NCBI GenBank assembly: GCA_022651245.1
Contig: JALCQM010000022.1
Coordinates: forward strand, 1-49,915
DNA: 49,915 bases
Origin: Lactobacillus sp.
GTDB taxonomy: Bacteria > Bacillota > Bacilli > Lactobacillales > Lactobacillaceae
Direction of reading: 5' to 3'
Below the pieces are notes generated by a model, which saw nothing but the letters and a program-made list of their open reading frames with translations, was not told the DNA's origin and did no database searches. The position numbers and the translations under genes were made by a program. Positions 1 to 49,915 of the stretch are shown one piece after another; the stretch's first letter is position 1; each line of letters opens with the position of its first letter.

Positions 1-1
1 C

Positions 2-742
2 AGTACCACGAAGGTGTTGTTTGCATACGGCTTGGATAAGGCCAACTGGCAGTTGCAAACCAGTTCGACCGCGGCTATGACGTCGACCTTGGATAAGGCG
101 ATCAAGCACAAACAACCGATCGTGATTACCGGGTGGCAGCCGCACTGGATGTTCACCAAGTACCGCTTGAAGTTTCTCAAGGATCCTAAAGGTGTGTATG
201 GTAAGGCGGAAAACATCCACACGATCGTGCGCAAGGACTTGAAAAAAGATGCCCCCCAAGCGTATACCATGTTGGATCGTTTCTATTGGACGCCGGCACA
301 GATGTCTAATGTGATGTTAAAAGTCAACGCCGGCGAAGACCCTGCCAAGGCCGCGCGGGCGTGGTTAAAGGCGCATCCGGAAGCGTTGGCCAAGTGGACC
401 AAAGGCTTGTCTAAAGTGCATGGGCAAAAGTTAACCTTGACCTATGTGGCGTGGGATTCAGAAATCGCCTCGACCAATGTGGTGGCGGAAGCCTTGAAGA
501 CATTGGGCTATGACGTCACGATCCGGCCGATGGAGATTCAGCCGATGTGGGCTAGTATCGCGACCAATGCCGCAGACGCCCAAGTCTCAGCTTGGTTACC
601 GAATACGAGTGGCAAGTATTATGCCGATTATAAAGGCCGCTTCGTCGACTTAGGGGTTAACCTTAAAGGCGCTCAAGTCGGGTTGGCGGTACCGACGTAC
701 ATGACCAAGATCAATTCGATCTCGGATCTGGTGAATAAATAA
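2..742 (+). CDS. opuAC: Glycine betaine/carnitine-type ABC transporter substrate-binding protein, C-terminal part (OpuAC family)
   Basis: The reading frame is open to the left window edge, so this is the 3' part of a gene; the GTG at 14 is internal, not a real start. The protein binds quaternary-ammonium osmolytes outside the membrane for an OpuA-type ABC importer. It follows the B. subtilis OpuAC order closely: a first-lobe segment with the aromatic GWQPHWMF motif, then the YVAWDSEIASTNV segment and a terminal part with SAWLPNT and GLAVPTYM, ending in a short DLVNK tail. That order is the normal domain-dislocated arrangement of the family, so the second segment is not a truncated second domain. 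In lactic acid bacteria this domain is often fused behind the permease, which cannot be checked here. A strong terminator follows. Confidence 0.88.
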   Translation, partial: STTKVLFAYGLDKANWQLQTSSTAAMTSTLDKAIKHKQPIVITGWQPHWMFTKYRLKFLKDPKGVYGKAENIHTIVRKDLKKDAPQAYTMLDRFYWTPAQMSNVMLKVNAGEDPAKAARAWLKAHPEALAKWTKGLSKVHGQKLTLTYVAWDSEIASTNVVAEALKTLGYDVTIRPMEIQPMWASIATNAADAQVSAWLPNTSGKYYADYKGRFVDLGVNLKGAQVGLAVPTYMTKINSISDLVNK

Positions 743-750
743 CCAATAGT

Positions 751-816
751 ACCGGGCCAACTAATTACTCATTGCAGATAAAGGTAATGAGTGACTGGTG
801 GCCCGGTCTTTTTTTT
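751..816 (+). terminator. Rho-independent terminator after opuAC
   Basis: A GC-rich inverted repeat (ACCGGGCCA paired with TGGCCCGGT) encloses a second inner stem (TTACTCATT / GGTAATGAG) and is followed by a run of nine T. It ends the transcript of the betaine-binding gene and separates it from the sortase. Confidence 0.85.
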
Positions 817-992
817 GGCAGATCAAAGCCAACTATTAAATTGGTCGCAATTCACTTGCTAAGAGGATATAATGACGGTAAGCTATGGCAGTTGCGTACA
901 CGGTCAATCGTGAGCCTATGCGGCTAGGAATCAAAGGCGCATAGTTGTGGCATTGCCGTTGGCAGTGTAGAATGAGAACCCGGAGGTGGACT

Positions 993-1688
993 ATGGCGAA
1001 GAAGAAAACGACCCGTAAGCGCGTTTGGTTGTGGCGGGTACTGTTGACGCTCGGCTTGCTTATCGGGTTGGCATTGGTGTTCAATGAACAGATCAAGTTG
1101 TTCGTTGTCGATCACCTCACGCAAACGACGATGCAAAAAATTGACGCCAGTACGGTGAAGAAGAATCAGAAGTCAAAAGGTAATTTTGATTTCAAATCAG
1201 TCAAGGCTTTAGATGTGTCGACGGTAGGGAAAGCCGCGACAACGGCGAACCAGCGTAATGCGATCGGGAAGATCGCGATTCCGGCGGTGAGCCTGAAGCT
1301 GCCGATCCTTAAGGGATTATCGAATAGTAACTTGTCGACTGGCGCCGGAACGATGAAGGCGGATCAACAAATGGGTCAAGGTAACTATGCCTTGGCCGGA
1401 CACTATATGACCAATCAAGGGATTTTGTTTTCCCCATTGAAAAACGTCCAAGTCGGCAACCAGATCTACTTGACGGACATGTCCAAGGTTTACACCTACA
1501 AGGTGGCGACCAAGACGACGGTGAACGAAACCCAGGTGCAATGGATCGATGATGTCGCGGGTAAGAAGCTCGTCACGTTGATTACCTGTGCATCGGCGAC
1601 AGAAGGCGAAACGAACCGGATCATGGTTCAAGGTGCCTTAGAGAAAACGGCTAAAGCAACGAGTCAGACACTGGCCGTCTTCAACTAA
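993..1688 (+). CDS. srtA: Class A sortase
   Basis: Sortase transpeptidase of about 231 residues that anchors LPxTG proteins to the cell wall. The start at 993 is chosen because it follows CGGAGGTGG by a few bases and begins with a lysine/arginine-rich stretch and a single membrane anchor (residues about 11-30). The frame upstream of it has no ribosome binding site. The catalytic triad is visible: His137 in ALAGHYM, Cys199 in TLITC and Arg209 in NRIMVQG. The length and single N-terminal anchor fit class A housekeeping sortases; no pilus or substrate gene is adjacent. It is a single-gene unit, with a terminator before and after it. Confidence 0.93.
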   Translation: MAKKKTTRKRVWLWRVLLTLGLLIGLALVFNEQIKLFVVDHLTQTTMQKIDASTVKKNQKSKGNFDFKSVKALDVSTVGKAATTANQRNAIGKIAIPAVSLKLPILKGLSNSNLSTGAGTMKADQQMGQGNYALAGHYMTNQGILFSPLKNVQVGNQIYLTDMSKVYTYKVATKTTVNETQVQWIDDVAGKKLVTLITCASATEGETNRIMVQGALEKTAKATSQTLAVFN

Positions 1689-1722
1689 GGACAGCACGAA
1701 CCGCATGCGCTATCGATAATAA

Positions 1723-1773
1723 ACGCGGCCCCTACAAAGCCTAGTTGGGTTTGTAGGGGCCGCATTCTTTTTT
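1723..1773. terminator. Bidirectional terminator between srtA and flavin reductase
   Basis: A perfect 14-bp stem (GCGGCCCCTACAAA / TTTGTAGGGGCCGC) is flanked by T-rich sequence on the right. It lies between two convergent genes and probably serves both. Confidence 0.8.
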
Positions 1774-2326
1774 AGTTGTGGGCATGCGCTAAGCGTAAGG
1801 TTAATTCTTCGCCCATCGCCTTGACCAGTGGGGAATATGGCGTGCAGGCCTGTGCCACTTCGGCTTTGTTGATTTCGATTGGCAAATGGATTCCGACGTT
1901 GGTTGCCAACTGATCCATATGCAAACCCGTCAACACTAAGCGGATCGCCAGGTCTGCTTGGAAGGTATGGCCGCCGTAGATCAGTGTGCCGACTGGTTTG
2001 TTGGCCCATTCTGCGTATAGGGTGTCGAGGGCATTTTTTAATACGGCAGGGTAGCCCCAGTTATATTGGGGGAAAACTAACACGAAGCCGGCGCAGCCTG
2101 CGATCACGTCGGCGAAAGCTTGGGTCGAGGGATTTTGATAGTGACCATGAGCAGGGATGTCAGGTTCGTTTAAAAAAGGTAAGGCGGTTTCAGCCAAATC
2201 GATGAGCTTCATGTCATAAGCGGGGTGTTGCAAAGTGTTGAGCGCCCAGGTGGCAACAGCATCGCCGATCCGAGCGGGGCGATTGCTGCCAAGGATCATG
2301 CCGATCATTGGTTTTGTTTGGGTCAT
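1772..2326 (-). CDS. NADPH-dependent FMN reductase family protein
   Basis: Flavodoxin-fold reductase of 184 residues, probably reducing FMN or quinone/azo-type substrates with NAD(P)H. The N-terminal phosphate-binding motif GSNRPARIG is at residues about 13-21, and the family signature with YNWGYPAVLKNALD is in the middle. The start at 2326 is preceded by GGAGG at a good distance; upstream in-frame ATGs lack one and would overlap the operator. It is divergent from a MarR-type regulator. Its own promoter is TTGACT-N17-TATACT on the minus strand, with a palindromic operator just downstream, so repression by the neighbour that is relieved by a toxic substrate is the likely control. The exact substrate cannot be told from sequence. 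Confidence 0.88.
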   Translation of the reverse strand: MTQTKPMIGMILGSNRPARIGDAVATWALNTLQHPAYDMKLIDLAETALPFLNEPDIPAHGHYQNPSTQAFADVIAGCAGFVLVFPQYNWGYPAVLKNALDTLYAEWANKPVGTLIYGGHTFQADLAIRLVLTGLHMDQLATNVGIHLPIEINKAEVAQACTPYSPLVKAMGEELTLRLAHAHN

Positions 2327-2346
2327 AAGGGATGCCTCCATAATTG

Positions 2347-2358
2347 ATTCATTTGAAT
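2347..2358. promoter_or_regulatory. Probable MarR operator, copy 1
   Basis: ATTCATTTGAAT, an inverted repeat of the form ATTCA-N2-TGAAT. It sits just downstream of the reductase -10 box. The same dyad recurs 56 bp away at 2403-2414. Confidence 0.7.
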
Positions 2359-2367
2359 ACATTTGCT

Positions 2368-2396
2368 AGTATAAGAATCAACATGTTAAAAGTCAA
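2368..2396 (-). promoter_or_regulatory. Promoter of the flavin reductase gene
   Basis: On the minus strand TTGACT (2391-2396) and TATACT (2368-2373) are separated by exactly 17 bases, close to the sigma-A consensus. The operator at 2347-2358 lies right after the -10 box, across the expected start of transcription. Confidence 0.8.
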
Positions 2397-2402
2397 TTAT
2401 TA

Positions 2403-2414
2403 ATTCACGTGAAT
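2403..2414. promoter_or_regulatory. Probable MarR operator, copy 2
   Basis: ATTCACGTGAAT, a perfect 12-bp palindrome with the same ATTCA-N2-TGAAT arms as copy 1. It overlaps the first possible ATG of the MarR gene (2413), so it could give autorepression. Confidence 0.7.
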
Positions 2415-2895
2415 GGATGTGTGCAAAATGCTCCCAGAACTTTTACGATCAATCAATCACTTGTTGGCACTGGATAATAACGATGACGCCGAAAAGCAAC
2501 AAGTCCTCGAACAAGCGACTGACCCCCAGTTAAAGGCCTTAGACGGCCAGCTGTCGACGCGCGATGTGTTGATTATCGCCACTGTCGCACAAGGCGAACC
2601 ATACCCGCAAAAAGCGTTACCGGCGCAAGTCAATACGTCACAACCCACGGCCAGCCGCGCGGTGGAACGCTTGGTGAAGCTAGGCTTATTGCAACGTCAG
2701 CGGATCCCAAGCAATCAAAAAGAATGGCAGCTGACGTTGACGGCACTGGGCCAAAAAGTTGCCGCAGCTAAACAGGCGCTGAATCAGAACTTGCAGCAAC
2801 AAGCCGAAGTCGTGGCGAGCCATTACACTCCAGAGGAGCTCAAGCGCTTTGATCAGTTCATCAATGAGCTCATTGCTTTGAAGACACCGCGCTAA
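2413..2895 (+). CDS. MarR family transcriptional regulator
   Basis: DNA-binding protein of 160 residues (155 if translation starts at the ATG at 2428, which follows a weak ribosome binding site). A winged helix-turn-helix is visible around residues 70-110 (TSQPTASRAVERLVKLGLLQR, then a wing with the polar NQKEWQLTLTALG stretch), between N- and C-terminal dimerisation helices. It is divergent from a flavin reductase and the shared 86-bp region carries two ATTCA-N2-TGAAT palindromes. By family precedent (for example OhrR- or HypR-like regulators of redox enzymes) it probably represses the reductase and itself. The inducer is unknown and no conserved redox cysteine pair is evident. Confidence 0.88.
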   Translation: MDVCKMLPELLRSINHLLALDNNDDAEKQQVLEQATDPQLKALDGQLSTRDVLIIATVAQGEPYPQKALPAQVNTSQPTASRAVERLVKLGLLQRQRIPSNQKEWQLTLTALGQKVAAAKQALNQNLQQQAEVVASHYTPEELKRFDQFINELIALKTPR

Positions 2896-3007
2896 AGTGA
2901 TGTTTTTAAGTTGAGCGGGTGGGCGCGTTTAGGGTGACGTGCGGTAGGTTTTGTGCATTGAAATAGGGGGAACTCTGGTATAATGAGCGCAGCGAGGAGG
3001 GGTTTGG

Positions 3008-4018
3008 TTGCATTATCAGAATTTTTTGAAAAATACATCGATACGGCGCGCGTGTGTGTTGGCGTCGGTGGTGATCGTCTTGTGGTTGGCGCGCAGCATT
3101 ATGAGCACGATCTTGTTGACGTTCATCTTTGCCTTTTTGGTGACACGCGTGCTCAACTTGGTGCGACACCACATCCCGGTGCGCGCCGTCGCCGTCGTCG
3201 CACCCCTTTACTTATTAGTCGTTGCAGGCGTGATGTACGCGGCGATTCATTACGTCCCGGAGATCATCAAGCAAACTGTGAGCCTGTTTAATTCGGTGGT
3301 CGAGTTTTACAACAACGGGTCTTTTGACCACAACGAGACGATCCAGTGGCTCCTGACCAGCATCGACCAGATGAACCTGAAAAACCAGATTCAGCATTGG
3401 CTAGCCGCGTTGTTGCAGTATGCCGGTAGCATCGGCGCCATGGGCGTGACGTTCGTGTTATCGTTATTACTGAGCTTTTTTTTCACCGTCGAAATCGACA
3501 GTCTCAAAAAATTCGGGCAACTGTTCATCGATTCACCGTTCGGCTGGTACTTCGCCGATTTGAAGTTTTTTGCCGATAAGTTCATCGATACTTTCGGCGT
3601 GGTGATCGAAGCGCAGATCGTGATCGCGATGGTCAATACCACGATCACCACAGTGACCTTGATCTTCTTGAAAATGCCTAACATCCCCAGCTTGGCGATC
3701 ATGGTGTTCATTTTGTCGCTGATCCCTGTGGCCGGTGCGTTCCTTTCGACGATTCCGCTGGCGATCATCGCTTTCACCGTCGATGGCCTGCAAGGGGTGG
3801 TGACAATCATCATCATGATCTTGGTGATCCACGCACTGGAAGCCTACGTGTTGAATCCGAAATTCATGTCTAGCCGGACGAAGTTACCGATTTTCTTCAC
3901 CTTCGTCGTCTTGTTGGTCGGTGAGGAACTCTTCGGCGTGTGGGGCTTGATCGTCGGGATTCCGATTTTCACTTTCTTGCTAGATATTATCGGCGTGAAG
4001 AAGATCCAGGATAATTAA
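3008..4018 (+). CDS. AI-2E family (UPF0118) membrane transporter
   Basis: Integral membrane protein of 336 residues with about seven to eight hydrophobic segments and the family layout: two or three N-terminal helices, a long amphipathic middle part (residues about 85-140) and a C-terminal group of helices with SLIPVAGAFLSTIPLAIIAF. Members have been linked to autoinducer-2 export or Na+/H+ antiport; sequence does not decide between these. The start is the TTG at 3008, which follows GAGGAGGGG. A TATAAT box is at 2979-2984 with a weak -35. It is monocistronic, with a terminator right behind it. Confidence 0.85.
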   Translation: MHYQNFLKNTSIRRACVLASVVIVLWLARSIMSTILLTFIFAFLVTRVLNLVRHHIPVRAVAVVAPLYLLVVAGVMYAAIHYVPEIIKQTVSLFNSVVEFYNNGSFDHNETIQWLLTSIDQMNLKNQIQHWLAALLQYAGSIGAMGVTFVLSLLLSFFFTVEIDSLKKFGQLFIDSPFGWYFADLKFFADKFIDTFGVVIEAQIVIAMVNTTITTVTLIFLKMPNIPSLAIMVFILSLIPVAGAFLSTIPLAIIAFTVDGLQGVVTIIIMILVIHALEAYVLNPKFMSSRTKLPIFFTFVVLLVGEELFGVWGLIVGIPIFTFLLDIIGVKKIQDN

Positions 4019-4028
4019 ACGCAAAAAA

Positions 4029-4070
4029 GGTCTCTTGTAAAGCACTTTTGCTTTACAGGAGACCTTTTTG
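4029..4070. terminator. Terminator after the AI-2E family gene
   Basis: A near-perfect stem (GGTCTCTTGTAAAGC / GCTTTACAGGAGACC) with a T-run on the right and an A-run on the left, so it can act in both directions. Confidence 0.85.
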
Positions 4071-4080
4071 ATTAGTCGAG

Positions 4081-4187
4081 CTCTGCCACACAACGGCATC
4101 GCGTCTAAGTCGTCTCGGTCACGCCGCGTCCCGCGACGCACCAAGCCGCCTTAGCCACATGCCTAAATTCGTGTGGCGCCGCTTTGT
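4081..4187 (-). repeat. Structured 3'-UTR element, copy R1
   Basis: Copy of the about 110-nt element family, read on the minus strand. It begins within a few bases of the MFS stop codon. Outer arms are GCCACAC / GTGTGGC (4085-4091 and 4171-4177), followed inward by the conserved TTTAGGCATGTGGCTAAGGC and a terminal GTCGCG-type hairpin. The outer arm sequence differs from other copies but still pairs. Confidence 0.75.
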
Positions 4188-4189
4188 GC

Positions 4190-5413
4190 TTAATCCAGTT
4201 CTGGTGCGGTGTTCGTCACGAACGCCTTGCGGATGCGGAAGGAAACGGCCAAGGCGAGGAGCTCTAAGCCGGTGAAAATGAGCAAGGTCGCCGTGTAACT
4301 GTGGGTCAACTGGTGGGAAATAGCTAAGACGACTGGCCCCACTAGACCCGCAATGCCCCAAGCGGTGAGGACGTAGCCGTGGATGGCGCCGAGTTCCCGC
4401 GTGCCAAAAATATCGCTGAGGTAAGCTGGAATCACCGAGAAGCCGGCACCGTAGCCGGATAAAATGATGCACATCGCGACGGTGAACCAGGCAGGTTGGT
4501 GGGTGACCAGCAACCCGGCAATCAAGGCTGCCATCAAGAAAAAGACCAGACTGAAGGTGTTAGGACGACCCAAGTAATCAGAGGCCGATGCCCATAATAG
4601 GCGCCCTAAACCGTTGAACACCCCGATGATGCCGACCATCAAGGCGGCCTTACCGACACTCATGCCGGTGAACGTTTGGGCCATGGGGCTGGCCGCCGCG
4701 ACTAAGCCGATGCCACAGGTGATGTTGATGAAGAGCATCAGCCACAGCAGGCGGAATTCCCGAGTTTTGACGGCTTGATTGGCTGTTAGCTGCTGACCAC
4801 CCATTAAGGAGACACCGGTCGTGTCGGCGGTTGTTGCTGCTTGCGTGTGCTTAGGCGGTCGAATGAACTGCGCCGCCGTCAGCATAACGATAAAATAAGC
4901 CGCCCCTAAGGCGTAAAAGGTCTTGATCAAGCCGACTGCGGCGATCAAGGCATGGGCGATCGGGCTGGTGATCATGGCCGCAAACCCGAACCCCATGATG
5001 GCACAACCTGTTGCCAAGCCGCGGTGTTTCGGGAACCACTTGATGATCGTAGATACCGGGGTGACGTAGCCGAAGCCTAACCCTAAGCCACCGAGGACAC
5101 CGTAGGCGAGGTAGAGCAACCACAGCTGGTGGGTGTGGATCGCCACGCCGGTCAAGGCCGTACCGGCACCGTAACAAACACTGGCGATGGTGCCGGTAAC
5201 GTGTGGGCCGAAGTGCTCGACGAGACGCCCAGCGAACGCGGCAGACATGCCTAAGAAGAAAATCGCGAGGCTAAAGGCGAAAGTGATCGCCGTTTCCGCC
5301 CAGCCGGTCGTGGCGTGAATGGGTTGCGTGTAGACGCTCCACGCGTAGACTGAACCGATCATGAGATGAAAAATGACCCCAGCAGCGGCCACAATGTAGC
5401 GGTTAATTGACAA
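4190..5413 (-). CDS. MFS transporter, oxalate/formate antiporter (OFA) family
   Basis: Carrier of 407 residues with twelve predicted membrane helices in two halves, separated by a cytoplasmic loop near residues 195-215. The N-terminal SVYAWSVYTQPI motif and the LGLGFGYVTPVSTIIKWFPKHRGLATG stretch after helix 4 are typical of the OFA subfamily. Members exchange small organic anions; the substrate here is not determinable. The start is the TTG at 5413, eight bases after AAGGAAGGGG. It is followed immediately by structured element R1. No decarboxylase that would form an oxalate system is next to it. Confidence 0.85.
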   Translation of the reverse strand: MSINRYIVAAAGVIFHLMIGSVYAWSVYTQPIHATTGWAETAITFAFSLAIFFLGMSAAFAGRLVEHFGPHVTGTIASVCYGAGTALTGVAIHTHQLWLLYLAYGVLGGLGLGFGYVTPVSTIIKWFPKHRGLATGCAIMGFGFAAMITSPIAHALIAAVGLIKTFYALGAAYFIVMLTAAQFIRPPKHTQAATTADTTGVSLMGGQQLTANQAVKTREFRLLWLMLFINITCGIGLVAAASPMAQTFTGMSVGKAALMVGIIGVFNGLGRLLWASASDYLGRPNTFSLVFFLMAALIAGLLVTHQPAWFTVAMCIILSGYGAGFSVIPAYLSDIFGTRELGAIHGYVLTAWGIAGLVGPVVLAISHQLTHSYTATLLIFTGLELLALAVSFRIRKAFVTNTAPELD

Positions 5414-5625
5414 GAGACAAGCCCCTTCCTTAAACGAACGAACACGACGTCAACAGTAGCTATTGTACGGATTCATCCTATCTGGTCGTCAGTGAAGATG
5501 CAAGTGTTGGTTGTCGTAAATCAATGAAAATACTTGTCTTTTAGATTTAAGGCGTTAGCTGTCGTCTGTGTCCCGCGCTCGTATCAGTCCATAAATAAAT
5601 TAATCACCCACAAGGCGTTGTGGGC

Positions 5626-5651
5626 AAAAAAAATCACGCCCATCGCGTGAT
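5626..5651 (-). terminator. Terminator of the small membrane protein gene
   Basis: On the minus strand the dyad ATCACGC / GCGTGAT is followed by eight T. The hairpin overlaps the stop codon of the gene it ends. Confidence 0.75.
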
Positions 5652-5854
5652 CAATGACGCCGTATCCGACTGATAAAGTGTAAAATCAAGGCCAATCCGC
5701 CGCCGAACAAAATCAAGTCGGCGGCGATGTGGACCCCACTGCCCAAGCTAGAGTTGTTGACCCATAGCTGCAAGGGGAGGGAATTCACATAAATTAGAAA
5801 ATAGACGATGCTTAGCAACCACAAGCCGCCGATAAACCACCAAATTTTTCGCAT
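5651..5854 (-). CDS. Small two-helix membrane protein, unknown function
   Basis: Protein of 67 residues with two hydrophobic segments (about 4-22 and 42-61), a short polar loop with WVNNSSLGSG and a basic tail (RIRRH), predicting both ends in the cytoplasm. I do not recognise a family. It is likely real because AAGGAAG precedes the ATG at good spacing and a clear terminator overlaps the stop codon. It is transcribed alone, away from gpmA. Confidence 0.6.
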   Translation of the reverse strand: MRKIWWFIGGLWLLSIVYFLIYVNSLPLQLWVNNSSLGSGVHIAADLILFGGGLALILHFISRIRRH

Positions 5855-6183
5855 AATAGCTTCCTTTATCGATCCTTTCGGTCCGGATCATCAGAGTTTC
5901 CCTTTATACTACCAAACTGTGAGCAGACCGTCGCGGTTTTGATCGAAATTCTAGCGGCTGACTTTCACCCCGGAGCACCGACTAATGATGACTACCAGAC
6001 TTACTGTAAAGTGTCTGCCAAAGGTCAGCAGCAAAGCCTGCGTTATGGCGCGCTGTGCCAGTCAATTCACCTGATAATGCCGCTTTCATGCGATTCTCAC
6101 AAGATGTAACCTGATGTGGAAACTGGTCTCGTTTTGGGGTATCATGGACTAGATATAAAAATTAAAAGCGAGGTAATCTCTAG
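5855..6183. other. Intergenic region between small membrane protein and gpmA
   Basis: 329 bases between divergent genes. I see no ORF with a ribosome binding site. It holds promoter sequence for both neighbours; the gpmA side has a GAGGT ribosome binding site at about 6170. A stretch near 5915-5935 (CGCGGTTTTG) faintly recalls the structured element family but lacks matching arms. Confidence 0.4.
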
Positions 6184-6876
6184 ATGGCAAAATTAGTGCT
6201 TATCCGTCACGGTCAAAGTGAATGGAACCTGTCTAACCAGTTCACCGGCTGGGTCGACGTTAACTTAAGCGACAAAGGTGTTGAAGAAGCGAAGGCTGCT
6301 GGGCGTAAGCTCAAAGAAGCAGGCCTCGAATTCGACCAAGCTTACACCTCCGTTTTGACCCGTGCGATCAAGACGCTGCACTTTGCACTGGAAGAATCTG
6401 ACCAACTCTGGATCCCAGAAACCAAGACTTGGCGCCTGAACGAACGCCACTACGGCGCATTGCAAGGCCAAAACAAGGCGGAAGCAGCCGAAAAGTGGGG
6501 CGACGACCAAGTGCACATCTGGCGCCGTTCTTACGACACGTTGCCTCCTCTGTTGAGCGCTGACGACGAAGGCTCTGCAGCCCAAGACCGTCGTTACGCG
6601 AACTTGGACCCACGTATCGTTCCGGGTGGTGAAAACCTTAAGGTTACCCTCGAACGGGTTATCCCATTTTGGGAAGACCATATTGCCCCAGATCTGTTGG
6701 CGGGTAAGAACGTCATCATCGCAGCGCATGGTAACTCCTTGCGTGCCTTGACCAAGTACATCGAAAACATTTCCGATGAAGATATCATCAACTTGGAAAT
6801 GGCAACCGGCGAACCAGTGGTTTACACCTTCAACGACAAGTTGGAAGTGCAAGACAAGACTAAGCTGGGCAAGTAA
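6184..6876 (+). CDS. gpmA: 2,3-bisphosphoglycerate-dependent phosphoglycerate mutase
   Basis: Glycolytic enzyme of 230 residues interconverting 3- and 2-phosphoglycerate. The RHGQSEWN motif at residues 8-15 carries the phosphorylated His9. [11 protein letters not shown] and the late [10 protein letters not shown] motif supply the remaining active-site residues. The length matches the cofactor-dependent family. Codons are strongly biased to the preferred set, as expected for a highly expressed glycolytic gene, and are more uniform than in the neighbours. The start follows GCGAGGTAATC. A terminator follows directly. Confidence 0.97.
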
Positions 6877-6898
6877 TATTGACTCTTTGAGCCAGGCG

Positions 6899-6932
6899 AC
6901 ACGTCTGCAGAAATGCAGGCGTGTTTTTTATT
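6899..6932 (+). terminator. Terminator after gpmA
   Basis: ACACGTCTGCA pairs with TGCAGGCGTGT around an AAA-type loop, followed by six T. It lies upstream of the ribosome binding site of the next gene, so that gene probably has reduced read-through expression. Confidence 0.75.
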
Positions 6933-6963
6933 GGCCAAAGAATATTTGGGGGGAATAATCGAA

Positions 6964-7602
6964 ATGGCATTTTGGGGAATAATGATGGTGATTTTTGCGT
7001 GGTTGAGCGCCTGGTGGTTATGGCCCGGAAGGTTTCACCGTGTGACAAGCGGCTTATGGTGCCTACTTTTGGCCGCCGCATGTTTGACCATGATTTCTGC
7101 GCTGGTGCGGGCTAGTCATCTGAGCGGGGATGAGGTCGCAGTCACAAAGGCGACGGCAGAAAGTGATGAGTCGGATGATGAGACGTGGGCGGCCGATGAC
7201 GAAGCCGCGGACACCGTTGTGGCTGAAAGCGCCGATGAAGTCGCGGAACCGACCGGCGACAGCGCGAGCGAGGCAGCAGCCAGTACGCAAAGCGTGAGTG
7301 CGTCGACACCGGCCCCCGAGGCGGCGTCAACGCCGGCTACACCAGCGACGGCCAGCAGTTATCGTGACCCGCAGCCGGCACAAGCAAGCCAATCGCAGCC
7401 GACGTATCAGTACCAGCCGGTACCAGAAACCGCTCAAACGGAAACGGTTTATGTGAACGCAGCGATTCCGGGCCGCTACCACAAAGATCCGAGTTGTCGC
7501 GGGTTGCAACGCTATGGTGGCGGGACGCCGATGCCATTGAGCCAAGCGCAACAGCAAGGATTTGTCGCTTTTTGTGCGTATGAGCGCTACGGCAATAGCT
7601 GA
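6964..7602 (+). CDS. Membrane-anchored protein with acidic low-complexity linker and C-terminal Cys/His mini-domain
   Basis: Protein of about 212 residues. The start at 6964 follows GGGGGG; an earlier in-frame start would lie inside the gpmA terminator. Two N-terminal hydrophobic helices (about 2-20 and 28-48) are followed by a long linker rich in Asp, Glu, Ala, Ser and Thr, then a Pro/Gln/Ser-rich stretch, and finally a compact C-terminal segment YHKDPSCRGLQRYGGG-TPMPLSQAQQQGFVAFC. The tail resembles the small Cys/His domain often found behind secreted nucleases (YH-x4-CRGL ... SxAxxxGxxxC), though the last CxxC is here only a single Cys. Function is unknown; the tail is probably on the outer face. 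Confidence 0.65.
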   Translation: MAFWGIMMVIFAWLSAWWLWPGRFHRVTSGLWCLLLAAACLTMISALVRASHLSGDEVAVTKATAESDESDDETWAADDEAADTVVAESADEVAEPTGDSASEAAASTQSVSASTPAPEAASTPATPATASSYRDPQPAQASQSQPTYQYQPVPETAQTETVYVNAAIPGRYHKDPSCRGLQRYGGGTPMPLSQAQQQGFVAFCAYERYGNS

Positions 7603-7613
7603 GGTTAGGTACT

Positions 7614-7651
7614 GCCTCTATCAGCCCGAGAGTGGGGATAGGGGCTTTATT
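7614..7651. terminator. Weak terminator between convergent genes
   Basis: A CCTCTATC / GATAGGGG stem followed by a short T-rich stretch, located between the membrane-anchored protein and the methyltransferase. Confidence 0.5.
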
Positions 7652-8390
7652 GTGCCCGCGCGTGGACACGGATCCGGCGGTAGTCAGCCTCCCAGTGGTC
7701 GCCGCGCCATAATTTTGGCCGCAGCTTGGTTTCGATCTTATCAAAAAGCGCCTCGTGTTGAGTTATTGGGATCTGGGCGAGGTCGGTCGCGAAGAACTGG
7801 GCCAGCCAATTACGCAAGCCGGCTGCGCCACCTTTTAGCGGCGTGGGACGGTCGTAAACCTCGATGTGGGCGTCAGTGAAGCCCCCGTGCGCCAGGACGG
7901 TTTGGTATTCTGCTTGGGTCGGAAAGTAAAACGGGTTGTGGTAGTTGAGGCCGTATAGATGGGCGACTTGGCCGAAGACGGTGGCGATCGCTTGGATATT
8001 CCCATGGGCGCCGAACTCACAAACTAATAAGCCACCAGGGATGAGGTGGCGGTGCAAGGCCTGGGTCAGTTGCGCTTGGTCTGGGATCCAGTGGAAAACG
8101 GCGTTAGAGAAGATGACGTCGTAGTCGTGCTCTCCGGGGAAGGTGAGGGCGTCGGCTTGGCGGTAGTCGCCGCTAGGGTCGTGTTGGCGGGCGAGTGATA
8201 ACATTTCGGCGCTGGTGTCGATGCCCGTCACCTGATGGCCCAGCGCGGCGATTTGCTTAGTGAGCTCGCCAGTGCCACAGCCGACGTCTAACACGCGCAC
8301 AGGCTGCTTGGGCAGGCTATCTAGGAGGCTAGCGCCATATTTAAAGACAAAATCATGGGTGGTATCATACTGCTTGGCATGCCATTGCAT
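7647..8390 (-). CDS. Class I SAM-dependent methyltransferase (Tam/UbiE-like)
   Basis: Methyltransferase of 247 residues. Motif I VLDVGCGTGELT (about 32-43) binds S-adenosylmethionine. GIDTSAEML (motif II acidic end), a QADALTF stretch and DVIFSNAVFHWIPD follow in the order of the trans-aconitate methyltransferase-like group. The start at 8390 is fixed by GAGGT a few bases upstream; the longer frame runs back through the promoter region of the next gene. The small-molecule substrate is unknown. It is divergent from the thioredoxin-like gene. Confidence 0.85.
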   Translation of the reverse strand: MQWHAKQYDTTHDFVFKYGASLLDSLPKQPVRVLDVGCGTGELTKQIAALGHQVTGIDTSAEMLSLARQHDPSGDYRQADALTFPGEHDYDVIFSNAVFHWIPDQAQLTQALHRHLIPGGLLVCEFGAHGNIQAIATVFGQVAHLYGLNYHNPFYFPTQAEYQTVLAHGGFTDAHIEVYDRPTPLKGGAAGLRNWLAQFFATDLAQIPITQHEALFDKIETKLRPKLWRGDHWEADYRRIRVHARAQ

Positions 8391-8540
8391 GGTGCTTACC
8401 TCACTATTTCTTAATAATATACTAACTAATATACCATAATCCGGGCGTTTCGCCGAACTGCACACCTGATTGGCGCAACCAAGTTTGGTGGCGGGTGGTA
8501 TACTAATCAAAAAAAAGCAGCATAAGAGGGGGAAACGGAC

Positions 8541-8867
8541 ATGCCTGCAACCATCGAATTGATTCATGATCAAGATTATGCGGCAGCCACTAAAGACGGG
8601 GTGGTGGTCGTTGATTTTCGCATGGATTTTTGCCCGGCGTGCATCCGTATGGACCATACGCTGAGCCAAGTCGCACAAGACCCGGCGGTGGCGGCCAAAG
8701 TGCGCTTTTTGTCGCTGTCGGTCAACCAAGATTTTCACGTGGCTGAGGCGTTAGGCGTGCAAAGCGCCCCCAGCGTGATCGTAAAAAAAGACGGCCACAT
8801 CGTCGATGCCGTCGTCGGTTACCAGCCGCCAGAGGCGTTTTTGGCCCGGCTGCAACACCATCTGTAG
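8541..8867 (+). CDS. Thioredoxin-like protein
   Basis: Thioredoxin fold of 108 residues with redox pair Cys31-Pro-Ala-Cys34 (FCPAC) and the cis-proline region SAPSVIVKKDG near residue 78. The CPAC dipeptide differs from the CGPC of housekeeping thioredoxin, so this is likely a specialised family member. It starts after GAGGGGG and has an extended -10 (TGGTATACT near 8495-8503). It is the first gene of a tight three-gene run: the next gene begins nine bases later. A link between the thioredoxin and the cysteine hydrolase behind it is conceivable, but this is inference only. Confidence 0.88.
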   Translation: MPATIELIHDQDYAAATKDGVVVVDFRMDFCPACIRMDHTLSQVAQDPAVAAKVRFLSLSVNQDFHVAEALGVQSAPSVIVKKDGHIVDAVVGYQPPEAFLARLQHHL

Positions 8868-8876
8868 GAGGCGCCT

Positions 8877-9857
8877 ATGTGTACCAGTATTCACCTGGTG
8901 GCCAAGGATTTAACGCATGTGTTGGCGCGCACGATGGATTGGCACGTGCTTGGTGCCGGACCAGTGTTCGTGCCGCGTGACTTTGCTTGGCAAAGTCCGT
9001 TCGATCACCACCATTATCGCAACCCCTACGCCATGATCGGTAGCGGGACGGTGCATGGCCAGCGGATCGACGTATCAGACGGGGTCAATGAACACGGGTT
9101 GTGCGTGCAGAAATTGACCTGCACCAACGGGGCGCGGTTGCAAAGGCACCGCCGAGCGGATAAAATCCAATTGGCGCCGTTTGAGCTCGGTTTTTGGTTG
9201 TTGGCGAACTGTCGCTCAGTGGCAGAAATCGCCACCCGCTTACCAGAGCTAAAATTGATGGCGGATGATGAAAGTGACACTGCCTATGGATATCCCGAGC
9301 TGCATTTTGCCGTTAGTGATGCGACCGGGGCGATCGCTGTGATCGAACCGACGGAACAACCACTACGCCTGCGGCCAAATCCACTAGGGGTCGTGACGAA
9401 TAGTCCGGATTTTGATGCGCAACGCCAACGCTTGGCGCGCTATGTTGACTTCACGCCGGCTTATTTGGCAGGGCGCGTGCCGCTGAATACGCCGCGGGTC
9501 ACGACGGGCAATCTTTCCGGCAAGGCGATTCCGCCTGGCTCGTCTGCTCCTGGCGCACGGTTTATCCGGGCGGCGTACTACAAGGAGCGGGCGGATCAGC
9601 CTGCCGATGAACGGGCGGCGATTGTGACCGCCTGGCGCTTATTGGATGGGGTGACGGTGCCTAAGTCGCTGGCGCACCAACCGACTTATTCGGTGTATCG
9701 CGCCGCCGTGGTGCCAGAAAGTCGCCGGTATTACTATCAAGCCTATCACCAGGCTGGCGTTGTCAGTCTGCAGCTGAACGCGGCGTTGTTGGCGACGCAC
9801 CAACCGCAAGTCTTTCCGGTGGCCGATGTCTGGCAACCCCGACGTTTGAATCAGTGA
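8877..9857 (+). CDS. Choloylglycine hydrolase family amidase (bile salt hydrolase / penicillin V acylase-like)
   Basis: N-terminal nucleophile hydrolase of 326 residues that cleaves linear amide bonds. The nucleophile is Cys2, exposed after removal of Met1, and the canonical partners are all present: Arg18, Asp21 (in RTMDW), Asn175 (in TNSPDF) and Arg228 (in ARFIR). Length is typical. Bile salt hydrolases and penicillin V acylases share these residues, so the substrate (conjugated bile acid, N-acyl amine or N-acyl-homoserine lactone) cannot be assigned. TAGGAGG overlaps the end of the thioredoxin-like gene. The next gene starts ten bases after the stop. Confidence 0.87.
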   Translation: MCTSIHLVAKDLTHVLARTMDWHVLGAGPVFVPRDFAWQSPFDHHHYRNPYAMIGSGTVHGQRIDVSDGVNEHGLCVQKLTCTNGARLQRHRRADKIQLAPFELGFWLLANCRSVAEIATRLPELKLMADDESDTAYGYPELHFAVSDATGAIAVIEPTEQPLRLRPNPLGVVTNSPDFDAQRQRLARYVDFTPAYLAGRVPLNTPRVTTGNLSGKAIPPGSSAPGARFIRAAYYKERADQPADERAAIVTAWRLLDGVTVPKSLAHQPTYSVYRAAVVPESRRYYYQAYHQAGVVSLQLNAALLATHQPQVFPVADVWQPRRLNQ

Positions 9858-9867
9858 GGAGTTTACG

Positions 9868-10572
9868 ATGAAAAAGCTTATTCTAACCATTGGCCTCGTG
9901 GTAGCACTATTTTGTGCGCCGAGCGTGACCGTTGCGGCGCGTGCCGGCGGTGCCGTTGGTGGCGGCGGTGGCATGCACATGGGTGGTGGCACCAGCTACG
10001 GCGGCGGGATGCACATGGGCGGTGGCCGGATGTTTGTTGGCCGCCACATGTTGCTGGGCCGCGGCGTGTGGTTCGGCGCCCCGATCCTGGCAGTCGTGTT
10101 GGTCATTGGCGGGTGGCAGCTGCTCAAAAGGCGCCAAAACGCGCAGGCGGCTGTGCCGCAAAAATCGGCCCTTTATCCGCTGGAGCCGCAGTTGGCCAAG
10201 GCGTTCGAGCCGCTATTTTACACGATCGAGGAGGCGTGGTCGCAAAATGATCAAGAAACGCTGGCCCAATACATGACCAGTCGCTACTTCGGCAGGCAAA
10301 AAGCGCTTTTAGACCGGTGGCAGCGAGCCGGGCGGCGCAACCGGCTAGAGGACCTCGCTTTGATTGATGTGCAACAAGAAGCCAGTGATGCGGATCATCC
10401 CCACGTGGTGGTCACTGCTCAGGCGCGGGATTATTTCGACTACCCTGAGCGGTCGGCGGAATTCAACCAAGCGCAGCATGATGACGCGATGATCGAGCGC
10501 TTCACTGAGGTGTGGGAGTTGGCCTATGCGCAAGCAGACGGTCGCTTGCTACTCGCCAAGATCCGCCAATAA
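9868..10572 (+). CDS. Secreted/membrane Tim44-like domain protein with Gly-Met-His repeat
   Basis: Protein of 234 residues. A signal-like N-terminus (1-25) is followed by a glycine-rich stretch with repeated GGGMHMGGG units (about 28-55), a membrane helix (about 68-86), and a C-terminal Tim44/calcium-channel-like alpha+beta domain (about 100-234) with FYTIEEAWSQND and TEVWEL. Several bacteria carry such short Tim44-like proteins of unknown role. The Met/His-rich repeat could bind a metal such as copper; this is inference. It is third in the operon with the thioredoxin-like protein and the amidase. GAGG precedes the ATG. Structured element R2 begins 14 bases after the stop. Confidence 0.75.
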   Translation: MKKLILTIGLVVALFCAPSVTVAARAGGAVGGGGGMHMGGGTSYGGGMHMGGGRMFVGRHMLLGRGVWFGAPILAVVLVIGGWQLLKRRQNAQAAVPQKSALYPLEPQLAKAFEPLFYTIEEAWSQNDQETLAQYMTSRYFGRQKALLDRWQRAGRRNRLEDLALIDVQQEASDADHPHVVVTAQARDYFDYPERSAEFNQAQHDDAMIERFTEVWELAYAQADGRLLLAKIRQ

Positions 10573-10585
10573 CGCAAGATCAAGC

Positions 10586-10696
10586 TGAGACATAAAGCGG
10601 TTTTAGCCCATAACACAAGCGCCATTGCGTCACGACTCGTTCCTTGAATCGCGGCGTAATGGCGTTTGTGTTTCTGGGCGTTGCTTTATGGAACGC
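10586..10696 (+). repeat. Structured 3'-UTR element, copy R2
   Basis: Diverged copy. The outer arms CATAAAGC (10591-10598) and GCTTTATG (10683-10690) pair perfectly, the second stem is GCCCA / TGGGC, and a long inner stem pairs AACACAAGCGCCATTGCG with CGTAATGGCGTTTGTG. The conserved CGGTTTTAG and CGTTGC boxes are kept although the arms have changed. Confidence 0.7.
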
Positions 10697-10749
10697 GATT
10701 ACTGATTTTTGTCTCGATCTCATCTTGAGGGTTGCCGTAACACGGCCAT

Positions 10750-11160
10750 TCAAATCAAAATACCGTTGCAGTGGTCGATTTCGTGTTGGAGGATCTGGGC
10801 GAAGTAGTCGTTGAAGGTTTGCTTTTGGGGGTGGAATTGCGCGTCGAGGTAGTGCACCGTGATTTCTTGGTAGCGTTGGGTCTGTCGCTGGCCGGCCAGT
10901 GATAGGCAGCCTTCGGTGGTGGTATACGGCCCACTTTTGGCGACGATGGTCGGGTTGACCAGCGGCACGGCAAACGGCCCCAGCTGGGCGATGATGATCC
11001 GGCGGTTGCTACCAATCATGTTGGCGGCCATACCGATGCAGTGGTCTTGGTGAGCCCGCAAGGTATCTTGCAAGTCACGGATCACCGCGGCGTCTTTGGG
11101 GGTCGCAGGCTTCGCGGGACGACTCAAAAAAGCTTGGTCGTGGTTGATCGGTTGAATCAT
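10750..11160 (-). CDS. Peptide deformylase-like protein
   Basis: Protein of 136 residues with the three deformylase motifs: GMAAN (43-47) for GxGxAA, EGCLSL (83-88) with metal ligand Cys85, and HEIDH (126-130) with the other two ligands and the catalytic Glu127. The first motif lacks the usual glycine pattern and the following Gln, and the protein is shorter than the housekeeping Def of lactobacilli (about 185 residues). It therefore belongs to the divergent short class, and activity on formyl-Met is uncertain. The start at 11160 follows AAAGGAG. It stands alone, convergent with element R2. Confidence 0.85.
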   Translation of the reverse strand: MIQPINHDQAFLSRPAKPATPKDAAVIRDLQDTLRAHQDHCIGMAANMIGSNRRIIIAQLGPFAVPLVNPTIVAKSGPYTTTEGCLSLAGQRQTQRYQEITVHYLDAQFHPQKQTFNDYFAQILQHEIDHCNGILI

Positions 11161-11418
11161 TGGGGGAGCTCCTTTAGTTAGTTTCATCCATTATACCTTA
11201 GCTAGATGAGAAAAAGGAAAAACGAGCTATTGTGCCGGTATCAATAAACTAATTGCCGCGGGGTACACGTATGGCAAATAAATTCGTCACCTGGATCGTT
11301 CGCGTATTATCCGTATTATAGCGATGCGTTAGGATACTTTCATACTGATCGCACCGTTACCCGAATTTTGGTACGATAACCTCCTATCAATGAACGGCGA
11401 TGAGGAGGAACGAGCGAG

Positions 11419-13230
11419 ATGGAAAAACCGCAAGCAAAGCGCGGGATCGTAGCCGTGATCGGCATCGTGTTGGCGATCGTTTTTGCCGCTAGCACGGCTT
11501 ATTCGGGGATGAAGGCAGGGTTGACGGTGGCGGCAGGGATTCCTGGTGCAATCATTGGGGCAGGGTTGGTGCGCTTGTGGGCGGCGCCTCAAGGCATGCG
11601 CGGTAAGAACTTGATCCAAGGCATGGCCAGCGGTGGTGAGTCGATCGCCAGCGGCATGATCTATGTGGTGCCGGCCATTATTTTGATCGGCGGGCGCGTT
11701 AATTTCTGGGCGGGGATCGCTGTTGGCGCCGCGGCGGTGGTTTTTGCCGTGAGCGTTGCGAGCCTGGTTGAAGACTTCATGGTGCTCACGCAAGCAGACC
11801 GGCTGCCTTATCCGGAATCACGGGCGATCGCCAGTGCCTTGACGGCGAGTGAGGCAGCAGGGGACCAGCTTGGCATTATGGCGTGGGGGTTTGGTGTCGG
11901 GGGCGTTATGACCACGGTATCGACGCAAGTTTTCGGGTGGGTGAATACGACCTTGACTGCGGTTGGGAGCGCGGCTTATCGCTGGAAGTTTGCGTTAGAG
12001 GTCAACCCGATGCTCGTCGGGATCGGCTTTGTTGTCGGCATGGAAGTCTCGGTGACGATGTTTGCCGGTTCGCTGCTTGCAAACTTTGGGTTGACGCCGT
12101 TGATCGCTTACTTCACCCAGTTCGCCGATGGGCACGCCCAGGTGTGGAATGCAGCGACGCCGATAGCGCAGCTAGACGTGGATGCAGTGGCGGGGGCTTA
12201 CGCGAAGTACATTGGAGCCGGCATGATGCTGTGCGGCGGGCTGATCGGCGCGCTGAAGCTGCTACCTGTGATCCGCACCTCTTTGCAGCAAACGATGGGG
12301 GCGACTGGCTCAGCGGTTGGTGGCCGGCGCCTTTTGGTCCAGCTAGGCGGGGCACTTGGCGTGGTGGCGCTGACCGGCTGGTTGGTCAGTGGTCACCTGT
12401 GGTTGAGTCTCGTTGGTACCGGGTTAGCTGGGGGCTTAGCCTTGCTGTTTGTGATCGTTTCCGCGCGGATGGCGGGGACGATCGGCTGTTCCAACGCACC
12501 TGTTTCCGGCATGACGATCGCCAGTTTAGTGATCGTTACGTTGGTTTTCGTTTTATGTGGGTGGCGAGATGGCCAACATACGCAATGGCTCTTGTTGTTT
12601 GGGGTGTTCATCGTGACGGCGATTTCGGTGGGTGGCGCTTATACCCAGACGCAAAAAGTGGGCGTATTGGTGAACGCTGACCGTCCGGCGGTTCGGCCCT
12701 TTTTCGTGGCGGCGGCGTTGGTCGGCGTGGTCGTGGTGATCGGGACGACGCAGCTGTTGGCCCCACAGTTGGCCGTGGGTGGCGCCAACCCACCGTTTGG
12801 CCTGCCGCAGGCGAATCTGATTGCCACGTTGACCGCAGGGATCATGTCTGGTGCATTGCCTTGGGCGATGGTGATCGTGGGGATCGTTTTGGGCTTGGTG
12901 TGCTGGTTACTGAAGCTGCCGATCATGACGGTGGCGCTGGGGTTTTATTTGCCCATGGCGACCACCAGCGTGATCCTTGTCGGCGCCTTATTGCGCCTGC
13001 TGGTGGCGAAATTAAGCCCGGCAGCACAACGCCAGGCGCGACTCGACCGCGGTGTGTCGCTGGCGAGTGGGTTGATCGCTGGTGGCTCGCTGATCGGTTT
13101 GATTGGCATCGGCTTGCAAGTCGGTGGCCTCGTGACCCCAGGGACGCCGAGTGGCAGTCTGGCGGGCGTACTACTGCTCGTCGGGCTGTGTCTGGCGATC
13201 GTCGGGCCGCTATTGCGAGGCCGGCAGTAG
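11419..13230 (+). CDS. OPT family oligopeptide transporter
   Basis: Secondary transporter of 603 residues with about fifteen membrane segments and the OPT signatures: an early STAYSGMKAGLTVAAGIPGAIIGAG segment, GGESIASGMIYVVPA, and a late GLIAGGSLIGL region. Family members import peptides or metal chelates with protons. Ribosome binding site GAGGAGG lies upstream of the ATG. The dipeptidase gene begins 57 bases downstream with no terminator between, suggesting an uptake-and-hydrolysis pair for peptides. This functional link is inference from position. Confidence 0.9.
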   Translation: MEKPQAKRGIVAVIGIVLAIVFAASTAYSGMKAGLTVAAGIPGAIIGAGLVRLWAAPQGMRGKNLIQGMASGGESIASGMIYVVPAIILIGGRVNFWAGIAVGAAAVVFAVSVASLVEDFMVLTQADRLPYPESRAIASALTASEAAGDQLGIMAWGFGVGGVMTTVSTQVFGWVNTTLTAVGSAAYRWKFALEVNPMLVGIGFVVGMEVSVTMFAGSLLANFGLTPLIAYFTQFADGHAQVWNAATPIAQLDVDAVAGAYAKYIGAGMMLCGGLIGALKLLPVIRTSLQQTMGATGSAVGGRRLLVQLGGALGVVALTGWLVSGHLWLSLVGTGLAGGLALLFVIVSARMAGTIGCSNAPVSGMTIASLVIVTLVFVLCGWRDGQHTQWLLLFGVFIVTAISVGGAYTQTQKVGVLVNADRPAVRPFFVAAALVGVVVVIGTTQLLAPQLAVGGANPPFGLPQANLIATLTAGIMSGALPWAMVIVGIVLGLVCWLLKLPIMTVALGFYLPMATTSVILVGALLRLLVAKLSPAAQRQARLDRGVSLASGLIAGGSLIGLIGIGLQVGGLVTPGTPSGSLAGVLLLVGLCLAIVGPLLRGRQ

Positions 13231-13287
13231 GCGGCGCATAATGGGACTAGCGGTTGTGGCCGCGAAGATGATTGGAGGAGAAAAAAG

Positions 13288-14688
13288 ATGGCATGTACAT
13301 CGATCATGGTGGGGAAAAAGGCGAGCTTGGAAGGATTTCCGTATATTTCGCGTAATGAGGACCGACTGCAGGCGATCTACCCGAAAGCGGTGATCGTTCA
13401 ACCGGCGGTCCAAGGTCGTGATGAGACCTTCGTGTCCGCCTACAATGGGTTGACCGTCCCACTGCCGGCGAGTGGGTATCGCTATACCGCAACGCCGAAT
13501 GTGGACCAAAGTGCCGGCCCAAACGAAGAAGACGGCTTCAATGCGCAGGGGGTCGGGGAGTCCGCGACCGAAAGTGTCTATGCCAACCAACGCGTGCTGG
13601 CATACGATCCGTTTGTGCCGAATGGCTTGGCAGAAGACGCCATGACCACCTTGGTCTTGCCATACATCGATTCCGCGCGTGACGGTGTCCGCTACCTGGG
13701 GGCGTTAGTTGCCAAGTATGGTTCAGCAGAAGGCAATGGGGTGCAGTTCGTTGACGCCGATGATGTCTGGTATATGGAAATTGTGACCGGGCACATGTGG
13801 GTCGCGGTGCGCATCCCAGATGATAGTTATGCGGTAGCGGCCAACCAAGTCGCGATCCAAACGATCGACTTCAACGACCCAGAGAATTATATGTGGGCAG
13901 ACGGCCTCCAAGAATTCGTGGCGGAACACCAGCTGAATCCAGATCTTGAAGGGTTCAACTTCCGCCACATTTTTGGGACCGATACTGAAAAAGATCACCA
14001 CTACAATACGCCACGGGTGTGGTTTGCGCAGCGTTATTTCAATCCGGAAGACCAGTCGCAGACCCCAGAGTCGGCAGAATTACCATTCATCCGCAAGCCT
14101 AGCCGCAAATTAGGGCTTGAAGACGTCGAATATGTGTTGAAGTCGCATTATAATGAAACGCACTTTGATCCGTTAGGGGCGGGCAGTGAGCATGATAAGA
14201 AAACCTACCGGGCGATTGCCTTATCGCGGACGGCAAACTCGCATATTTTACAGGCGCGTGCCGATAGCCTTGGTGGCGTGCAGTGGGTCGCGTTTGGTAT
14301 CCCGACATTTTGCCCGCATGTGCCGCTGTTCACCAATGCCGATGCGATCGATCCGTCGTACGCCAACGTGCCGGCTAAGCTCGACTTAGATTCGGCCTAT
14401 TGGTTGTATGAAGCCTTGGCGATGGTGGTGGAAAGCCATTACGCCGACTTCATCGAAGACGACTTGGCTTACCAAAAAGCCCTAGGGGAATGGGCGCGCC
14501 GCAAGCTGGCCGCAGTGGCAACAGCTGCGGACAAACTGAGCGGAGAGGCCCGAACCGCGTATTTGACCACGCAAAATCACGAGATCGCCCAGCACTATAA
14601 TCACGTGACCCGCAGCTTCTTATTCGACCTGATCACGCGCGGCACCGAACTCTCCAAGCTGACCTTCAAAATGGACCCAAATCTATAA
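13288..14688 (+). CDS. pepD: C69 family dipeptidase (PepD type)
   Basis: Dipeptidase of 466 residues. The N-terminus MACTSIMVGKKAS carries the nucleophile cysteine (Cys3) found in this Ntn-hydrolase family; the PGPNEEDGFNAQGVGES-like stretch near residues 75-95 and the DVWYMEIVTGHMWVAVRIPDDSYAV segment are family hallmarks. It releases amino acids from a wide range of dipeptides in the cytoplasm. It follows the OPT transporter and is probably co-transcribed. Three tandem copies of the structured element (R3a-c) begin directly after the stop codon. Ribosome binding site GGAGGAG. Confidence 0.92.
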   Translation: MACTSIMVGKKASLEGFPYISRNEDRLQAIYPKAVIVQPAVQGRDETFVSAYNGLTVPLPASGYRYTATPNVDQSAGPNEEDGFNAQGVGESATESVYANQRVLAYDPFVPNGLAEDAMTTLVLPYIDSARDGVRYLGALVAKYGSAEGNGVQFVDADDVWYMEIVTGHMWVAVRIPDDSYAVAANQVAIQTIDFNDPENYMWADGLQEFVAEHQLNPDLEGFNFRHIFGTDTEKDHHYNTPRVWFAQRYFNPEDQSQTPESAELPFIRKPSRKLGLEDVEYVLKSHYNETHFDPLGAGSEHDKKTYRAIALSRTANSHILQARADSLGGVQWVAFGIPTFCPHVPLFTNADAIDPSYANVPAKLDLDSAYWLYEALAMVVESHYADFIEDDLAYQKALGEWARRKLAAVATAADKLSGEARTAYLTTQNHEIAQHYNHVTRSFLFDLITRGTELSKLTFKMDPNL

Positions 14689-14689
14689 A

Positions 14690-14803
14690 GAGCGGAACAA
14701 AGCGGTTTTAGGCATGTGACTAAGGCAGCTTGGGTGCGTCGCGGCACGCGACGTGACCGGGACGACTTAGGCGCAGTGCCGTTGCTTTGTGGAGCTTGAT
14801 TAG
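14690..14803 (+). repeat. Structured 3'-UTR element, copy R3a
   Basis: Outer arms ACAAAGC / GCTTTGT, second stem GGCA / TGCC, CTAAG / CTTAG, and terminal hairpin CGTCGCG-GCA-CGCGACG, with the conserved CGGTTTTAG box on the 5' side. Starts two bases after the pepD stop. Confidence 0.8.
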
Positions 14804-14808
14804 AATAA

Positions 14809-14924
14809 AGAGCGGCGTGGCGCGGTTATGGGTGACGGGCTAACAAGGCTTGGTGGTGGGTGGCGTTAGCCGCGCGCCGCCGAGACTGGTTAGAACGCGC
14901 ACCCATGCGCCACAGAGCTTGATT
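14809..14924 (+). repeat. Structured 3'-UTR element, copy R3b (diverged)
   Basis: Arms are GTGGCGC / GCGCCAC and ATGGGTG / CACCCAT, completely different from R3a but equally well paired; an inner GGCTAAC / GTTAGCC-type stem is also kept. The 3' flank CAGAGCTTGATTA matches R3a and R3c. Confidence 0.7.
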
Positions 14925-14925
14925 A

Positions 14926-15043
14926 TAAAGAGCGGAACAAAGCGGTTTTAGGCATGTGGCTAAGACGGCCTGGGTGCGTCGCGGCACGCGGCGTGACCGG
15001 GATGACTTAGACGCAATGCCGTTGCTTTGCATAGCTTGATTAG
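14926..15043 (+). repeat. Structured 3'-UTR element, copy R3c
   Basis: Near-identical to R3a (same GCGGAACAAAGCGGTTTTAG start and GTCGCGGCACGCG hairpin). Differences such as GTGGCTAAGACGGCC versus GTGACTAAGGCAGCT are scattered. It runs directly into a separate terminator. Confidence 0.8.
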
Positions 15044-15094
15044 AAAAACGCACCGCCACCGCCTTGAACTAGGCGAGTGGTGGTGCGTTTTTAA
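15044..15094 (+). terminator. Terminator after the R3 element cluster
   Basis: AAAAACGCACCGCCAC pairs with GTGGTGGTGCGTTTTT around a short CCT/AGG inner stem. It ends the OPT-pepD-R3 transcript and shows that the R3 elements themselves are not needed as terminators. Confidence 0.85.
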
Positions 15095-15111
15095 TGACCC
15101 AATTAATCCAG

Positions 15112-15125
15112 TGTAAGCGCATACG
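15112..15125 (+). promoter_or_regulatory. Possible cre-like site upstream of the serine dehydratase operon
   Basis: TGTAAGCGCATACG matches the CcpA consensus TGWAARCGYTWNCW except at two positions. It lies about 110 bases before the sdaAB start. Weak evidence on its own. Confidence 0.35.
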
Positions 15126-15225
15126 GTTGCTGCTATTGCCGCCTTTCAGTTTATTATTTTGCGTGCGCTTTGTGGATAAACGTGGTACCGTGTAGATATC
15201 TAAAATGAGAATTCGGAGAATAATG

Positions 15226-15891
15226 ATGCCAGAAGTGAGATTTCACAGTGTTTTTGATATCATCGGGCCGGTAATGGTCGGTCCCAGTTCGTCGCATACC
15301 GCAGGGGCATCGCGAATTGGGCGCGTGGTGCGGAATATTTTTGGTGAAGCGCCTGCGCGGATTGACGTGTACTTATACGAGTCCTTCGCCAAAACGTATC
15401 GTGGCCATGGGACTGACGTGGCGATCATTGGCGGGTTGTTGGGGATGGCGCCTGATGATCCGCACCTGCGTGACTCGTTGCGGTTGGCGCATGAGGCCGG
15501 GATCAAGGTCACGTTCATCCCGAAGAGTGACAAGGTCGACCACCCGAATTCGGCGCGGATCGTGTTGCAAAAAGGCGACCATAAGTTGTCGGTGCTCGGC
15601 GAGTCGATCGGCGGGGGCAATATCCGCATCACCGAGTTGAACGGGTTCAAAATTTCGCTGTCGATGGGGACACCGACTTACATCACTATTCATGATGACG
15701 TTCCCGGCATGATCGCGGCTGTCACCAAGATCTTCTCCGATTCAGGGATCAACATTGGCACGATGACAGTGACCCGGGAGGCTAAAGGCGAGCATGCCAT
15801 CATGATTATCGAAGTCGACGGTTATCAGGCCGACATTTTGGCACGCCTCAAGGCCATTCCACACATGGTCAACGTGACGTACTTCGAGTAA
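15226..15891 (+). CDS. sdaAB: L-serine dehydratase, iron-sulfur-dependent, beta subunit
   Basis: Subunit of the enzyme converting L-serine to pyruvate and ammonia. The GPSSSHTAGASRIGR motif near the N-terminus is the family signature, and the C-terminal part (about 145-221) is an ACT domain (YITIHDDVPGMIAAVTKIFSDSGINI). The start at 15226 is favoured because GGAG lies eight bases upstream; the ATG three bases earlier is the alternative. The alpha subunit follows 12 bases downstream, giving the split arrangement usual in Firmicutes. Confidence 0.95.
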   Translation: MPEVRFHSVFDIIGPVMVGPSSSHTAGASRIGRVVRNIFGEAPARIDVYLYESFAKTYRGHGTDVAIIGGLLGMAPDDPHLRDSLRLAHEAGIKVTFIPKSDKVDHPNSARIVLQKGDHKLSVLGESIGGGNIRITELNGFKISLSMGTPTYITIHDDVPGMIAAVTKIFSDSGINIGTMTVTREAKGEHAIMIIEVDGYQADILARLKAIPHMVNVTYFE

Positions 15892-15903
15892 GGAGAGCGA
15901 GAG

Positions 15904-16767
15904 ATGTTTTATACGATTAAAGAACTGGTGGCGCAAAGCCATGACTATCCCTCTGTTGCTGAACTGATGATCGCCGTCGAACTGGAAAACACCACGCGTA
16001 CCCGGGAGCAAGTGCGCGAGTTGATGGCGCGCAACCTCGAAGTGATGACGCAGTCGGTTGCCGAAGGGGTCGCCGGGGTCCAGTCCGTGACCGGACTGAC
16101 GGGTGGTGAAGCCAAGAAACTTGACGACTATATTGCCGCAGGGGATTGGCTGTCTGGAGAACCGATTCTCGAAGCTGTGCGCAACGCGGTGGCCGTCAAT
16201 GAGGTCAACGCGAAAATGGGCTTGATCTGCGCGACGCCAACCGCAGGCTCTGCAGGAGTACTGGCGGGGGTTTTGACGGCGGTGCGCGAGCGCTTAAACC
16301 TGAGTCATGACCAGCAGGTGGACTTTTTGTTCACGGCAGGCGCGTTCGGTCTGGTGATCGCTAACAACGCTGGGATCGCCGGTGCAGAAGGTGGTTGCCA
16401 AGAAGAAGTCGGCTCGGCCAGCGCGATGGCGGCGGCTAGTCTCGTGTTGGCCAAAGGCGGCACCGTTGAGCAAGCCAGCGCGGCGGTGGCGATTACCTTG
16501 CAGAACATGCTGGGGCTGGTGTGTGATCCCGTGGCGGGGCTGGTCGAAGTGCCTTGCGTGAAGCGCAATGCCTTAGGCGCAAGCCAAGCGATGGTGTCCG
16601 CGGATATGGCGTTAGCAGGGATGATCAGCGTGATCCCGACAGATGAAGTGATCGAAGCGGTGCGCAAAGTCGGTGTGCAGCTGCCAAGCAGCCTGCGCGA
16701 AACCGGTGAAGGCGGTTTGGCCGCGACCCCGACGGCAGTGCGGCTAAAACAAGAAATTTTTGGCTAA
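15904..16767 (+). CDS. sdaAA: L-serine dehydratase, iron-sulfur-dependent, alpha subunit
   Basis: Catalytic subunit of 287 residues that binds the [4Fe-4S] cluster activating serine. The cluster-region cysteines are visible in CATPTAGSAGVL, GGCQEEVGSASAM, CDPVAGLVEVPCVKRN, in the expected order. It is translated from its own AAGGAG just after the beta subunit and probably assembles with it. The role is serine catabolism to pyruvate. Confidence 0.95.
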   Translation: MFYTIKELVAQSHDYPSVAELMIAVELENTTRTREQVRELMARNLEVMTQSVAEGVAGVQSVTGLTGGEAKKLDDYIAAGDWLSGEPILEAVRNAVAVNEVNAKMGLICATPTAGSAGVLAGVLTAVRERLNLSHDQQVDFLFTAGAFGLVIANNAGIAGAEGGCQEEVGSASAMAAASLVLAKGGTVEQASAAVAITLQNMLGLVCDPVAGLVEVPCVKRNALGASQAMVSADMALAGMISVIPTDEVIEAVRKVGVQLPSSLRETGEGGLAATPTAVRLKQEIFG

Positions 16768-16843
16768 ACTGTTCGTGTGAGGATGCACAAAGTGTCGCTG
16801 TCAGCTATACTTACAGATGAACACTTGGTTGGAGGCGGACCGT

Positions 16844-17149
16844 ATGGGAGAAGAAGACAATGATCGCATTTTGATCTTGGATGTGTTGGGGCGAATTACC
16901 AAGCGATTGAACGTGCACTCGAGTTCCTTGCTCTATCTTGAATTTGGCTTTAGTGAAGACGAAATCGATGAGCTTAATCAATTCATGATGACCCAGATGA
17001 TCGCAGATCACACGGTGACCCCCAAAGCCTTGGGACGCGTGATCGCGGCGACGAAGCCAGAGCTTGGCGATGAGCAATCGCAAGCGTTTGCCGTGAAGCT
17101 GATGCGCGCATGGATCGAAGAAGGCATGTATAAAAGTACGATGGATTGA
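16844..17149 (+). CDS. Small acidic protein of unknown function
   Basis: Protein of 101 residues. I do not recognise the family. The start at 16844 is chosen because GGAGGCGG lies just upstream; the earlier ATG at 16817 has none. It appears all-helical, with acidic N- and C-termini, LEFGFSEDEIDELNQFMMTQM in the middle and a C-terminal amphipathic helix. No cysteines or membrane segment. A likely promoter box (TATACT at about 16808) sits in the gap after sdaAA, so it is probably a separate unit. It ends before a strong two-way terminator. Confidence 0.6.
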   Translation: MGEEDNDRILILDVLGRITKRLNVHSSSLLYLEFGFSEDEIDELNQFMMTQMIADHTVTPKALGRVIAATKPELGDEQSQAFAVKLMRAWIEEGMYKSTMD

Positions 17150-17189
17150 AGACCAACAACGCCACTTGGTGGGTCAAAGATAGAATGTA

Positions 17190-17256
17190 TTTGCACAAAA
17201 GGCCGCTGCCGAGGCAATCCCCAAAGTGGGGAACGACTCGGCAGCGGCCTTTTGTG
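17190..17256. terminator. Long perfect hairpin terminator between convergent genes
   Basis: A perfect 21-bp stem beginning GCACAAAAGGCCGCTGCC, with a smaller CCCCA / TGGGG hairpin in its loop. The A/T-rich parts of the arms give T-runs in both directions, ending the small acidic protein gene and the HAD gene. Confidence 0.85.
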
Positions 17257-17278
17257 CACGGATCAAGCAGCCTTGTGG

Positions 17279-18073
17279 TTATTGCGGTAAGTGCTGATCG
17301 AGCCACGCTAAGACCCCTTGCTCGTCGCAACTCGTTGTCAGGTCATCGGCGTGGGCTTTGATGGCTTCAGGCGCGTTGGCCATGGCGACGCCACAGCCGA
17401 CCGCTTCTAACATCGTCACGTCGTTGCCGCCATCCCCGAAGGCGACCATATTTTGCAAAGGGATGGCCAACTGCTGGCTCAAAATATTCAAGCCGTAAGC
17501 TTTGTCCAGCCCTGGCTGGATAATGTCGATACTCCCGCGGCCGCTTGAAGTGGGATGAGCGATCGCACCAAAACGGGTTTTGATCTGTGTGACCAAAGGG
17601 GTGGTTTGCTCAGGCGCACATTGTAAGGCCAGCTTGACCACATTGTGCGCATGGGCTTGCAGCGAAGTCACTTCGCGGGTGTCGGGACAAAAGGCGCGCG
17701 TCATTTGCTTATTGGCTGCGGGTTCGCTGGTCCGAATGTAAGCCGCGTCTGCTGTGCACACCGACATGTGTAGCTCGGGGATCGCGGTGAGATAGTCGAG
17801 CAAAGCCCGTACATCGTCGTCTTGATAATGGCTCAAGGCGTAGGTTTGATTTGCGTCGGCAACATAGGCGCCATTTTCGGCGACGTATAAAATATCTGGT
17901 GTCTCTGGGAAAAATTCTTCCAGGTGGGCGCGTTGATTACCGCTGGCGATCACGAAGCGGATGTGGTGGGCTTGCATGCGCTGGTACAGGCGAGCAAACC
18001 AAGCACGGTCATAGCGGCTATGATGATCGATGAATGTGCCGTCAATGTCAGTGGCAACGAGTTGAATGGGCAT
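17279..18073 (-). CDS. HAD superfamily phosphatase, Cof type
   Basis: Hydrolase of 264 residues. Motif I DIDGTFID with nucleophile Asp9 and Asp11, motif II VIASGNQR, and motif IV GDGGNDVTMLEAVGCGVAMANAPE define the Cof/YbjI type (class IIB cap). These enzymes dephosphorylate sugar phosphates and cofactors such as FMN or PLP with broad specificity. The start at 18073 follows GGAGG; the ORF could extend nine codons upstream without a ribosome binding site. Confidence 0.9.
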   Translation of the reverse strand: MPIQLVATDIDGTFIDHHSRYDRAWFARLYQRMQAHHIRFVIASGNQRAHLEEFFPETPDILYVAENGAYVADANQTYALSHYQDDDVRALLDYLTAIPELHMSVCTADAAYIRTSEPAANKQMTRAFCPDTREVTSLQAHAHNVVKLALQCAPEQTTPLVTQIKTRFGAIAHPTSSGRGSIDIIQPGLDKAYGLNILSQQLAIPLQNMVAFGDGGNDVTMLEAVGCGVAMANAPEAIKAHADDLTTSCDEQGVLAWLDQHLPQ

Positions 18074-18158
18074 GAGGGTCCTCCAATCAGATTTAGCCAT
18101 ATTCTAGCACAAAATCGCTTCCAAAATGATATGCTGGGGATAAATGGAGGTTAGCGCA

Positions 18159-18536
18159 ATGACAATGATGGGACATATCGGCCTATGGGTCCAAGACCTT
18201 GAAGGTAGTAAAACTTTTTACGAAACCTATTTTGCAGCGCAGGCAGGTGCGCGGTACGAGAATCCTAAAAAAGCGTTCAGCTCATATTTCCTCAGCTTCC
18301 CCGATAATGCCGTGCGCCTAGAGTTGATGCACCACCCAGGCATGGTGGCAGGGCAAGAAACCTTAGGCTTGGCGCACGTGGCGTTCGGCTTAGGCAGTGA
18401 AGCCGCGGTGGATAAGTTGGTGGCGCGCCTGGCTCAGGCTGGGTACCCCACGACCGCCCCGCGGCGCACAGGAGACGGTTATTATGAAGCGACGACCCGG
18501 GACCCCGAAGGCAATTTGCTCGAGCTGACGGTTTAG
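18159..18536 (+). CDS. Glyoxalase/VOC family protein
   Basis: Protein of 125 residues with a single vicinal-oxygen-chelate domain: beta-alpha-beta-beta-beta modules with the metal ligand His5 (GHIGLWVQDLEGSKTFYETYF), RLELMHHPG, LAHVAFGL and a terminal RDPEGNLLELTV. The pattern matches bleomycin-resistance/glyoxalase-like proteins. The start follows GGAGG at 18147. It is divergent from the HAD gene. The substrate is unknown. Confidence 0.85.
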   Translation: MTMMGHIGLWVQDLEGSKTFYETYFAAQAGARYENPKKAFSSYFLSFPDNAVRLELMHHPGMVAGQETLGLAHVAFGLGSEAAVDKLVARLAQAGYPTTAPRRTGDGYYEATTRDPEGNLLELTV

Positions 18537-18546
18537 CCGCCGCGAA

Positions 18547-19278
18547 TCACCCTAAGAGTGGCGCGATGACGGTGACCCATAGCCAAGAAAACGGCATGAC
18601 TAAGATCATCGCAGGAATCATATCGGCAGTCGGAAACATTTTGACTTGCACCATGCGAAAACCTGTCGCCAACATCAAGACCCCGCCGGCTGCCTTGAAG
18701 TCGAAGATCATCGTTGGGGTCGTGAGTGGGTAGATGGCTCCCGCGGCAAAGAACAAGAGTGTGAATAAAAGAAACTGGGGCACCGCGATCAAAGCGACGA
18801 CGTAGCCGAGATTGGCGGCAAAAATGGCGGCGGTGAAAAAGTCGAGGATCGACTTGGAAATCAAGATCGACGTGTCGCCATTCATCCCTTCAGTCAGTGC
18901 CCCATAGATCCCGGTGCCGCTGGCGCAAAACAGGACGATCACGGTGACTAAGGTTTGATCGAATTCGGTTTCGCTCATGCCCTCATGGGTGTTGGGGAGC
19001 AGGCGGACAATCAGCGTCTGCATCCACTTGGCGCCTTTGTTGAGCAAGTCGCCGAGATGGACCAGTAGGCCTAAGGCGGTGCCTAAGATGATCGCGAAGA
19101 TCACAGCGGACATGTTTTTCATTGGGGCGATAGAGAAGATCCCCATGGTCATCGAGCAGGCACCAAAAACCACGTTTAGTCCGGCCTTGAAGCTTTCTGA
19201 CATATGTTTGCCACCCAAGCCACCAAAAATCCCGCCGAAAAGAACGGCGAGTGCGTTAATTGTAATGCCGATTGGCAT
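18547..19278 (-). CDS. DUF554 family membrane protein
   Basis: Integral membrane protein of 243 residues with about seven helices. PIGITINALAVLFGGIFGGLGG at the N-terminus and the GACSMTMGIFSI and ASGTGIYGALTEGMNGD motifs mark DUF554 (YdfK/YqgA type), putative transporters of unknown substrate. The start at 19278 is eight bases after GGGAGG; the ATG two codons earlier is too close to it. It is divergent from the LysR gene, with 126 bases between, and convergent with the VOC gene. Confidence 0.87.
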   Translation of the reverse strand: MPIGITINALAVLFGGIFGGLGGKHMSESFKAGLNVVFGACSMTMGIFSIAPMKNMSAVIFAIILGTALGLLVHLGDLLNKGAKWMQTLIVRLLPNTHEGMSETEFDQTLVTVIVLFCASGTGIYGALTEGMNGDTSILISKSILDFFTAAIFAANLGYVVALIAVPQFLLFTLLFFAAGAIYPLTTPTMIFDFKAAGGVLMLATGFRMVQVKMFPTADMIPAMILVMPFSWLWVTVIAPLLG

Positions 19279-19404
19279 AATCATTGCCTCCCTATGTTCA
19301 AAGATTAAAGTCATGGTTTAGTGTACGTAGACGTGAAAAGGGGAACAATTCCCATTCGTGTGCTAAACTATGCCAAAAGCGAATATTAATCGGAGGGTGC
19401 TGGA

Positions 19405-20283
19405 ATGGAGAGCCATAAACTTGCAGTTTTTGTTGATCTGGCGAATACGCTGAACTTCTCTGCGACCGCCGAGCGGTTGTATACCTCGCAAGCAACGGTG
19501 TCCAAGCAGATCAAGTCACTCGAAAAAGAACTTGATGTGGCTTTGTTTGATCGTAGCCACCGGCAGATCAGGTTGACCGCTGCTGGTCGCGTGCTGTTGC
19601 CTTACGCCCAATCGCTGGTGCGGACAGAAAAAACAATGTTGACAGCACTCGCCGCGTCTCGGACGCAAGCCCATCAGCAGCTGGTGATTCGGGCGATCCC
19701 GTCGATTGCGCAATACAAAGCCTTCAACTTGATCGCGGCGTTCACGAAGCAACATCCAGAGGTCGACTTGCAGTTTGCTGAAGCCGAAACGGATACCTTA
19801 CTGCCGGCATTAGCGGATGGCCGGGCAGATATTATCTTTACCCGACTGTTTGCAATCGAACAGTCTAAATACGATGTGCTCATTGGTGAAACCGACCGCT
19901 TCGCCGCGTTGTTACCCAAGGATCATCCATTGGCGACGGCGGCTAGTGTGGCCGTACAAGAGTTAGCAGGGGATTCGTTTTTACTGTTGAGCGCCGCGAC
20001 ACATCTGTATGCACCGGTGATAGCGATGCTCAAAGCGGCAAAGATCACGCCGAAGATCGCCTATACGGGCCAACGGATCGACTTGATCGCCGGGATGGTG
20101 AATCGCGGGATGGGCGTGGCGATCATGATGGCGCGCTCGTTTGACGCGTTGGCCTACCCGAATGTGGTGGCGGTGCCGATCGTACCAGAGCAAGTGAGCC
20201 ACCTCGCGCTGATGCGGCTACACGGCCACCATACGCCGGTCAGCGATGCCTTTTGGACGTTTGCGCAGCAGCATCCCCGCTAA
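19405..20283 (+). CDS. LysR family transcriptional regulator, probable activator of lpdC
   Basis: Regulator of 292 residues: N-terminal winged helix-turn-helix (residues about 1-60, FSATAERLYTSQATVSKQIKSLEKELDVALFDR), a linker helix, and a periplasmic-binding-type effector domain from about residue 90. It lies directly upstream of lpdC on the same strand, and right after its stop codon is a T-N11-A dyad suited to LysR proteins. In L. plantarum the tannin/gallate genes are controlled by a LysR protein (TanR), so gallate or a related phenolic acid as inducer is a reasonable inference. It is divergent from the DUF554 gene, which it could also regulate. Confidence 0.88.
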   Translation: MESHKLAVFVDLANTLNFSATAERLYTSQATVSKQIKSLEKELDVALFDRSHRQIRLTAAGRVLLPYAQSLVRTEKTMLTALAASRTQAHQQLVIRAIPSIAQYKAFNLIAAFTKQHPEVDLQFAEAETDTLLPALADGRADIIFTRLFAIEQSKYDVLIGETDRFAALLPKDHPLATAASVAVQELAGDSFLLLSAATHLYAPVIAMLKAAKITPKIAYTGQRIDLIAGMVNRGMGVAIMMARSFDALAYPNVVAVPIVPEQVSHLALMRLHGHHTPVSDAFWTFAQQHPR

Positions 20284-20284
20284 T

Positions 20285-20299
20285 ATGCCATTTTGGCAT
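20285..20299. promoter_or_regulatory. LysR-type binding site upstream of lpdC
   Basis: ATGCCA-TTT-TGGCAT, a perfect dyad containing the T-N11-A motif. Its centre is about 64 bases upstream of the start of transcription expected from the TTGTTT/CATACT promoter, the usual place for a LysR recognition site. Confidence 0.65.
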
Positions 20300-20320
20300 G
20301 ATTGTGCGCATGATCCGGAA

Positions 20321-20349
20321 TTGTTTGCCTCGTTTGGTGGGCGCATACT
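20321..20349 (+). promoter_or_regulatory. Probable lpdC promoter
   Basis: TTGTTT (20321-20326) and CATACT (20344-20349) with 17 bases between. Both boxes depart from consensus, as expected for a promoter that needs an activator. Confidence 0.55.
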
Positions 20350-20387
20350 GAGTTTTGTAAGCGACAACGAAACGGAGGAAAACGGAT

Positions 20388-21863
20388 ATGGCTGAAGAAT
20401 TATATGATTTACGCAAAGTTTTGGCTGAGATCAAAGATTTACCAGGGCAATACCACGAAACCAATAAAGAAATCGATCCTGATGCTGAGCTTGCTGGAGT
20501 TTACCGTTACATCGGTGCTGGGGGGACCGTGAAACGGCCTACGCAAGAAGGCCCGACGATGATGTTCAACAATGTCAAAGGCTTTCCCAACTCACGCGTT
20601 TTGATCGGTTTGCAAGCCTCCCGTCAGCGCGTTGGCACGATTTTGCATCAAGATTACAAGCACTTGGGGCAAGCGCTGAACGAAGCGGTGACGCATCCGG
20701 TTGCGCCGGTCGACGTACCGCATGCCGAGGCGCCGGCACAAGAAGTGGTCCACTATGCCACCGACGACGGGTTTGATATCCGTAAGTTGCTGGCGGCCCC
20801 GACCAACACCCCAGATGACGCCGGGCCATACATTACCATGGGCGTGGTGTACGGCCATTCTATCGATAAGCAAGAATCCGACGTCACCATTCACCGGATG
20901 GTTTTGGAAGACAAGGACACGATCGGGATGTATATCATGCCTGGTGGCCGGCACATCGGCGCCTTTTTGAAGGCATATGAAGCCAAAAATGAACCGATGC
21001 CGATTACGATCAACATCGGGTTAGACCCGGCGATCACGATCGGTGCCACCTTCGAGCCACCAACAACGCCATTAGGCTACAATGAGTTGCAAGTGGCCGG
21101 CGCCTTACGCAACCAGGCAGTGCAAGTCGTTGATGGCGTCGCCGTTGATGCTAAAGCGATCGCACGTGCGGAGTGGGTCATCGAAGCAGAAATCTTGCCA
21201 AACACCAAAATGCAAGAAGACATCAACACCAACACCGGCTTTGCGATGCCAGAATTCCCAGGGTATAACGGTACCGCTAATCCGGCGGTTAACGTGGTCA
21301 AGATCAAAGCGGTGACGCACCGTCAGGACAACCCGATCGTCCAAACCACGATCGGTCCATCTGAAGAACACGTTTCTATGGCAGGCATTCCTACTGAGGC
21401 GTCCATTTTGAACTTAGTCGACCGCGCGATTCCTGGTAAGGTCACCAACGTGTACAACGCGCCGGCTGGTGGCGGTAAGTTGATGACCATCATGCAGATC
21501 CACAAAGAGGACATCAACGACGAAGGGATTCAACGGCAAGCGGCCTTGCTGGCGTTTTCTGCCTTCAAAGAGCTCAAGACAGTCATTTTAGTCGATGAAG
21601 ACGTTGACATTTTCGACTGGAATGACGTGATGTGGACGATCAACACACGCTTCCAAGCCGATCGCGACATTATGGTGCTAGAAGGCCTACGCAACCACCC
21701 ACTCGACCCATCCGAACTCCCAGAATACGACCCGGCGCGCATTCGCCAACGCGGCATGTCCTCGAAGTTGGTCCTAGACGGCACCGTGCCGTATGATATG
21801 AAGGCCAAATTCGTCCGCGCCCCATTCAAGGAAATGCCCAACTGGAAAGAATACTTACAGTAA
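20388..21863 (+). CDS. lpdC: UbiD family hydroxyarylic acid (gallate-type) decarboxylase, catalytic subunit
   Basis: Decarboxylase of 491 residues that removes CO2 from phenolic acids such as gallate or protocatechuate, using prenylated FMN. The sequence follows L. plantarum LpdC closely along its whole length, including ELAGVYRYIGAGGTVKRPTQ, the ITINIGLDPAITIGATFEPP segment, HVSMAGIPTEASIL and VILVDEDVDIFDWNDV. The start is preceded by CGGAGG. A LysR gene lies upstream, and lpdB and lpdD follow. In contrast to L. plantarum, where lpdC and lpdB are reported to be separated, here the three subunit genes are adjacent, but two structured elements are placed between lpdC and lpdB. Codon bias is strong, suggesting high expression when induced. 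Confidence 0.9.
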   Translation: MAEELYDLRKVLAEIKDLPGQYHETNKEIDPDAELAGVYRYIGAGGTVKRPTQEGPTMMFNNVKGFPNSRVLIGLQASRQRVGTILHQDYKHLGQALNEAVTHPVAPVDVPHAEAPAQEVVHYATDDGFDIRKLLAAPTNTPDDAGPYITMGVVYGHSIDKQESDVTIHRMVLEDKDTIGMYIMPGGRHIGAFLKAYEAKNEPMPITINIGLDPAITIGATFEPPTTPLGYNELQVAGALRNQAVQVVDGVAVDAKAIARAEWVIEAEILPNTKMQEDINTNTGFAMPEFPGYNGTANPAVNVVKIKAVTHRQDNPIVQTTIGPSEEHVSMAGIPTEASILNLVDRAIPGKVTNVYNAPAGGGKLMTIMQIHKEDINDEGIQRQAALLAFSAFKELKTVILVDEDVDIFDWNDVMWTINTRFQADRDIMVLEGLRNHPLDPSELPEYDPARIRQRGMSSKLVLDGTVPYDMKAKFVRAPFKEMPNWKEYLQ

Positions 21864-21865
21864 AC

Positions 21866-21983
21866 CAGAGCGAAGCATCGCGGTTTTAGCAATGTGTGTA
21901 AGGCAGCGTGGGTGCGTATCGGCGAAGCCGATGCGTGCCCGCGATGACTTACACGCAATTGCGTTGCGATGCGTAGCTCGACG
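21866..21983 (+). repeat. Structured 3'-UTR element, copy R4a
   Basis: Outer arms GCATCGC / GCGATGC, second stem CAAT / ATTG, GTGTAAG / CTTACAC, terminal hairpin ATCGGC-GAA-GCCGAT, with CGGTTTTAG conserved. Every stem has a different sequence from R3a but pairs in the same place. Begins two bases after the lpdC stop. Confidence 0.8.
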
Positions 21984-21991
21984 AAGAAACC

Positions 21992-22108
21992 CGAGAGCGA
22001 AGCATCGCGGTTTTAGCAATGTGTGTAAGGCGGCCTGGGTGCGTCGCGGCACGCGGCGTGACCGGGACGACTTACACGCAATTGCGTTGCGCCACACAGC
22101 TCGCCGAC
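21992..22108 (+). repeat. Structured 3'-UTR element, copy R4b (hybrid arms)
   Basis: The 5' half repeats R4a (AGCATCGCGGTTTTAGCAAT), the terminal hairpin is of the R3 type (GTCGCGGCACGCGGC) and the 3' outer arm GCGCCACAC matches the GTGTGGC class of R1, so the outermost stem no longer pairs. This looks like recombination between copies. Confidence 0.7.
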
Positions 22109-22180
22109 CAGCACCCGCAACTTTTCAATTGCAATGTCATGGTTGCTGAGCGCACGATGATGACGAAAGGAGATTTTGCT

Positions 22181-22774
22181 TTGAAGCGTATTGTTGTTGC
22201 CATTACCGGCGCCAGTGGCACCATTTACGGTATCCGGTTGTTAGAAGCGTTACACGCGGCGCCAGAAGTTGAAGTGCACCTCGTGATGAGTCCTTGGGCC
22301 AAGGAAAACCTGGCCATTGAAGCCAGCGGATACAGTGAAAGCCAGATCAATGCATTGGCAGACGTGGTGTACGACTCACGAAACATGGGGGCGACAATCG
22401 CCTCAGGTTCTTTTCGTCACGATGGCATGGTAATCGTTCCGGCCAGTATGAAGACGGTTGCGGCTATTGCGACAGGAATGGGCGACTCGCTGATCGGTCG
22501 AGCCGCCGATGTCACGCTGAAAGAGCGTCGGCCGCTATTGCTCGTGCCGCGGGAATCGCCGTTCAACCAGATCCATCTGGAGAATATGTTGAAGCTGGCG
22601 AAAATGGGCGTGGAGATCATTCCCCCGATCCCGGCCTTTTACAATCAACCGCAAACGATCGCGGACCTGATCGACCACAACACGATGAAACTACTGGATC
22701 ACTTGCACATTGACAATGAGTTATCGGCACGGTGGCAAGGCTTAGCACAAGCCAAGCAAGAGGCCCGCCGATGA
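22181..22774 (+). CDS. lpdB: UbiX family flavin prenyltransferase (LpdB)
   Basis: Prenyltransferase of 197 residues that makes prenylated FMN, the cofactor required by LpdC. ITGASGTIYGIRLLEAL at the N-terminus binds FMN; VPASMKTVAAIATGMGDSLIGRAADV and LKERRPLLLVPRESPFN are family hallmarks. The start is the TTG at 22181, directly after AAAGGAG; the frame upstream runs into repeat sequence and is not coding. Its stop overlaps the lpdD start (ATGA), so the two are translationally coupled. About 320 bases of mostly structured elements separate it from lpdC. Confidence 0.93.
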   Translation: MKRIVVAITGASGTIYGIRLLEALHAAPEVEVHLVMSPWAKENLAIEASGYSESQINALADVVYDSRNMGATIASGSFRHDGMVIVPASMKTVAAIATGMGDSLIGRAADVTLKERRPLLLVPRESPFNQIHLENMLKLAKMGVEIIPPIPAFYNQPQTIADLIDHNTMKLLDHLHIDNELSARWQGLAQAKQEARR

Positions 22775-23163
22775 CGCCGCGGGTGTTTACCGCGACGCAG
22801 GCAGGCTATTCGCTTCAGCTCGTGGTCACGCGGCAAAGCCAAGACCTTTTGATCCAGCTACTCGGCGGGGATGTCCCGCATTATGGGGTGGTGACGATGG
22901 TGGGTCAAGATGGCATCACTACGCACGCGTTGCCTAGCCGGCCGGGGCATGTGCATCAAGAAGGCGTGCTGACCGAGCGGGTGGCGGCGGTGCTGCAACC
23001 TGTACTGCCGGGCAATGCGATCATTACTGGCGGCATGCACGTCAACAAGATCACGCCGGCACAAATGGCTGCGGCGAGTGCGATGACGCAACAGTTAGCC
23101 GAAGCAGTGCGCGACTGGCTGACGGCCCAGCCACCGCTCACGATCACAGAAGAATTCTCTTAA
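22771..23163 (+). CDS. lpdD: LpdD family protein, third component of gallate decarboxylase
   Basis: Protein of 130 residues corresponding to the small subunit D encoded with UbiD-type phenolic acid decarboxylases. It contains GGDVPHYGVVTMVGQDG, the histidine-rich SRPGHVHQEGVLTERVA and GNAIITGGMHVNKITPAQM. It is believed to help with prenyl-FMN handling rather than catalysis. The start overlaps the lpdB stop by ATGA. It ends before a strong terminator. Confidence 0.85.
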   Translation: MTPRVFTATQAGYSLQLVVTRQSQDLLIQLLGGDVPHYGVVTMVGQDGITTHALPSRPGHVHQEGVLTERVAAVLQPVLPGNAIITGGMHVNKITPAQMAAASAMTQQLAEAVRDWLTAQPPLTITEEFS

Positions 23164-23167
23164 CTAA

Positions 23168-23220
23168 GCGCCTCTATCCCATGATTCATGGCTGAATCGT
23201 AGGACAGGGGCGCTTTGTCT
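23168..23220 (+). terminator. Terminator after lpdD
   Basis: AGCGCCTCTATCC pairs with GGACAGGGGCGCT, followed by a T-rich stretch. It separates the decarboxylase genes from the efp transcript. Confidence 0.75.
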
Positions 23221-23226
23221 TTTAGG

Positions 23227-23260
23227 TTGACTGGAATCCCGCCTCCGCTTCCCGTATAAT
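23227..23260 (+). promoter_or_regulatory. Probable efp promoter
   Basis: A perfect TATAAT at 23255-23260 places transcription start near 23267. A TTGACT at 23227-23232 is 22 bases away, longer than usual, so the -35 element is uncertain. The resulting RNA would carry about 25 bases before the leader ORF and about 135 before efp. Confidence 0.6.
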
Positions 23261-23291
23261 GAACCACGAAGAGAAAGCGGGAGGAGCCGCG

Positions 23292-23384
23292 ATGTTTATT
23301 TTTTTTAACGGCTTGGGCCACGCATTAATCATGCCGCTGCCGCCGCCGTATTCGGCGTTGGTTGGCGGAATGAATCGCGCATAG
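23292..23384 (+). CDS. Leader peptide with polyproline stall motif upstream of efp
   Basis: ORF of 30 codons between the efp promoter and efp. It has an ATG at 23292, the ribosome binding site GGGAGGAG five bases upstream and a TAG at 23382-23384, 18 bases before the efp ATG. The peptide starts MFIFFNGLGH, has MPLPPPYS at residues 14-21 (codons 23331-23354, with Pro-Pro-Pro at 23340-23348) and ends GGMNRA. Pro-Pro-Pro is the classical motif at which ribosomes stall without EF-P, so a feedback role on efp is inferred. The proline codons coincide with a CGCCG-TATT-CGGCG hairpin (23344-23357), and the leader's own GAGGAG lies in the loop of a GCGG/CCGC hairpin. I know of no description of such a leader, but could not search. 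Confidence 0.75.
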   Translation: MFIFFNGLGHALIMPLPPPYSALVGGMNRA

Positions 23385-23402
23385 CGCATAAGGAGAAAAG
23401 AC

Positions 23403-23957
23403 ATGGAAGCAATCGATTTACGTGCAGGAATGACGTTTGAAAAAGATGGCAAGTTGATCAAGGTGATCGAAAGTAATCATCATAAGCCGGGTAAGGGCAA
23501 TACCTTGATGCAACTGAAGTTATATGACGTGCGTGCCGGGTCCACGGTGCAAACCACGATGCGCCCGAGTGAAAAGATCACGCCGGCAATTTTGGAGAAG
23601 AAAAACGCCCAGTACTTGTATGAACAAGACGGCACCAGCTTCTTCATGGATACCGATACTTACGAACAGTACGAATTGCCAGACGAATCTATCGAACACG
23701 AACGCCTGTACTTGCTGGAAAATGCACTGGTGCAAATCGAATTCTACGGTAGTGAAGTAATCGGGATTACCTTGCCATCGACGGTGAACTTGAAGGTGAC
23801 CGAGACCCAACCTAACATTAAGGGGGGGTCTGTGACCTCTGGTGGCAAGCCTGCGACCTTGGAAACCGGCTTGGTGATCAACGTGCCAGAATTTATTTCT
23901 GAAGGCGAAGTTGTGCAGATCAACACGGCCAATGGTGAATACCAAAAGCGCGCATAA
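23403..23957 (+). CDS. efp: Elongation factor P
   Basis: Translation factor of 184 residues that binds between the P and E sites and rescues ribosomes stalled on consecutive prolines. It has three OB/KOW-type domains. The tip loop HHKPGKGNT places the functional lysine at residue 31, in the PGKG context common in Firmicutes. Domain III ends with the usual [21 protein letters not shown]. Start after AAGGAG. Codon use is strongly biased. It is preceded by a leader ORF with a Pro-Pro-Pro motif and followed by a terminator. Confidence 0.97.
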
Positions 23958-23980
23958 TGCGTACGGCAAGTTGCTTAAAA

Positions 23981-24012
23981 ACGCGTATCGAGTTTGCGAT
24001 GCGCTTTTTTTG
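23981..24012 (+). terminator. Terminator after efp
   Basis: GCGTATCG / CGATGCGC stem with an AGTTTG loop and seven T. Confidence 0.8.
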
Positions 24013-24082
24013 TGCGCAGCGGGGGTGAACATTAAAGTAACCTCGTGGCGCTATCAGCTAAGTGGCTAAAAGGGTGATAGAA

Positions 24083-24946
24083 ATGAAATGGCTCAAACAG
24101 ATCGGACATTGGGGTGGCGAGCACCTCTTAGTCTTCATGATTGCGTTCGGCTGGACGCTGGTTTCTGAAATTGGGGAGATCATTGCCAGCGCGGTGGGGG
24201 TCAGTGAGGCCCAAATCGATACGCGGCGGTTCGCCCCGTTGTGGTTATATAGTGAAGCAATCGGGATCATCGTGATGGTATGGTATTACCGTTTCCGCAA
24301 CCGGGCTTACTTGGTGCCGTTTAAGCGCCAACGTGCGGGAGCAGACTATTGCTGGGGCGCACTGATCGGCTTGGGAAGCTTTACCGTGATTTGGCTACTG
24401 ATTTGGATGGCAGGGGGGTACCACGTGATCAGTGTTTTCCGCCTTGCGCGGTTACCTGAACTCGTCTTATTGATCGGTGGCTTCGTGGTGCAGTCGATGT
24501 TTGAAGAACTACTGTGCCGGGGTTATGTTATGGGCTACTGGCTACAGCAAAATAAAGTCGTCACCGCTTTTGTCGCGAACTCACTATTGTTCATGTTCTT
24601 ACATACAGCCAACCCAGGATTCGATTGGCGCGCTGGGCTAGGGATTTTTCTTTTCGGGTTATTTATGTCGTTCTTGCGTTATCGCTCCGGCAGTCTGTGG
24701 CTTAGTGGGGCCGTCCATGCGGCTTGGAATATCGCCGAAGGGGTGGTGTTTGGCACTGCAGTTTCCGGGACCGCCGACGTTAGTGTGCTGTGGCATTCCA
24801 CGCCGCTAGCGGTCAGTCAGTGGTTGACCGGTGGCACCTTTGGGGTCGAGCGTAGCTTACCGACGCTGATCGTGCTTGGTGGGCTTTGCGGCTATCTGGG
24901 GTGGCGCCAATGGCGAGATTGCCTGGGAAATAAAGCCGGGGCCTGA
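24083..24946 (+). CDS. CPBP family intramembrane metalloprotease
   Basis: Membrane protein of 287 residues with about eight helices. The Abi/CPBP motifs are visible: Glu141-Glu142 with Arg146 (FEELLCRG), a histidine in FMFLHTANPG and another in SGAVHAAWN. Relatives in lactic acid bacteria include bacteriocin self-immunity and prenyl-protein-protease-like proteins, but no bacteriocin gene is nearby. The start at 24083 follows AGGGTGA; the GTG seven codons earlier lacks a ribosome binding site. Confidence 0.87.
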   Translation: MKWLKQIGHWGGEHLLVFMIAFGWTLVSEIGEIIASAVGVSEAQIDTRRFAPLWLYSEAIGIIVMVWYYRFRNRAYLVPFKRQRAGADYCWGALIGLGSFTVIWLLIWMAGGYHVISVFRLARLPELVLLIGGFVVQSMFEELLCRGYVMGYWLQQNKVVTAFVANSLLFMFLHTANPGFDWRAGLGIFLFGLFMSFLRYRSGSLWLSGAVHAAWNIAEGVVFGTAVSGTADVSVLWHSTPLAVSQWLTGGTFGVERSLPTLIVLGGLCGYLGWRQWRDCLGNKAGA

Positions 24947-25006
24947 TTGGTTTTCCGGTGCGTTGCAGGTACACTAAGGGTAATCTAAGGTAAAAGAGAT
25001 GACGTC

Positions 25007-25750
25007 ATGTTTGATGAGCGTTTAACACGACAACGACAACATAAAACCATTCGGCACTTTACTGACCGTCAGGTACCGGACATGGTGATGGCACGTTTGA
25101 TCACCGTCGCCCAGCACACCGCCACATCGCATTATTTGCAATCGTTTAGCGTGATCAGTATTACTGATCAGCATCTGCGTGAACAAATCGCACAGATCAG
25201 CGGGCAAACTTATGTGGCAGGTAATGGACATTTACTGCTTTTCGTGATCGATCAGCACCGGGCTGCGATGTTGGCCACCGCGCCTGATATGGCCGAACTC
25301 GGCTCGGCAGACAAGTTCTTGCAAGGCGCATCGGACGCGCTTTTGGCCGCACAAAATACGGTCAATGCTGCAGAAAACATCGGACTGGGGACCGTGTTAC
25401 TCGGCAGTGTTCTAAACGATGCAAAACGGCTGATCGCGCTATTGCACCTGCCGACCTTGACTTTTCCAATCATTGGTTTGATCGTCGGCTATCCTGACCA
25501 AGAGACGCAAGCCAAGCCACGCATGCCGCAGCGGTGCCTATATTTTGAAAATGGGTATACACTGCCGCAGACGTTTCAAGCCGATATGCAAGCTTATGAT
25601 GGGGTGGTGCGAGACTATTATGCGACCCGCGGCACGAATCGTCGGGAAGAAACCTTTTCTCACCTTTTGACGCGCAGTGCGACCACCAGTCCGGCGAAAC
25701 GGCGTGAGTTACTGACGACGTTGCATGCGCAAGGGTTCTTGACCACCTAG
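25007..25750 (+). CDS. Nitroreductase family protein (NfsA-like, FMN-dependent)
   Basis: FMN-binding oxidoreductase of 247 residues. The N-terminal RQHKTIRHFTDRQVP motif, the middle AAQNTVNAAENIGLGTVLLGS segment and FPIIGLIVGYP follow the NADPH-dependent NfsA/FRP group. It probably reduces nitroaromatics, quinones or flavins. It stands alone, 60 bases after the CPBP gene and convergent with the histidine kinase. Its ribosome binding site is weak. Confidence 0.87.
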   Translation: MFDERLTRQRQHKTIRHFTDRQVPDMVMARLITVAQHTATSHYLQSFSVISITDQHLREQIAQISGQTYVAGNGHLLLFVIDQHRAAMLATAPDMAELGSADKFLQGASDALLAAQNTVNAAENIGLGTVLLGSVLNDAKRLIALLHLPTLTFPIIGLIVGYPDQETQAKPRMPQRCLYFENGYTLPQTFQADMQAYDGVVRDYYATRGTNRREETFSHLLTRSATTSPAKRRELLTTLHAQGFLTT

Positions 25751-25784
25751 GGCGTCCTCCAGAACCAACCAATACGCCAAAATA

Positions 25785-25834
25785 AAACGCCCGTACATGG
25801 TGATTCAAGGAACGAATCGTGGTGTACGGGCGTT
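25785..25834. terminator. Bidirectional terminator between nitroreductase and histidine kinase
   Basis: A stem of AAACGCCCGTACA with TGTACGGGCGTTT enclosing a second dyad (GATTC / GAATC), between convergent genes. Confidence 0.8.
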
Positions 25835-25847
25835 TGTGGTTCAATTG

Positions 25848-27311
25848 TTATGTCGTATGCGTGATGGGCGCTTGTTGGGGCGCGGTTTCTTTGTCAGGGA
25901 AGGTGATGTTGAACGTGGTCCCTTGATTGAGCTCAGAATCGACCTTGATCGTCCCACCGTGGCGCGTGACCAGCTGATGGACGATTGCCAAACCTAAGCC
26001 AGATTCGCCATACTTGGTGTTTTTCCGTGAAGGGTCGGCTTTGTAATACCGTTCCCAGATGTTTTTGACTTGGTCGGGGCTCATCCCGATCCCAGTGTCT
26101 TGAACGGTCAGCTCGGTTTGGTGATAGCCGGCCTTGGCGCGAATCGTGATCGTCCCATTTTGCGTGAATTGGATCGCGTTTTGGGTGATGTTGAACAACA
26201 CTTGCACGAAGCGGTCATGATCGGCAAAGACTGGGACCTCATCAGCGGCCTCCAGCACTAAGGTGTTGCCTGAAGCCTCGGCTTTTTGCTGGAGTTGGGA
26301 CACGATGTCGTGTAAGGCCTCAGTGGCGTTGAACGTCTGCTTGTTCAACAGGATCTGATTGGTACGGATCTTCTCGTAGTCGAGGTTTTCGTTGACCAAG
26401 CGGATCAGGCGCTTGGTTTCTTTTTGCATTAGCGCGATCGAGTCGCCTTTGGACTCTTCAGGAATCGCGTCGTAGGCTAGCCCTTCGAGTAGCCCATTGA
26501 TTGTGGTCAATGGCGTCCGCATTTCGTGCGCAGCATCAGCCATGAATTGTCGCCGCCGCTCTTCTTGGCGGTGGATCTCGGCTTGGCTTTCACGCAGCGA
26601 CCCGACCATGTCTTGAAAATCATCGGCTAAGGCCGCCACTTCGTCATGCCCCTTCTTCTCAAACTGCACCTGAACGTCGTAATCACCTTCGGCAACTTGA
26701 TGGGTCGCTTGGCGCAGACGGTTGATCCGGTTGACTTGGAAGCGGGCAAGGAAATAAGAGACGACGATTGCAGCCAACAGGGACAGCAAGAAGGCGACGA
26801 CTAGGTTTTTCTCAGTCTGTTGGATCGAACTTTGGATATTTTCCACCGGTGCAAATGCCGCAATGACGAATAACAGTTTTTGACTTAAGAAAACCGGCTT
26901 GTAGTAAATCGTCATCCGTTGTTGTTTGCCATTTTGGGGGTTGGTCGTTAACTCTGGTAAAGCGACCGTGTTGCCTTTTTTCAGCTCCTTCCAGTATTTG
27001 CTGGCGATGGCTTGCGGGGCGCTTCCTGGCATGTTCGGGTAGCGGGCCGTGTTGGTCGCGTCGTAGATCATAAAGTGGACGTTTTGCTTGGCTAAAATTT
27101 CTTCGGCATTTTGGATGAATTGCGCGTTGATCAAGTAAGTATCGCTATCCACAGCGCGATCCTTCAACACATCGGTATATTGTTCAAGCTGGTTGAAGCT
27201 GTTTTGCCACACCGTATTGGTGGTACTGCGGATGAAAAGGATCGAAACGATAACCAAGGTGACCGCGATGACGCCAAAAAAGGCCATCATCTGTTGATAT
27301 ATCATCTTCAT
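25848..27311 (-). CDS. Sensor histidine kinase
   Basis: Two-component sensor of 487 residues. Membrane helices at about 9-27 and 170-188 enclose an extracytoplasmic sensing domain of about 140 residues. A HAMP linker (190-240), the phosphoacceptor His262 in AAHEMRTPLTT, and an ATPase domain with N (NITQNAIQFT), G1 (DTGIGM), F and G2 (GESGLGLAI) boxes follow. The GTG/ATG overlap with the response regulator (four bases) shows co-transcription and coupling. The architecture resembles CsrS/YclK-type sensors; the signal is unknown. Confidence 0.93.
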   Translation of the reverse strand: MKMIYQQMMAFFGVIAVTLVIVSILFIRSTTNTVWQNSFNQLEQYTDVLKDRAVDSDTYLINAQFIQNAEEILAKQNVHFMIYDATNTARYPNMPGSAPQAIASKYWKELKKGNTVALPELTTNPQNGKQQRMTIYYKPVFLSQKLLFVIAAFAPVENIQSSIQQTEKNLVVAFLLSLLAAIVVSYFLARFQVNRINRLRQATHQVAEGDYDVQVQFEKKGHDEVAALADDFQDMVGSLRESQAEIHRQEERRRQFMADAAHEMRTPLTTINGLLEGLAYDAIPEESKGDSIALMQKETKRLIRLVNENLDYEKIRTNQILLNKQTFNATEALHDIVSQLQQKAEASGNTLVLEAADEVPVFADHDRFVQVLFNITQNAIQFTQNGTITIRAKAGYHQTELTVQDTGIGMSPDQVKNIWERYYKADPSRKNTKYGESGLGLAIVHQLVTRHGGTIKVDSELNQGTTFNITFPDKETAPQQAPITHTT

Positions 27312-28030
27312 TTGTTGAGACCAGTGTCATCGAATTTGTAGCCGACGCCCCATACCGTTTGAATAATCTGGGGGCCAACTTTTTCGATTTTTTGCCGCAG
27401 TTTTTTGATGTGGGCATCGACGGTGCGCTCGTCACCATAATATTCATAATCCCACACTAACTGTAGCAGTTGCTCGCGGGAGAAAACCTGTTTCGGATTT
27501 TGCGCTAGCGTGTGCAACAAATCAAATTCCTTGGGCGTCAACCCTTGAATCGGTTCACCATCTAAATAGGCCTCTCGAGTTTTGGTCGACAGCTTGAAGT
27601 GCGTCGTGGCGACATCGAAATCATTATCGGCGGGTTCGGTTTCGCCCGTCGCTACCGGTGCAGTTTCTGCACGCCGGTGTAAGGCCTTGATCCGGGCCAC
27701 TAGCGTAATCGGGGAGAAGGGTTTGGTGACGTAATCATCCGCCCCTAACTCTAGCCCGAGGACCTGATCACTTTCGGTGTCCCGCGCCGTTAGCATGATC
27801 AGTGGGACGGTTTCCGACACTTTACGAATCTCTTGGGCAACTTGCATGCCGTCCATCTTAGGTAAGTTCAAATCTAACGTGATGATGTCAAACTCGTCGG
27901 GAGACTGTTTGAAGGCGGCCAAACCGGTTTCGCCATCATAAGCATTCTTGACGTCCCACTGTTCCTTTTTAAAGAACATATCCATCATCTGGGCAACACT
28001 CTCGTTATCTTCAATCATTAAAATCTTCAT
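27308..28030 (-). CDS. OmpR/PhoB family response regulator
   Basis: Regulator of 240 residues. The receiver domain has the acidic pocket Glu7-Asp8, phosphoacceptor Asp53 (TLDLNLP), and the conserved Thr and Lys (VTKPFSP). The C-terminal winged helix (about 140-235) contains LTPKEFDLLHTLAQNPKQVFSREQLL and RTVDAHIKKLRQKI. It is first in the operon with its kinase. The terminal RR-DNA wing motif VWGVGYKF is intact. The target genes are not evident. Confidence 0.94.
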   Translation of the reverse strand: MKILMIEDNESVAQMMDMFFKKEQWDVKNAYDGETGLAAFKQSPDEFDIITLDLNLPKMDGMQVAQEIRKVSETVPLIMLTARDTESDQVLGLELGADDYVTKPFSPITLVARIKALHRRAETAPVATGETEPADNDFDVATTHFKLSTKTREAYLDGEPIQGLTPKEFDLLHTLAQNPKQVFSREQLLQLVWDYEYYGDERTVDAHIKKLRQKIEKVGPQIIQTVWGVGYKFDDTGLNK

Positions 28031-28125
28031 TATTACGCCTCGCGTTCTGGTAGGTTAAGGATAGTCTAATCCTGATAACATAAAAAGGGCTTAAACTATA
28101 TCCAGACTAGCACGGACGCCAGCCT

Positions 28126-28154
28126 TTGACAAACCATAACGGGCATGCTATGAT
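28126..28154 (+). promoter_or_regulatory. ssrA promoter
   Basis: TTGACA (28126-28131), 17 bases, TATGAT (28149-28154): near consensus, with the RNA starting about 14 bases later. Confidence 0.85.
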
Positions 28155-28167
28155 GGCGATTGCACAC

Positions 28168-28529
28168 GGGGGTGTAATGGTCTCGACATTGGTGCTTGCG
28201 CACGTGGTGCACGTCGGAGGGTCGGCTCCGTCATCAACGCATACAGTTTATTAACTGCAAAAAACAACAATTCTTACGCTTTAGCTGCCTAATAACAGCT
28301 TAGCGTGATCGCCGTACCTTCGCTCAAGGGGTGCTTAGCGGTCTCAAACTAATTGAGCTACGGACGATCTCGCCACCTGAAGGATCGCCAAGAGACTAAC
28401 AGGTTAGTCTATCGGCGTTAGCCTTGTGATCCGGCGCGGCTGGTAGGCGAATTTTAAATAGGATGGCTAAGCGTGTAGAGCCATGTGTAGTGGGGCTGAT
28501 GGACAGGAGTTCGATTCTCCTCACCTCCA
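28168..28529 (+). ncRNA. ssrA: Transfer-messenger RNA (tmRNA)
   Basis: RNA of about 362 nt that frees stalled ribosomes and tags the unfinished protein. The 5' acceptor strand GGGGGTG pairs with CACCTCC near the 3' end, followed by discriminator A529; the T-arm GGAGTTCGATTCTCC is intact. The tag frame starts with the resume codon GCA at 28257 and encodes AKNNNSYALAA with TAA at 28290-28292. The 3'-terminal CCA is not encoded; the next bases are TTATG. The 3' end is the likely attachment site of the element that follows. Confidence 0.96.
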
Positions 28530-28552
28530 TTATGAATACCCCAAAACCCTGT

Positions 28553-28588
28553 AGCCCTGCGGCCTGATGAAGGTCGTGGGGCTTTTTT
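28553..28588 (+). terminator. Terminator after ssrA
   Basis: AGCCCTGCGGCC pairs imperfectly with GGTCGTGGGGCT, followed by six T. Confidence 0.75.
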
Positions 28589-28746
28589 GTCAGAAAATTG
28601 TCAGAAAGTGTCTGAAGTTACTTTTTTGCTGTGTCTAGCGCGTCGCTTCCATATAAAAGTAATATATAGAGTATATAGGGGTTATGTGAATGGTTATAAG
28701 GGGTATATAAAGAAGTCGCGAAAGTTTTTGTGATTCTGTGAATTGA
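28589..28746. other. AT-rich junction region of the ssrA-linked element
   Basis: Contains two direct copies of TTGTCAGAAA and a variant TGTCTGAA, then an AT-rich segment with repeated TATATA-like words. No ORF with a ribosome binding site. It fits an attachment-region arm-site cluster. Confidence 0.4.
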
Positions 28747-29253
28747 CTAGATGTCTTGGCGATAGTGTACGTTCATCTGAGACTTGGCTTCACGAGCTGC
28801 AGTTCGAATCTTTTCTTTAATGTCAATGGGATCCTTGATACGTTTCATGACCAGATCCGGCGTTGAGGTGTCAGCTGAAAAAACTGTAACTTCACCAACG
28901 CCCATAACTTTTTCAGTCAATGTTTGCTTAGCTGCCACATCTTTGACGTTGTACAGTTCGATCTCTTGACGATCTGTGCTAAGCACGCCGCGTTTTTCAG
29001 CAAGTATACGTTGGTTGGTTAACTTGTAGTTGAATTGTGGCAGGCTGACGTCGATTCCCTTTGCCAACTTTTTTGACTTGCCTTCAAGGCCCATGAGCCA
29101 GGTTGACCATTCGGCGATGGTCATTTCAGATGGTTCGGGCGTGGGAGTAGATGATTGAGTTTGGGCTTGAGCGTCGCCAACCTTGAAGCCGCATTGTGGA
29201 CAGAAAACAGTGCTTGGTTCGAGCTTGGCGCCGCATTGTGGACAAAAATTCAT
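28747..29253 (-). CDS. Zinc-ribbon and PH-like domain protein
   Basis: Protein of 168 residues. The N-terminus carries a double CxxC zinc ribbon (NFCPQCGAKLEPSTVFCPQCG, cysteines at 4, 7, 19 and 22), then a Gln/Thr/Pro-rich linker, and a C-terminal bacterial PH-like domain (about 70-155) with LTNQRILAEKRGVLSTDRQEIELYNVKDV. Proteins of this kind are common in lysogeny modules of lactobacillus prophages and in housekeeping stress loci; the precise role is unknown. It is transcribed in the same direction as the ImmA-like gene, which ends just upstream (11 bases). Start preceded by AAGGAGG. Confidence 0.75.
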   Translation of the reverse strand: MNFCPQCGAKLEPSTVFCPQCGFKVGDAQAQTQSSTPTPEPSEMTIAEWSTWLMGLEGKSKKLAKGIDVSLPQFNYKLTNQRILAEKRGVLSTDRQEIELYNVKDVAAKQTLTEKVMGVGEVTVFSADTSTPDLVMKRIKDPIDIKEKIRTAAREAKSQMNVHYRQDI

Positions 29254-29264
29254 AATAATCCTCC

Positions 29265-29987
29265 TTATTGTGCAGTGGCTTGACTATTCCAGGTATTGAC
29301 GACCCATTGAATTTGTCTTGCGTCGCCACGTCCATAATTTAGCACGGCTGATAGTGCCTGGTTGTATTGCATCGTATAGCTGAGCCATCCAAAGATGCGA
29401 TTATGTAGCGCGGATCTGCTGATCCCGTAATCGTGGCAGATCCGATCGAATGTTTTACCCGAACTAATGGCAGTTGATAGTTGATTGTCAGTCATCAGCA
29501 TCATGCCCGCGAGATACCCCGCCTCGCGTTCGTAGTGGCGTTGTTCAGGTGTGTATGGCGCAAACGGATCTCGGCCGCGAAAAAGTTCCGCAATAGTCGG
29601 ATCGCTGAAATGAAAGGCAACGTGCATCAGTTCGTGCAAAATTGAATAGGTAATTCGAGTTATGGGCTTATCCACATTAATGAATGTGACGTTGAGATCG
29701 TCAGGTAGCAGCGTCGTAAACCCATCCGTACCTTCGGTAAAGGCGGGATCGATAATCCGGACATCGTCGAATGTGACAATTGACTTGTGTAGGTTAGGAG
29801 CCATACCGCGACTATATGCGATATAAGCGATCGGATAGCTCGATTGAAAGTACTGAACGATGTTGCGCACGCTCACCCACTCAGGGTTAATAGTTTCTGA
29901 CAAGCAGACCAACCGCATAAGATCGTCTGCTTTTTGGTGATATTCTTGATATTCATCTACTGTGACAGGTTCGATTTCTTGCTCCAT
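29265..29987 (-). CDS. ImmA/IrrE family metallopeptidase
   Basis: Protein of 240 residues with the zinc-protease motif HELMH at 118-122 (ILHELMHVAFHF), followed by the third-ligand region EREAGYLAGMMLM near residue 155. Members cleave phage or ICE repressors to trigger induction. The HTH partner normally next to it is absent, which fits a decayed element. A second C-terminal helical part (FDRICHDYGISRSALHNRIFGW) resembles the helix-turn-helix-like tail of the group. Ribosome binding site AGGTGGGAAG. Confidence 0.85.
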   Translation of the reverse strand: MEQEIEPVTVDEYQEYHQKADDLMRLVCLSETINPEWVSVRNIVQYFQSSYPIAYIAYSRGMAPNLHKSIVTFDDVRIIDPAFTEGTDGFTTLLPDDLNVTFINVDKPITRITYSILHELMHVAFHFSDPTIAELFRGRDPFAPYTPEQRHYEREAGYLAGMMLMTDNQLSTAISSGKTFDRICHDYGISRSALHNRIFGWLSYTMQYNQALSAVLNYGRGDARQIQWVVNTWNSQATAQ

Positions 29988-30296
29988 AGACTTCCCACCT
30001 AAAAGTTTTTCTTCGACAGATGGCGAGCGACATCGAGTAGTTCCTCAAAAGAGGATTTATATCGACGCTCCCCACCTCCAGAAGACGTTATTATTGAGTG
30101 CTATAAGCACTTGGCGATAATGGCATATCAATGTTCTTGGCTTTTGGAGTTGCCGCTGATTGTTATCGAATTGTAATTTTAGGTACCTATTCGGTATCCA
30201 TTTTATGAATGCTGTAGGCGACGCCGTCCTAATCTGGGATGGCTATGGTGCTAGCGTCTCTGACCATATCTATCAAGATAGGGGCAGGAGCTTATT
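29988..30296. other. Intergenic region with the putative attR
   Basis: 309 bases holding the imperfect copy of the ssrA 3' end (30062-30080), then non-coding AT-rich sequence with a small dyad (CTATCAAGATAG near 30270) before the lipoprotein gene stop. No ORF seen. Confidence 0.4.
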
Positions 30297-30779
30297 TTAT
30301 TTCTTAATGCCGAGGTCCTTATCAAATTGAACGCGAATCTTATCGTACTGCTTGGAAACCTTGTCGCCTTCATGTGAATCACCAAAACGCTTCGGGAGGA
30401 CATCTGATATAAATTCTGTGGATGCAATAGAGATTGCTGTTCTTAAATTCTTTGCACTGTTGCTCTTTTCTGTAAAAGTGATGACGTTTCCCATAATTTT
30501 CCAACTAGCAGCATCACTTACTGAAGAGTTGTCCTTGCAGGTATCAACAAACTTATCAATTGCTTTCACGGCGGCCTCATGATTTTTTGAGCTGTCATCA
30601 TCTTCATAGGTATCTACGGCTTTAGCGGCAGCTTTACCGTCCGGTAGAACGGCCGTCATTTTTTTAGCTGCAGAATCGCCAATGTCAACGCCTGCGTAGT
30701 TACTGGAGATTTTTTGGCCACAGGCTGAAAGCGTAAAGATAGTGATTAGGGTTCCCAGCCCTAGTAAAAATTTTTTCAT
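30297..30779 (-). CDS. Secreted lipoprotein of unknown function
   Basis: Protein of 160 residues with a signal peptide (1-19) and lipobox LSAC (Cys20), so it is lipid-anchored outside the membrane. The mature part is rich in Lys, Asp and Ser, with a short helical body (VKAIDKFVDTCKDNSS, LRTAISIASTEFISDV). I recognise no family. GGAGG precedes the ATG. It lies outside the putative attR, but has lower GC than the core genes and could belong to the same accessory stretch. Confidence 0.7.
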   Translation of the reverse strand: MKKFLLGLGTLITIFTLSACGQKISSNYAGVDIGDSAAKKMTAVLPDGKAAAKAVDTYEDDDSSKNHEAAVKAIDKFVDTCKDNSSVSDAASWKIMGNVITFTEKSNSAKNLRTAISIASTEFISDVLPKRFGDSHEGDKVSKQYDKIRVQFDKDLGIKK

Positions 30780-30909
30780 AATTAAATTCCTCCAATGATA
30801 TTACGTCGTTGATACTGAAAATTCCCTGCGCTCACACCATGACTGGTGTGGACTTTTTATCAATGAACGGCAAAAGATAGCTGTCATAACTTTGTTTCAT
30901 GTCCATTGA

Positions 30910-31725
30910 TCACAATTTCGTCAATGCAGTCCTGATATTTGTCGTAAGGGTTTGTTGTTGACTAGCGGTCAAGTTGGCAGAGGTTCTGATGATAACTGTA
31001 CCGATAACGTCATGAGAGCCTGAGTTGAGTGCGCCTGCACCATCGAATGATTTGAGGTAGCGGTCGCGTGCGTTAGCGTCTGCGCTTGTCTTATAAACTT
31101 CGATACAGCCACCAGCATCGGTACCTTTATCAAGGATATCCGTACCGGGAACGTCTTCGGTGACCATTGAGCTAGCAAAGAAGATCGCCGCAGTATAACT
31201 ACCGGCCTTGTTCAATGACGCGTTGGGATCGTTAGCATCAGTGGCCGCTTGATTACCGGTGATGGTAGGCACTTTCACTAAGCGCGAAACCACGAAACTT
31301 TGTGTGGGGTGGGTGACTAGTTTGCGTTGTTGGATGCTGGCTCGATAGCTGGTGATCGCGGCATTTAATGTGGTGATGTTTTGATCGTAATTAAAGTGTT
31401 TTGGTGCCTTGGCGGTTTGCCTTTTGATTGCGTCCGTTTTCTTAGGTAACTTTGGGACGTCACGCCGGCTAGCCTTTGCATCAGTAATTGCCGTGGTAAG
31501 CGTCGTTTTTACCGCACTCGTCAAAGGTTTAGCTTGACTATTGGTGAGCTTCTCAGCTTGCGTGATCTTTTTATTTAACGCGGCATTATCTTTTTTAAGT
31601 GGTGAATAGGCTTTTTGAAAACTGGTGATCGCATCTTGGTGGGGTTTATAGGCACCAAAATAGTAGCCACCGCCGCCTAATGCAATGATGATGGCACCCG
31701 CAAGTACCCAGATAGTTTTTTTCAT
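30910..31725 (-). CDS. Membrane-anchored coiled-coil protein of unknown function
   Basis: Protein of about 271 residues. A single N-terminal membrane helix (about 3-23, with GGGGYYFG) is followed by a long Lys/Ala/Thr-rich helical region (30-140), likely coiled coil, and a C-terminal globular part with DVPGTDILDKGTDAGGCIEVYKTSADANARDRYLKSFD and VIGTVIIRTS. It is probably outside the membrane. The start at 31725 follows GGAGG by ten bases; a TTG two codons earlier is the alternative. No family recognised. It is near the lipoprotein gene and in the same direction. Confidence 0.7.
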   Translation of the reverse strand: MKKTIWVLAGAIIIALGGGGYYFGAYKPHQDAITSFQKAYSPLKKDNAALNKKITQAEKLTNSQAKPLTSAVKTTLTTAITDAKASRRDVPKLPKKTDAIKRQTAKAPKHFNYDQNITTLNAAITSYRASIQQRKLVTHPTQSFVVSRLVKVPTITGNQAATDANDPNASLNKAGSYTAAIFFASSMVTEDVPGTDILDKGTDAGGCIEVYKTSADANARDRYLKSFDGAGALNSGSHDVIGTVIIRTSANLTASQQQTLTTNIRTALTKL

Positions 31726-31805
31726 AGACAATACGCCTCCAATGGCTGATAGGGTTGACTATAATTATGCAGGATTGGTAAAGCGCTTGCTAGTCAATAA
31801 ATTAA

Positions 31806-31835
31806 AAAAGTCCCCCACGCATGCGCAGGGGATCA
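31806..31835 (-). terminator. Terminator of the DMT transporter gene
   Basis: On the minus strand ATCCCCTGCGCATGCGTGGGGGA is a hairpin followed by six T. Confidence 0.7.
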
Positions 31836-31841
31836 GCCGCA

Positions 31842-32828
31842 TTAGTGCGGCAACATATGGTTGTGGTGACTGTGGAATGGCAACATGGCGCCCACGCGTT
31901 CCATGAATTCTTGGTTGATGAAGGAAATGACCGAGCCGATCAAGATGATCACGACCCCGATGATCGTGGTCGTCGTGATCTGTTCGCTTAAAATAATGGC
32001 GGCCATGATCGGGGCTAGGCCGGGTTTGATGAAGAAGACTAACGATGCGGTCGAAACATCAGAGCGTTCCATGGCCAGAAAGTAAAAGGCAAAGCCTAAG
32101 CCGGTCACGCCGATCCCGATGTACGCGAGTAACGGTAAATGTGTCCAGGAAATCCCCGCGATGATTGGGACACGAACAAAGCTTGCGGCCAACTGCGGTG
32201 AACCAGCGAACAACCGGGCGGTGAAAGGTAAGTATGAGAGCCCGATCAGCACCAGTAGCTCGAGCGCCCCTGCGATGAACGTGAAGGCGGTCATCGTGAT
32301 CCCGTTATAGCCGTATTTTTGTGAGCCGCGCCGGGATAAGATACTGTAGAGGCCGAAGGTGACGGCCGAAGACAGTGCCAGCAAAAGGCCGCCAGGATTG
32401 CTCAAGTGGGCGGGGTTGATGATCACGAGTAGCCCGATGACGGAAATGACGACTGAGATGATGCTGGTCCGGCTGAGGTGTTCATGCAGGATCAGAAACG
32501 AAAACAGCAAAGCAAACACCGGGTTGATCGAAAAAATCACCGCGACGGTGGCGGCAGGGGCGGCGATCACGGCGAGTTGATATAACGTCATGCTGATCAA
32601 GACGCACACGAGCCCAGTGGCTAAAAACAAAGGTAAGTGCGGCAAGAGTCGTAACTTGTTGGCGTGAACGGCATGTAATGCAAACGGTGCAAGTACCACC
32701 CCACCAATCAAGAAGCGTAAAAAGTTCAGCTGCAAGGTACCAAAGCTGGCGCCGGCCAATTTCAGTGCGATTTCCATGGAGCTAAACAGTAGTGTGGATA
32801 GTAAAACGTAACCTAATGTTCGTCTCAT
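31842..32828 (-). CDS. EamA/DMT family transporter
   Basis: Membrane exporter of 328 residues with ten predicted helices in two EamA repeats (about 5-140 and 155-300). The second repeat ends in IIGVVIILIGSVISFINQ. The cytoplasmic tail ends in a histidine-rich SHHNHMLPH stretch, which may bind metal. Substrates of such exporters are amino acids, purines or other metabolites; none is indicated. The start at 32828 follows GGAG at nine bases; the longer ORF has no ribosome binding site. Confidence 0.88.
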   Translation of the reverse strand: MRRTLGYVLLSTLLFSSMEIALKLAGASFGTLQLNFLRFLIGGVVLAPFALHAVHANKLRLLPHLPLFLATGLVCVLISMTLYQLAVIAAPAATVAVIFSINPVFALLFSFLILHEHLSRTSIISVVISVIGLLVIINPAHLSNPGGLLLALSSAVTFGLYSILSRRGSQKYGYNGITMTAFTFIAGALELLVLIGLSYLPFTARLFAGSPQLAASFVRVPIIAGISWTHLPLLAYIGIGVTGLGFAFYFLAMERSDVSTASLVFFIKPGLAPIMAAIILSEQITTTTIIGVVIILIGSVISFINQEFMERVGAMLPFHSHHNHMLPH

Positions 32829-33016
32829 TTTTCTCATCTCCGACTTATGAACACATATGAAAACTAGTATATCACCGGTCGTCAAGTGAAACACATTTCA
32901 AAGTTGATGAGAACGGCGATAAACCGCGTCCGAATAGGCCGGAGATCGCTTTCTTTTTTTGTCGTCACGCGGCTATCATGGTACAATAGTTGTATTGAGA
33001 ACTAGGAGGATGCCCC

Positions 33017-33451
33017 GTGGATAAATATTACATCGTGGATCGCTCGATCTTGCCGGATGTGGTTGCCAAGGTAATCGAAGCGCGAACGTTGATCGAAAAC
33101 GGCCAAGTCCGGCAGGTGTCAGAAGCGGTCAAGCAAGTCGGGATCAGCCGGGGAACCTATTATAAGTACAAGGACTATGTGTTCCTGCCAGATGCTGGTC
33201 TCAACCAGCGCAAAGCGGTGATTTCGTTAATGCTACATCACGATCGCGGGATCTTGTCAGAAGTTTTGAATGCCATGTCAGCGGCCGATGCGAGTATTAT
33301 TACGATCAACCAAAACATTCCCATTCATGATTGGGCGAGCGTCGTGATTTCGTTTGATATCTCTCATTTGCAAGGGAGCCTCGATGGCTTGCTGGCCAAG
33401 CTCAAGGAGTCGCGTGGGGTCACAGATGTGAGCTTGATCTCAGTCGAGTGA
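33017..33451 (+). CDS. ACT domain protein, UPF0735/PheB family
   Basis: Protein of 144 residues. The N-terminal half contains a helix-turn-helix-like part (VSEAVKQVGISRGTYYKYKDYVF) and the C-terminal half (about 66-142) an ACT domain (VISLMLHHDRGILSEVLNAMSAADASIITINQNIPI). Such proteins are thought to sense amino acids. In many Firmicutes it is encoded close to homoserine dehydrogenase or threonine genes; here it lies about 3.8 kb from the hom-thr block, which fits a regulatory role there, but this is inference. A clear GGAGG precedes the GTG at 33017. Confidence 0.82.
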   Translation: MDKYYIVDRSILPDVVAKVIEARTLIENGQVRQVSEAVKQVGISRGTYYKYKDYVFLPDAGLNQRKAVISLMLHHDRGILSEVLNAMSAADASIITINQNIPIHDWASVVISFDISHLQGSLDGLLAKLKESRGVTDVSLISVE

Positions 33452-33488
33452 GTGGTAGTCGCTAATAAGCGGCTTTTTTTGTTAGAAA

Positions 33489-33532
33489 AAAATAGGAGCT
33501 ACGCCGCAAATGTAGGCGTAGTCCCTATTTTA
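33489..33532 (-). terminator. Terminator of the SDR gene
   Basis: AAATAGGGACTACGCC pairs with GGCGTAGCTCCTATTTTT-type sequence on the minus strand, in the gap between convergent genes. A second, weaker dyad with a T-run (33459-33480) ends the ACT-domain gene. Confidence 0.65.
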
Positions 33533-33534
33533 GT

Positions 33535-34311
33535 TTACAAGGCGTGGCTGCTGCCACCGTCAACGATCAGGGTTTGGCCGTTGATATAGCGGCCGGCGGG
33601 AGAGGCTAAGAAGACGACCGCGTTCGCAAATTCTTGAGGGGTGCCGAAGCGGCCTAGCGGGATCGTTTTTTGACTGGCGGCTTGTATGGCGGCTACGGAC
33701 TCGCCAGTCGCCTTGGCGCGTGCTTGATCAAGCGCCATGATCCGCTGAGTGGCGATCCGCCCTGGGGCAACGGTGTTGACCGTGATGCCATAGGGGCCGA
33801 ATTCCTTAGACAGGGTCTTGGCGAGGTTGGCGACACCAGCACGCATGACGTTCGACAGGATCAAACCGGGGATCGGTTCCTTGACCGAGGAGCTGGCAAT
33901 ATTGATGATCGCGCCGTGTGTTTCTTTGAGACTAGGCAAAGCGGCCCGGATCGTGCGAATATTGCTGAGCAGATTTTGATTGAAGGCGTGACTCCACGCG
34001 TCGTCATCCAGGTCTTCAAACACAGCCGAGCGAGGCCCGCCGGCGTTATTGACCAGAATATTCAGTGGGCCGAAGTGGGCGATGGTCTCGGCCACTAGCG
34101 CCTTAATCGCGTCTGGATCATTGACGTCGCACAAAACGGCGTGCAAGTTGGGAGAATTGAGCTGCGCACTGGCGGCATCAAGGTTAGCTTGGTTGTGGCT
34201 ACAGATCACGACTTTGGCCCCTTCGTTGAGTAGGGTTTGGGCGGTTGCAAAGCCCAAACCGCGACTGCCGGCAAGAACTAAGGCGATTTGATCAGTTAAG
34301 TTGAGTTCCAT
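33535..34311 (-). CDS. Short-chain dehydrogenase/reductase
   Basis: NAD(P)-dependent oxidoreductase of 258 residues. N-terminal VLAGSRGLGFATAQ is a GxxxGxG-type nucleotide-binding motif, NNAG (88-91) is the structural motif, and the catalytic Ser follows in IINIASSSVKEP. The usual YxxxK is not obvious: at that place the sequence reads SNVMRAGVANLAKTLSKEF, with Met/Arg in the Tyr region. The lysine is retained. This makes the enzyme unusual, and its activity or mechanism may differ from classical SDRs. It is close to the glucose/ribitol-dehydrogenase-like branch. Single gene, ended by a terminator. Confidence 0.8.
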   Translation of the reverse strand: MELNLTDQIALVLAGSRGLGFATAQTLLNEGAKVVICSHNQANLDAASAQLNSPNLHAVLCDVNDPDAIKALVAETIAHFGPLNILVNNAGGPRSAVFEDLDDDAWSHAFNQNLLSNIRTIRAALPSLKETHGAIINIASSSVKEPIPGLILSNVMRAGVANLAKTLSKEFGPYGITVNTVAPGRIATQRIMALDQARAKATGESVAAIQAASQKTIPLGRFGTPQEFANAVVFLASPAGRYINGQTLIVDGGSSHAL

Positions 34312-34336
34312 GGCATTTTTTCCTCCTTATGCATTC

Positions 34337-34366
34337 AAAAAGGGTAAGCCGATTGGTGGCTTACCC
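34337..34366 (-). terminator. Terminator of the hom-aspartokinase operon
   Basis: On the minus strand GGGTAAGCC pairs with GGCTTACCC around an ACCAATC loop and is followed by five T. Confidence 0.8.
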
Positions 34367-34413
34367 GCCATCTGCCGCAATCATAAAGCCCGCGTTTTGA
34401 ACCTGTCAATTGT

Positions 34414-35721
34414 TTAGGTCCCGAAATACGGCTCCGGCGCGTTACGTGTGTGCAGGAAGTTCTGATAGATCGCGTTAAGTGCCCGCGCGTAGTCGGTTGA
34501 GGCAACGCCGATCAATAAGTTGGTATCGCCACTGTTTTGGCTGACGAGGCGCACCGGAATGTTGTTGTCATCGAGGTACGCGAGCAACCGGCCGGCGATG
34601 GCTGGTCGCTTGGCAAGACGTGGTGAAATCGTTGAGATCAACGCGATGTTGGTTTGAATCTCCAGATCATCAGGGGCACAAGCGGCCACGAGATCCGCTG
34701 CGAGGTCGTGCCGTTCGGCGACGGCTAAGGTGCCATGGCAGATCAGGTTCAAGGTGTCGATCGAAGTCGGCATGTAGGCGACTTTGAGGTGGTAGGTCTT
34801 CATGACGGCCAGTGCTTGCTGGATCACTTCCAGGTGCGCGGCGAGCTGGTAACGCTTGAGCGTAATGACGGTATAGTGCCGCCGGCCGGCGATCCCAGTT
34901 AAGGGGCCGTCGAGGTTAGTGGCACGCTCCACTAGGGTCCCGGGATCTTGTGGGGCGTTGGTGTTCAGGATGCGCGTGGGAATGCCTTTGGCCCGGACCG
35001 GCTGGACCGCATCGGCTTGAAACACCGCCGCACCCATGAAGGTCAACTCGCGTAACTCGGCATAGGTGAGTTTGGTGATCGCTTGTGGGGCATGGACGAT
35101 CCGGGGGTCGGCCATCAAGATCCCGGACACGTCGGTCCAGTTTTCGTAAAGTTCCGCATTGAGTAAGTTGGCGAGCCAGGCACCAGAAATGTCAGAACCC
35201 CCGCGCGGCATCAGGTGGATATTGCCGTTGAGATCACCACCATAAAATCCTGGCATGATGAAGTGTGTCGTCGCGTTTCTCAAAGCGGCGGCGCTGGCAC
35301 TGGCATCGAATGCATCGCCATTGAACTTCAAGTAATCCCGCGCGTCTAAAAACGGCCAGTCGAGATATTCAGCGAGTAGGTTGGCGGTCAAAAACTCCCC
35401 GCGAGATACCAAGTAGTCGTGATCATGATGGGCGTCCCATTCGGCCTTGATCGTTGCGACGGCGGCTTCTAAATCATAGTCGAGGCGCAAGGCTGACTTT
35501 AATGGTGCGAGGCGGGCGATGATCGCGGCGAATAACGCATCATCATCACTGGCGGCGATCCGCAAAAGCAGGTCTGTCAGTTTGACCGGGTGCTCGGGAT
35601 CCTTACCGGCCGCAGAGACGACGACTGCTTGGCGCTTAGGATCAGCAGTGAGGATGGCTTTGACTTTATTGAATTGATTGGCGTTGGCCATCGAGGACCC
35701 GCCGAACTTGCAGACTTTCAT
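34414..35721 (-). CDS. lysC: Aspartate kinase
   Basis: First enzyme of the aspartate pathway, 435 residues, phosphorylating aspartate. N-terminal KFGGSSMANANQF is the amino acid kinase nucleotide-binding segment; MPRGGSDISGAWLANLLNAELYENWTDVSGILMADPRIV is the substrate region. Two ACT regions fill the C-terminus (ending around VRLVSQNSGDTNLLIGV). The start at 35721 follows AAAGGAAG. That start lies inside the 3' end of hom, a 56-base overlap in a different frame, so translation is likely coupled. Which effector inhibits it is not visible from sequence. Confidence 0.9.
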   Translation of the reverse strand: MKVCKFGGSSMANANQFNKVKAILTADPKRQAVVVSAAGKDPEHPVKLTDLLLRIAASDDDALFAAIIARLAPLKSALRLDYDLEAAVATIKAEWDAHHDHDYLVSRGEFLTANLLAEYLDWPFLDARDYLKFNGDAFDASASAAALRNATTHFIMPGFYGGDLNGNIHLMPRGGSDISGAWLANLLNAELYENWTDVSGILMADPRIVHAPQAITKLTYAELRELTFMGAAVFQADAVQPVRAKGIPTRILNTNAPQDPGTLVERATNLDGPLTGIAGRRHYTVITLKRYQLAAHLEVIQQALAVMKTYHLKVAYMPTSIDTLNLICHGTLAVAERHDLAADLVAACAPDDLEIQTNIALISTISPRLAKRPAIAGRLLAYLDDNNIPVRLVSQNSGDTNLLIGVASTDYARALNAIYQNFLHTRNAPEPYFGT

Positions 35722-36826
35722 GATTGACTTCCTTTCCGATCCGTAAAATGCTGGCGTGCGGGTGCTCATTTTGGCGGATCACGAGTTCGCCTACGGTGCG
35801 GTCAGCTAGGTACTCGACGGTATCGCCATCGCGCCAGATAAAGTCGCCTCGAAGCATTGCGGCGTCGTTTTTCAAGGTGCGATTGAAGTGGCGCTCCAGG
35901 TGTGGCACGGTCAATGCGATGTCGAGTAGGTCCTGGATGATGGCATGGGCGGTCGGGAGCTGGCCGGCGCCTTGGCCGAAGAATTGCAGCTCGCCGATCG
36001 TCGGGCCATCTAAGCGGATCAAGTTAAAATTATCGGGGCACTGGGCTGCAAGACTCGCTTGTGGCACCAAGGTCGGGGCGATGACGGCCGCGAAGCGATC
36101 GTGTTGGCGGACGGCTTCACCGATCAGGCGAATGGCTAAATCGTGAGCTTTGGCCCAAGCGATGTCTTGTGCAGAAACATTGCGAATGCCAACGGTAGGT
36201 AACGCAAAGTTAGGGGCGGTGTTGAAGGCGATCGCGCCAGAGATCCGCACTTTGTTAGCGACGTCGAGCCCATCGATGTCTGCCGTGGGGTCTTTTTCGG
36301 CGTAGCCTAATTCTTGGGCAGAGGCTAAGGCGGTTTTGAATTCTTCGCCTGTTTTGGCCATTTGGTCGAGAATGTAGTTGCTAGTGCCGTTAAAAATACC
36401 AGACAGTGATTGGATGTCGTCGATGCGGGCCGCATTTTCGAGGTTCTTCAACCAAGGGATACCACCGCCAGTCGTGGCTTCATAGTAGAAATGCACGCCG
36501 TTAGCCGCTGCCGCTTCGGTAAAATCACGTAAATACAAGGCAACGACTGCCTTGTTGGCCGTTACGACGTGCTTGTGCGCGGCTAAGGCTTTGAGAATGT
36601 ATGAATGGGCTGGTTCGATGCCGCCCATGGTTTCCACCACGGCGTCTAAGGCGGGATCGGCTAAGATCGCGTCATAATCTGTGGTTTCGATCGGTAACAT
36701 TGCCGGGCGGTCTTCTTTAGCCAAAACGTGCGTGACTTGAAGTTTTTTTGTTTGGTTCGTTTGCCCAGCAATGATCTTATAGACACCGCTACCGATAGTC
36801 CCTAAACCTAAAATCGCGATCTGCAT
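35666..36826 (-). CDS. hom: Homoserine dehydrogenase
   Basis: Converts aspartate semialdehyde to homoserine, the step leading to threonine and methionine. GLGTIGSG at residues 6-13 binds NAD(P); VVTANKAVV and the catalytic region with GTSNYILDQM and ELGYAEKDPTADIDGLDVANKVRIS are conserved. At 386 residues it is shorter than the about 430 residues of Firmicute enzymes with a C-terminal ACT domain. I see no ACT domain, so feedback inhibition through it appears lost. Its 3' end overlaps the aspartokinase start by 56 bases. It is divergent from thrC. Confidence 0.92.
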   Translation of the reverse strand: MQIAILGLGTIGSGVYKIIAGQTNQTKKLQVTHVLAKEDRPAMLPIETTDYDAILADPALDAVVETMGGIEPAHSYILKALAAHKHVVTANKAVVALYLRDFTEAAAANGVHFYYEATTGGGIPWLKNLENAARIDDIQSLSGIFNGTSNYILDQMAKTGEEFKTALASAQELGYAEKDPTADIDGLDVANKVRISGAIAFNTAPNFALPTVGIRNVSAQDIAWAKAHDLAIRLIGEAVRQHDRFAAVIAPTLVPQASLAAQCPDNFNLIRLDGPTIGELQFFGQGAGQLPTAHAIIQDLLDIALTVPHLERHFNRTLKNDAAMLRGDFIWRDGDTVEYLADRTVGELVIRQNEHPHASILRIGKEVNHESLQVRRVLDGQRQSIQ

Positions 36827-36863
36827 AAGAGCCTCATTTCTGTGTTTTTATATAATAAACACT

Positions 36864-36892
36864 TGTATTTGAATACTGAACAGATTATCATA
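36864..36892 (+). promoter_or_regulatory. Possible thrC promoter and operator in the hom/thrC divergent region
   Basis: TTGTAT (36864-36869), 17 bases, TATCAT (36887-36892) on the plus strand. Just upstream is the dyad GTGTTT-N9-AAACAC (36842-36862), a candidate operator for both directions. No riboswitch-like or T-box structure fits the 106 bases. Confidence 0.4.
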
Positions 36893-36932
36893 GCAGTTAT
36901 CCAAATGCAAACAGAAATTGAGGCGATCTTAC

Positions 36933-38384
36933 ATGTACACCAGTACCCGCGATTCCAAGCTTTCATTGACCAGCCAGCAAGCCCTTAAGACCGGTTTTGC
37001 GCCAGACGGTGGACTGTATGTTTTACCAACGTTCCCGCAGCTCGATCTACGGCAGATGCTGGCGGTTCCTTATCAAGAGCAAGCCGTCCAGGTGCTGTTA
37101 GCGTTGCTGCCCGACTTTGGTGAAGCAACCGTGCGCCAAGCCGTGACGGCAGCTTACGGCGATAACTTTGCCTCAGCTGAGATCACCCCTGTGAAAACAG
37201 TCGGTAGAATCCATTACCTGGAGCTATTCCACGGCCCGACAAGCGCCTTCAAAGACATTGGCCTACAACTATTACCTCGCTTATTACAAGCGTCTCTAGC
37301 CGCAAAAGACCGCGTGTTGATCCTAGCGGCAACGAGTGGGGATACGGGTAAGGCCGCCTTAGAAGGCTTCAAGGACGTGCCGCAAACAGGCATCGCCGCC
37401 TTTTATCCCGATGGTGGTGTTAGCCCGATCCAAGAGCGGCAAATGACCACGACCGGTGGCGACAACACCGCAGTGGCGGCGATCAGTGGTAACTTCGACG
37501 ACGCCCAAACTGCGGTCAAGGCGATGCTTAACGATCGTGCGCTTGCCGCTAAGTTGGCGCCGGCGCAATTGTCGGTCGCTAATTCGATCAACATTGGCCG
37601 GCTAGCTCCCCAAGTGGTTTATTATTTTGCCGCCTACCGGCAACTGGTGCAAGCTGGGACTATCCAGGTCGGTGAAGCCGTGAACTTCACCGTTCCGACT
37701 GGGAATTTTGGCGATGTGTTAGCCGGCTATTACGCCAAGCAGCTGGGCTTGCCGGTCAATAAGTTCATCGTTGCCACCAATGCTAACAGTGAAGTCGCCG
37801 ACTTTTTGGCGACTGGCGTTTATGACCGCAACCGGCAATTCTTGAAGACGAGCTCACCAAGCATGGATATTCAGATTTCCAGCAACTTGGAGCGTCTTCT
37901 CTATTATAAGAGCAACGGCGATAGCGCTTTAGTCGCGCAATTGATGCAGTCGTTGGCAGAAACCGGCCGCTACCAGGTACCGGCGGACTTATTAGCGGCG
38001 ATTCAAGAGGACTTCATTGGGGACAAGGCGGTCGATCATGAGGTAGAAGCCGCAATCCGCTCGGTGGCAGATGCGCAAGACTACCTGATGGATCCCCACA
38101 CAGCGGTCGGCTACGTCGTCCAACAGCGTTTAGCGATTGCTGGGCCAACGGTGTTATTGTCGACCGCCAGTCCGTTTAAGTTCCCTCAAGTAGTGGCTGA
38201 AGCGGCCTTAGGGGAACATTACAGTGATGGGTTTGAGGCGATGCAAGTGTTATCGGCAGCTTATCAACTCCCGATTCCAGCCCCACTGGCGCAGTTGGCT
38301 GACTTACCGGTTCGCCATCACCAGCTGTTGGCGCCAGAGCAGATGCCCGATTTTGTACGCCAACTTGCCAAGGAGGTCTTGTGA
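36933..38384 (+). CDS. thrC: Threonine synthase
   Basis: PLP enzyme of 483 residues making threonine from O-phosphohomoserine. The PLP-binding lysine is Lys107 in PTSAFKDIG; the SGDTGKAALEGF motif holds the phosphate of the cofactor. Long N-terminal extension and length suit the ThrC class II found in Gram-positives. The start at 36933 follows GAGG at nine bases; the TTG five codons earlier covers the ribosome binding site. It overlaps thrB by ATGA. Confidence 0.95.
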   Translation: MYTSTRDSKLSLTSQQALKTGFAPDGGLYVLPTFPQLDLRQMLAVPYQEQAVQVLLALLPDFGEATVRQAVTAAYGDNFASAEITPVKTVGRIHYLELFHGPTSAFKDIGLQLLPRLLQASLAAKDRVLILAATSGDTGKAALEGFKDVPQTGIAAFYPDGGVSPIQERQMTTTGGDNTAVAAISGNFDDAQTAVKAMLNDRALAAKLAPAQLSVANSINIGRLAPQVVYYFAAYRQLVQAGTIQVGEAVNFTVPTGNFGDVLAGYYAKQLGLPVNKFIVATNANSEVADFLATGVYDRNRQFLKTSSPSMDIQISSNLERLLYYKSNGDSALVAQLMQSLAETGRYQVPADLLAAIQEDFIGDKAVDHEVEAAIRSVADAQDYLMDPHTAVGYVVQQRLAIAGPTVLLSTASPFKFPQVVAEAALGEHYSDGFEAMQVLSAAYQLPIPAPLAQLADLPVRHHQLLAPEQMPDFVRQLAKEVL

Positions 38385-39280
38385 TGTTCAAGGTGACAGT
38401 TCCTGCAACCAGTGCCAATCTTGGCGTCGGCTATGACGTGATGGGCTTAGCCTTATCGTTGTCGTTGACGGTCACATTCAGTCCGCAACCGGCCGGGGTC
38501 ACCGTCACCGGCGGGGAACCCCGATTTCAAAATGCAGATAATCTGATCTATCGCGCCTTCGTGCGTGGCTGCCAGGCGTTATCGCAACCGGTTCCTGGCG
38601 TGCATCTCGACGTCGTCAGTGAGATCCCCGCTGCCCGTGGGCTTGGCAGTTCCGCAGCCTGCATTGTTGCGGGCTTAGTCGGGGCCAACCAGTGGTTTGG
38701 TGAACCGCTCGACCGGCTGGGCGTGTTGCAATTGGCCACGGCGATGGAAGGCCATCCGGATAACGTGGCCCCGGCCATTTTCGGGCAGCTGGCGGCGACC
38801 ATTATGGCAGCTGAAAAACCAGTCGTCGCCCATTATCAAGTCCATCCTAGCTGGCATTTTGCCGTTGTGATCCCGGATACCCCGCTGAGTACCGCAGAGG
38901 CCCGTGCCGTCTTGCCGACACAGATGAGCTACGCGGAAGCATCTTATCAAATGGGCCACTGTACGCTGGCTTGTACCGCTTTGGAGCGCGGTGACCACGA
39001 CTTATTACAAGCGGCGTTGCAAGATAAAATGCAAGAGCCGTACCGCGCAAAACTGATTCCGGATTTTGACCAAGTGCGTGCGTTAGGCGCGAGTTTGGAC
39101 ATTCCGGTGGTGATTTCTGGTGCCGGGTCCACCATGTTAGCCATTTCCGGGGATGGCCACCGCCTGCAACGGTTCGTCAATCAAGCGCGGATGCAACATC
39201 CGAACTGGCAAGTGCAAGCCTTGGCGATCGCACAACACGGCTATCAAGTCGGTGGGGCCTCGTGCGCCGTCGCCGAATAA
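38384..39280 (+). CDS. thrB: Homoserine kinase
   Basis: GHMP-family kinase of 298 residues that phosphorylates homoserine for ThrC. The ATP-binding motif is PAARGLGSSAACIVAGLVGAN (about 86-106); the substrate motif is VTVPATSANLGVGYDVMGLAL, and GAGSTMLAIS closes the site. The start at 38384 lies seven bases after AGGAGG, in a TGATG overlap with the thrC stop; the GTG immediately upstream is the alternative. It is the last gene of thrCB and is followed by a perfect hairpin terminator. Confidence 0.94.
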   Translation: MFKVTVPATSANLGVGYDVMGLALSLSLTVTFSPQPAGVTVTGGEPRFQNADNLIYRAFVRGCQALSQPVPGVHLDVVSEIPAARGLGSSAACIVAGLVGANQWFGEPLDRLGVLQLATAMEGHPDNVAPAIFGQLAATIMAAEKPVVAHYQVHPSWHFAVVIPDTPLSTAEARAVLPTQMSYAEASYQMGHCTLACTALERGDHDLLQAALQDKMQEPYRAKLIPDFDQVRALGASLDIPVVISGAGSTMLAISGDGHRLQRFVNQARMQHPNWQVQALAIAQHGYQVGGASCAVAE

Positions 39281-39295
39281 GCGCAATTAATGTTG

Positions 39296-39347
39296 AAATC
39301 CCCCTGCAAGCCCATTCTCACTTGAAAATGGGCTTGCAGGGGGATTT
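39296..39347. terminator. Terminator between thrB and the Y-polymerase operon
   Basis: A perfect 21-bp stem beginning AAATCCCCCTGCAAGCCC with an eight-to-ten base loop. The A/T ends give T-runs on both strands. Confidence 0.85.
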
Positions 39348-39361
39348 TGTGCGGAAACGGG

Positions 39362-39685
39362 TTATTGCTCGGCTCGCCGTGGTTTGGCCTCGATGCGGTG
39401 GCCGGTGCTGGGCCAGCGCTGGTTGGCGAAGCCAGTATAGGTGATGGTGAAGTGGAGTCGCTGGCTGAGCGCGTGCAATAGCGCCTCCAAAGCAGCCAGG
39501 TCATAGGTGGTCAGCGTGTGTAAGGGCACCGAATGGAGCCGGTGGCCGCGGGGTTGCCAATTGAAAAAAAGGTTGTACGTTTTTTGGTAATGGTCATTTG
39601 CTACGAGCAACCAGTAGCGGGTGTTGCGCTGACGGGTAAACAGCGGCGCAATACGGGATAAGATCAGGTTCAGTTCGTCAGGCAT
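39362..39685 (-). CDS. Small protein encoded behind the Y-family polymerase
   Basis: Protein of 107 residues overlapping the 3' end of the polymerase gene by eight bases, so it is translated from the same SOS-controlled message. GGAGG precedes the ATG. The N-terminal part is basic with FTRQRNTRYWLLVANDHYQ; the C-terminus ends PSTGHRIEAKPRRAEQ. I do not recognise a family, and it is not a YolD-like partner as seen in Bacillus UmuC loci. Its coupling makes an accessory role in translesion synthesis a fair inference. Confidence 0.65.
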   Translation of the reverse strand: MPDELNLILSRIAPLFTRQRNTRYWLLVANDHYQKTYNLFFNWQPRGHRLHSVPLHTLTTYDLAALEALLHALSQRLHFTITYTGFANQRWPSTGHRIEAKPRRAEQ

Positions 39686-40976
39686 AACTATTTCCTCCAT
39701 TGTGGCCGCCGACCAGGCTGGCCCGCTGTATCGCGGTGCCGCCGGTCAGCTTAGAGCTGGCGTATAACAGTGAGCGAAAGCCGAAGCGACTACGAATCAA
39801 GTCCAAAACAAAATCGAGATCGTGGCGGTGGACCTGGCTGGCAAGCGGGGTCAATAAATCGAGTTGTTGGCCGCTATCTGGACATAATCGGCCCGTGCCG
39901 ACGGCGAGGTTACGAATGGTCTCCCCGTGCCATTGCGCCCGGAAAAGGCGGATCAAGGCAGTTTGGAGGTCGTGGTCATTATTCGTTGCAGGAATGGTGA
40001 GGGCTTGATGGAAGCCGCTGTGGCCATCCGTACTATCCGCATAAGCGAAGCCTACCCCCAAACTTACACGTTGCGTCTGGTAGTGGTGGTGGCGTAAGCG
40101 TGAGGCCACTTGGGCGCCGATTTCTTTAATGACGAGTTCGATCTCAGCTTGATCGCGGTAGTCGCGTGGCAATACTTGGGAGTTACTGATGCTAGGCGAC
40201 TGGATCCGGTTGCGGTCGGCAAGGTGGCTGCGATCAACGCCCCAAGCTAAAGCAAAAAGCTGCTCGCCAGCGAGCCCAAATTCTGCTTTTAGCAGGTAGG
40301 GGTTGGTGTGGGCAATGTCATCGATTGTGTAAAGCCCTAGCCGGTTGAGATGTGCCGCAGTCCGCTCGGCGATGCTCCAAATACTGGTCAGGTCGCTGAT
40401 CGGCCAGACGTCGCGTTGGATCGTGTCGTAATCGAGGCGACCGATCAGCGTGGCGTTACGCTTGGCCTTCAAGTCGAGGGCGAGTTTGGCTTGCAAGGGG
40501 TTCTTGCCGATCCCAATGGTGACGCGCAACCCCAATTCGTCATGGATAGTCGCCTGAATACGGCGAGCGACGGCAAGCGGGTCGGCGCCAAAAAGGTGCC
40601 AAGACGCCGTTAGGTCAAGCAAAGACTCATCGATCGAATAAGGCCAAAGGTCCTCAGGGGCAACGAAGCGTTGGAATAAGGCGTTGATCTTGAGGTTATA
40701 GTCAATGTACAAGTTCATTCGCGGCGGCACGACGCATAACTCAGGGTCATCAGGTAAGTCCCGTTGACGGCTAACGTTGGCTTTTAACCCGTAGCGGCGT
40801 TTGGCTTCAGGAGACGTGGCGAGGATCAAGCCGCCGTTGGTATTGGCTTGTTCAGACATCACCACCAACACGGCCGCAAGGGGGTCCATACCGCGCCTGG
40901 CCGCTTCGACAGAGGCGTAGAAGGACTTGTTATCGATCATGAAAAGGACCCGCTGGGGCTCTTGGTCTTGCCACAT
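39678..40976 (-). CDS. Y-family DNA polymerase (UmuC type, SOS-induced)
   Basis: Error-prone translesion polymerase of 432 residues. Catalytic carboxylates are in MIDNKSFYASVE (motif I) and the SIDES motif of PYSIDESLLDLT; the thumb helix-hairpin region TIDDIAHTNPYLL and little-finger domain follow. It matches the UmuC/YqjW-like group of lactic acid bacteria rather than DinB. The start at 40976 follows GAGGTG. Promoter TTGAAA-N17-TATAAT carries a LexA box in its spacer, so it is induced by DNA damage. A small unknown protein is coupled downstream. Confidence 0.92.
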   Translation of the reverse strand: MWQDQEPQRVLFMIDNKSFYASVEAARRGMDPLAAVLVVMSEQANTNGGLILATSPEAKRRYGLKANVSRQRDLPDDPELCVVPPRMNLYIDYNLKINALFQRFVAPEDLWPYSIDESLLDLTASWHLFGADPLAVARRIQATIHDELGLRVTIGIGKNPLQAKLALDLKAKRNATLIGRLDYDTIQRDVWPISDLTSIWSIAERTAAHLNRLGLYTIDDIAHTNPYLLKAEFGLAGEQLFALAWGVDRSHLADRNRIQSPSISNSQVLPRDYRDQAEIELVIKEIGAQVASRLRHHHYQTQRVSLGVGFAYADSTDGHSGFHQALTIPATNNDHDLQTALIRLFRAQWHGETIRNLAVGTGRLCPDSGQQLDLLTPLASQVHRHDLDFVLDLIRSRFGFRSLLYASSKLTGGTAIQRASLVGGHNGGNSYA

Positions 40977-40994
40977 ATGACTCACCTCGCCTTC

Positions 40995-41023
40995 ATTATA
41001 CGAACGTGTGTTCTGTTTTTCAA
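40995..41023 (-). promoter_or_regulatory. SOS promoter with LexA box
   Basis: On the minus strand TTGAAA (41018-41023), 17 bases, TATAAT (40995-41000). The spacer contains AGAACACACGTTCG (41001-41014; CGAACGTGTGTTCT on the plus strand), one base from the Gram-positive LexA/DinR consensus CGAAC-N4-GTTCG. LexA bound there would block RNA polymerase directly. Confidence 0.85.
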
Positions 41024-41069
41024 GTGCAAAGGCGTCGAGACCTGGCCTGAGCTTTAGCCTAGTGGCGTC

Positions 41070-41116
41070 AAAAAGTCCCTTGCCACACCCCGAAAACTGG
41101 GGTGGCAAGGGACTTT
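41070..41116. terminator. Terminator between the polymerase promoter region and the ABC-like pair
   Basis: AAAAAGTCCCTTGCCACCCC-type perfect stem (left arm 41070-41091, right arm 41097-41116) with a short GAAAACT loop. It ends the ABC-like operon (minus strand). Confidence 0.8.
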
Positions 41117-41122
41117 TCGGCT

Positions 41123-41698
41123 TTAGGCGGTTGCGGGATGGCGGGGATCCAAGACCGGTGGTTGTTGCCAGCTGGTGTCTGGATTCGCCGTGATCAGGCT
41201 TTGGTCGGTGGTTAAAATGATCAAGCTGGAGTCAGTATGCGTGACCGCGGCTTCGGCATGGGTGAGAAACAGGCGAGTTTCTTGTAGCGTCATCGCGTCA
41301 GGAAAATCTGTCATCAGCAAAAACTGGCGTCCTGCGAGCAATCCCCGGAAGAGTTGAATGTAAAGGCTTTGGGCCGCTGTCAGGTGTTTGGCCGGTTGAT
41401 CCAAGAATAAACTGTCACGGCGTAGGTTTTCGGGTAACAACGAAAAGTCTTGGTGTTGGCCGTTGATCAAGAGATTGCTGCGAACTGTTAGATACGGCAC
41501 GATCGTGGCATCAGGGAAAGTGATCGTGCCTAATTGTTTGGTGCTGTTAGCCGCGACGAAGGCCTGGGTGTAGGCTTGATAGCCGACTTGCAGTGCCGAA
41601 TGATCGGTAAAATAGAGGTAATACAGGCCCGCCGGGGTAAACAAGTCGGTGAGCTGTTGGCGGAAGTGTTTAGCAACGTGGCTATGAAAAAGGGGCAT
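41123..41698 (-). CDS. Degenerate ABC-ATPase-like protein without Walker A
   Basis: Protein of 191 residues paired with an FtsX-like permease. The segment FPDATIVPYLTVRSNLLI resembles the Q-loop region of ABC ATPases, LTAAQSLYIQLFRGLLAGRQ aligns with the LSGGQ signature helix and FLLMTDFPDAMT with Walker B and D-loop. But no GxxGxGKS/T P-loop is present, and the signature and Walker B residues are changed, so ATP hydrolysis is unlikely. It seems to be a pseudo-ATPase that lost its nucleotide-binding function, or a structural partner. AGGAGG precedes the ATG; the stop of the permease is 16 bases upstream. Confidence 0.55.
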   Translation of the reverse strand: MPLFHSHVAKHFRQQLTDLFTPAGLYYLYFTDHSALQVGYQAYTQAFVAANSTKQLGTITFPDATIVPYLTVRSNLLINGQHQDFSLLPENLRRDSLFLDQPAKHLTAAQSLYIQLFRGLLAGRQFLLMTDFPDAMTLQETRLFLTHAEAAVTHTDSSLIILTTDQSLITANPDTSWQQPPVLDPRHPATA

Positions 41699-41713
41699 GG
41701 CGGACCTCCTAAG

Positions 41714-42469
41714 TTAGTCTTGATGTAATAAACGGTGGCGTTGCAGCGTGATCATGGTCGTGTAGACAACGACTTGGCTGATGATGAGCGTAGCGGCGCC
41801 GTATAGATAGGTCTTGGCCCCGCCGACCAAGGTCGTGACTTGGGCCCGGGGACCATGCTCGGGAAGCATCAGATCGTTACTGGAAAAATCAGTCAAGCGG
41901 TGGGCGAAGAGTTGCTTCGTGATTTTTTTGAATGCCTTAAGGGAGACGTTACCGTCGAGTTGGCTGGCGAACAACTGGAGATTTAAGCTGTGTAACCAGT
42001 GGTCAAGCCACTGGGTGCTGACCATTGCCAAACACCAGGCTAACAAGAAGCCGCCGGTGAAGACGATGAGGTTTTCAAGAACGTATTGGGCCACGACATC
42101 GGCGGTGCTTTTGCCAACGAGCAAATAGGCGGCCGTTTCTTGGCGCCGCTGCCAGCTGAAAAATAAGGCGCAGCCAGCCGCGATGACAAACAGGATGATG
42201 AGTAACCCGTACCACCAAAGCTGATAGCGTGCGCTAACGGCGGTGTAGGCGTTGTTGGCGGCAGTCACCAAGTGCTTGGCCGTCGTGAGGGTTTGCGCAT
42301 CAAACTGTTGCAGCCGATCTTTGAAGTCTGTTTGGTTTTGGTGGTTGAGGGCTTTGGCGGTCAAAAGAACGAAGCTGAGTAGGCTGAACAGGAAAATCCC
42401 AACGATACCGCTGAGATAAGCCCGGCGATGATAGCCGAGTGCCTTGATTGCTCTTTCTATGAACCGCAT
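41714..42469 (-). CDS. FtsX-like ABC transporter permease
   Basis: Membrane protein of 251 residues with four helices (about 18-38, 87-108, 130-155 and 225-245), the FtsX/MacB core order. A small extracytoplasmic loop follows helix 1 and a longer one (about 155-215) precedes the last helix. In such systems the permease transmits ATPase motion to an outer partner or releases lipids or peptides. The neighbouring ATPase-like gene is degenerate. The start at 42469 is set by AGAGGTG; the ORF upstream lacks a ribosome binding site. The promoter is likely in the gap to the LTA synthase. Confidence 0.75.
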   Translation of the reverse strand: MRFIERAIKALGYHRRAYLSGIVGIFLFSLLSFVLLTAKALNHQNQTDFKDRLQQFDAQTLTTAKHLVTAANNAYTAVSARYQLWWYGLLIILFVIAAGCALFFSWQRRQETAAYLLVGKSTADVVAQYVLENLIVFTGGFLLAWCLAMVSTQWLDHWLHSLNLQLFASQLDGNVSLKAFKKITKQLFAHRLTDFSSNDLMLPEHGPRAQVTTLVGGAKTYLYGAATLIISQVVVYTTMITLQRHRLLHQD

Positions 42470-42564
42470 GTCGTCACCTCTCACTGTATAAGAATCAGTA
42501 TAATCGCGAGTTTTGAACAAACTATGAACTTACCTAGAAATTGACGGGCAACGTTTTTAACCGT

Positions 42565-42614
42565 AAAAAACGCCTCCTGTCAAAACGCAAGCGCGCGTTT
42601 TGATAGGAAGCGTT
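42565..42614 (-). terminator. Terminator of the lipoteichoic acid synthase gene
   Basis: AACGCTTCCTATCAAAACGC / GCGTTTTGACAGGAGGCGTT-type stem (42570-42613) with T-run on the minus strand. Confidence 0.75.
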
Positions 42615-42624
42615 AGCGCAGAAC

Positions 42625-44829
42625 TCACTGAGCGGCGCTACTGCTACTGCTACTTGGGGTTTGCTTCAAGACGCTTTTGGGGAACTTCGTCAGCGCGCTA
42701 CGGTCATCCGCCAGTTCAGGTGCATCGGTGCGGAAGTCATCGACCGTTGATTGGTTGCCATTTTTGCTATATAAAGAAGTCGATTGATTGCCCAGCTGCG
42801 ATTCGGTGGCCAAGACGGTGGTCAGGCTGGTCGTATAGTCGATTTTGGCCGGATCGATCGGGATGAGCCCATCAGGGACGTAGAAGCGCAAGAGGTTTTT
42901 GGACGCCACCGTGTCGGATAGCGCCAATTCTTGATTGACTTGTTGTTGTTCTTGGGTGATTTGAGCCTTCAAGTTCGCGTTCGGGTGGATGAGTTCGCCC
43001 GTTTGGTTGAGGTAAATTTTACTGCCGATGATCGTGTAGCGTGGCGTCACGAAGTTGTGGTTACGAAAAGCGACGGTTTGGTCATGTTGGGCGGATAACA
43101 AGTCCGTGCCAAACTGCACATAGGGCTTAGAGTTGACGCCTAATAGGTGCATCAGCGTCGGTAAGACATCGATCTCGCCGCCGTAAGTGTGCTTGATGCC
43201 GCCTTTGAGCCCGTCCATGTTGAAAATCAACGGGACGCGTTGTAACTGCGCGTCATCGAAGCTGGTCCAGTCTTTGGCGTTTTTGCCCAGTAGCGGTGCT
43301 AGCGTGGTGTTACGATCATTCGAGATGCCATAATGGTCGCCATACATCATGATCAAGGAGTTCTTGTACAACCCAGACGACTTCAAATAGGCGAAGAATT
43401 CCTTGAGGGCGGCGTCTAGGTAATGCGCCGTACGGAAATACCCGTTGATCGTGGCGTCGCTGGTACCGGCATCGGGGAAGTCCGTATCCGTATCGGCGAT
43501 GTAGAACGGATAGTGGTTGGTGGTGGTGATGATTTTACTATAAAACGGCTGCTGCAAGCGTTCCATGTACTTAACCGATTCACCGAACATCAGCTTGTCT
43601 TTGATCCCGTAGTCGGTGGTTTGATCCGAATTTTGGGCGTAGTAGTCGCCGTCGAAGAAATATTGATAGCCCAGGCTCTTATAAGTATTGTTGCGGTTCC
43701 AGAAGCTACCGGCACCACCGTGGAACACGGCCGTCGTATAGCCTGCTTTTTGGTTCAAGATCGCTGGTGCCGCCTCGAAGGTGTTGTCTGTGCCTAAGCT
43801 GGCAAATAGGCTACCGGCTTCAAGGCCATACGTGCCGGTTTCAAGCATGTTTTCTGCATCGGAGGTTTTACCGGCGCCGACTTGGTTGAAAAAGTTGTCG
43901 AAGGATAACGTGTTCTTGTCCTTGACCAGACTATTGAGAAATGGGGTCACTTCTTGGCCATCGACCTTGAAGTTGATCAAGAACTGTTGGAAGGACTCCA
44001 GGTGGATGATGATCACGTTCTTGCCCTTGGCGGAGCCAGCGTATTCGACGTTTGGTGCCGCATAATGCGAGCGGGTATATTGCAGGACCTGATCCATGTC
44101 GCTAGCATCGGCTTGGGCACGGACTTGCGAATTTTGGGCCGTTTTAACGCCGTCGTACAGCGTGAATGGCGCTAAGCCGAGATACTTGACGATGTAGTTG
44201 TGATCGAAGGTGCGCGTCAGGAGGTTGGGGCGGTTTAACTCGCTGACTGCCATCGTGACGCCGAACAAGGCGATGGCCAACATCGACACGGCTTGCGGCA
44301 CGTGGTAGCGCGGTAGGCGGCGGTCAAGGGTGAGGCCAAAATGGGGCCAGCGCAAAGGGGCGTTTTGTAAAAACCGCCAGATATTGTAGCCGCCAAACAG
44401 GAGCAAGACCACGACGACCAGGATGATGTCGAAGCCGTAAATCAAGTCGTGCGGGGTGAGCATGTTCAATGAACTCGCGCCGAGGCCTTGAGAAACCTTC
44501 GAGACGCCGAGCATGGTCGCAATGGTCAAAAAATCACTAAATTCGCGGTAATATAAGACATTGGCGAATAGCAGAAGGGTCAATAATAAATACACGAAGA
44601 TCCCAACGGCATAAGCGCGCCGCGGTTTTTTGAGGTATAAGGCGGCAGACAGTAGTAGCGCGCTGGTGCCTAGTGGATTGAGGATCATGAGGCCTTGTTG
44701 GATGATGCCGGTAGCCCCGAGATCGAAATCGACGTAGTATGCGAATAACGTCTTCAGCCACAATAAACCCAATAACAGGCCTAAAAAGCCGAGGCGAGTC
44801 GTGCGGACGCGGTGCAATAAAGTGGACAC
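42625..44829 (-). CDS. ltaS: Lipoteichoic acid synthase (LtaS type)
   Basis: Polyglycerol-phosphate polymerase of 734 residues. Five N-terminal membrane helices (within about 12-205) precede an extracellular sulfatase-fold domain. The catalytic nucleophile is Thr322 in GAGKTSDAEN, with metal ligand Glu278 (IIIHLESFQ), VFHGGAGSFWNRNN and the later MYGDHYGIS metal site. The C-terminal tail is a Ser-rich stretch (PSSSSSSAAQ) not part of the fold. It builds the glycerol-phosphate chain of lipoteichoic acid from phosphatidylglycerol. Divergent from the VanZ gene. Confidence 0.94.
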   Translation of the reverse strand: MSTLLHRVRTTRLGFLGLLLGLLWLKTLFAYYVDFDLGATGIIQQGLMILNPLGTSALLLSAALYLKKPRRAYAVGIFVYLLLTLLLFANVLYYREFSDFLTIATMLGVSKVSQGLGASSLNMLTPHDLIYGFDIILVVVVLLLFGGYNIWRFLQNAPLRWPHFGLTLDRRLPRYHVPQAVSMLAIALFGVTMAVSELNRPNLLTRTFDHNYIVKYLGLAPFTLYDGVKTAQNSQVRAQADASDMDQVLQYTRSHYAAPNVEYAGSAKGKNVIIIHLESFQQFLINFKVDGQEVTPFLNSLVKDKNTLSFDNFFNQVGAGKTSDAENMLETGTYGLEAGSLFASLGTDNTFEAAPAILNQKAGYTTAVFHGGAGSFWNRNNTYKSLGYQYFFDGDYYAQNSDQTTDYGIKDKLMFGESVKYMERLQQPFYSKIITTTNHYPFYIADTDTDFPDAGTSDATINGYFRTAHYLDAALKEFFAYLKSSGLYKNSLIMMYGDHYGISNDRNTTLAPLLGKNAKDWTSFDDAQLQRVPLIFNMDGLKGGIKHTYGGEIDVLPTLMHLLGVNSKPYVQFGTDLLSAQHDQTVAFRNHNFVTPRYTIIGSKIYLNQTGELIHPNANLKAQITQEQQQVNQELALSDTVASKNLLRFYVPDGLIPIDPAKIDYTTSLTTVLATESQLGNQSTSLYSKNGNQSTVDDFRTDAPELADDRSALTKFPKSVLKQTPSSSSSSAAQ

Positions 44830-45006
44830 GTCGTTCCTCCTAGATCTCTAGATCGCCAATCGCGATCCGGTATTGTCTTAGTTATTGTACCCGTGTGCGG
44901 CGGTGGCGGCAAACCTAGGCCCAAACTATATAGAAGCTTTAAATTCGTGCGCCAAGTGTCTACAGCGAGATGGGCTTTGGTACAATAAGCGTAACGGAGG
45001 ACGAAC

Positions 45007-45612
45007 ATGCTGTTTCTTGATCCACTATACCAGCAGGTGGCGGTGCGCTGGTCGGGACGTATCAATCACTTCCCATTGATCCGCCTAATTTTTTATTCAT
45101 TAGATAAGACGCTATTGTACTTATTGTTGTTTGTTGCGGCGCGCTGGGGATGGGCGCTTTTGCACCGGCGGCGGTTGGGGATCGGGCATGAAGTTCGAGT
45201 GGTGTTATTCGCTGGCTATGTGATCCTATTGTTGATGCTGACGGTTTTTCGCGACGTCTATTATCCGTGGCAGTTAGTCTTTCATTGGCATCGTAGCCTG
45301 GATGTGATCAATTTGACCCCGGTGATTGAGACGCTGAAGTTGCGCCAAGGGAGCAGTCACTTCGATTTTTGGTATCAGTCGGTCGGTAACGTCTTGTGGT
45401 TCGTCCCGTTCGGGTGGGGGATGGGTAGTTTGACCAAGCGCGCCAACACGTTGCGGGTGTTTTGCCGCGGGTTAATGCTGAGTTTGACGATCGAGTGTCT
45501 ACAGTTCTTGTTGATCAGCGGTGTGGCAGATATTGATGACGTGCTCTTCAACGTCAGCGGCGCTGTGATCGGGTACTGGTTGTGGCGGCTGAGCCATCGG
45601 GCCCACCGCTAA
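45007..45612 (+). CDS. VanZ family membrane protein
   Basis: Membrane protein of 201 residues with five hydrophobic segments and the VanZ pattern: DVINLTPVIETLK, then GNVLWFVPFGWGMG and LTIECLQFLLISGVADIDDVLFNVSGAVIGYWLWR. VanZ proteins confer low teicoplanin resistance in some bacteria, and are otherwise of unknown role in the envelope. Start after AACGGAGG; a TACAAT box is near 44980. It is divergent from ltaS, which suggests an envelope role. Confidence 0.87.
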   Translation: MLFLDPLYQQVAVRWSGRINHFPLIRLIFYSLDKTLLYLLLFVAARWGWALLHRRRLGIGHEVRVVLFAGYVILLLMLTVFRDVYYPWQLVFHWHRSLDVINLTPVIETLKLRQGSSHFDFWYQSVGNVLWFVPFGWGMGSLTKRANTLRVFCRGLMLSLTIECLQFLLISGVADIDDVLFNVSGAVIGYWLWRLSHRAHR

Positions 45613-45613
45613 C

Positions 45614-45660
45614 GGATGTGTCTTCGCAAATGACCAATTGTGAAGACGCATTTTTTTGTG
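45614..45660 (+). terminator. Terminator after the VanZ gene
   Basis: ATGTGTCTTCGCAA pairs with TTGTGAAGACGCAT and is followed by seven T. Confidence 0.85.
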
Positions 45661-45954
45661 TCGCGCCGAGGCACCAATACCAATGGAACACTTATATTTC
45701 GATTAGTTAGCCCGAGTTGTTTTCAGAAACCCGAAAGCTTTCATCGGTGACCATGAAATACTTCAGTGTTTAACGGGCGGATCGTGCTAAAAATGACAAG
45801 TGTCATATCTTTTTTTGCCTAGTGTTTGGGGTTCCGTGCCGAAATGACGAAAATGGTGACTTCTGGGCGTTTGTGACGCTAAACGGGTAAAAAGAACACT
45901 GACGTTAGCGGTTTCAGTACCCGCTTTCATAATGCGATTGCCGCCGTGATGCGG
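45661..45954. other. Gene-free region upstream of the sugar uptake gene
   Basis: About 290 bases without a credible ORF. It contains a perfect palindrome ATGACA-AG-TGTCAT at 45793-45806 followed by a T-run, and then the approach to the promoter. The palindrome could be an operator or a short terminator-like hairpin. Confidence 0.4.
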
Positions 45955-45983
45955 TTGAAATGAAAACGAAATCAAGATAAAAT
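45955..45983 (+). promoter_or_regulatory. Promoter of the sugar uptake gene with embedded cre site
   Basis: TTGAAA (45955-45960), 17 bases, TAAAAT (45978-45983). The spacer is occupied by ATGAAAACGAAATCAA (45960-45975), which fits the degenerate CcpA consensus WTGNAANCGNWNNCWW at every position. Bound CcpA would block RNA polymerase, giving catabolite repression. Confidence 0.7.
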
Positions 45984-46057
45984 AACTACTTGTGTATTTT
46001 GAATGAACACGACAAAATCCGGAACTTACAAATTAATTAATGGAAAGAGGTAAGGTA

Positions 46058-46909
46058 ATGGCAATCATTATCGCATTGATCCCAGCAATCGCCTGGGGCT
46101 CTATCGGACTGGTTTCAGGCAAGCTCGGTGGCAACGCGTATCAACAAACGCTAGGGATGACCCTAGGGGCATTGGTTTTTGGGGTGGGCACATGGGTATT
46201 CATGCACCCCGTCTTGAACACGAAGGTATGGTTGTTGGGGATCTTATCAGGGCTGTTTTGGGCCTTGGGTCAAAGCCAACAGTTCCAATCCATGAAGTAT
46301 ATCGGCGTGTCGATGACCGTGCCGATGTCGACCGGGATGCAATTGGTGGCGAACACCTTGGCAGGCGCCTTACTGTTTTCTGAATGGCAAACGGGCAAGG
46401 ACGTGTCGCTGGGACTATTGGCCTTGGTGCTGTTGGTACTTGGGGCGACATTGACGTCACGCAAGGAAAAATCGACTGATGCCGGCGCCGCGACCTCTTA
46501 CGCCAAGGGGATTCGGACCTTACTGATCTCGACGGCTGGCTATGCCGGTTACACCATCGTGGTCAATGCAGGACACCTGGACGCAACGGCAGTGGTGTTG
46601 CCCCAGTCAGTGGGGATGGTGATCGGTGCGATCCTGTTTTCGATCGGCCACGATGCGTTCAACCGCGAAACTGGCAAGAACGTCATCACTGGGCTGATCT
46701 GGGGGACTGGGAACGTCTTCATGCTGTTGGCCATGAGCTCTGTCGGCTTGGCAATCGCCTTTTCAATGTCGCAAATGGGGATTGTGATTTCCACGTTCGG
46801 TTCGATCTTCTTGTTAGGTGAACGGAAGACACATAAGGAAATGACCTGGGTCAGCTTAGGCTCGATCTTGATCATTTTGGGTGGGGTCGTTTTAGGCCTC
46901 ATGAAGTAA
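46058..46909 (+). CDS. GRP-type sugar (glucose/ribose) uptake protein
   Basis: Membrane protein of 283 residues with ten helices in a DMT-like fold. PAIAWGSIGLVSGKLGGN, FWALGQSQQFQSMKYIGVSMTVPMSTGMQL and IWGTGNVFMLLAM are hallmarks of the glucose/ribose porter family (GlcU, RbsU). It imports a non-PTS sugar with a proton. The start at 46058 follows GAGGTAAGG; the upstream ATG six codons before it covers the ribosome binding site. The cre site suggests repression when a preferred sugar is present. Confidence 0.9.
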   Translation: MAIIIALIPAIAWGSIGLVSGKLGGNAYQQTLGMTLGALVFGVGTWVFMHPVLNTKVWLLGILSGLFWALGQSQQFQSMKYIGVSMTVPMSTGMQLVANTLAGALLFSEWQTGKDVSLGLLALVLLVLGATLTSRKEKSTDAGAATSYAKGIRTLLISTAGYAGYTIVVNAGHLDATAVVLPQSVGMVIGAILFSIGHDAFNRETGKNVITGLIWGTGNVFMLLAMSSVGLAIAFSMSQMGIVISTFGSIFLLGERKTHKEMTWVSLGSILIILGGVVLGLMK

Positions 46910-46920
46910 CCTATATATAG

Positions 46921-46979
46921 AAAAAAGACGCTTACTGCGAGATTTTCATAAATTTCATAGTAGGCGTCTTGCTTTTTTC
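46921..46979 (+). terminator. Terminator after the sugar uptake gene
   Basis: AAGACGC...GCGTCTT outer stem with an inner AAATTT-type dyad, flanked by an A-run and a T-run. Confidence 0.65.
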
Positions 46980-47037
46980 AAATTGAGTGTTTAAAGTTAA
47001 AATGTGTTTGAGTGAAAATTTAGGAGGAACGCAGATA

Positions 47038-48378
47038 ATGGCTTATATTTCATTTGATGCATCAAAATTGGACAAGTTCGTACATGATAACGAACTCGGC
47101 CAAATGCAAGCGCTGGTCACCGCTTCTGACAAAGAATTACGTGAAGGCACGGGTGCCGGTAACGATTTCCGGGGTTTCTTAGACCTGCCAGTTGCTTACG
47201 ATAAGGACGAATTTGCCCGCATCAAGGCGGCTGCCAAGAAGATCCAAGATGATTCCGAAGTGTTCGTTGCGATCGGTATCGGTGGTTCTTATCTGGGCGC
47301 CCGGATGGCGTTCGACTTCTTGTCCCACACTTTCCGTAACTATGAACCAGGCCGCAAGTTGCCAGAAGTTTACTTCGCCGGCAACTCCATTTCCAGCACC
47401 TACCTCGCAGAGCTGATCGAAATGATCGGCGACCGCGACTTCTCCTTGAACGTGATCTCCAAGTCCGGGACGACGACCGAACCTTCGATCGCTTTCCGTG
47501 TCTTGAAGGCGAAGTTGATCGAAAAGTATGGTGAAGACGGGGCCAAGGGCCGCATCTACGCCACCACTGATCGCGCTAAAGGCGCCTTGAAGACCGAAGC
47601 TGACGCCGAAGGCTACCAAGAATTCGTTGTGCCTGATGATGTCGGCGGTCGTTTCTCCGTATTATCCGCTGTTGGCTTGTTGCCGATCGCCGTTGCGGGT
47701 GGCGACATCGATTCCTTGATGAAAGGGGCTGCTGACGGTCGCGAAGCTTATGCTGACGCTGACTTGAGCAAGAACGAAGCTTATCAGTATGCCGCTTACC
47801 GGAACATTTTGTACCGCAAGGGCTACACCACTGAATTACTCGAAAACTACGAACCAACCTTGCAATACCTTGGCGAATGGTGGAAGCAATTGATGGGCGA
47901 ATCCGAAGGTAAGGATCAAAAGGGGATCTACCCATCATCCGCTAACTTCACCACCGACTTGCACTCCTTGGGCCAATACATCCAAGAAGGTCTGCGCAAC
48001 TTGATGGAAACCGTTGTTTGGGTCGAAGAACCCAACAAGGATATCACCATTCCAGTTGAAAAAGGATCCTTAGACGGGCTTCAATTCCTCGAAGGCAAGA
48101 AGATGTCTTACGTTAACCGTAAGGCCTATGAAGGCGTGGTCTTGGCCCATACCGATGGTGGCGTGCCGGTCATGACCGTCTCCATTCCGAAGCAAGACGC
48201 TTACACCTTAGGCTACTTGATCTACTTCTTCGAAGCAGCCGTATCGATTTCTGGTTACTTGAACGGGATCAACCCATTCAACCAGCCAGGGGTCGAAGCT
48301 TACAAGAAGAACATGTTTGGTTTGCTGGGCAAGCCAGGCTATGAAGATTTGACTAAGGAACTCACTGCACGCCTGTAG
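47038..48378 (+). CDS. pgi: Glucose-6-phosphate isomerase
   Basis: Glycolytic isomerase of 446 residues. [11 protein letters not shown], the phosphate-binding [13 protein letters not shown], and the active-site segment with [16 protein letters not shown] are present. The length is that of Firmicute Pgi. The start at 47038 is preceded by TAGGAGG. Codons are strongly biased to the set used in gpmA, as expected for high expression. The 3' end is next to a decayed integrase on the other strand. Confidence 0.97.
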
Positions 48379-49692
48379 TCGCAGGGGTAATAGCGCTTTG
48401 CGTCCTTGATCTAATTAAGTTCAAAAATTTGAGAAACCGCTCAGCGGTGTAGATTCTGGTGTCGATGCACCACGGATTGCTCAGATTTTTGAGCTTTTTT
48501 GTGTTGTTCTTCAAATACTCGTTGAGTTTGTGTGTAGCTAATTTTTTGACTTTTGGCGTAATCTCGGCATAAATTTGCGTTGTCGAGATATCCTTGTGTC
48601 CGAGTACGTCCTTGATGTCTTCCAGAGGTACCCCAGATTCGCGCATTGTGACGCCTAACGTTGCTGGTGGGTTGATACGATCTAGCGCACGCTCCATAGC
48701 ATCGTCAACGCCGCTGCTACCCATTACAGCTCCCCAATATCGGCGGCTACCCATGTTTTTCCAGATAAACTCACGGGCTCTATCGTTGGGCCGCCGTCAG
48801 AGATGTCGATTACGTCGTTGGTAGGATACCAGAGACCTCGATACTCCATTAGGGCAACACGCAGACGGTCAGTCATATACAGTGTCCGAAAAGACGCAGG
48901 ATACTTGGAATCATCGATGATAATCTCGACAGCGTGCTCGTGAACCTCTGCTCGATAAAGGCGAGTCTTACTAATATCCAAAGTGTTATTCGCAAAGTCG
49001 ATGTCATCCCAGGTGAGGGCAAGTGCTTCACCTTTTCGCAGGTCCAGATCCAAGACTGTGAGAAAGAAGTAATACCACGTGCGGTTGCTGTCCTTTTTGA
49101 CGGCTTCGAGGAAAGTATCGGCTTGCGGGACTGACCAGTAGTGCAATCGTTTTGCATCTTTTTTGACAGATCGTGGGTATTCGACGGCTACAGTTGGATT
49201 GGAATCAATGTAGTGAAGTTTGACCGCCTTGTTAAAGGCGTTGCTTAGAGTTCCGTTGATGATTGATACGCTATTGTACGAAAGCGGTTTGCCCTTATCG
49301 CCGCCATGGTCGAGCATATCCAGAATAAACTGCTGATGAACTGTTGGGGTATATTCTCCAAGGGTATAGCCACCAACGTTGGGGATTATGTAATGATTGA
49401 CATTGTATCTGTAAACGATCATGCTGCCTTCCTTGACATTGATCTTATATTTTGTGATCCACTCTGTGAGCCAGTCTTTCACAAGCATGTTATACTGCTG
49501 ACGTCCGGTGCGCTTTTCGGCTACCAGGTCTGATGCTTTCCGTTTAGCCCAGTCGCGTGCTTCTTCGGCGGAGTCGAAGCCCTTCTTATGATAGTTTTGC
49601 TGCTGTTTAGTTCCTTTATTGACACGTGCGTAGCCAGTCACCTCGTATTTGACTTGTCCAGATTTTAACGTATATGAGCGGATGGTCGCCAT
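48362..49692 (-). pseudogene. int: Decayed tyrosine recombinase (phage integrase)
   Basis: The ORF 48724-49692 encodes the N-terminal part: MATIRSYTLKSGQVKYEV (AP2-like arm-binding domain), a core-binding domain (WLTEWITKYKINVKEGSMIVYRY), and the first catalytic arginine in DLRKGEALAL. It then stops. The second half, in another frame (48362-48754), has SGVPLEDIKDVLGHKDISTTQIYAEITPKV with the C-terminal active tyrosine. The HxxRHT box of the catalytic core is lost: where RHTHATLG would be expected, the sequence reads RINPPATLG. So there is a frameshift and a degraded second motif. It is next to pgi and not next to ssrA. Confidence 0.8.
48422..48500 (+). terminator. Terminator after pgi
   Basis: GCTCAGATTTTTGAGC is followed by six T (48495-48500). 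A wider dyad also exists: CAAAAATTTGAG (48422-48433) pairs with CTCAGATTTTTG (48480-48491) with one mismatch. Confidence 0.65.
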
Positions 49693-49860
49693 GTTTTAGC
49701 CTTCTAATTGAATTTTGAATAGCATTATTACAAACTGACGTTCGGTTACTAGGTTAAATAAAAACCCCAGGTGGGGTTGAATGTACTTCATGCGATAATC
49801 CCTTTATGGTTGTCAGATGAAATACAATAATTCATTTGATGATTATGGAGGGATTTTTGT
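49693..49860. other. Region between integrase and transposase
   Basis: AT-rich, with a small GC hairpin (CCCCAGGTGGGG at 49764-49775). The left end of the following insertion sequence should lie near 49795-49815 (TGCGATAATCCC), but its partner end is outside the window. Confidence 0.4.
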
Positions 49861-49915
49861 ATGCCAAGATCCAGACACACAGCGCTTGAAAAACTAGCTA
49901 TTCTAGAGGAACTGA
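49861..49915 (+). CDS. Transposase, start only (IS3-like helix-turn-helix)
   Basis: The first 18 codons of a gene that runs off the window: MPRSRHTALEKLAILEEL, the start of an N-terminal helix-turn-helix of the kind in IS3/IS1182-type transposase OrfA proteins. ATGGAGGG precedes it at good spacing. The family is tentative. Confidence 0.5.
   Translation, partial: MPRSRHTALEKLAILEEL

Follow-up and report, generated by a model that had tools for sequence, protein, structure and literature searches.

A conserved, proline-ended leader peptide precedes the second elongation factor P gene of Lacticaseibacillus and related genera and probably senses EF-P capacity

The leader reading frame and its place before a second efp gene

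Our question was whether a short reading frame with consecutive proline codons, located in front of a gene for elongation factor P (EF-P), could gauge the activity of the very factor that the downstream gene encodes. The initial annotation of the window (the whole stretch of 49,915 nucleotides analysed) had described a 30-codon open reading frame (ORF) between a TATAAT box and efp and had read it as a probable self-sensing attenuator. Its coordinates for the ORF, the Shine-Dalgarno (SD) sequence, the stop codon and the peptide MPLPPPY all proved exact: GGGAGGAG lies five bases 5' of the leader ATG at 23292, MPLPPPY is encoded by 23331-23351, and 18 bases separate the leader TAG from the efp ATG at 23403 (Table 1). 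The putative -10 box is located only ~30 nt upstream of the leader start, and a consensus scan picked no -35 hexamer at the usual spacing from TATAAT. No Rfam family matches the leader site above its gathering score, the only match in the window being a tmRNA gene (28168-28532, plus strand). The gene directly upstream of the leader (22771-23163) matches the Pfam family PAC_bac and is bacterial proteasome-assembling-chaperone-like. An imperfect tandem direct repeat (21867-22107; 57 nt at 93% and 52 nt at 83%, spacing 123-127) is found between UbiD-like and UbiX-like genes.

Table 1. Features of the leader-efp2 locus (positions in the window)
Feature	Position	Strand	Remarks
TATAAT, putative -10 box of the leader-efp2 transcript	23255..23260	+	
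Leader Shine-Dalgarno GGGAGGAG	23279..23286	+	duplex -10.3 kcal/mol
Leader ORF, 30 codons, MFIFFNGLGHALIMPLPPPYSALVGGMNRA then TAG	23292..23384	+	conserved before efp2, frame-specific selection
Hairpin A, PPP codons on 5' arm	23336..23365	+	four-species consensus fold, one compensatory pair
Pro17-Pro18-Pro19 codons, predicted stall site	23340..23348	+	63 nt before efp2 ATG
Hairpin B, GCGC/GCGC	23377..23387	+	unchanged in four species
efp2 Shine-Dalgarno AAGGAG	23390..23395	+	
efp2, elongation factor P, second copy	23403..23957	+	TIGR00038, three EF-P Pfam domains
Terminator-like hairpin after efp2	23983..24004	+	

The leader does precede an EF-P gene, as plain self-control of efp would have it, but this gene is one of two efp copies, a paralogy that the first reading had overlooked. 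The other copy in the same genome (efp1, C8:33241-33780) is 43% identical to the window gene (efp2) and adjoins rpmA-, asp23- and nusB-like genes (ORFs named by eye), surroundings in which the housekeeping copy is usually met. The EF-P encoded in the window is 99% identical to that of Lacticaseibacillus baoqingensis, its nearest named relative. Every one of 30 genomes of the genus gave at least two efp matches, and the leader-bearing genomes hold both copies; family f2 comprises 18 genomes with a single efp. With two copies present, the logic is no longer plain self-control but that of a second, inducible copy. Two efp genes are known from some lactobacilli, and a 2024 paper has speculated that one of them is expressed constitutively while the other is regulated according to translational need (PMC11611912).

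Conservation, specificity and selection

The original proposal had been made to depend on conservation of the ORF and its proline codons before orthologous efp genes, and we find a conserved, selected and proline-ended leader specifically before efp2. An SD-led ORF with PPP precedes efp2 in 22 of 30 Lacticaseibacillus genomes and a PP leader (LLQPPS) in two more; a PP leader is absent in the other six, which include a clade with long-standing efp2. The main form in this genus reads MFIFF-x5-AL-V/I-M/V-PLPPP, and other forms are MDxLxWRVLPPPW and MINLFLVRRALPPPW. The leaders of genera g21, g22 and g30 (FAL type) follow MxxxGFALSLAPP or MLHFGFALPLPPP, that of g5 MSFTLKIMRSIFSIPPN and that of g37 MIYLLLIKKFALPPA.

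A uniform rule (start at ATG, a length of 8-60 codons that include PP, and an SD duplex no weaker than -5 kcal/mol) detects a leader at 52 of 116 distinct efp2 loci, spread over five genera (g1, g5, g21, g22 and g30), versus 2 of 55 efp1 loci. The distant loci L068-L073 were dropped before this count and the strict-rule count reported below. The leaders of L087, L121 and L122 are missed by the uniform rule and stand outside the 52; they were labelled by hand in the tree, and L121 passes the strict SD rule. Both efp1 positives (L002 and L141) represent a 45-codon ORF with QAPP located -201 to -63 before efp1, present in this genome and its closest relative. The first proline codon is found 52-73 nt before the efp2 ATG at 41 of the 52 loci and 79-145 nt before it at the other 11, in several of which strong hairpins fill the space between prolines and efp2 (by eye). 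The distance from leader to efp2 ranges from 4 to 118 nt, and we thus reject coupling of leader stop and efp2 start as a general rule; simple coupling of this kind, which the initial annotation had entertained, is unlikely with gaps so variable.

Three other stretches before efp2 were seen in passing. Four g5 loci (L084, L096, L097 and L103) have a different short SD-led ORF, MSPG(PG)AR..., ~73-80 nt before efp2 and with no Pro-Pro; common to four species of one sub-clade, it is possibly another kind of leader. In Loigolactobacillus (L060 and L061, two species) an ORF with MSVLIGCGLPNN and no Pro-Pro runs in frame into efp2. Several g25 loci (L079-L083) show an ORF-like stretch, MYQHYxP..., ~146-86 nt before efp2, possibly the tail of the preceding gene.

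To what extent could such ORFs arise by chance? On both strands of the window, PPP occurs in 2 of 116 ATG ORFs of 8-60 amino acids whose SD is at least as strong as -6 kcal/mol, namely in the leader (SD -10.3) and in an ORF at 36423 (SD -6.2), the latter being a point in favor of a chance ORF. Under a strict SD rule, a PPP ORF is found at 24 of 116 efp2 loci, at none of 55 efp1 loci and in 4 of 11600 shuffled efp2 regions (0.03%); for PP the counts are 37 of 116 (one in g37) versus 82 of 11600 shuffles. A profile of the PLPPP leaders returned one match each in 16 of the 30 genus genomes (E ≤1.6e-11), always directly before efp2, and the only other one among the matches listed has an E value of 0.02. 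In this genome the leader is the single strong match (E 3e-12). A FAL-leader profile, run on 27 chosen genomes, has its best match directly before efp2 in 24 of 24 efp2-bearing g21, g22 and g30 genomes (E ≤1.9e-4) and misses two g37 genomes with a shorter FALPP form; five further matches are weak (E 0.01 to 0.9), including the only one in a g30 genome without efp2 (G212, E 0.74). In a search for leaders outside the family, the A1 profile, which detects the PLPPP type only, gave strong matches in G000 and G027 only and three weak ones (E 0.008 to 0.02) among 198 genomes of the order. The profiles were built partly from these leaders, so their evidence lies in place and uniqueness, not in discovery. 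We conclude that the leader is real, conserved and specific to efp2.

The in-frame pN/pS ratio is 0.31 for 14 PLPPP leaders (L015, L016 and L023 excluded), 0.30 for 23 FAL leaders and 0.32 for 5 IPPN leaders, and the out-of-frame ratio is 1.1-2.3 in the same three types. The PPPW set of 3 near-identical leaders (pN/pS 1.59) carries little information. With pS at 0.67-0.72, that is, with many synonymous differences, the peptides have been kept over long times. By this sequence measure, the peptide is under amino-acid selection up to the prolines. Together with conservation, shuffles and efp2 specificity, this frame-specific selection leads us to regard a chance ORF as refuted.

Downstream of the prolines, the leaders vary in both length and sequence (by inspection), as would be expected of an arrest peptide. 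Several leaders end 1-4 residues past the prolines, and the leader types have little in common other than the prolines and their position. Amino-acid selection would also be expected of a working microprotein that neighbors efp2 by chance, but the loose ends, the early stops and the small overlap between types argue against it, and we consider this reading very improbable.

Residues other than proline (F, A, L and the initial MFIFF) are as conserved as the prolines, and the proline codons vary among CCG, CCA, CCT and CCC. These observations bear on a proline-supply attenuator, in which the leader would sense charged proline tRNA rather than EF-P. Classic amino-acid attenuators contain consecutive codons for one amino acid, such as proline, and the leader has such codons. 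However, the FAL type has just two prolines, the other residues are equally conserved while the proline codons vary, the downstream gene is efp and not a gene of proline synthesis, and 51 of the 52 leaders lack an intrinsic terminator. We therefore judge a sensor of proline supply to be quite unlikely. The sole terminator candidate in the 52 leader regions is a weak one in L003, there is none in the window, and transcription attenuation by an intrinsic terminator was rejected.

The predicted stall and its effect on efp2

With fair confidence we read the ORF as a regulatory arrest peptide that gauges how well the cell can translate runs of proline, above all its EF-P activity, and adjusts efp2 expression accordingly, such that low EF-P causes a proline stall and turns efp2 up. 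When EF-P is short, a ribosome would stall at the leader prolines, with the conserved nascent chain in the tunnel assisting, and the stall would raise efp2 output until EF-P is sufficient again. PPP and APP have been reported to stall ribosomes and EF-P to relieve such stalls (PMC4176338), from which we infer that EF-P would relieve a stall on the leader. In the same study LPPP, the form present in the window, caused weak stalling in one context in E. coli, and residues upstream of the prolines mattered for stalling (PMC4176338), which may be why the upstream leader residues are conserved. Counting against the sensor reading are this weak stalling of LPPP, the six congeners that lack a PP leader, the APP-containing ORF before two efp1 genes and, in the window's type, a predicted SD access that a stall leaves unchanged. 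The leader may also read other factors that relieve proline stalls, for example YebC (PMC12234827).

We compared RNA folds with and without a stalled ribosome, placing the P site on the second proline codon with a footprint of -15 to +17. Predicted access of the efp2 SD rises by more than 0.1 at 27 of 51 loci and falls as much at 4 (L106, in which no efp2 SD was recognised, was excluded). On stalling, access changes from 0.25 to 0.61 in the FAL type (22 loci), from 0.48 to 0.74 in the IPPN type (5 loci), from 0.46 to 0.49 in the PLPPP type of the window (17 loci), from 0.39 to 0.43 in the PPPW type (5 loci) and from 0.43 to 0.63 in others (2 loci). The rise in the FAL type is larger than in synonymous recodings (P = 0.014) and larger than after shuffling of the spacer (P = 0.020).

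The proline codons of FAL leaders (e.g. CCU CCU) face the efp2 SD (AGGAGG), and the two partners covary, GGGG occurring with CCCC (L099 and L108) and GGAG with CUCC (L101). Cognate pairing is stronger than swapped pairing (mean -10.6 versus -8.7 kcal/mol; permutation P = 5e-5, relatedness being ignored in this as in the Wilcoxon tests). At the second proline codon, 18 of 23 FAL leaders have a pyrimidine in third position, compared with 83 of 172 proline codons inside the efp2 genes that follow these leaders (P = 0.008); the first proline codon shows no bias (9 of 23, P = 0.51). In a sliding scan, only 12 of 23 FAL loci have their best SD-pairing stretch at the prolines (-12 to +9 nt). The modeled architecture in these three related genera thus supports, short of proof, that a stall frees the efp2 SD; by this pairing, the stall would uncover the site and switch efp2 on.

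This arrangement bears on the sign of the response. The initial annotation had preferred a stall that raises efp, and the RNA architecture of the three related genera agrees with this choice, but no change in SD access is predicted in the window's own genus. Since the proline codons pair with the efp2 SD in the related genera, a stall probably means efp2 on, and from the modeled FAL architecture and the logic of feedback we consider this sign likely. The reverse response, in which a stall reduces efp2 output, for instance because RNA or ribosome traffic can no longer enter the gene, would be compatible with the folds of the window's genus, which do not settle the sign. It is unlikely, given that the FAL prolines lie opposite the efp2 SD, so that a stall should open it, and that a positive loop is hard to make sense of.

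How a stall would act in Lacticaseibacillus is a separate matter. A fold change opening the efp site had been suggested for the window, yet predicted access of the ribosome-binding site (RBS) is the same with a ribosome on PPP. RBS unmasking in this genus was tested in three ways and is not supported (proline-SD pairing P = 0.16, access unchanged). The window fold also shows the U-rich MFIFF codons paired with the efp2 SD; the fold of the nearest relative L003 does not, and this pairing was rejected. The two hairpins of the initial annotation fold as described there, but the one holding the leader SD was seen by eye only in the window and L003 among the folds listed. The outermost pair of hairpin A is broken in the window, hairpin B spans the leader stop directly before the efp2 SD, and the leader RNA of the window as a whole is no more stable than shuffles (z -0.5).

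Our second choice for the output step in Lacticaseibacillus retains the same sensor: a ribosome stalled near the 5' end would protect the mRNA from decay, or would act through hairpins A and B, in either case without RBS unmasking. Stalled ribosomes can protect mRNA in Gram-positives. The lack of SD unmasking in this genus, the retention of both hairpins in four species and the closeness of the putative -10 box to the leader start are consistent with such an output, whereas the related genera read as RBS unmasking; we regard it as a possible, tentative solution.

The proline-sensing mechanism is probable in outline. We lean somewhat toward a wider reading as well, a bacterial EF-P homeostat in which the leader senses EF-P capacity to control an EF-P gene, with efp1 for housekeeping and efp2 inducible. 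Some members of the family would use two proline codons both as EF-P-dependent stall signal and as the strand masking the SD, so that a single stall would read the shortage and open the gene.

Origin of the leader and comparison with known systems

In a tree of 116 efp2 and 7 efp1 rows, whose bootstrap is not fully settled, all leaders fall inside one clade of 86 efp2 (support 100/98), and the 30 remaining efp2 have none. The simplest interpretation is a single origin followed by losses in g12, in a clade of g14 with Lacticaseibacillus L024, L025, L028 and L029, in L004, in part of g37 and in g6. All 14 g6 genomes and three of four g12 genomes have a single efp, of the efp2 type (the fourth g12 genome gave no match). 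No proline leader was found at the 10 g6 and 3 g12 efp2 loci examined; an ORF at the g6 locus L111 has PP but no SD and was not counted. Leader loss where efp2 is the sole copy fits an inducible second copy, in two lineages only, and leaders were also lost in lineages that retain both efp copies.

If the mechanism holds, nothing more than a peptide and the mRNA encoding it would place a translation factor under direct feedback, and the leader would be a natural in vivo reporter of EF-P capacity. The idea of a regulated second efp would thereby gain a component that experiments can address, namely a leader responding directly to proline stalling. The leaders occur in food bacteria that are amenable to genetic work.

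Our search, confined to the open-access literature, found no leader of an efp gene in the text available. As in EF-P-responsive proline leaders, a short, translated-looking ORF with consecutive prolines is located upstream of efp2. The closest likeness is to the Salmonella leaders MgtP of mgtCBR (PMC5299641) and MgtL of mgtA (PMC6460261), short ORFs with proline codons in which, according to these reports, a stall at low EF-P raises expression downstream. Their targets are described as magnesium-transport operons, whereas the target here is efp2, and MgtP is reported to act by transcription attenuation through alternative stem-loops, in contrast to the leaders found here, of which 51 of 52 lack an intrinsic terminator. 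SecM, MifM and the RAPP-type peptides ApdA and ApdP likewise use a nascent-chain stall in an upstream ORF to monitor an activity and feed back on a gene, but what they monitor is protein localization (PMC12992588). RAPP stalls are reported not to be relieved by EF-P (PMC12992588), and neither RAPP nor RGPP occurs in the 52 efp2 leaders.

In macrolide-inducible erm leaders, as far as our sources describe them, a stalled ribosome opens a masked RBS, and the FAL type would work likewise: a masked SD is freed by the stall in the predicted FAL folds, which is not seen in the window type. The erm stall needs a drug, whereas the efp2-leader stall would follow from lack of EF-P, and in the FAL type the masking strand is formed by the stall codons themselves. 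The uORF of mammalian AZIN1 ends in a conserved proline motif (PPW) and involves eIF5A, the homologue of EF-P (PMC9082881), and some Lacticaseibacillus leaders have LPPPW; the AZIN1 case is described as polyamine control with ribosome queueing at a non-AUG start, not as control of the factor's own gene (PMC9082881). What is probably new here is that a proline-stall leader has been placed on a gene for the proline-stall factor itself.
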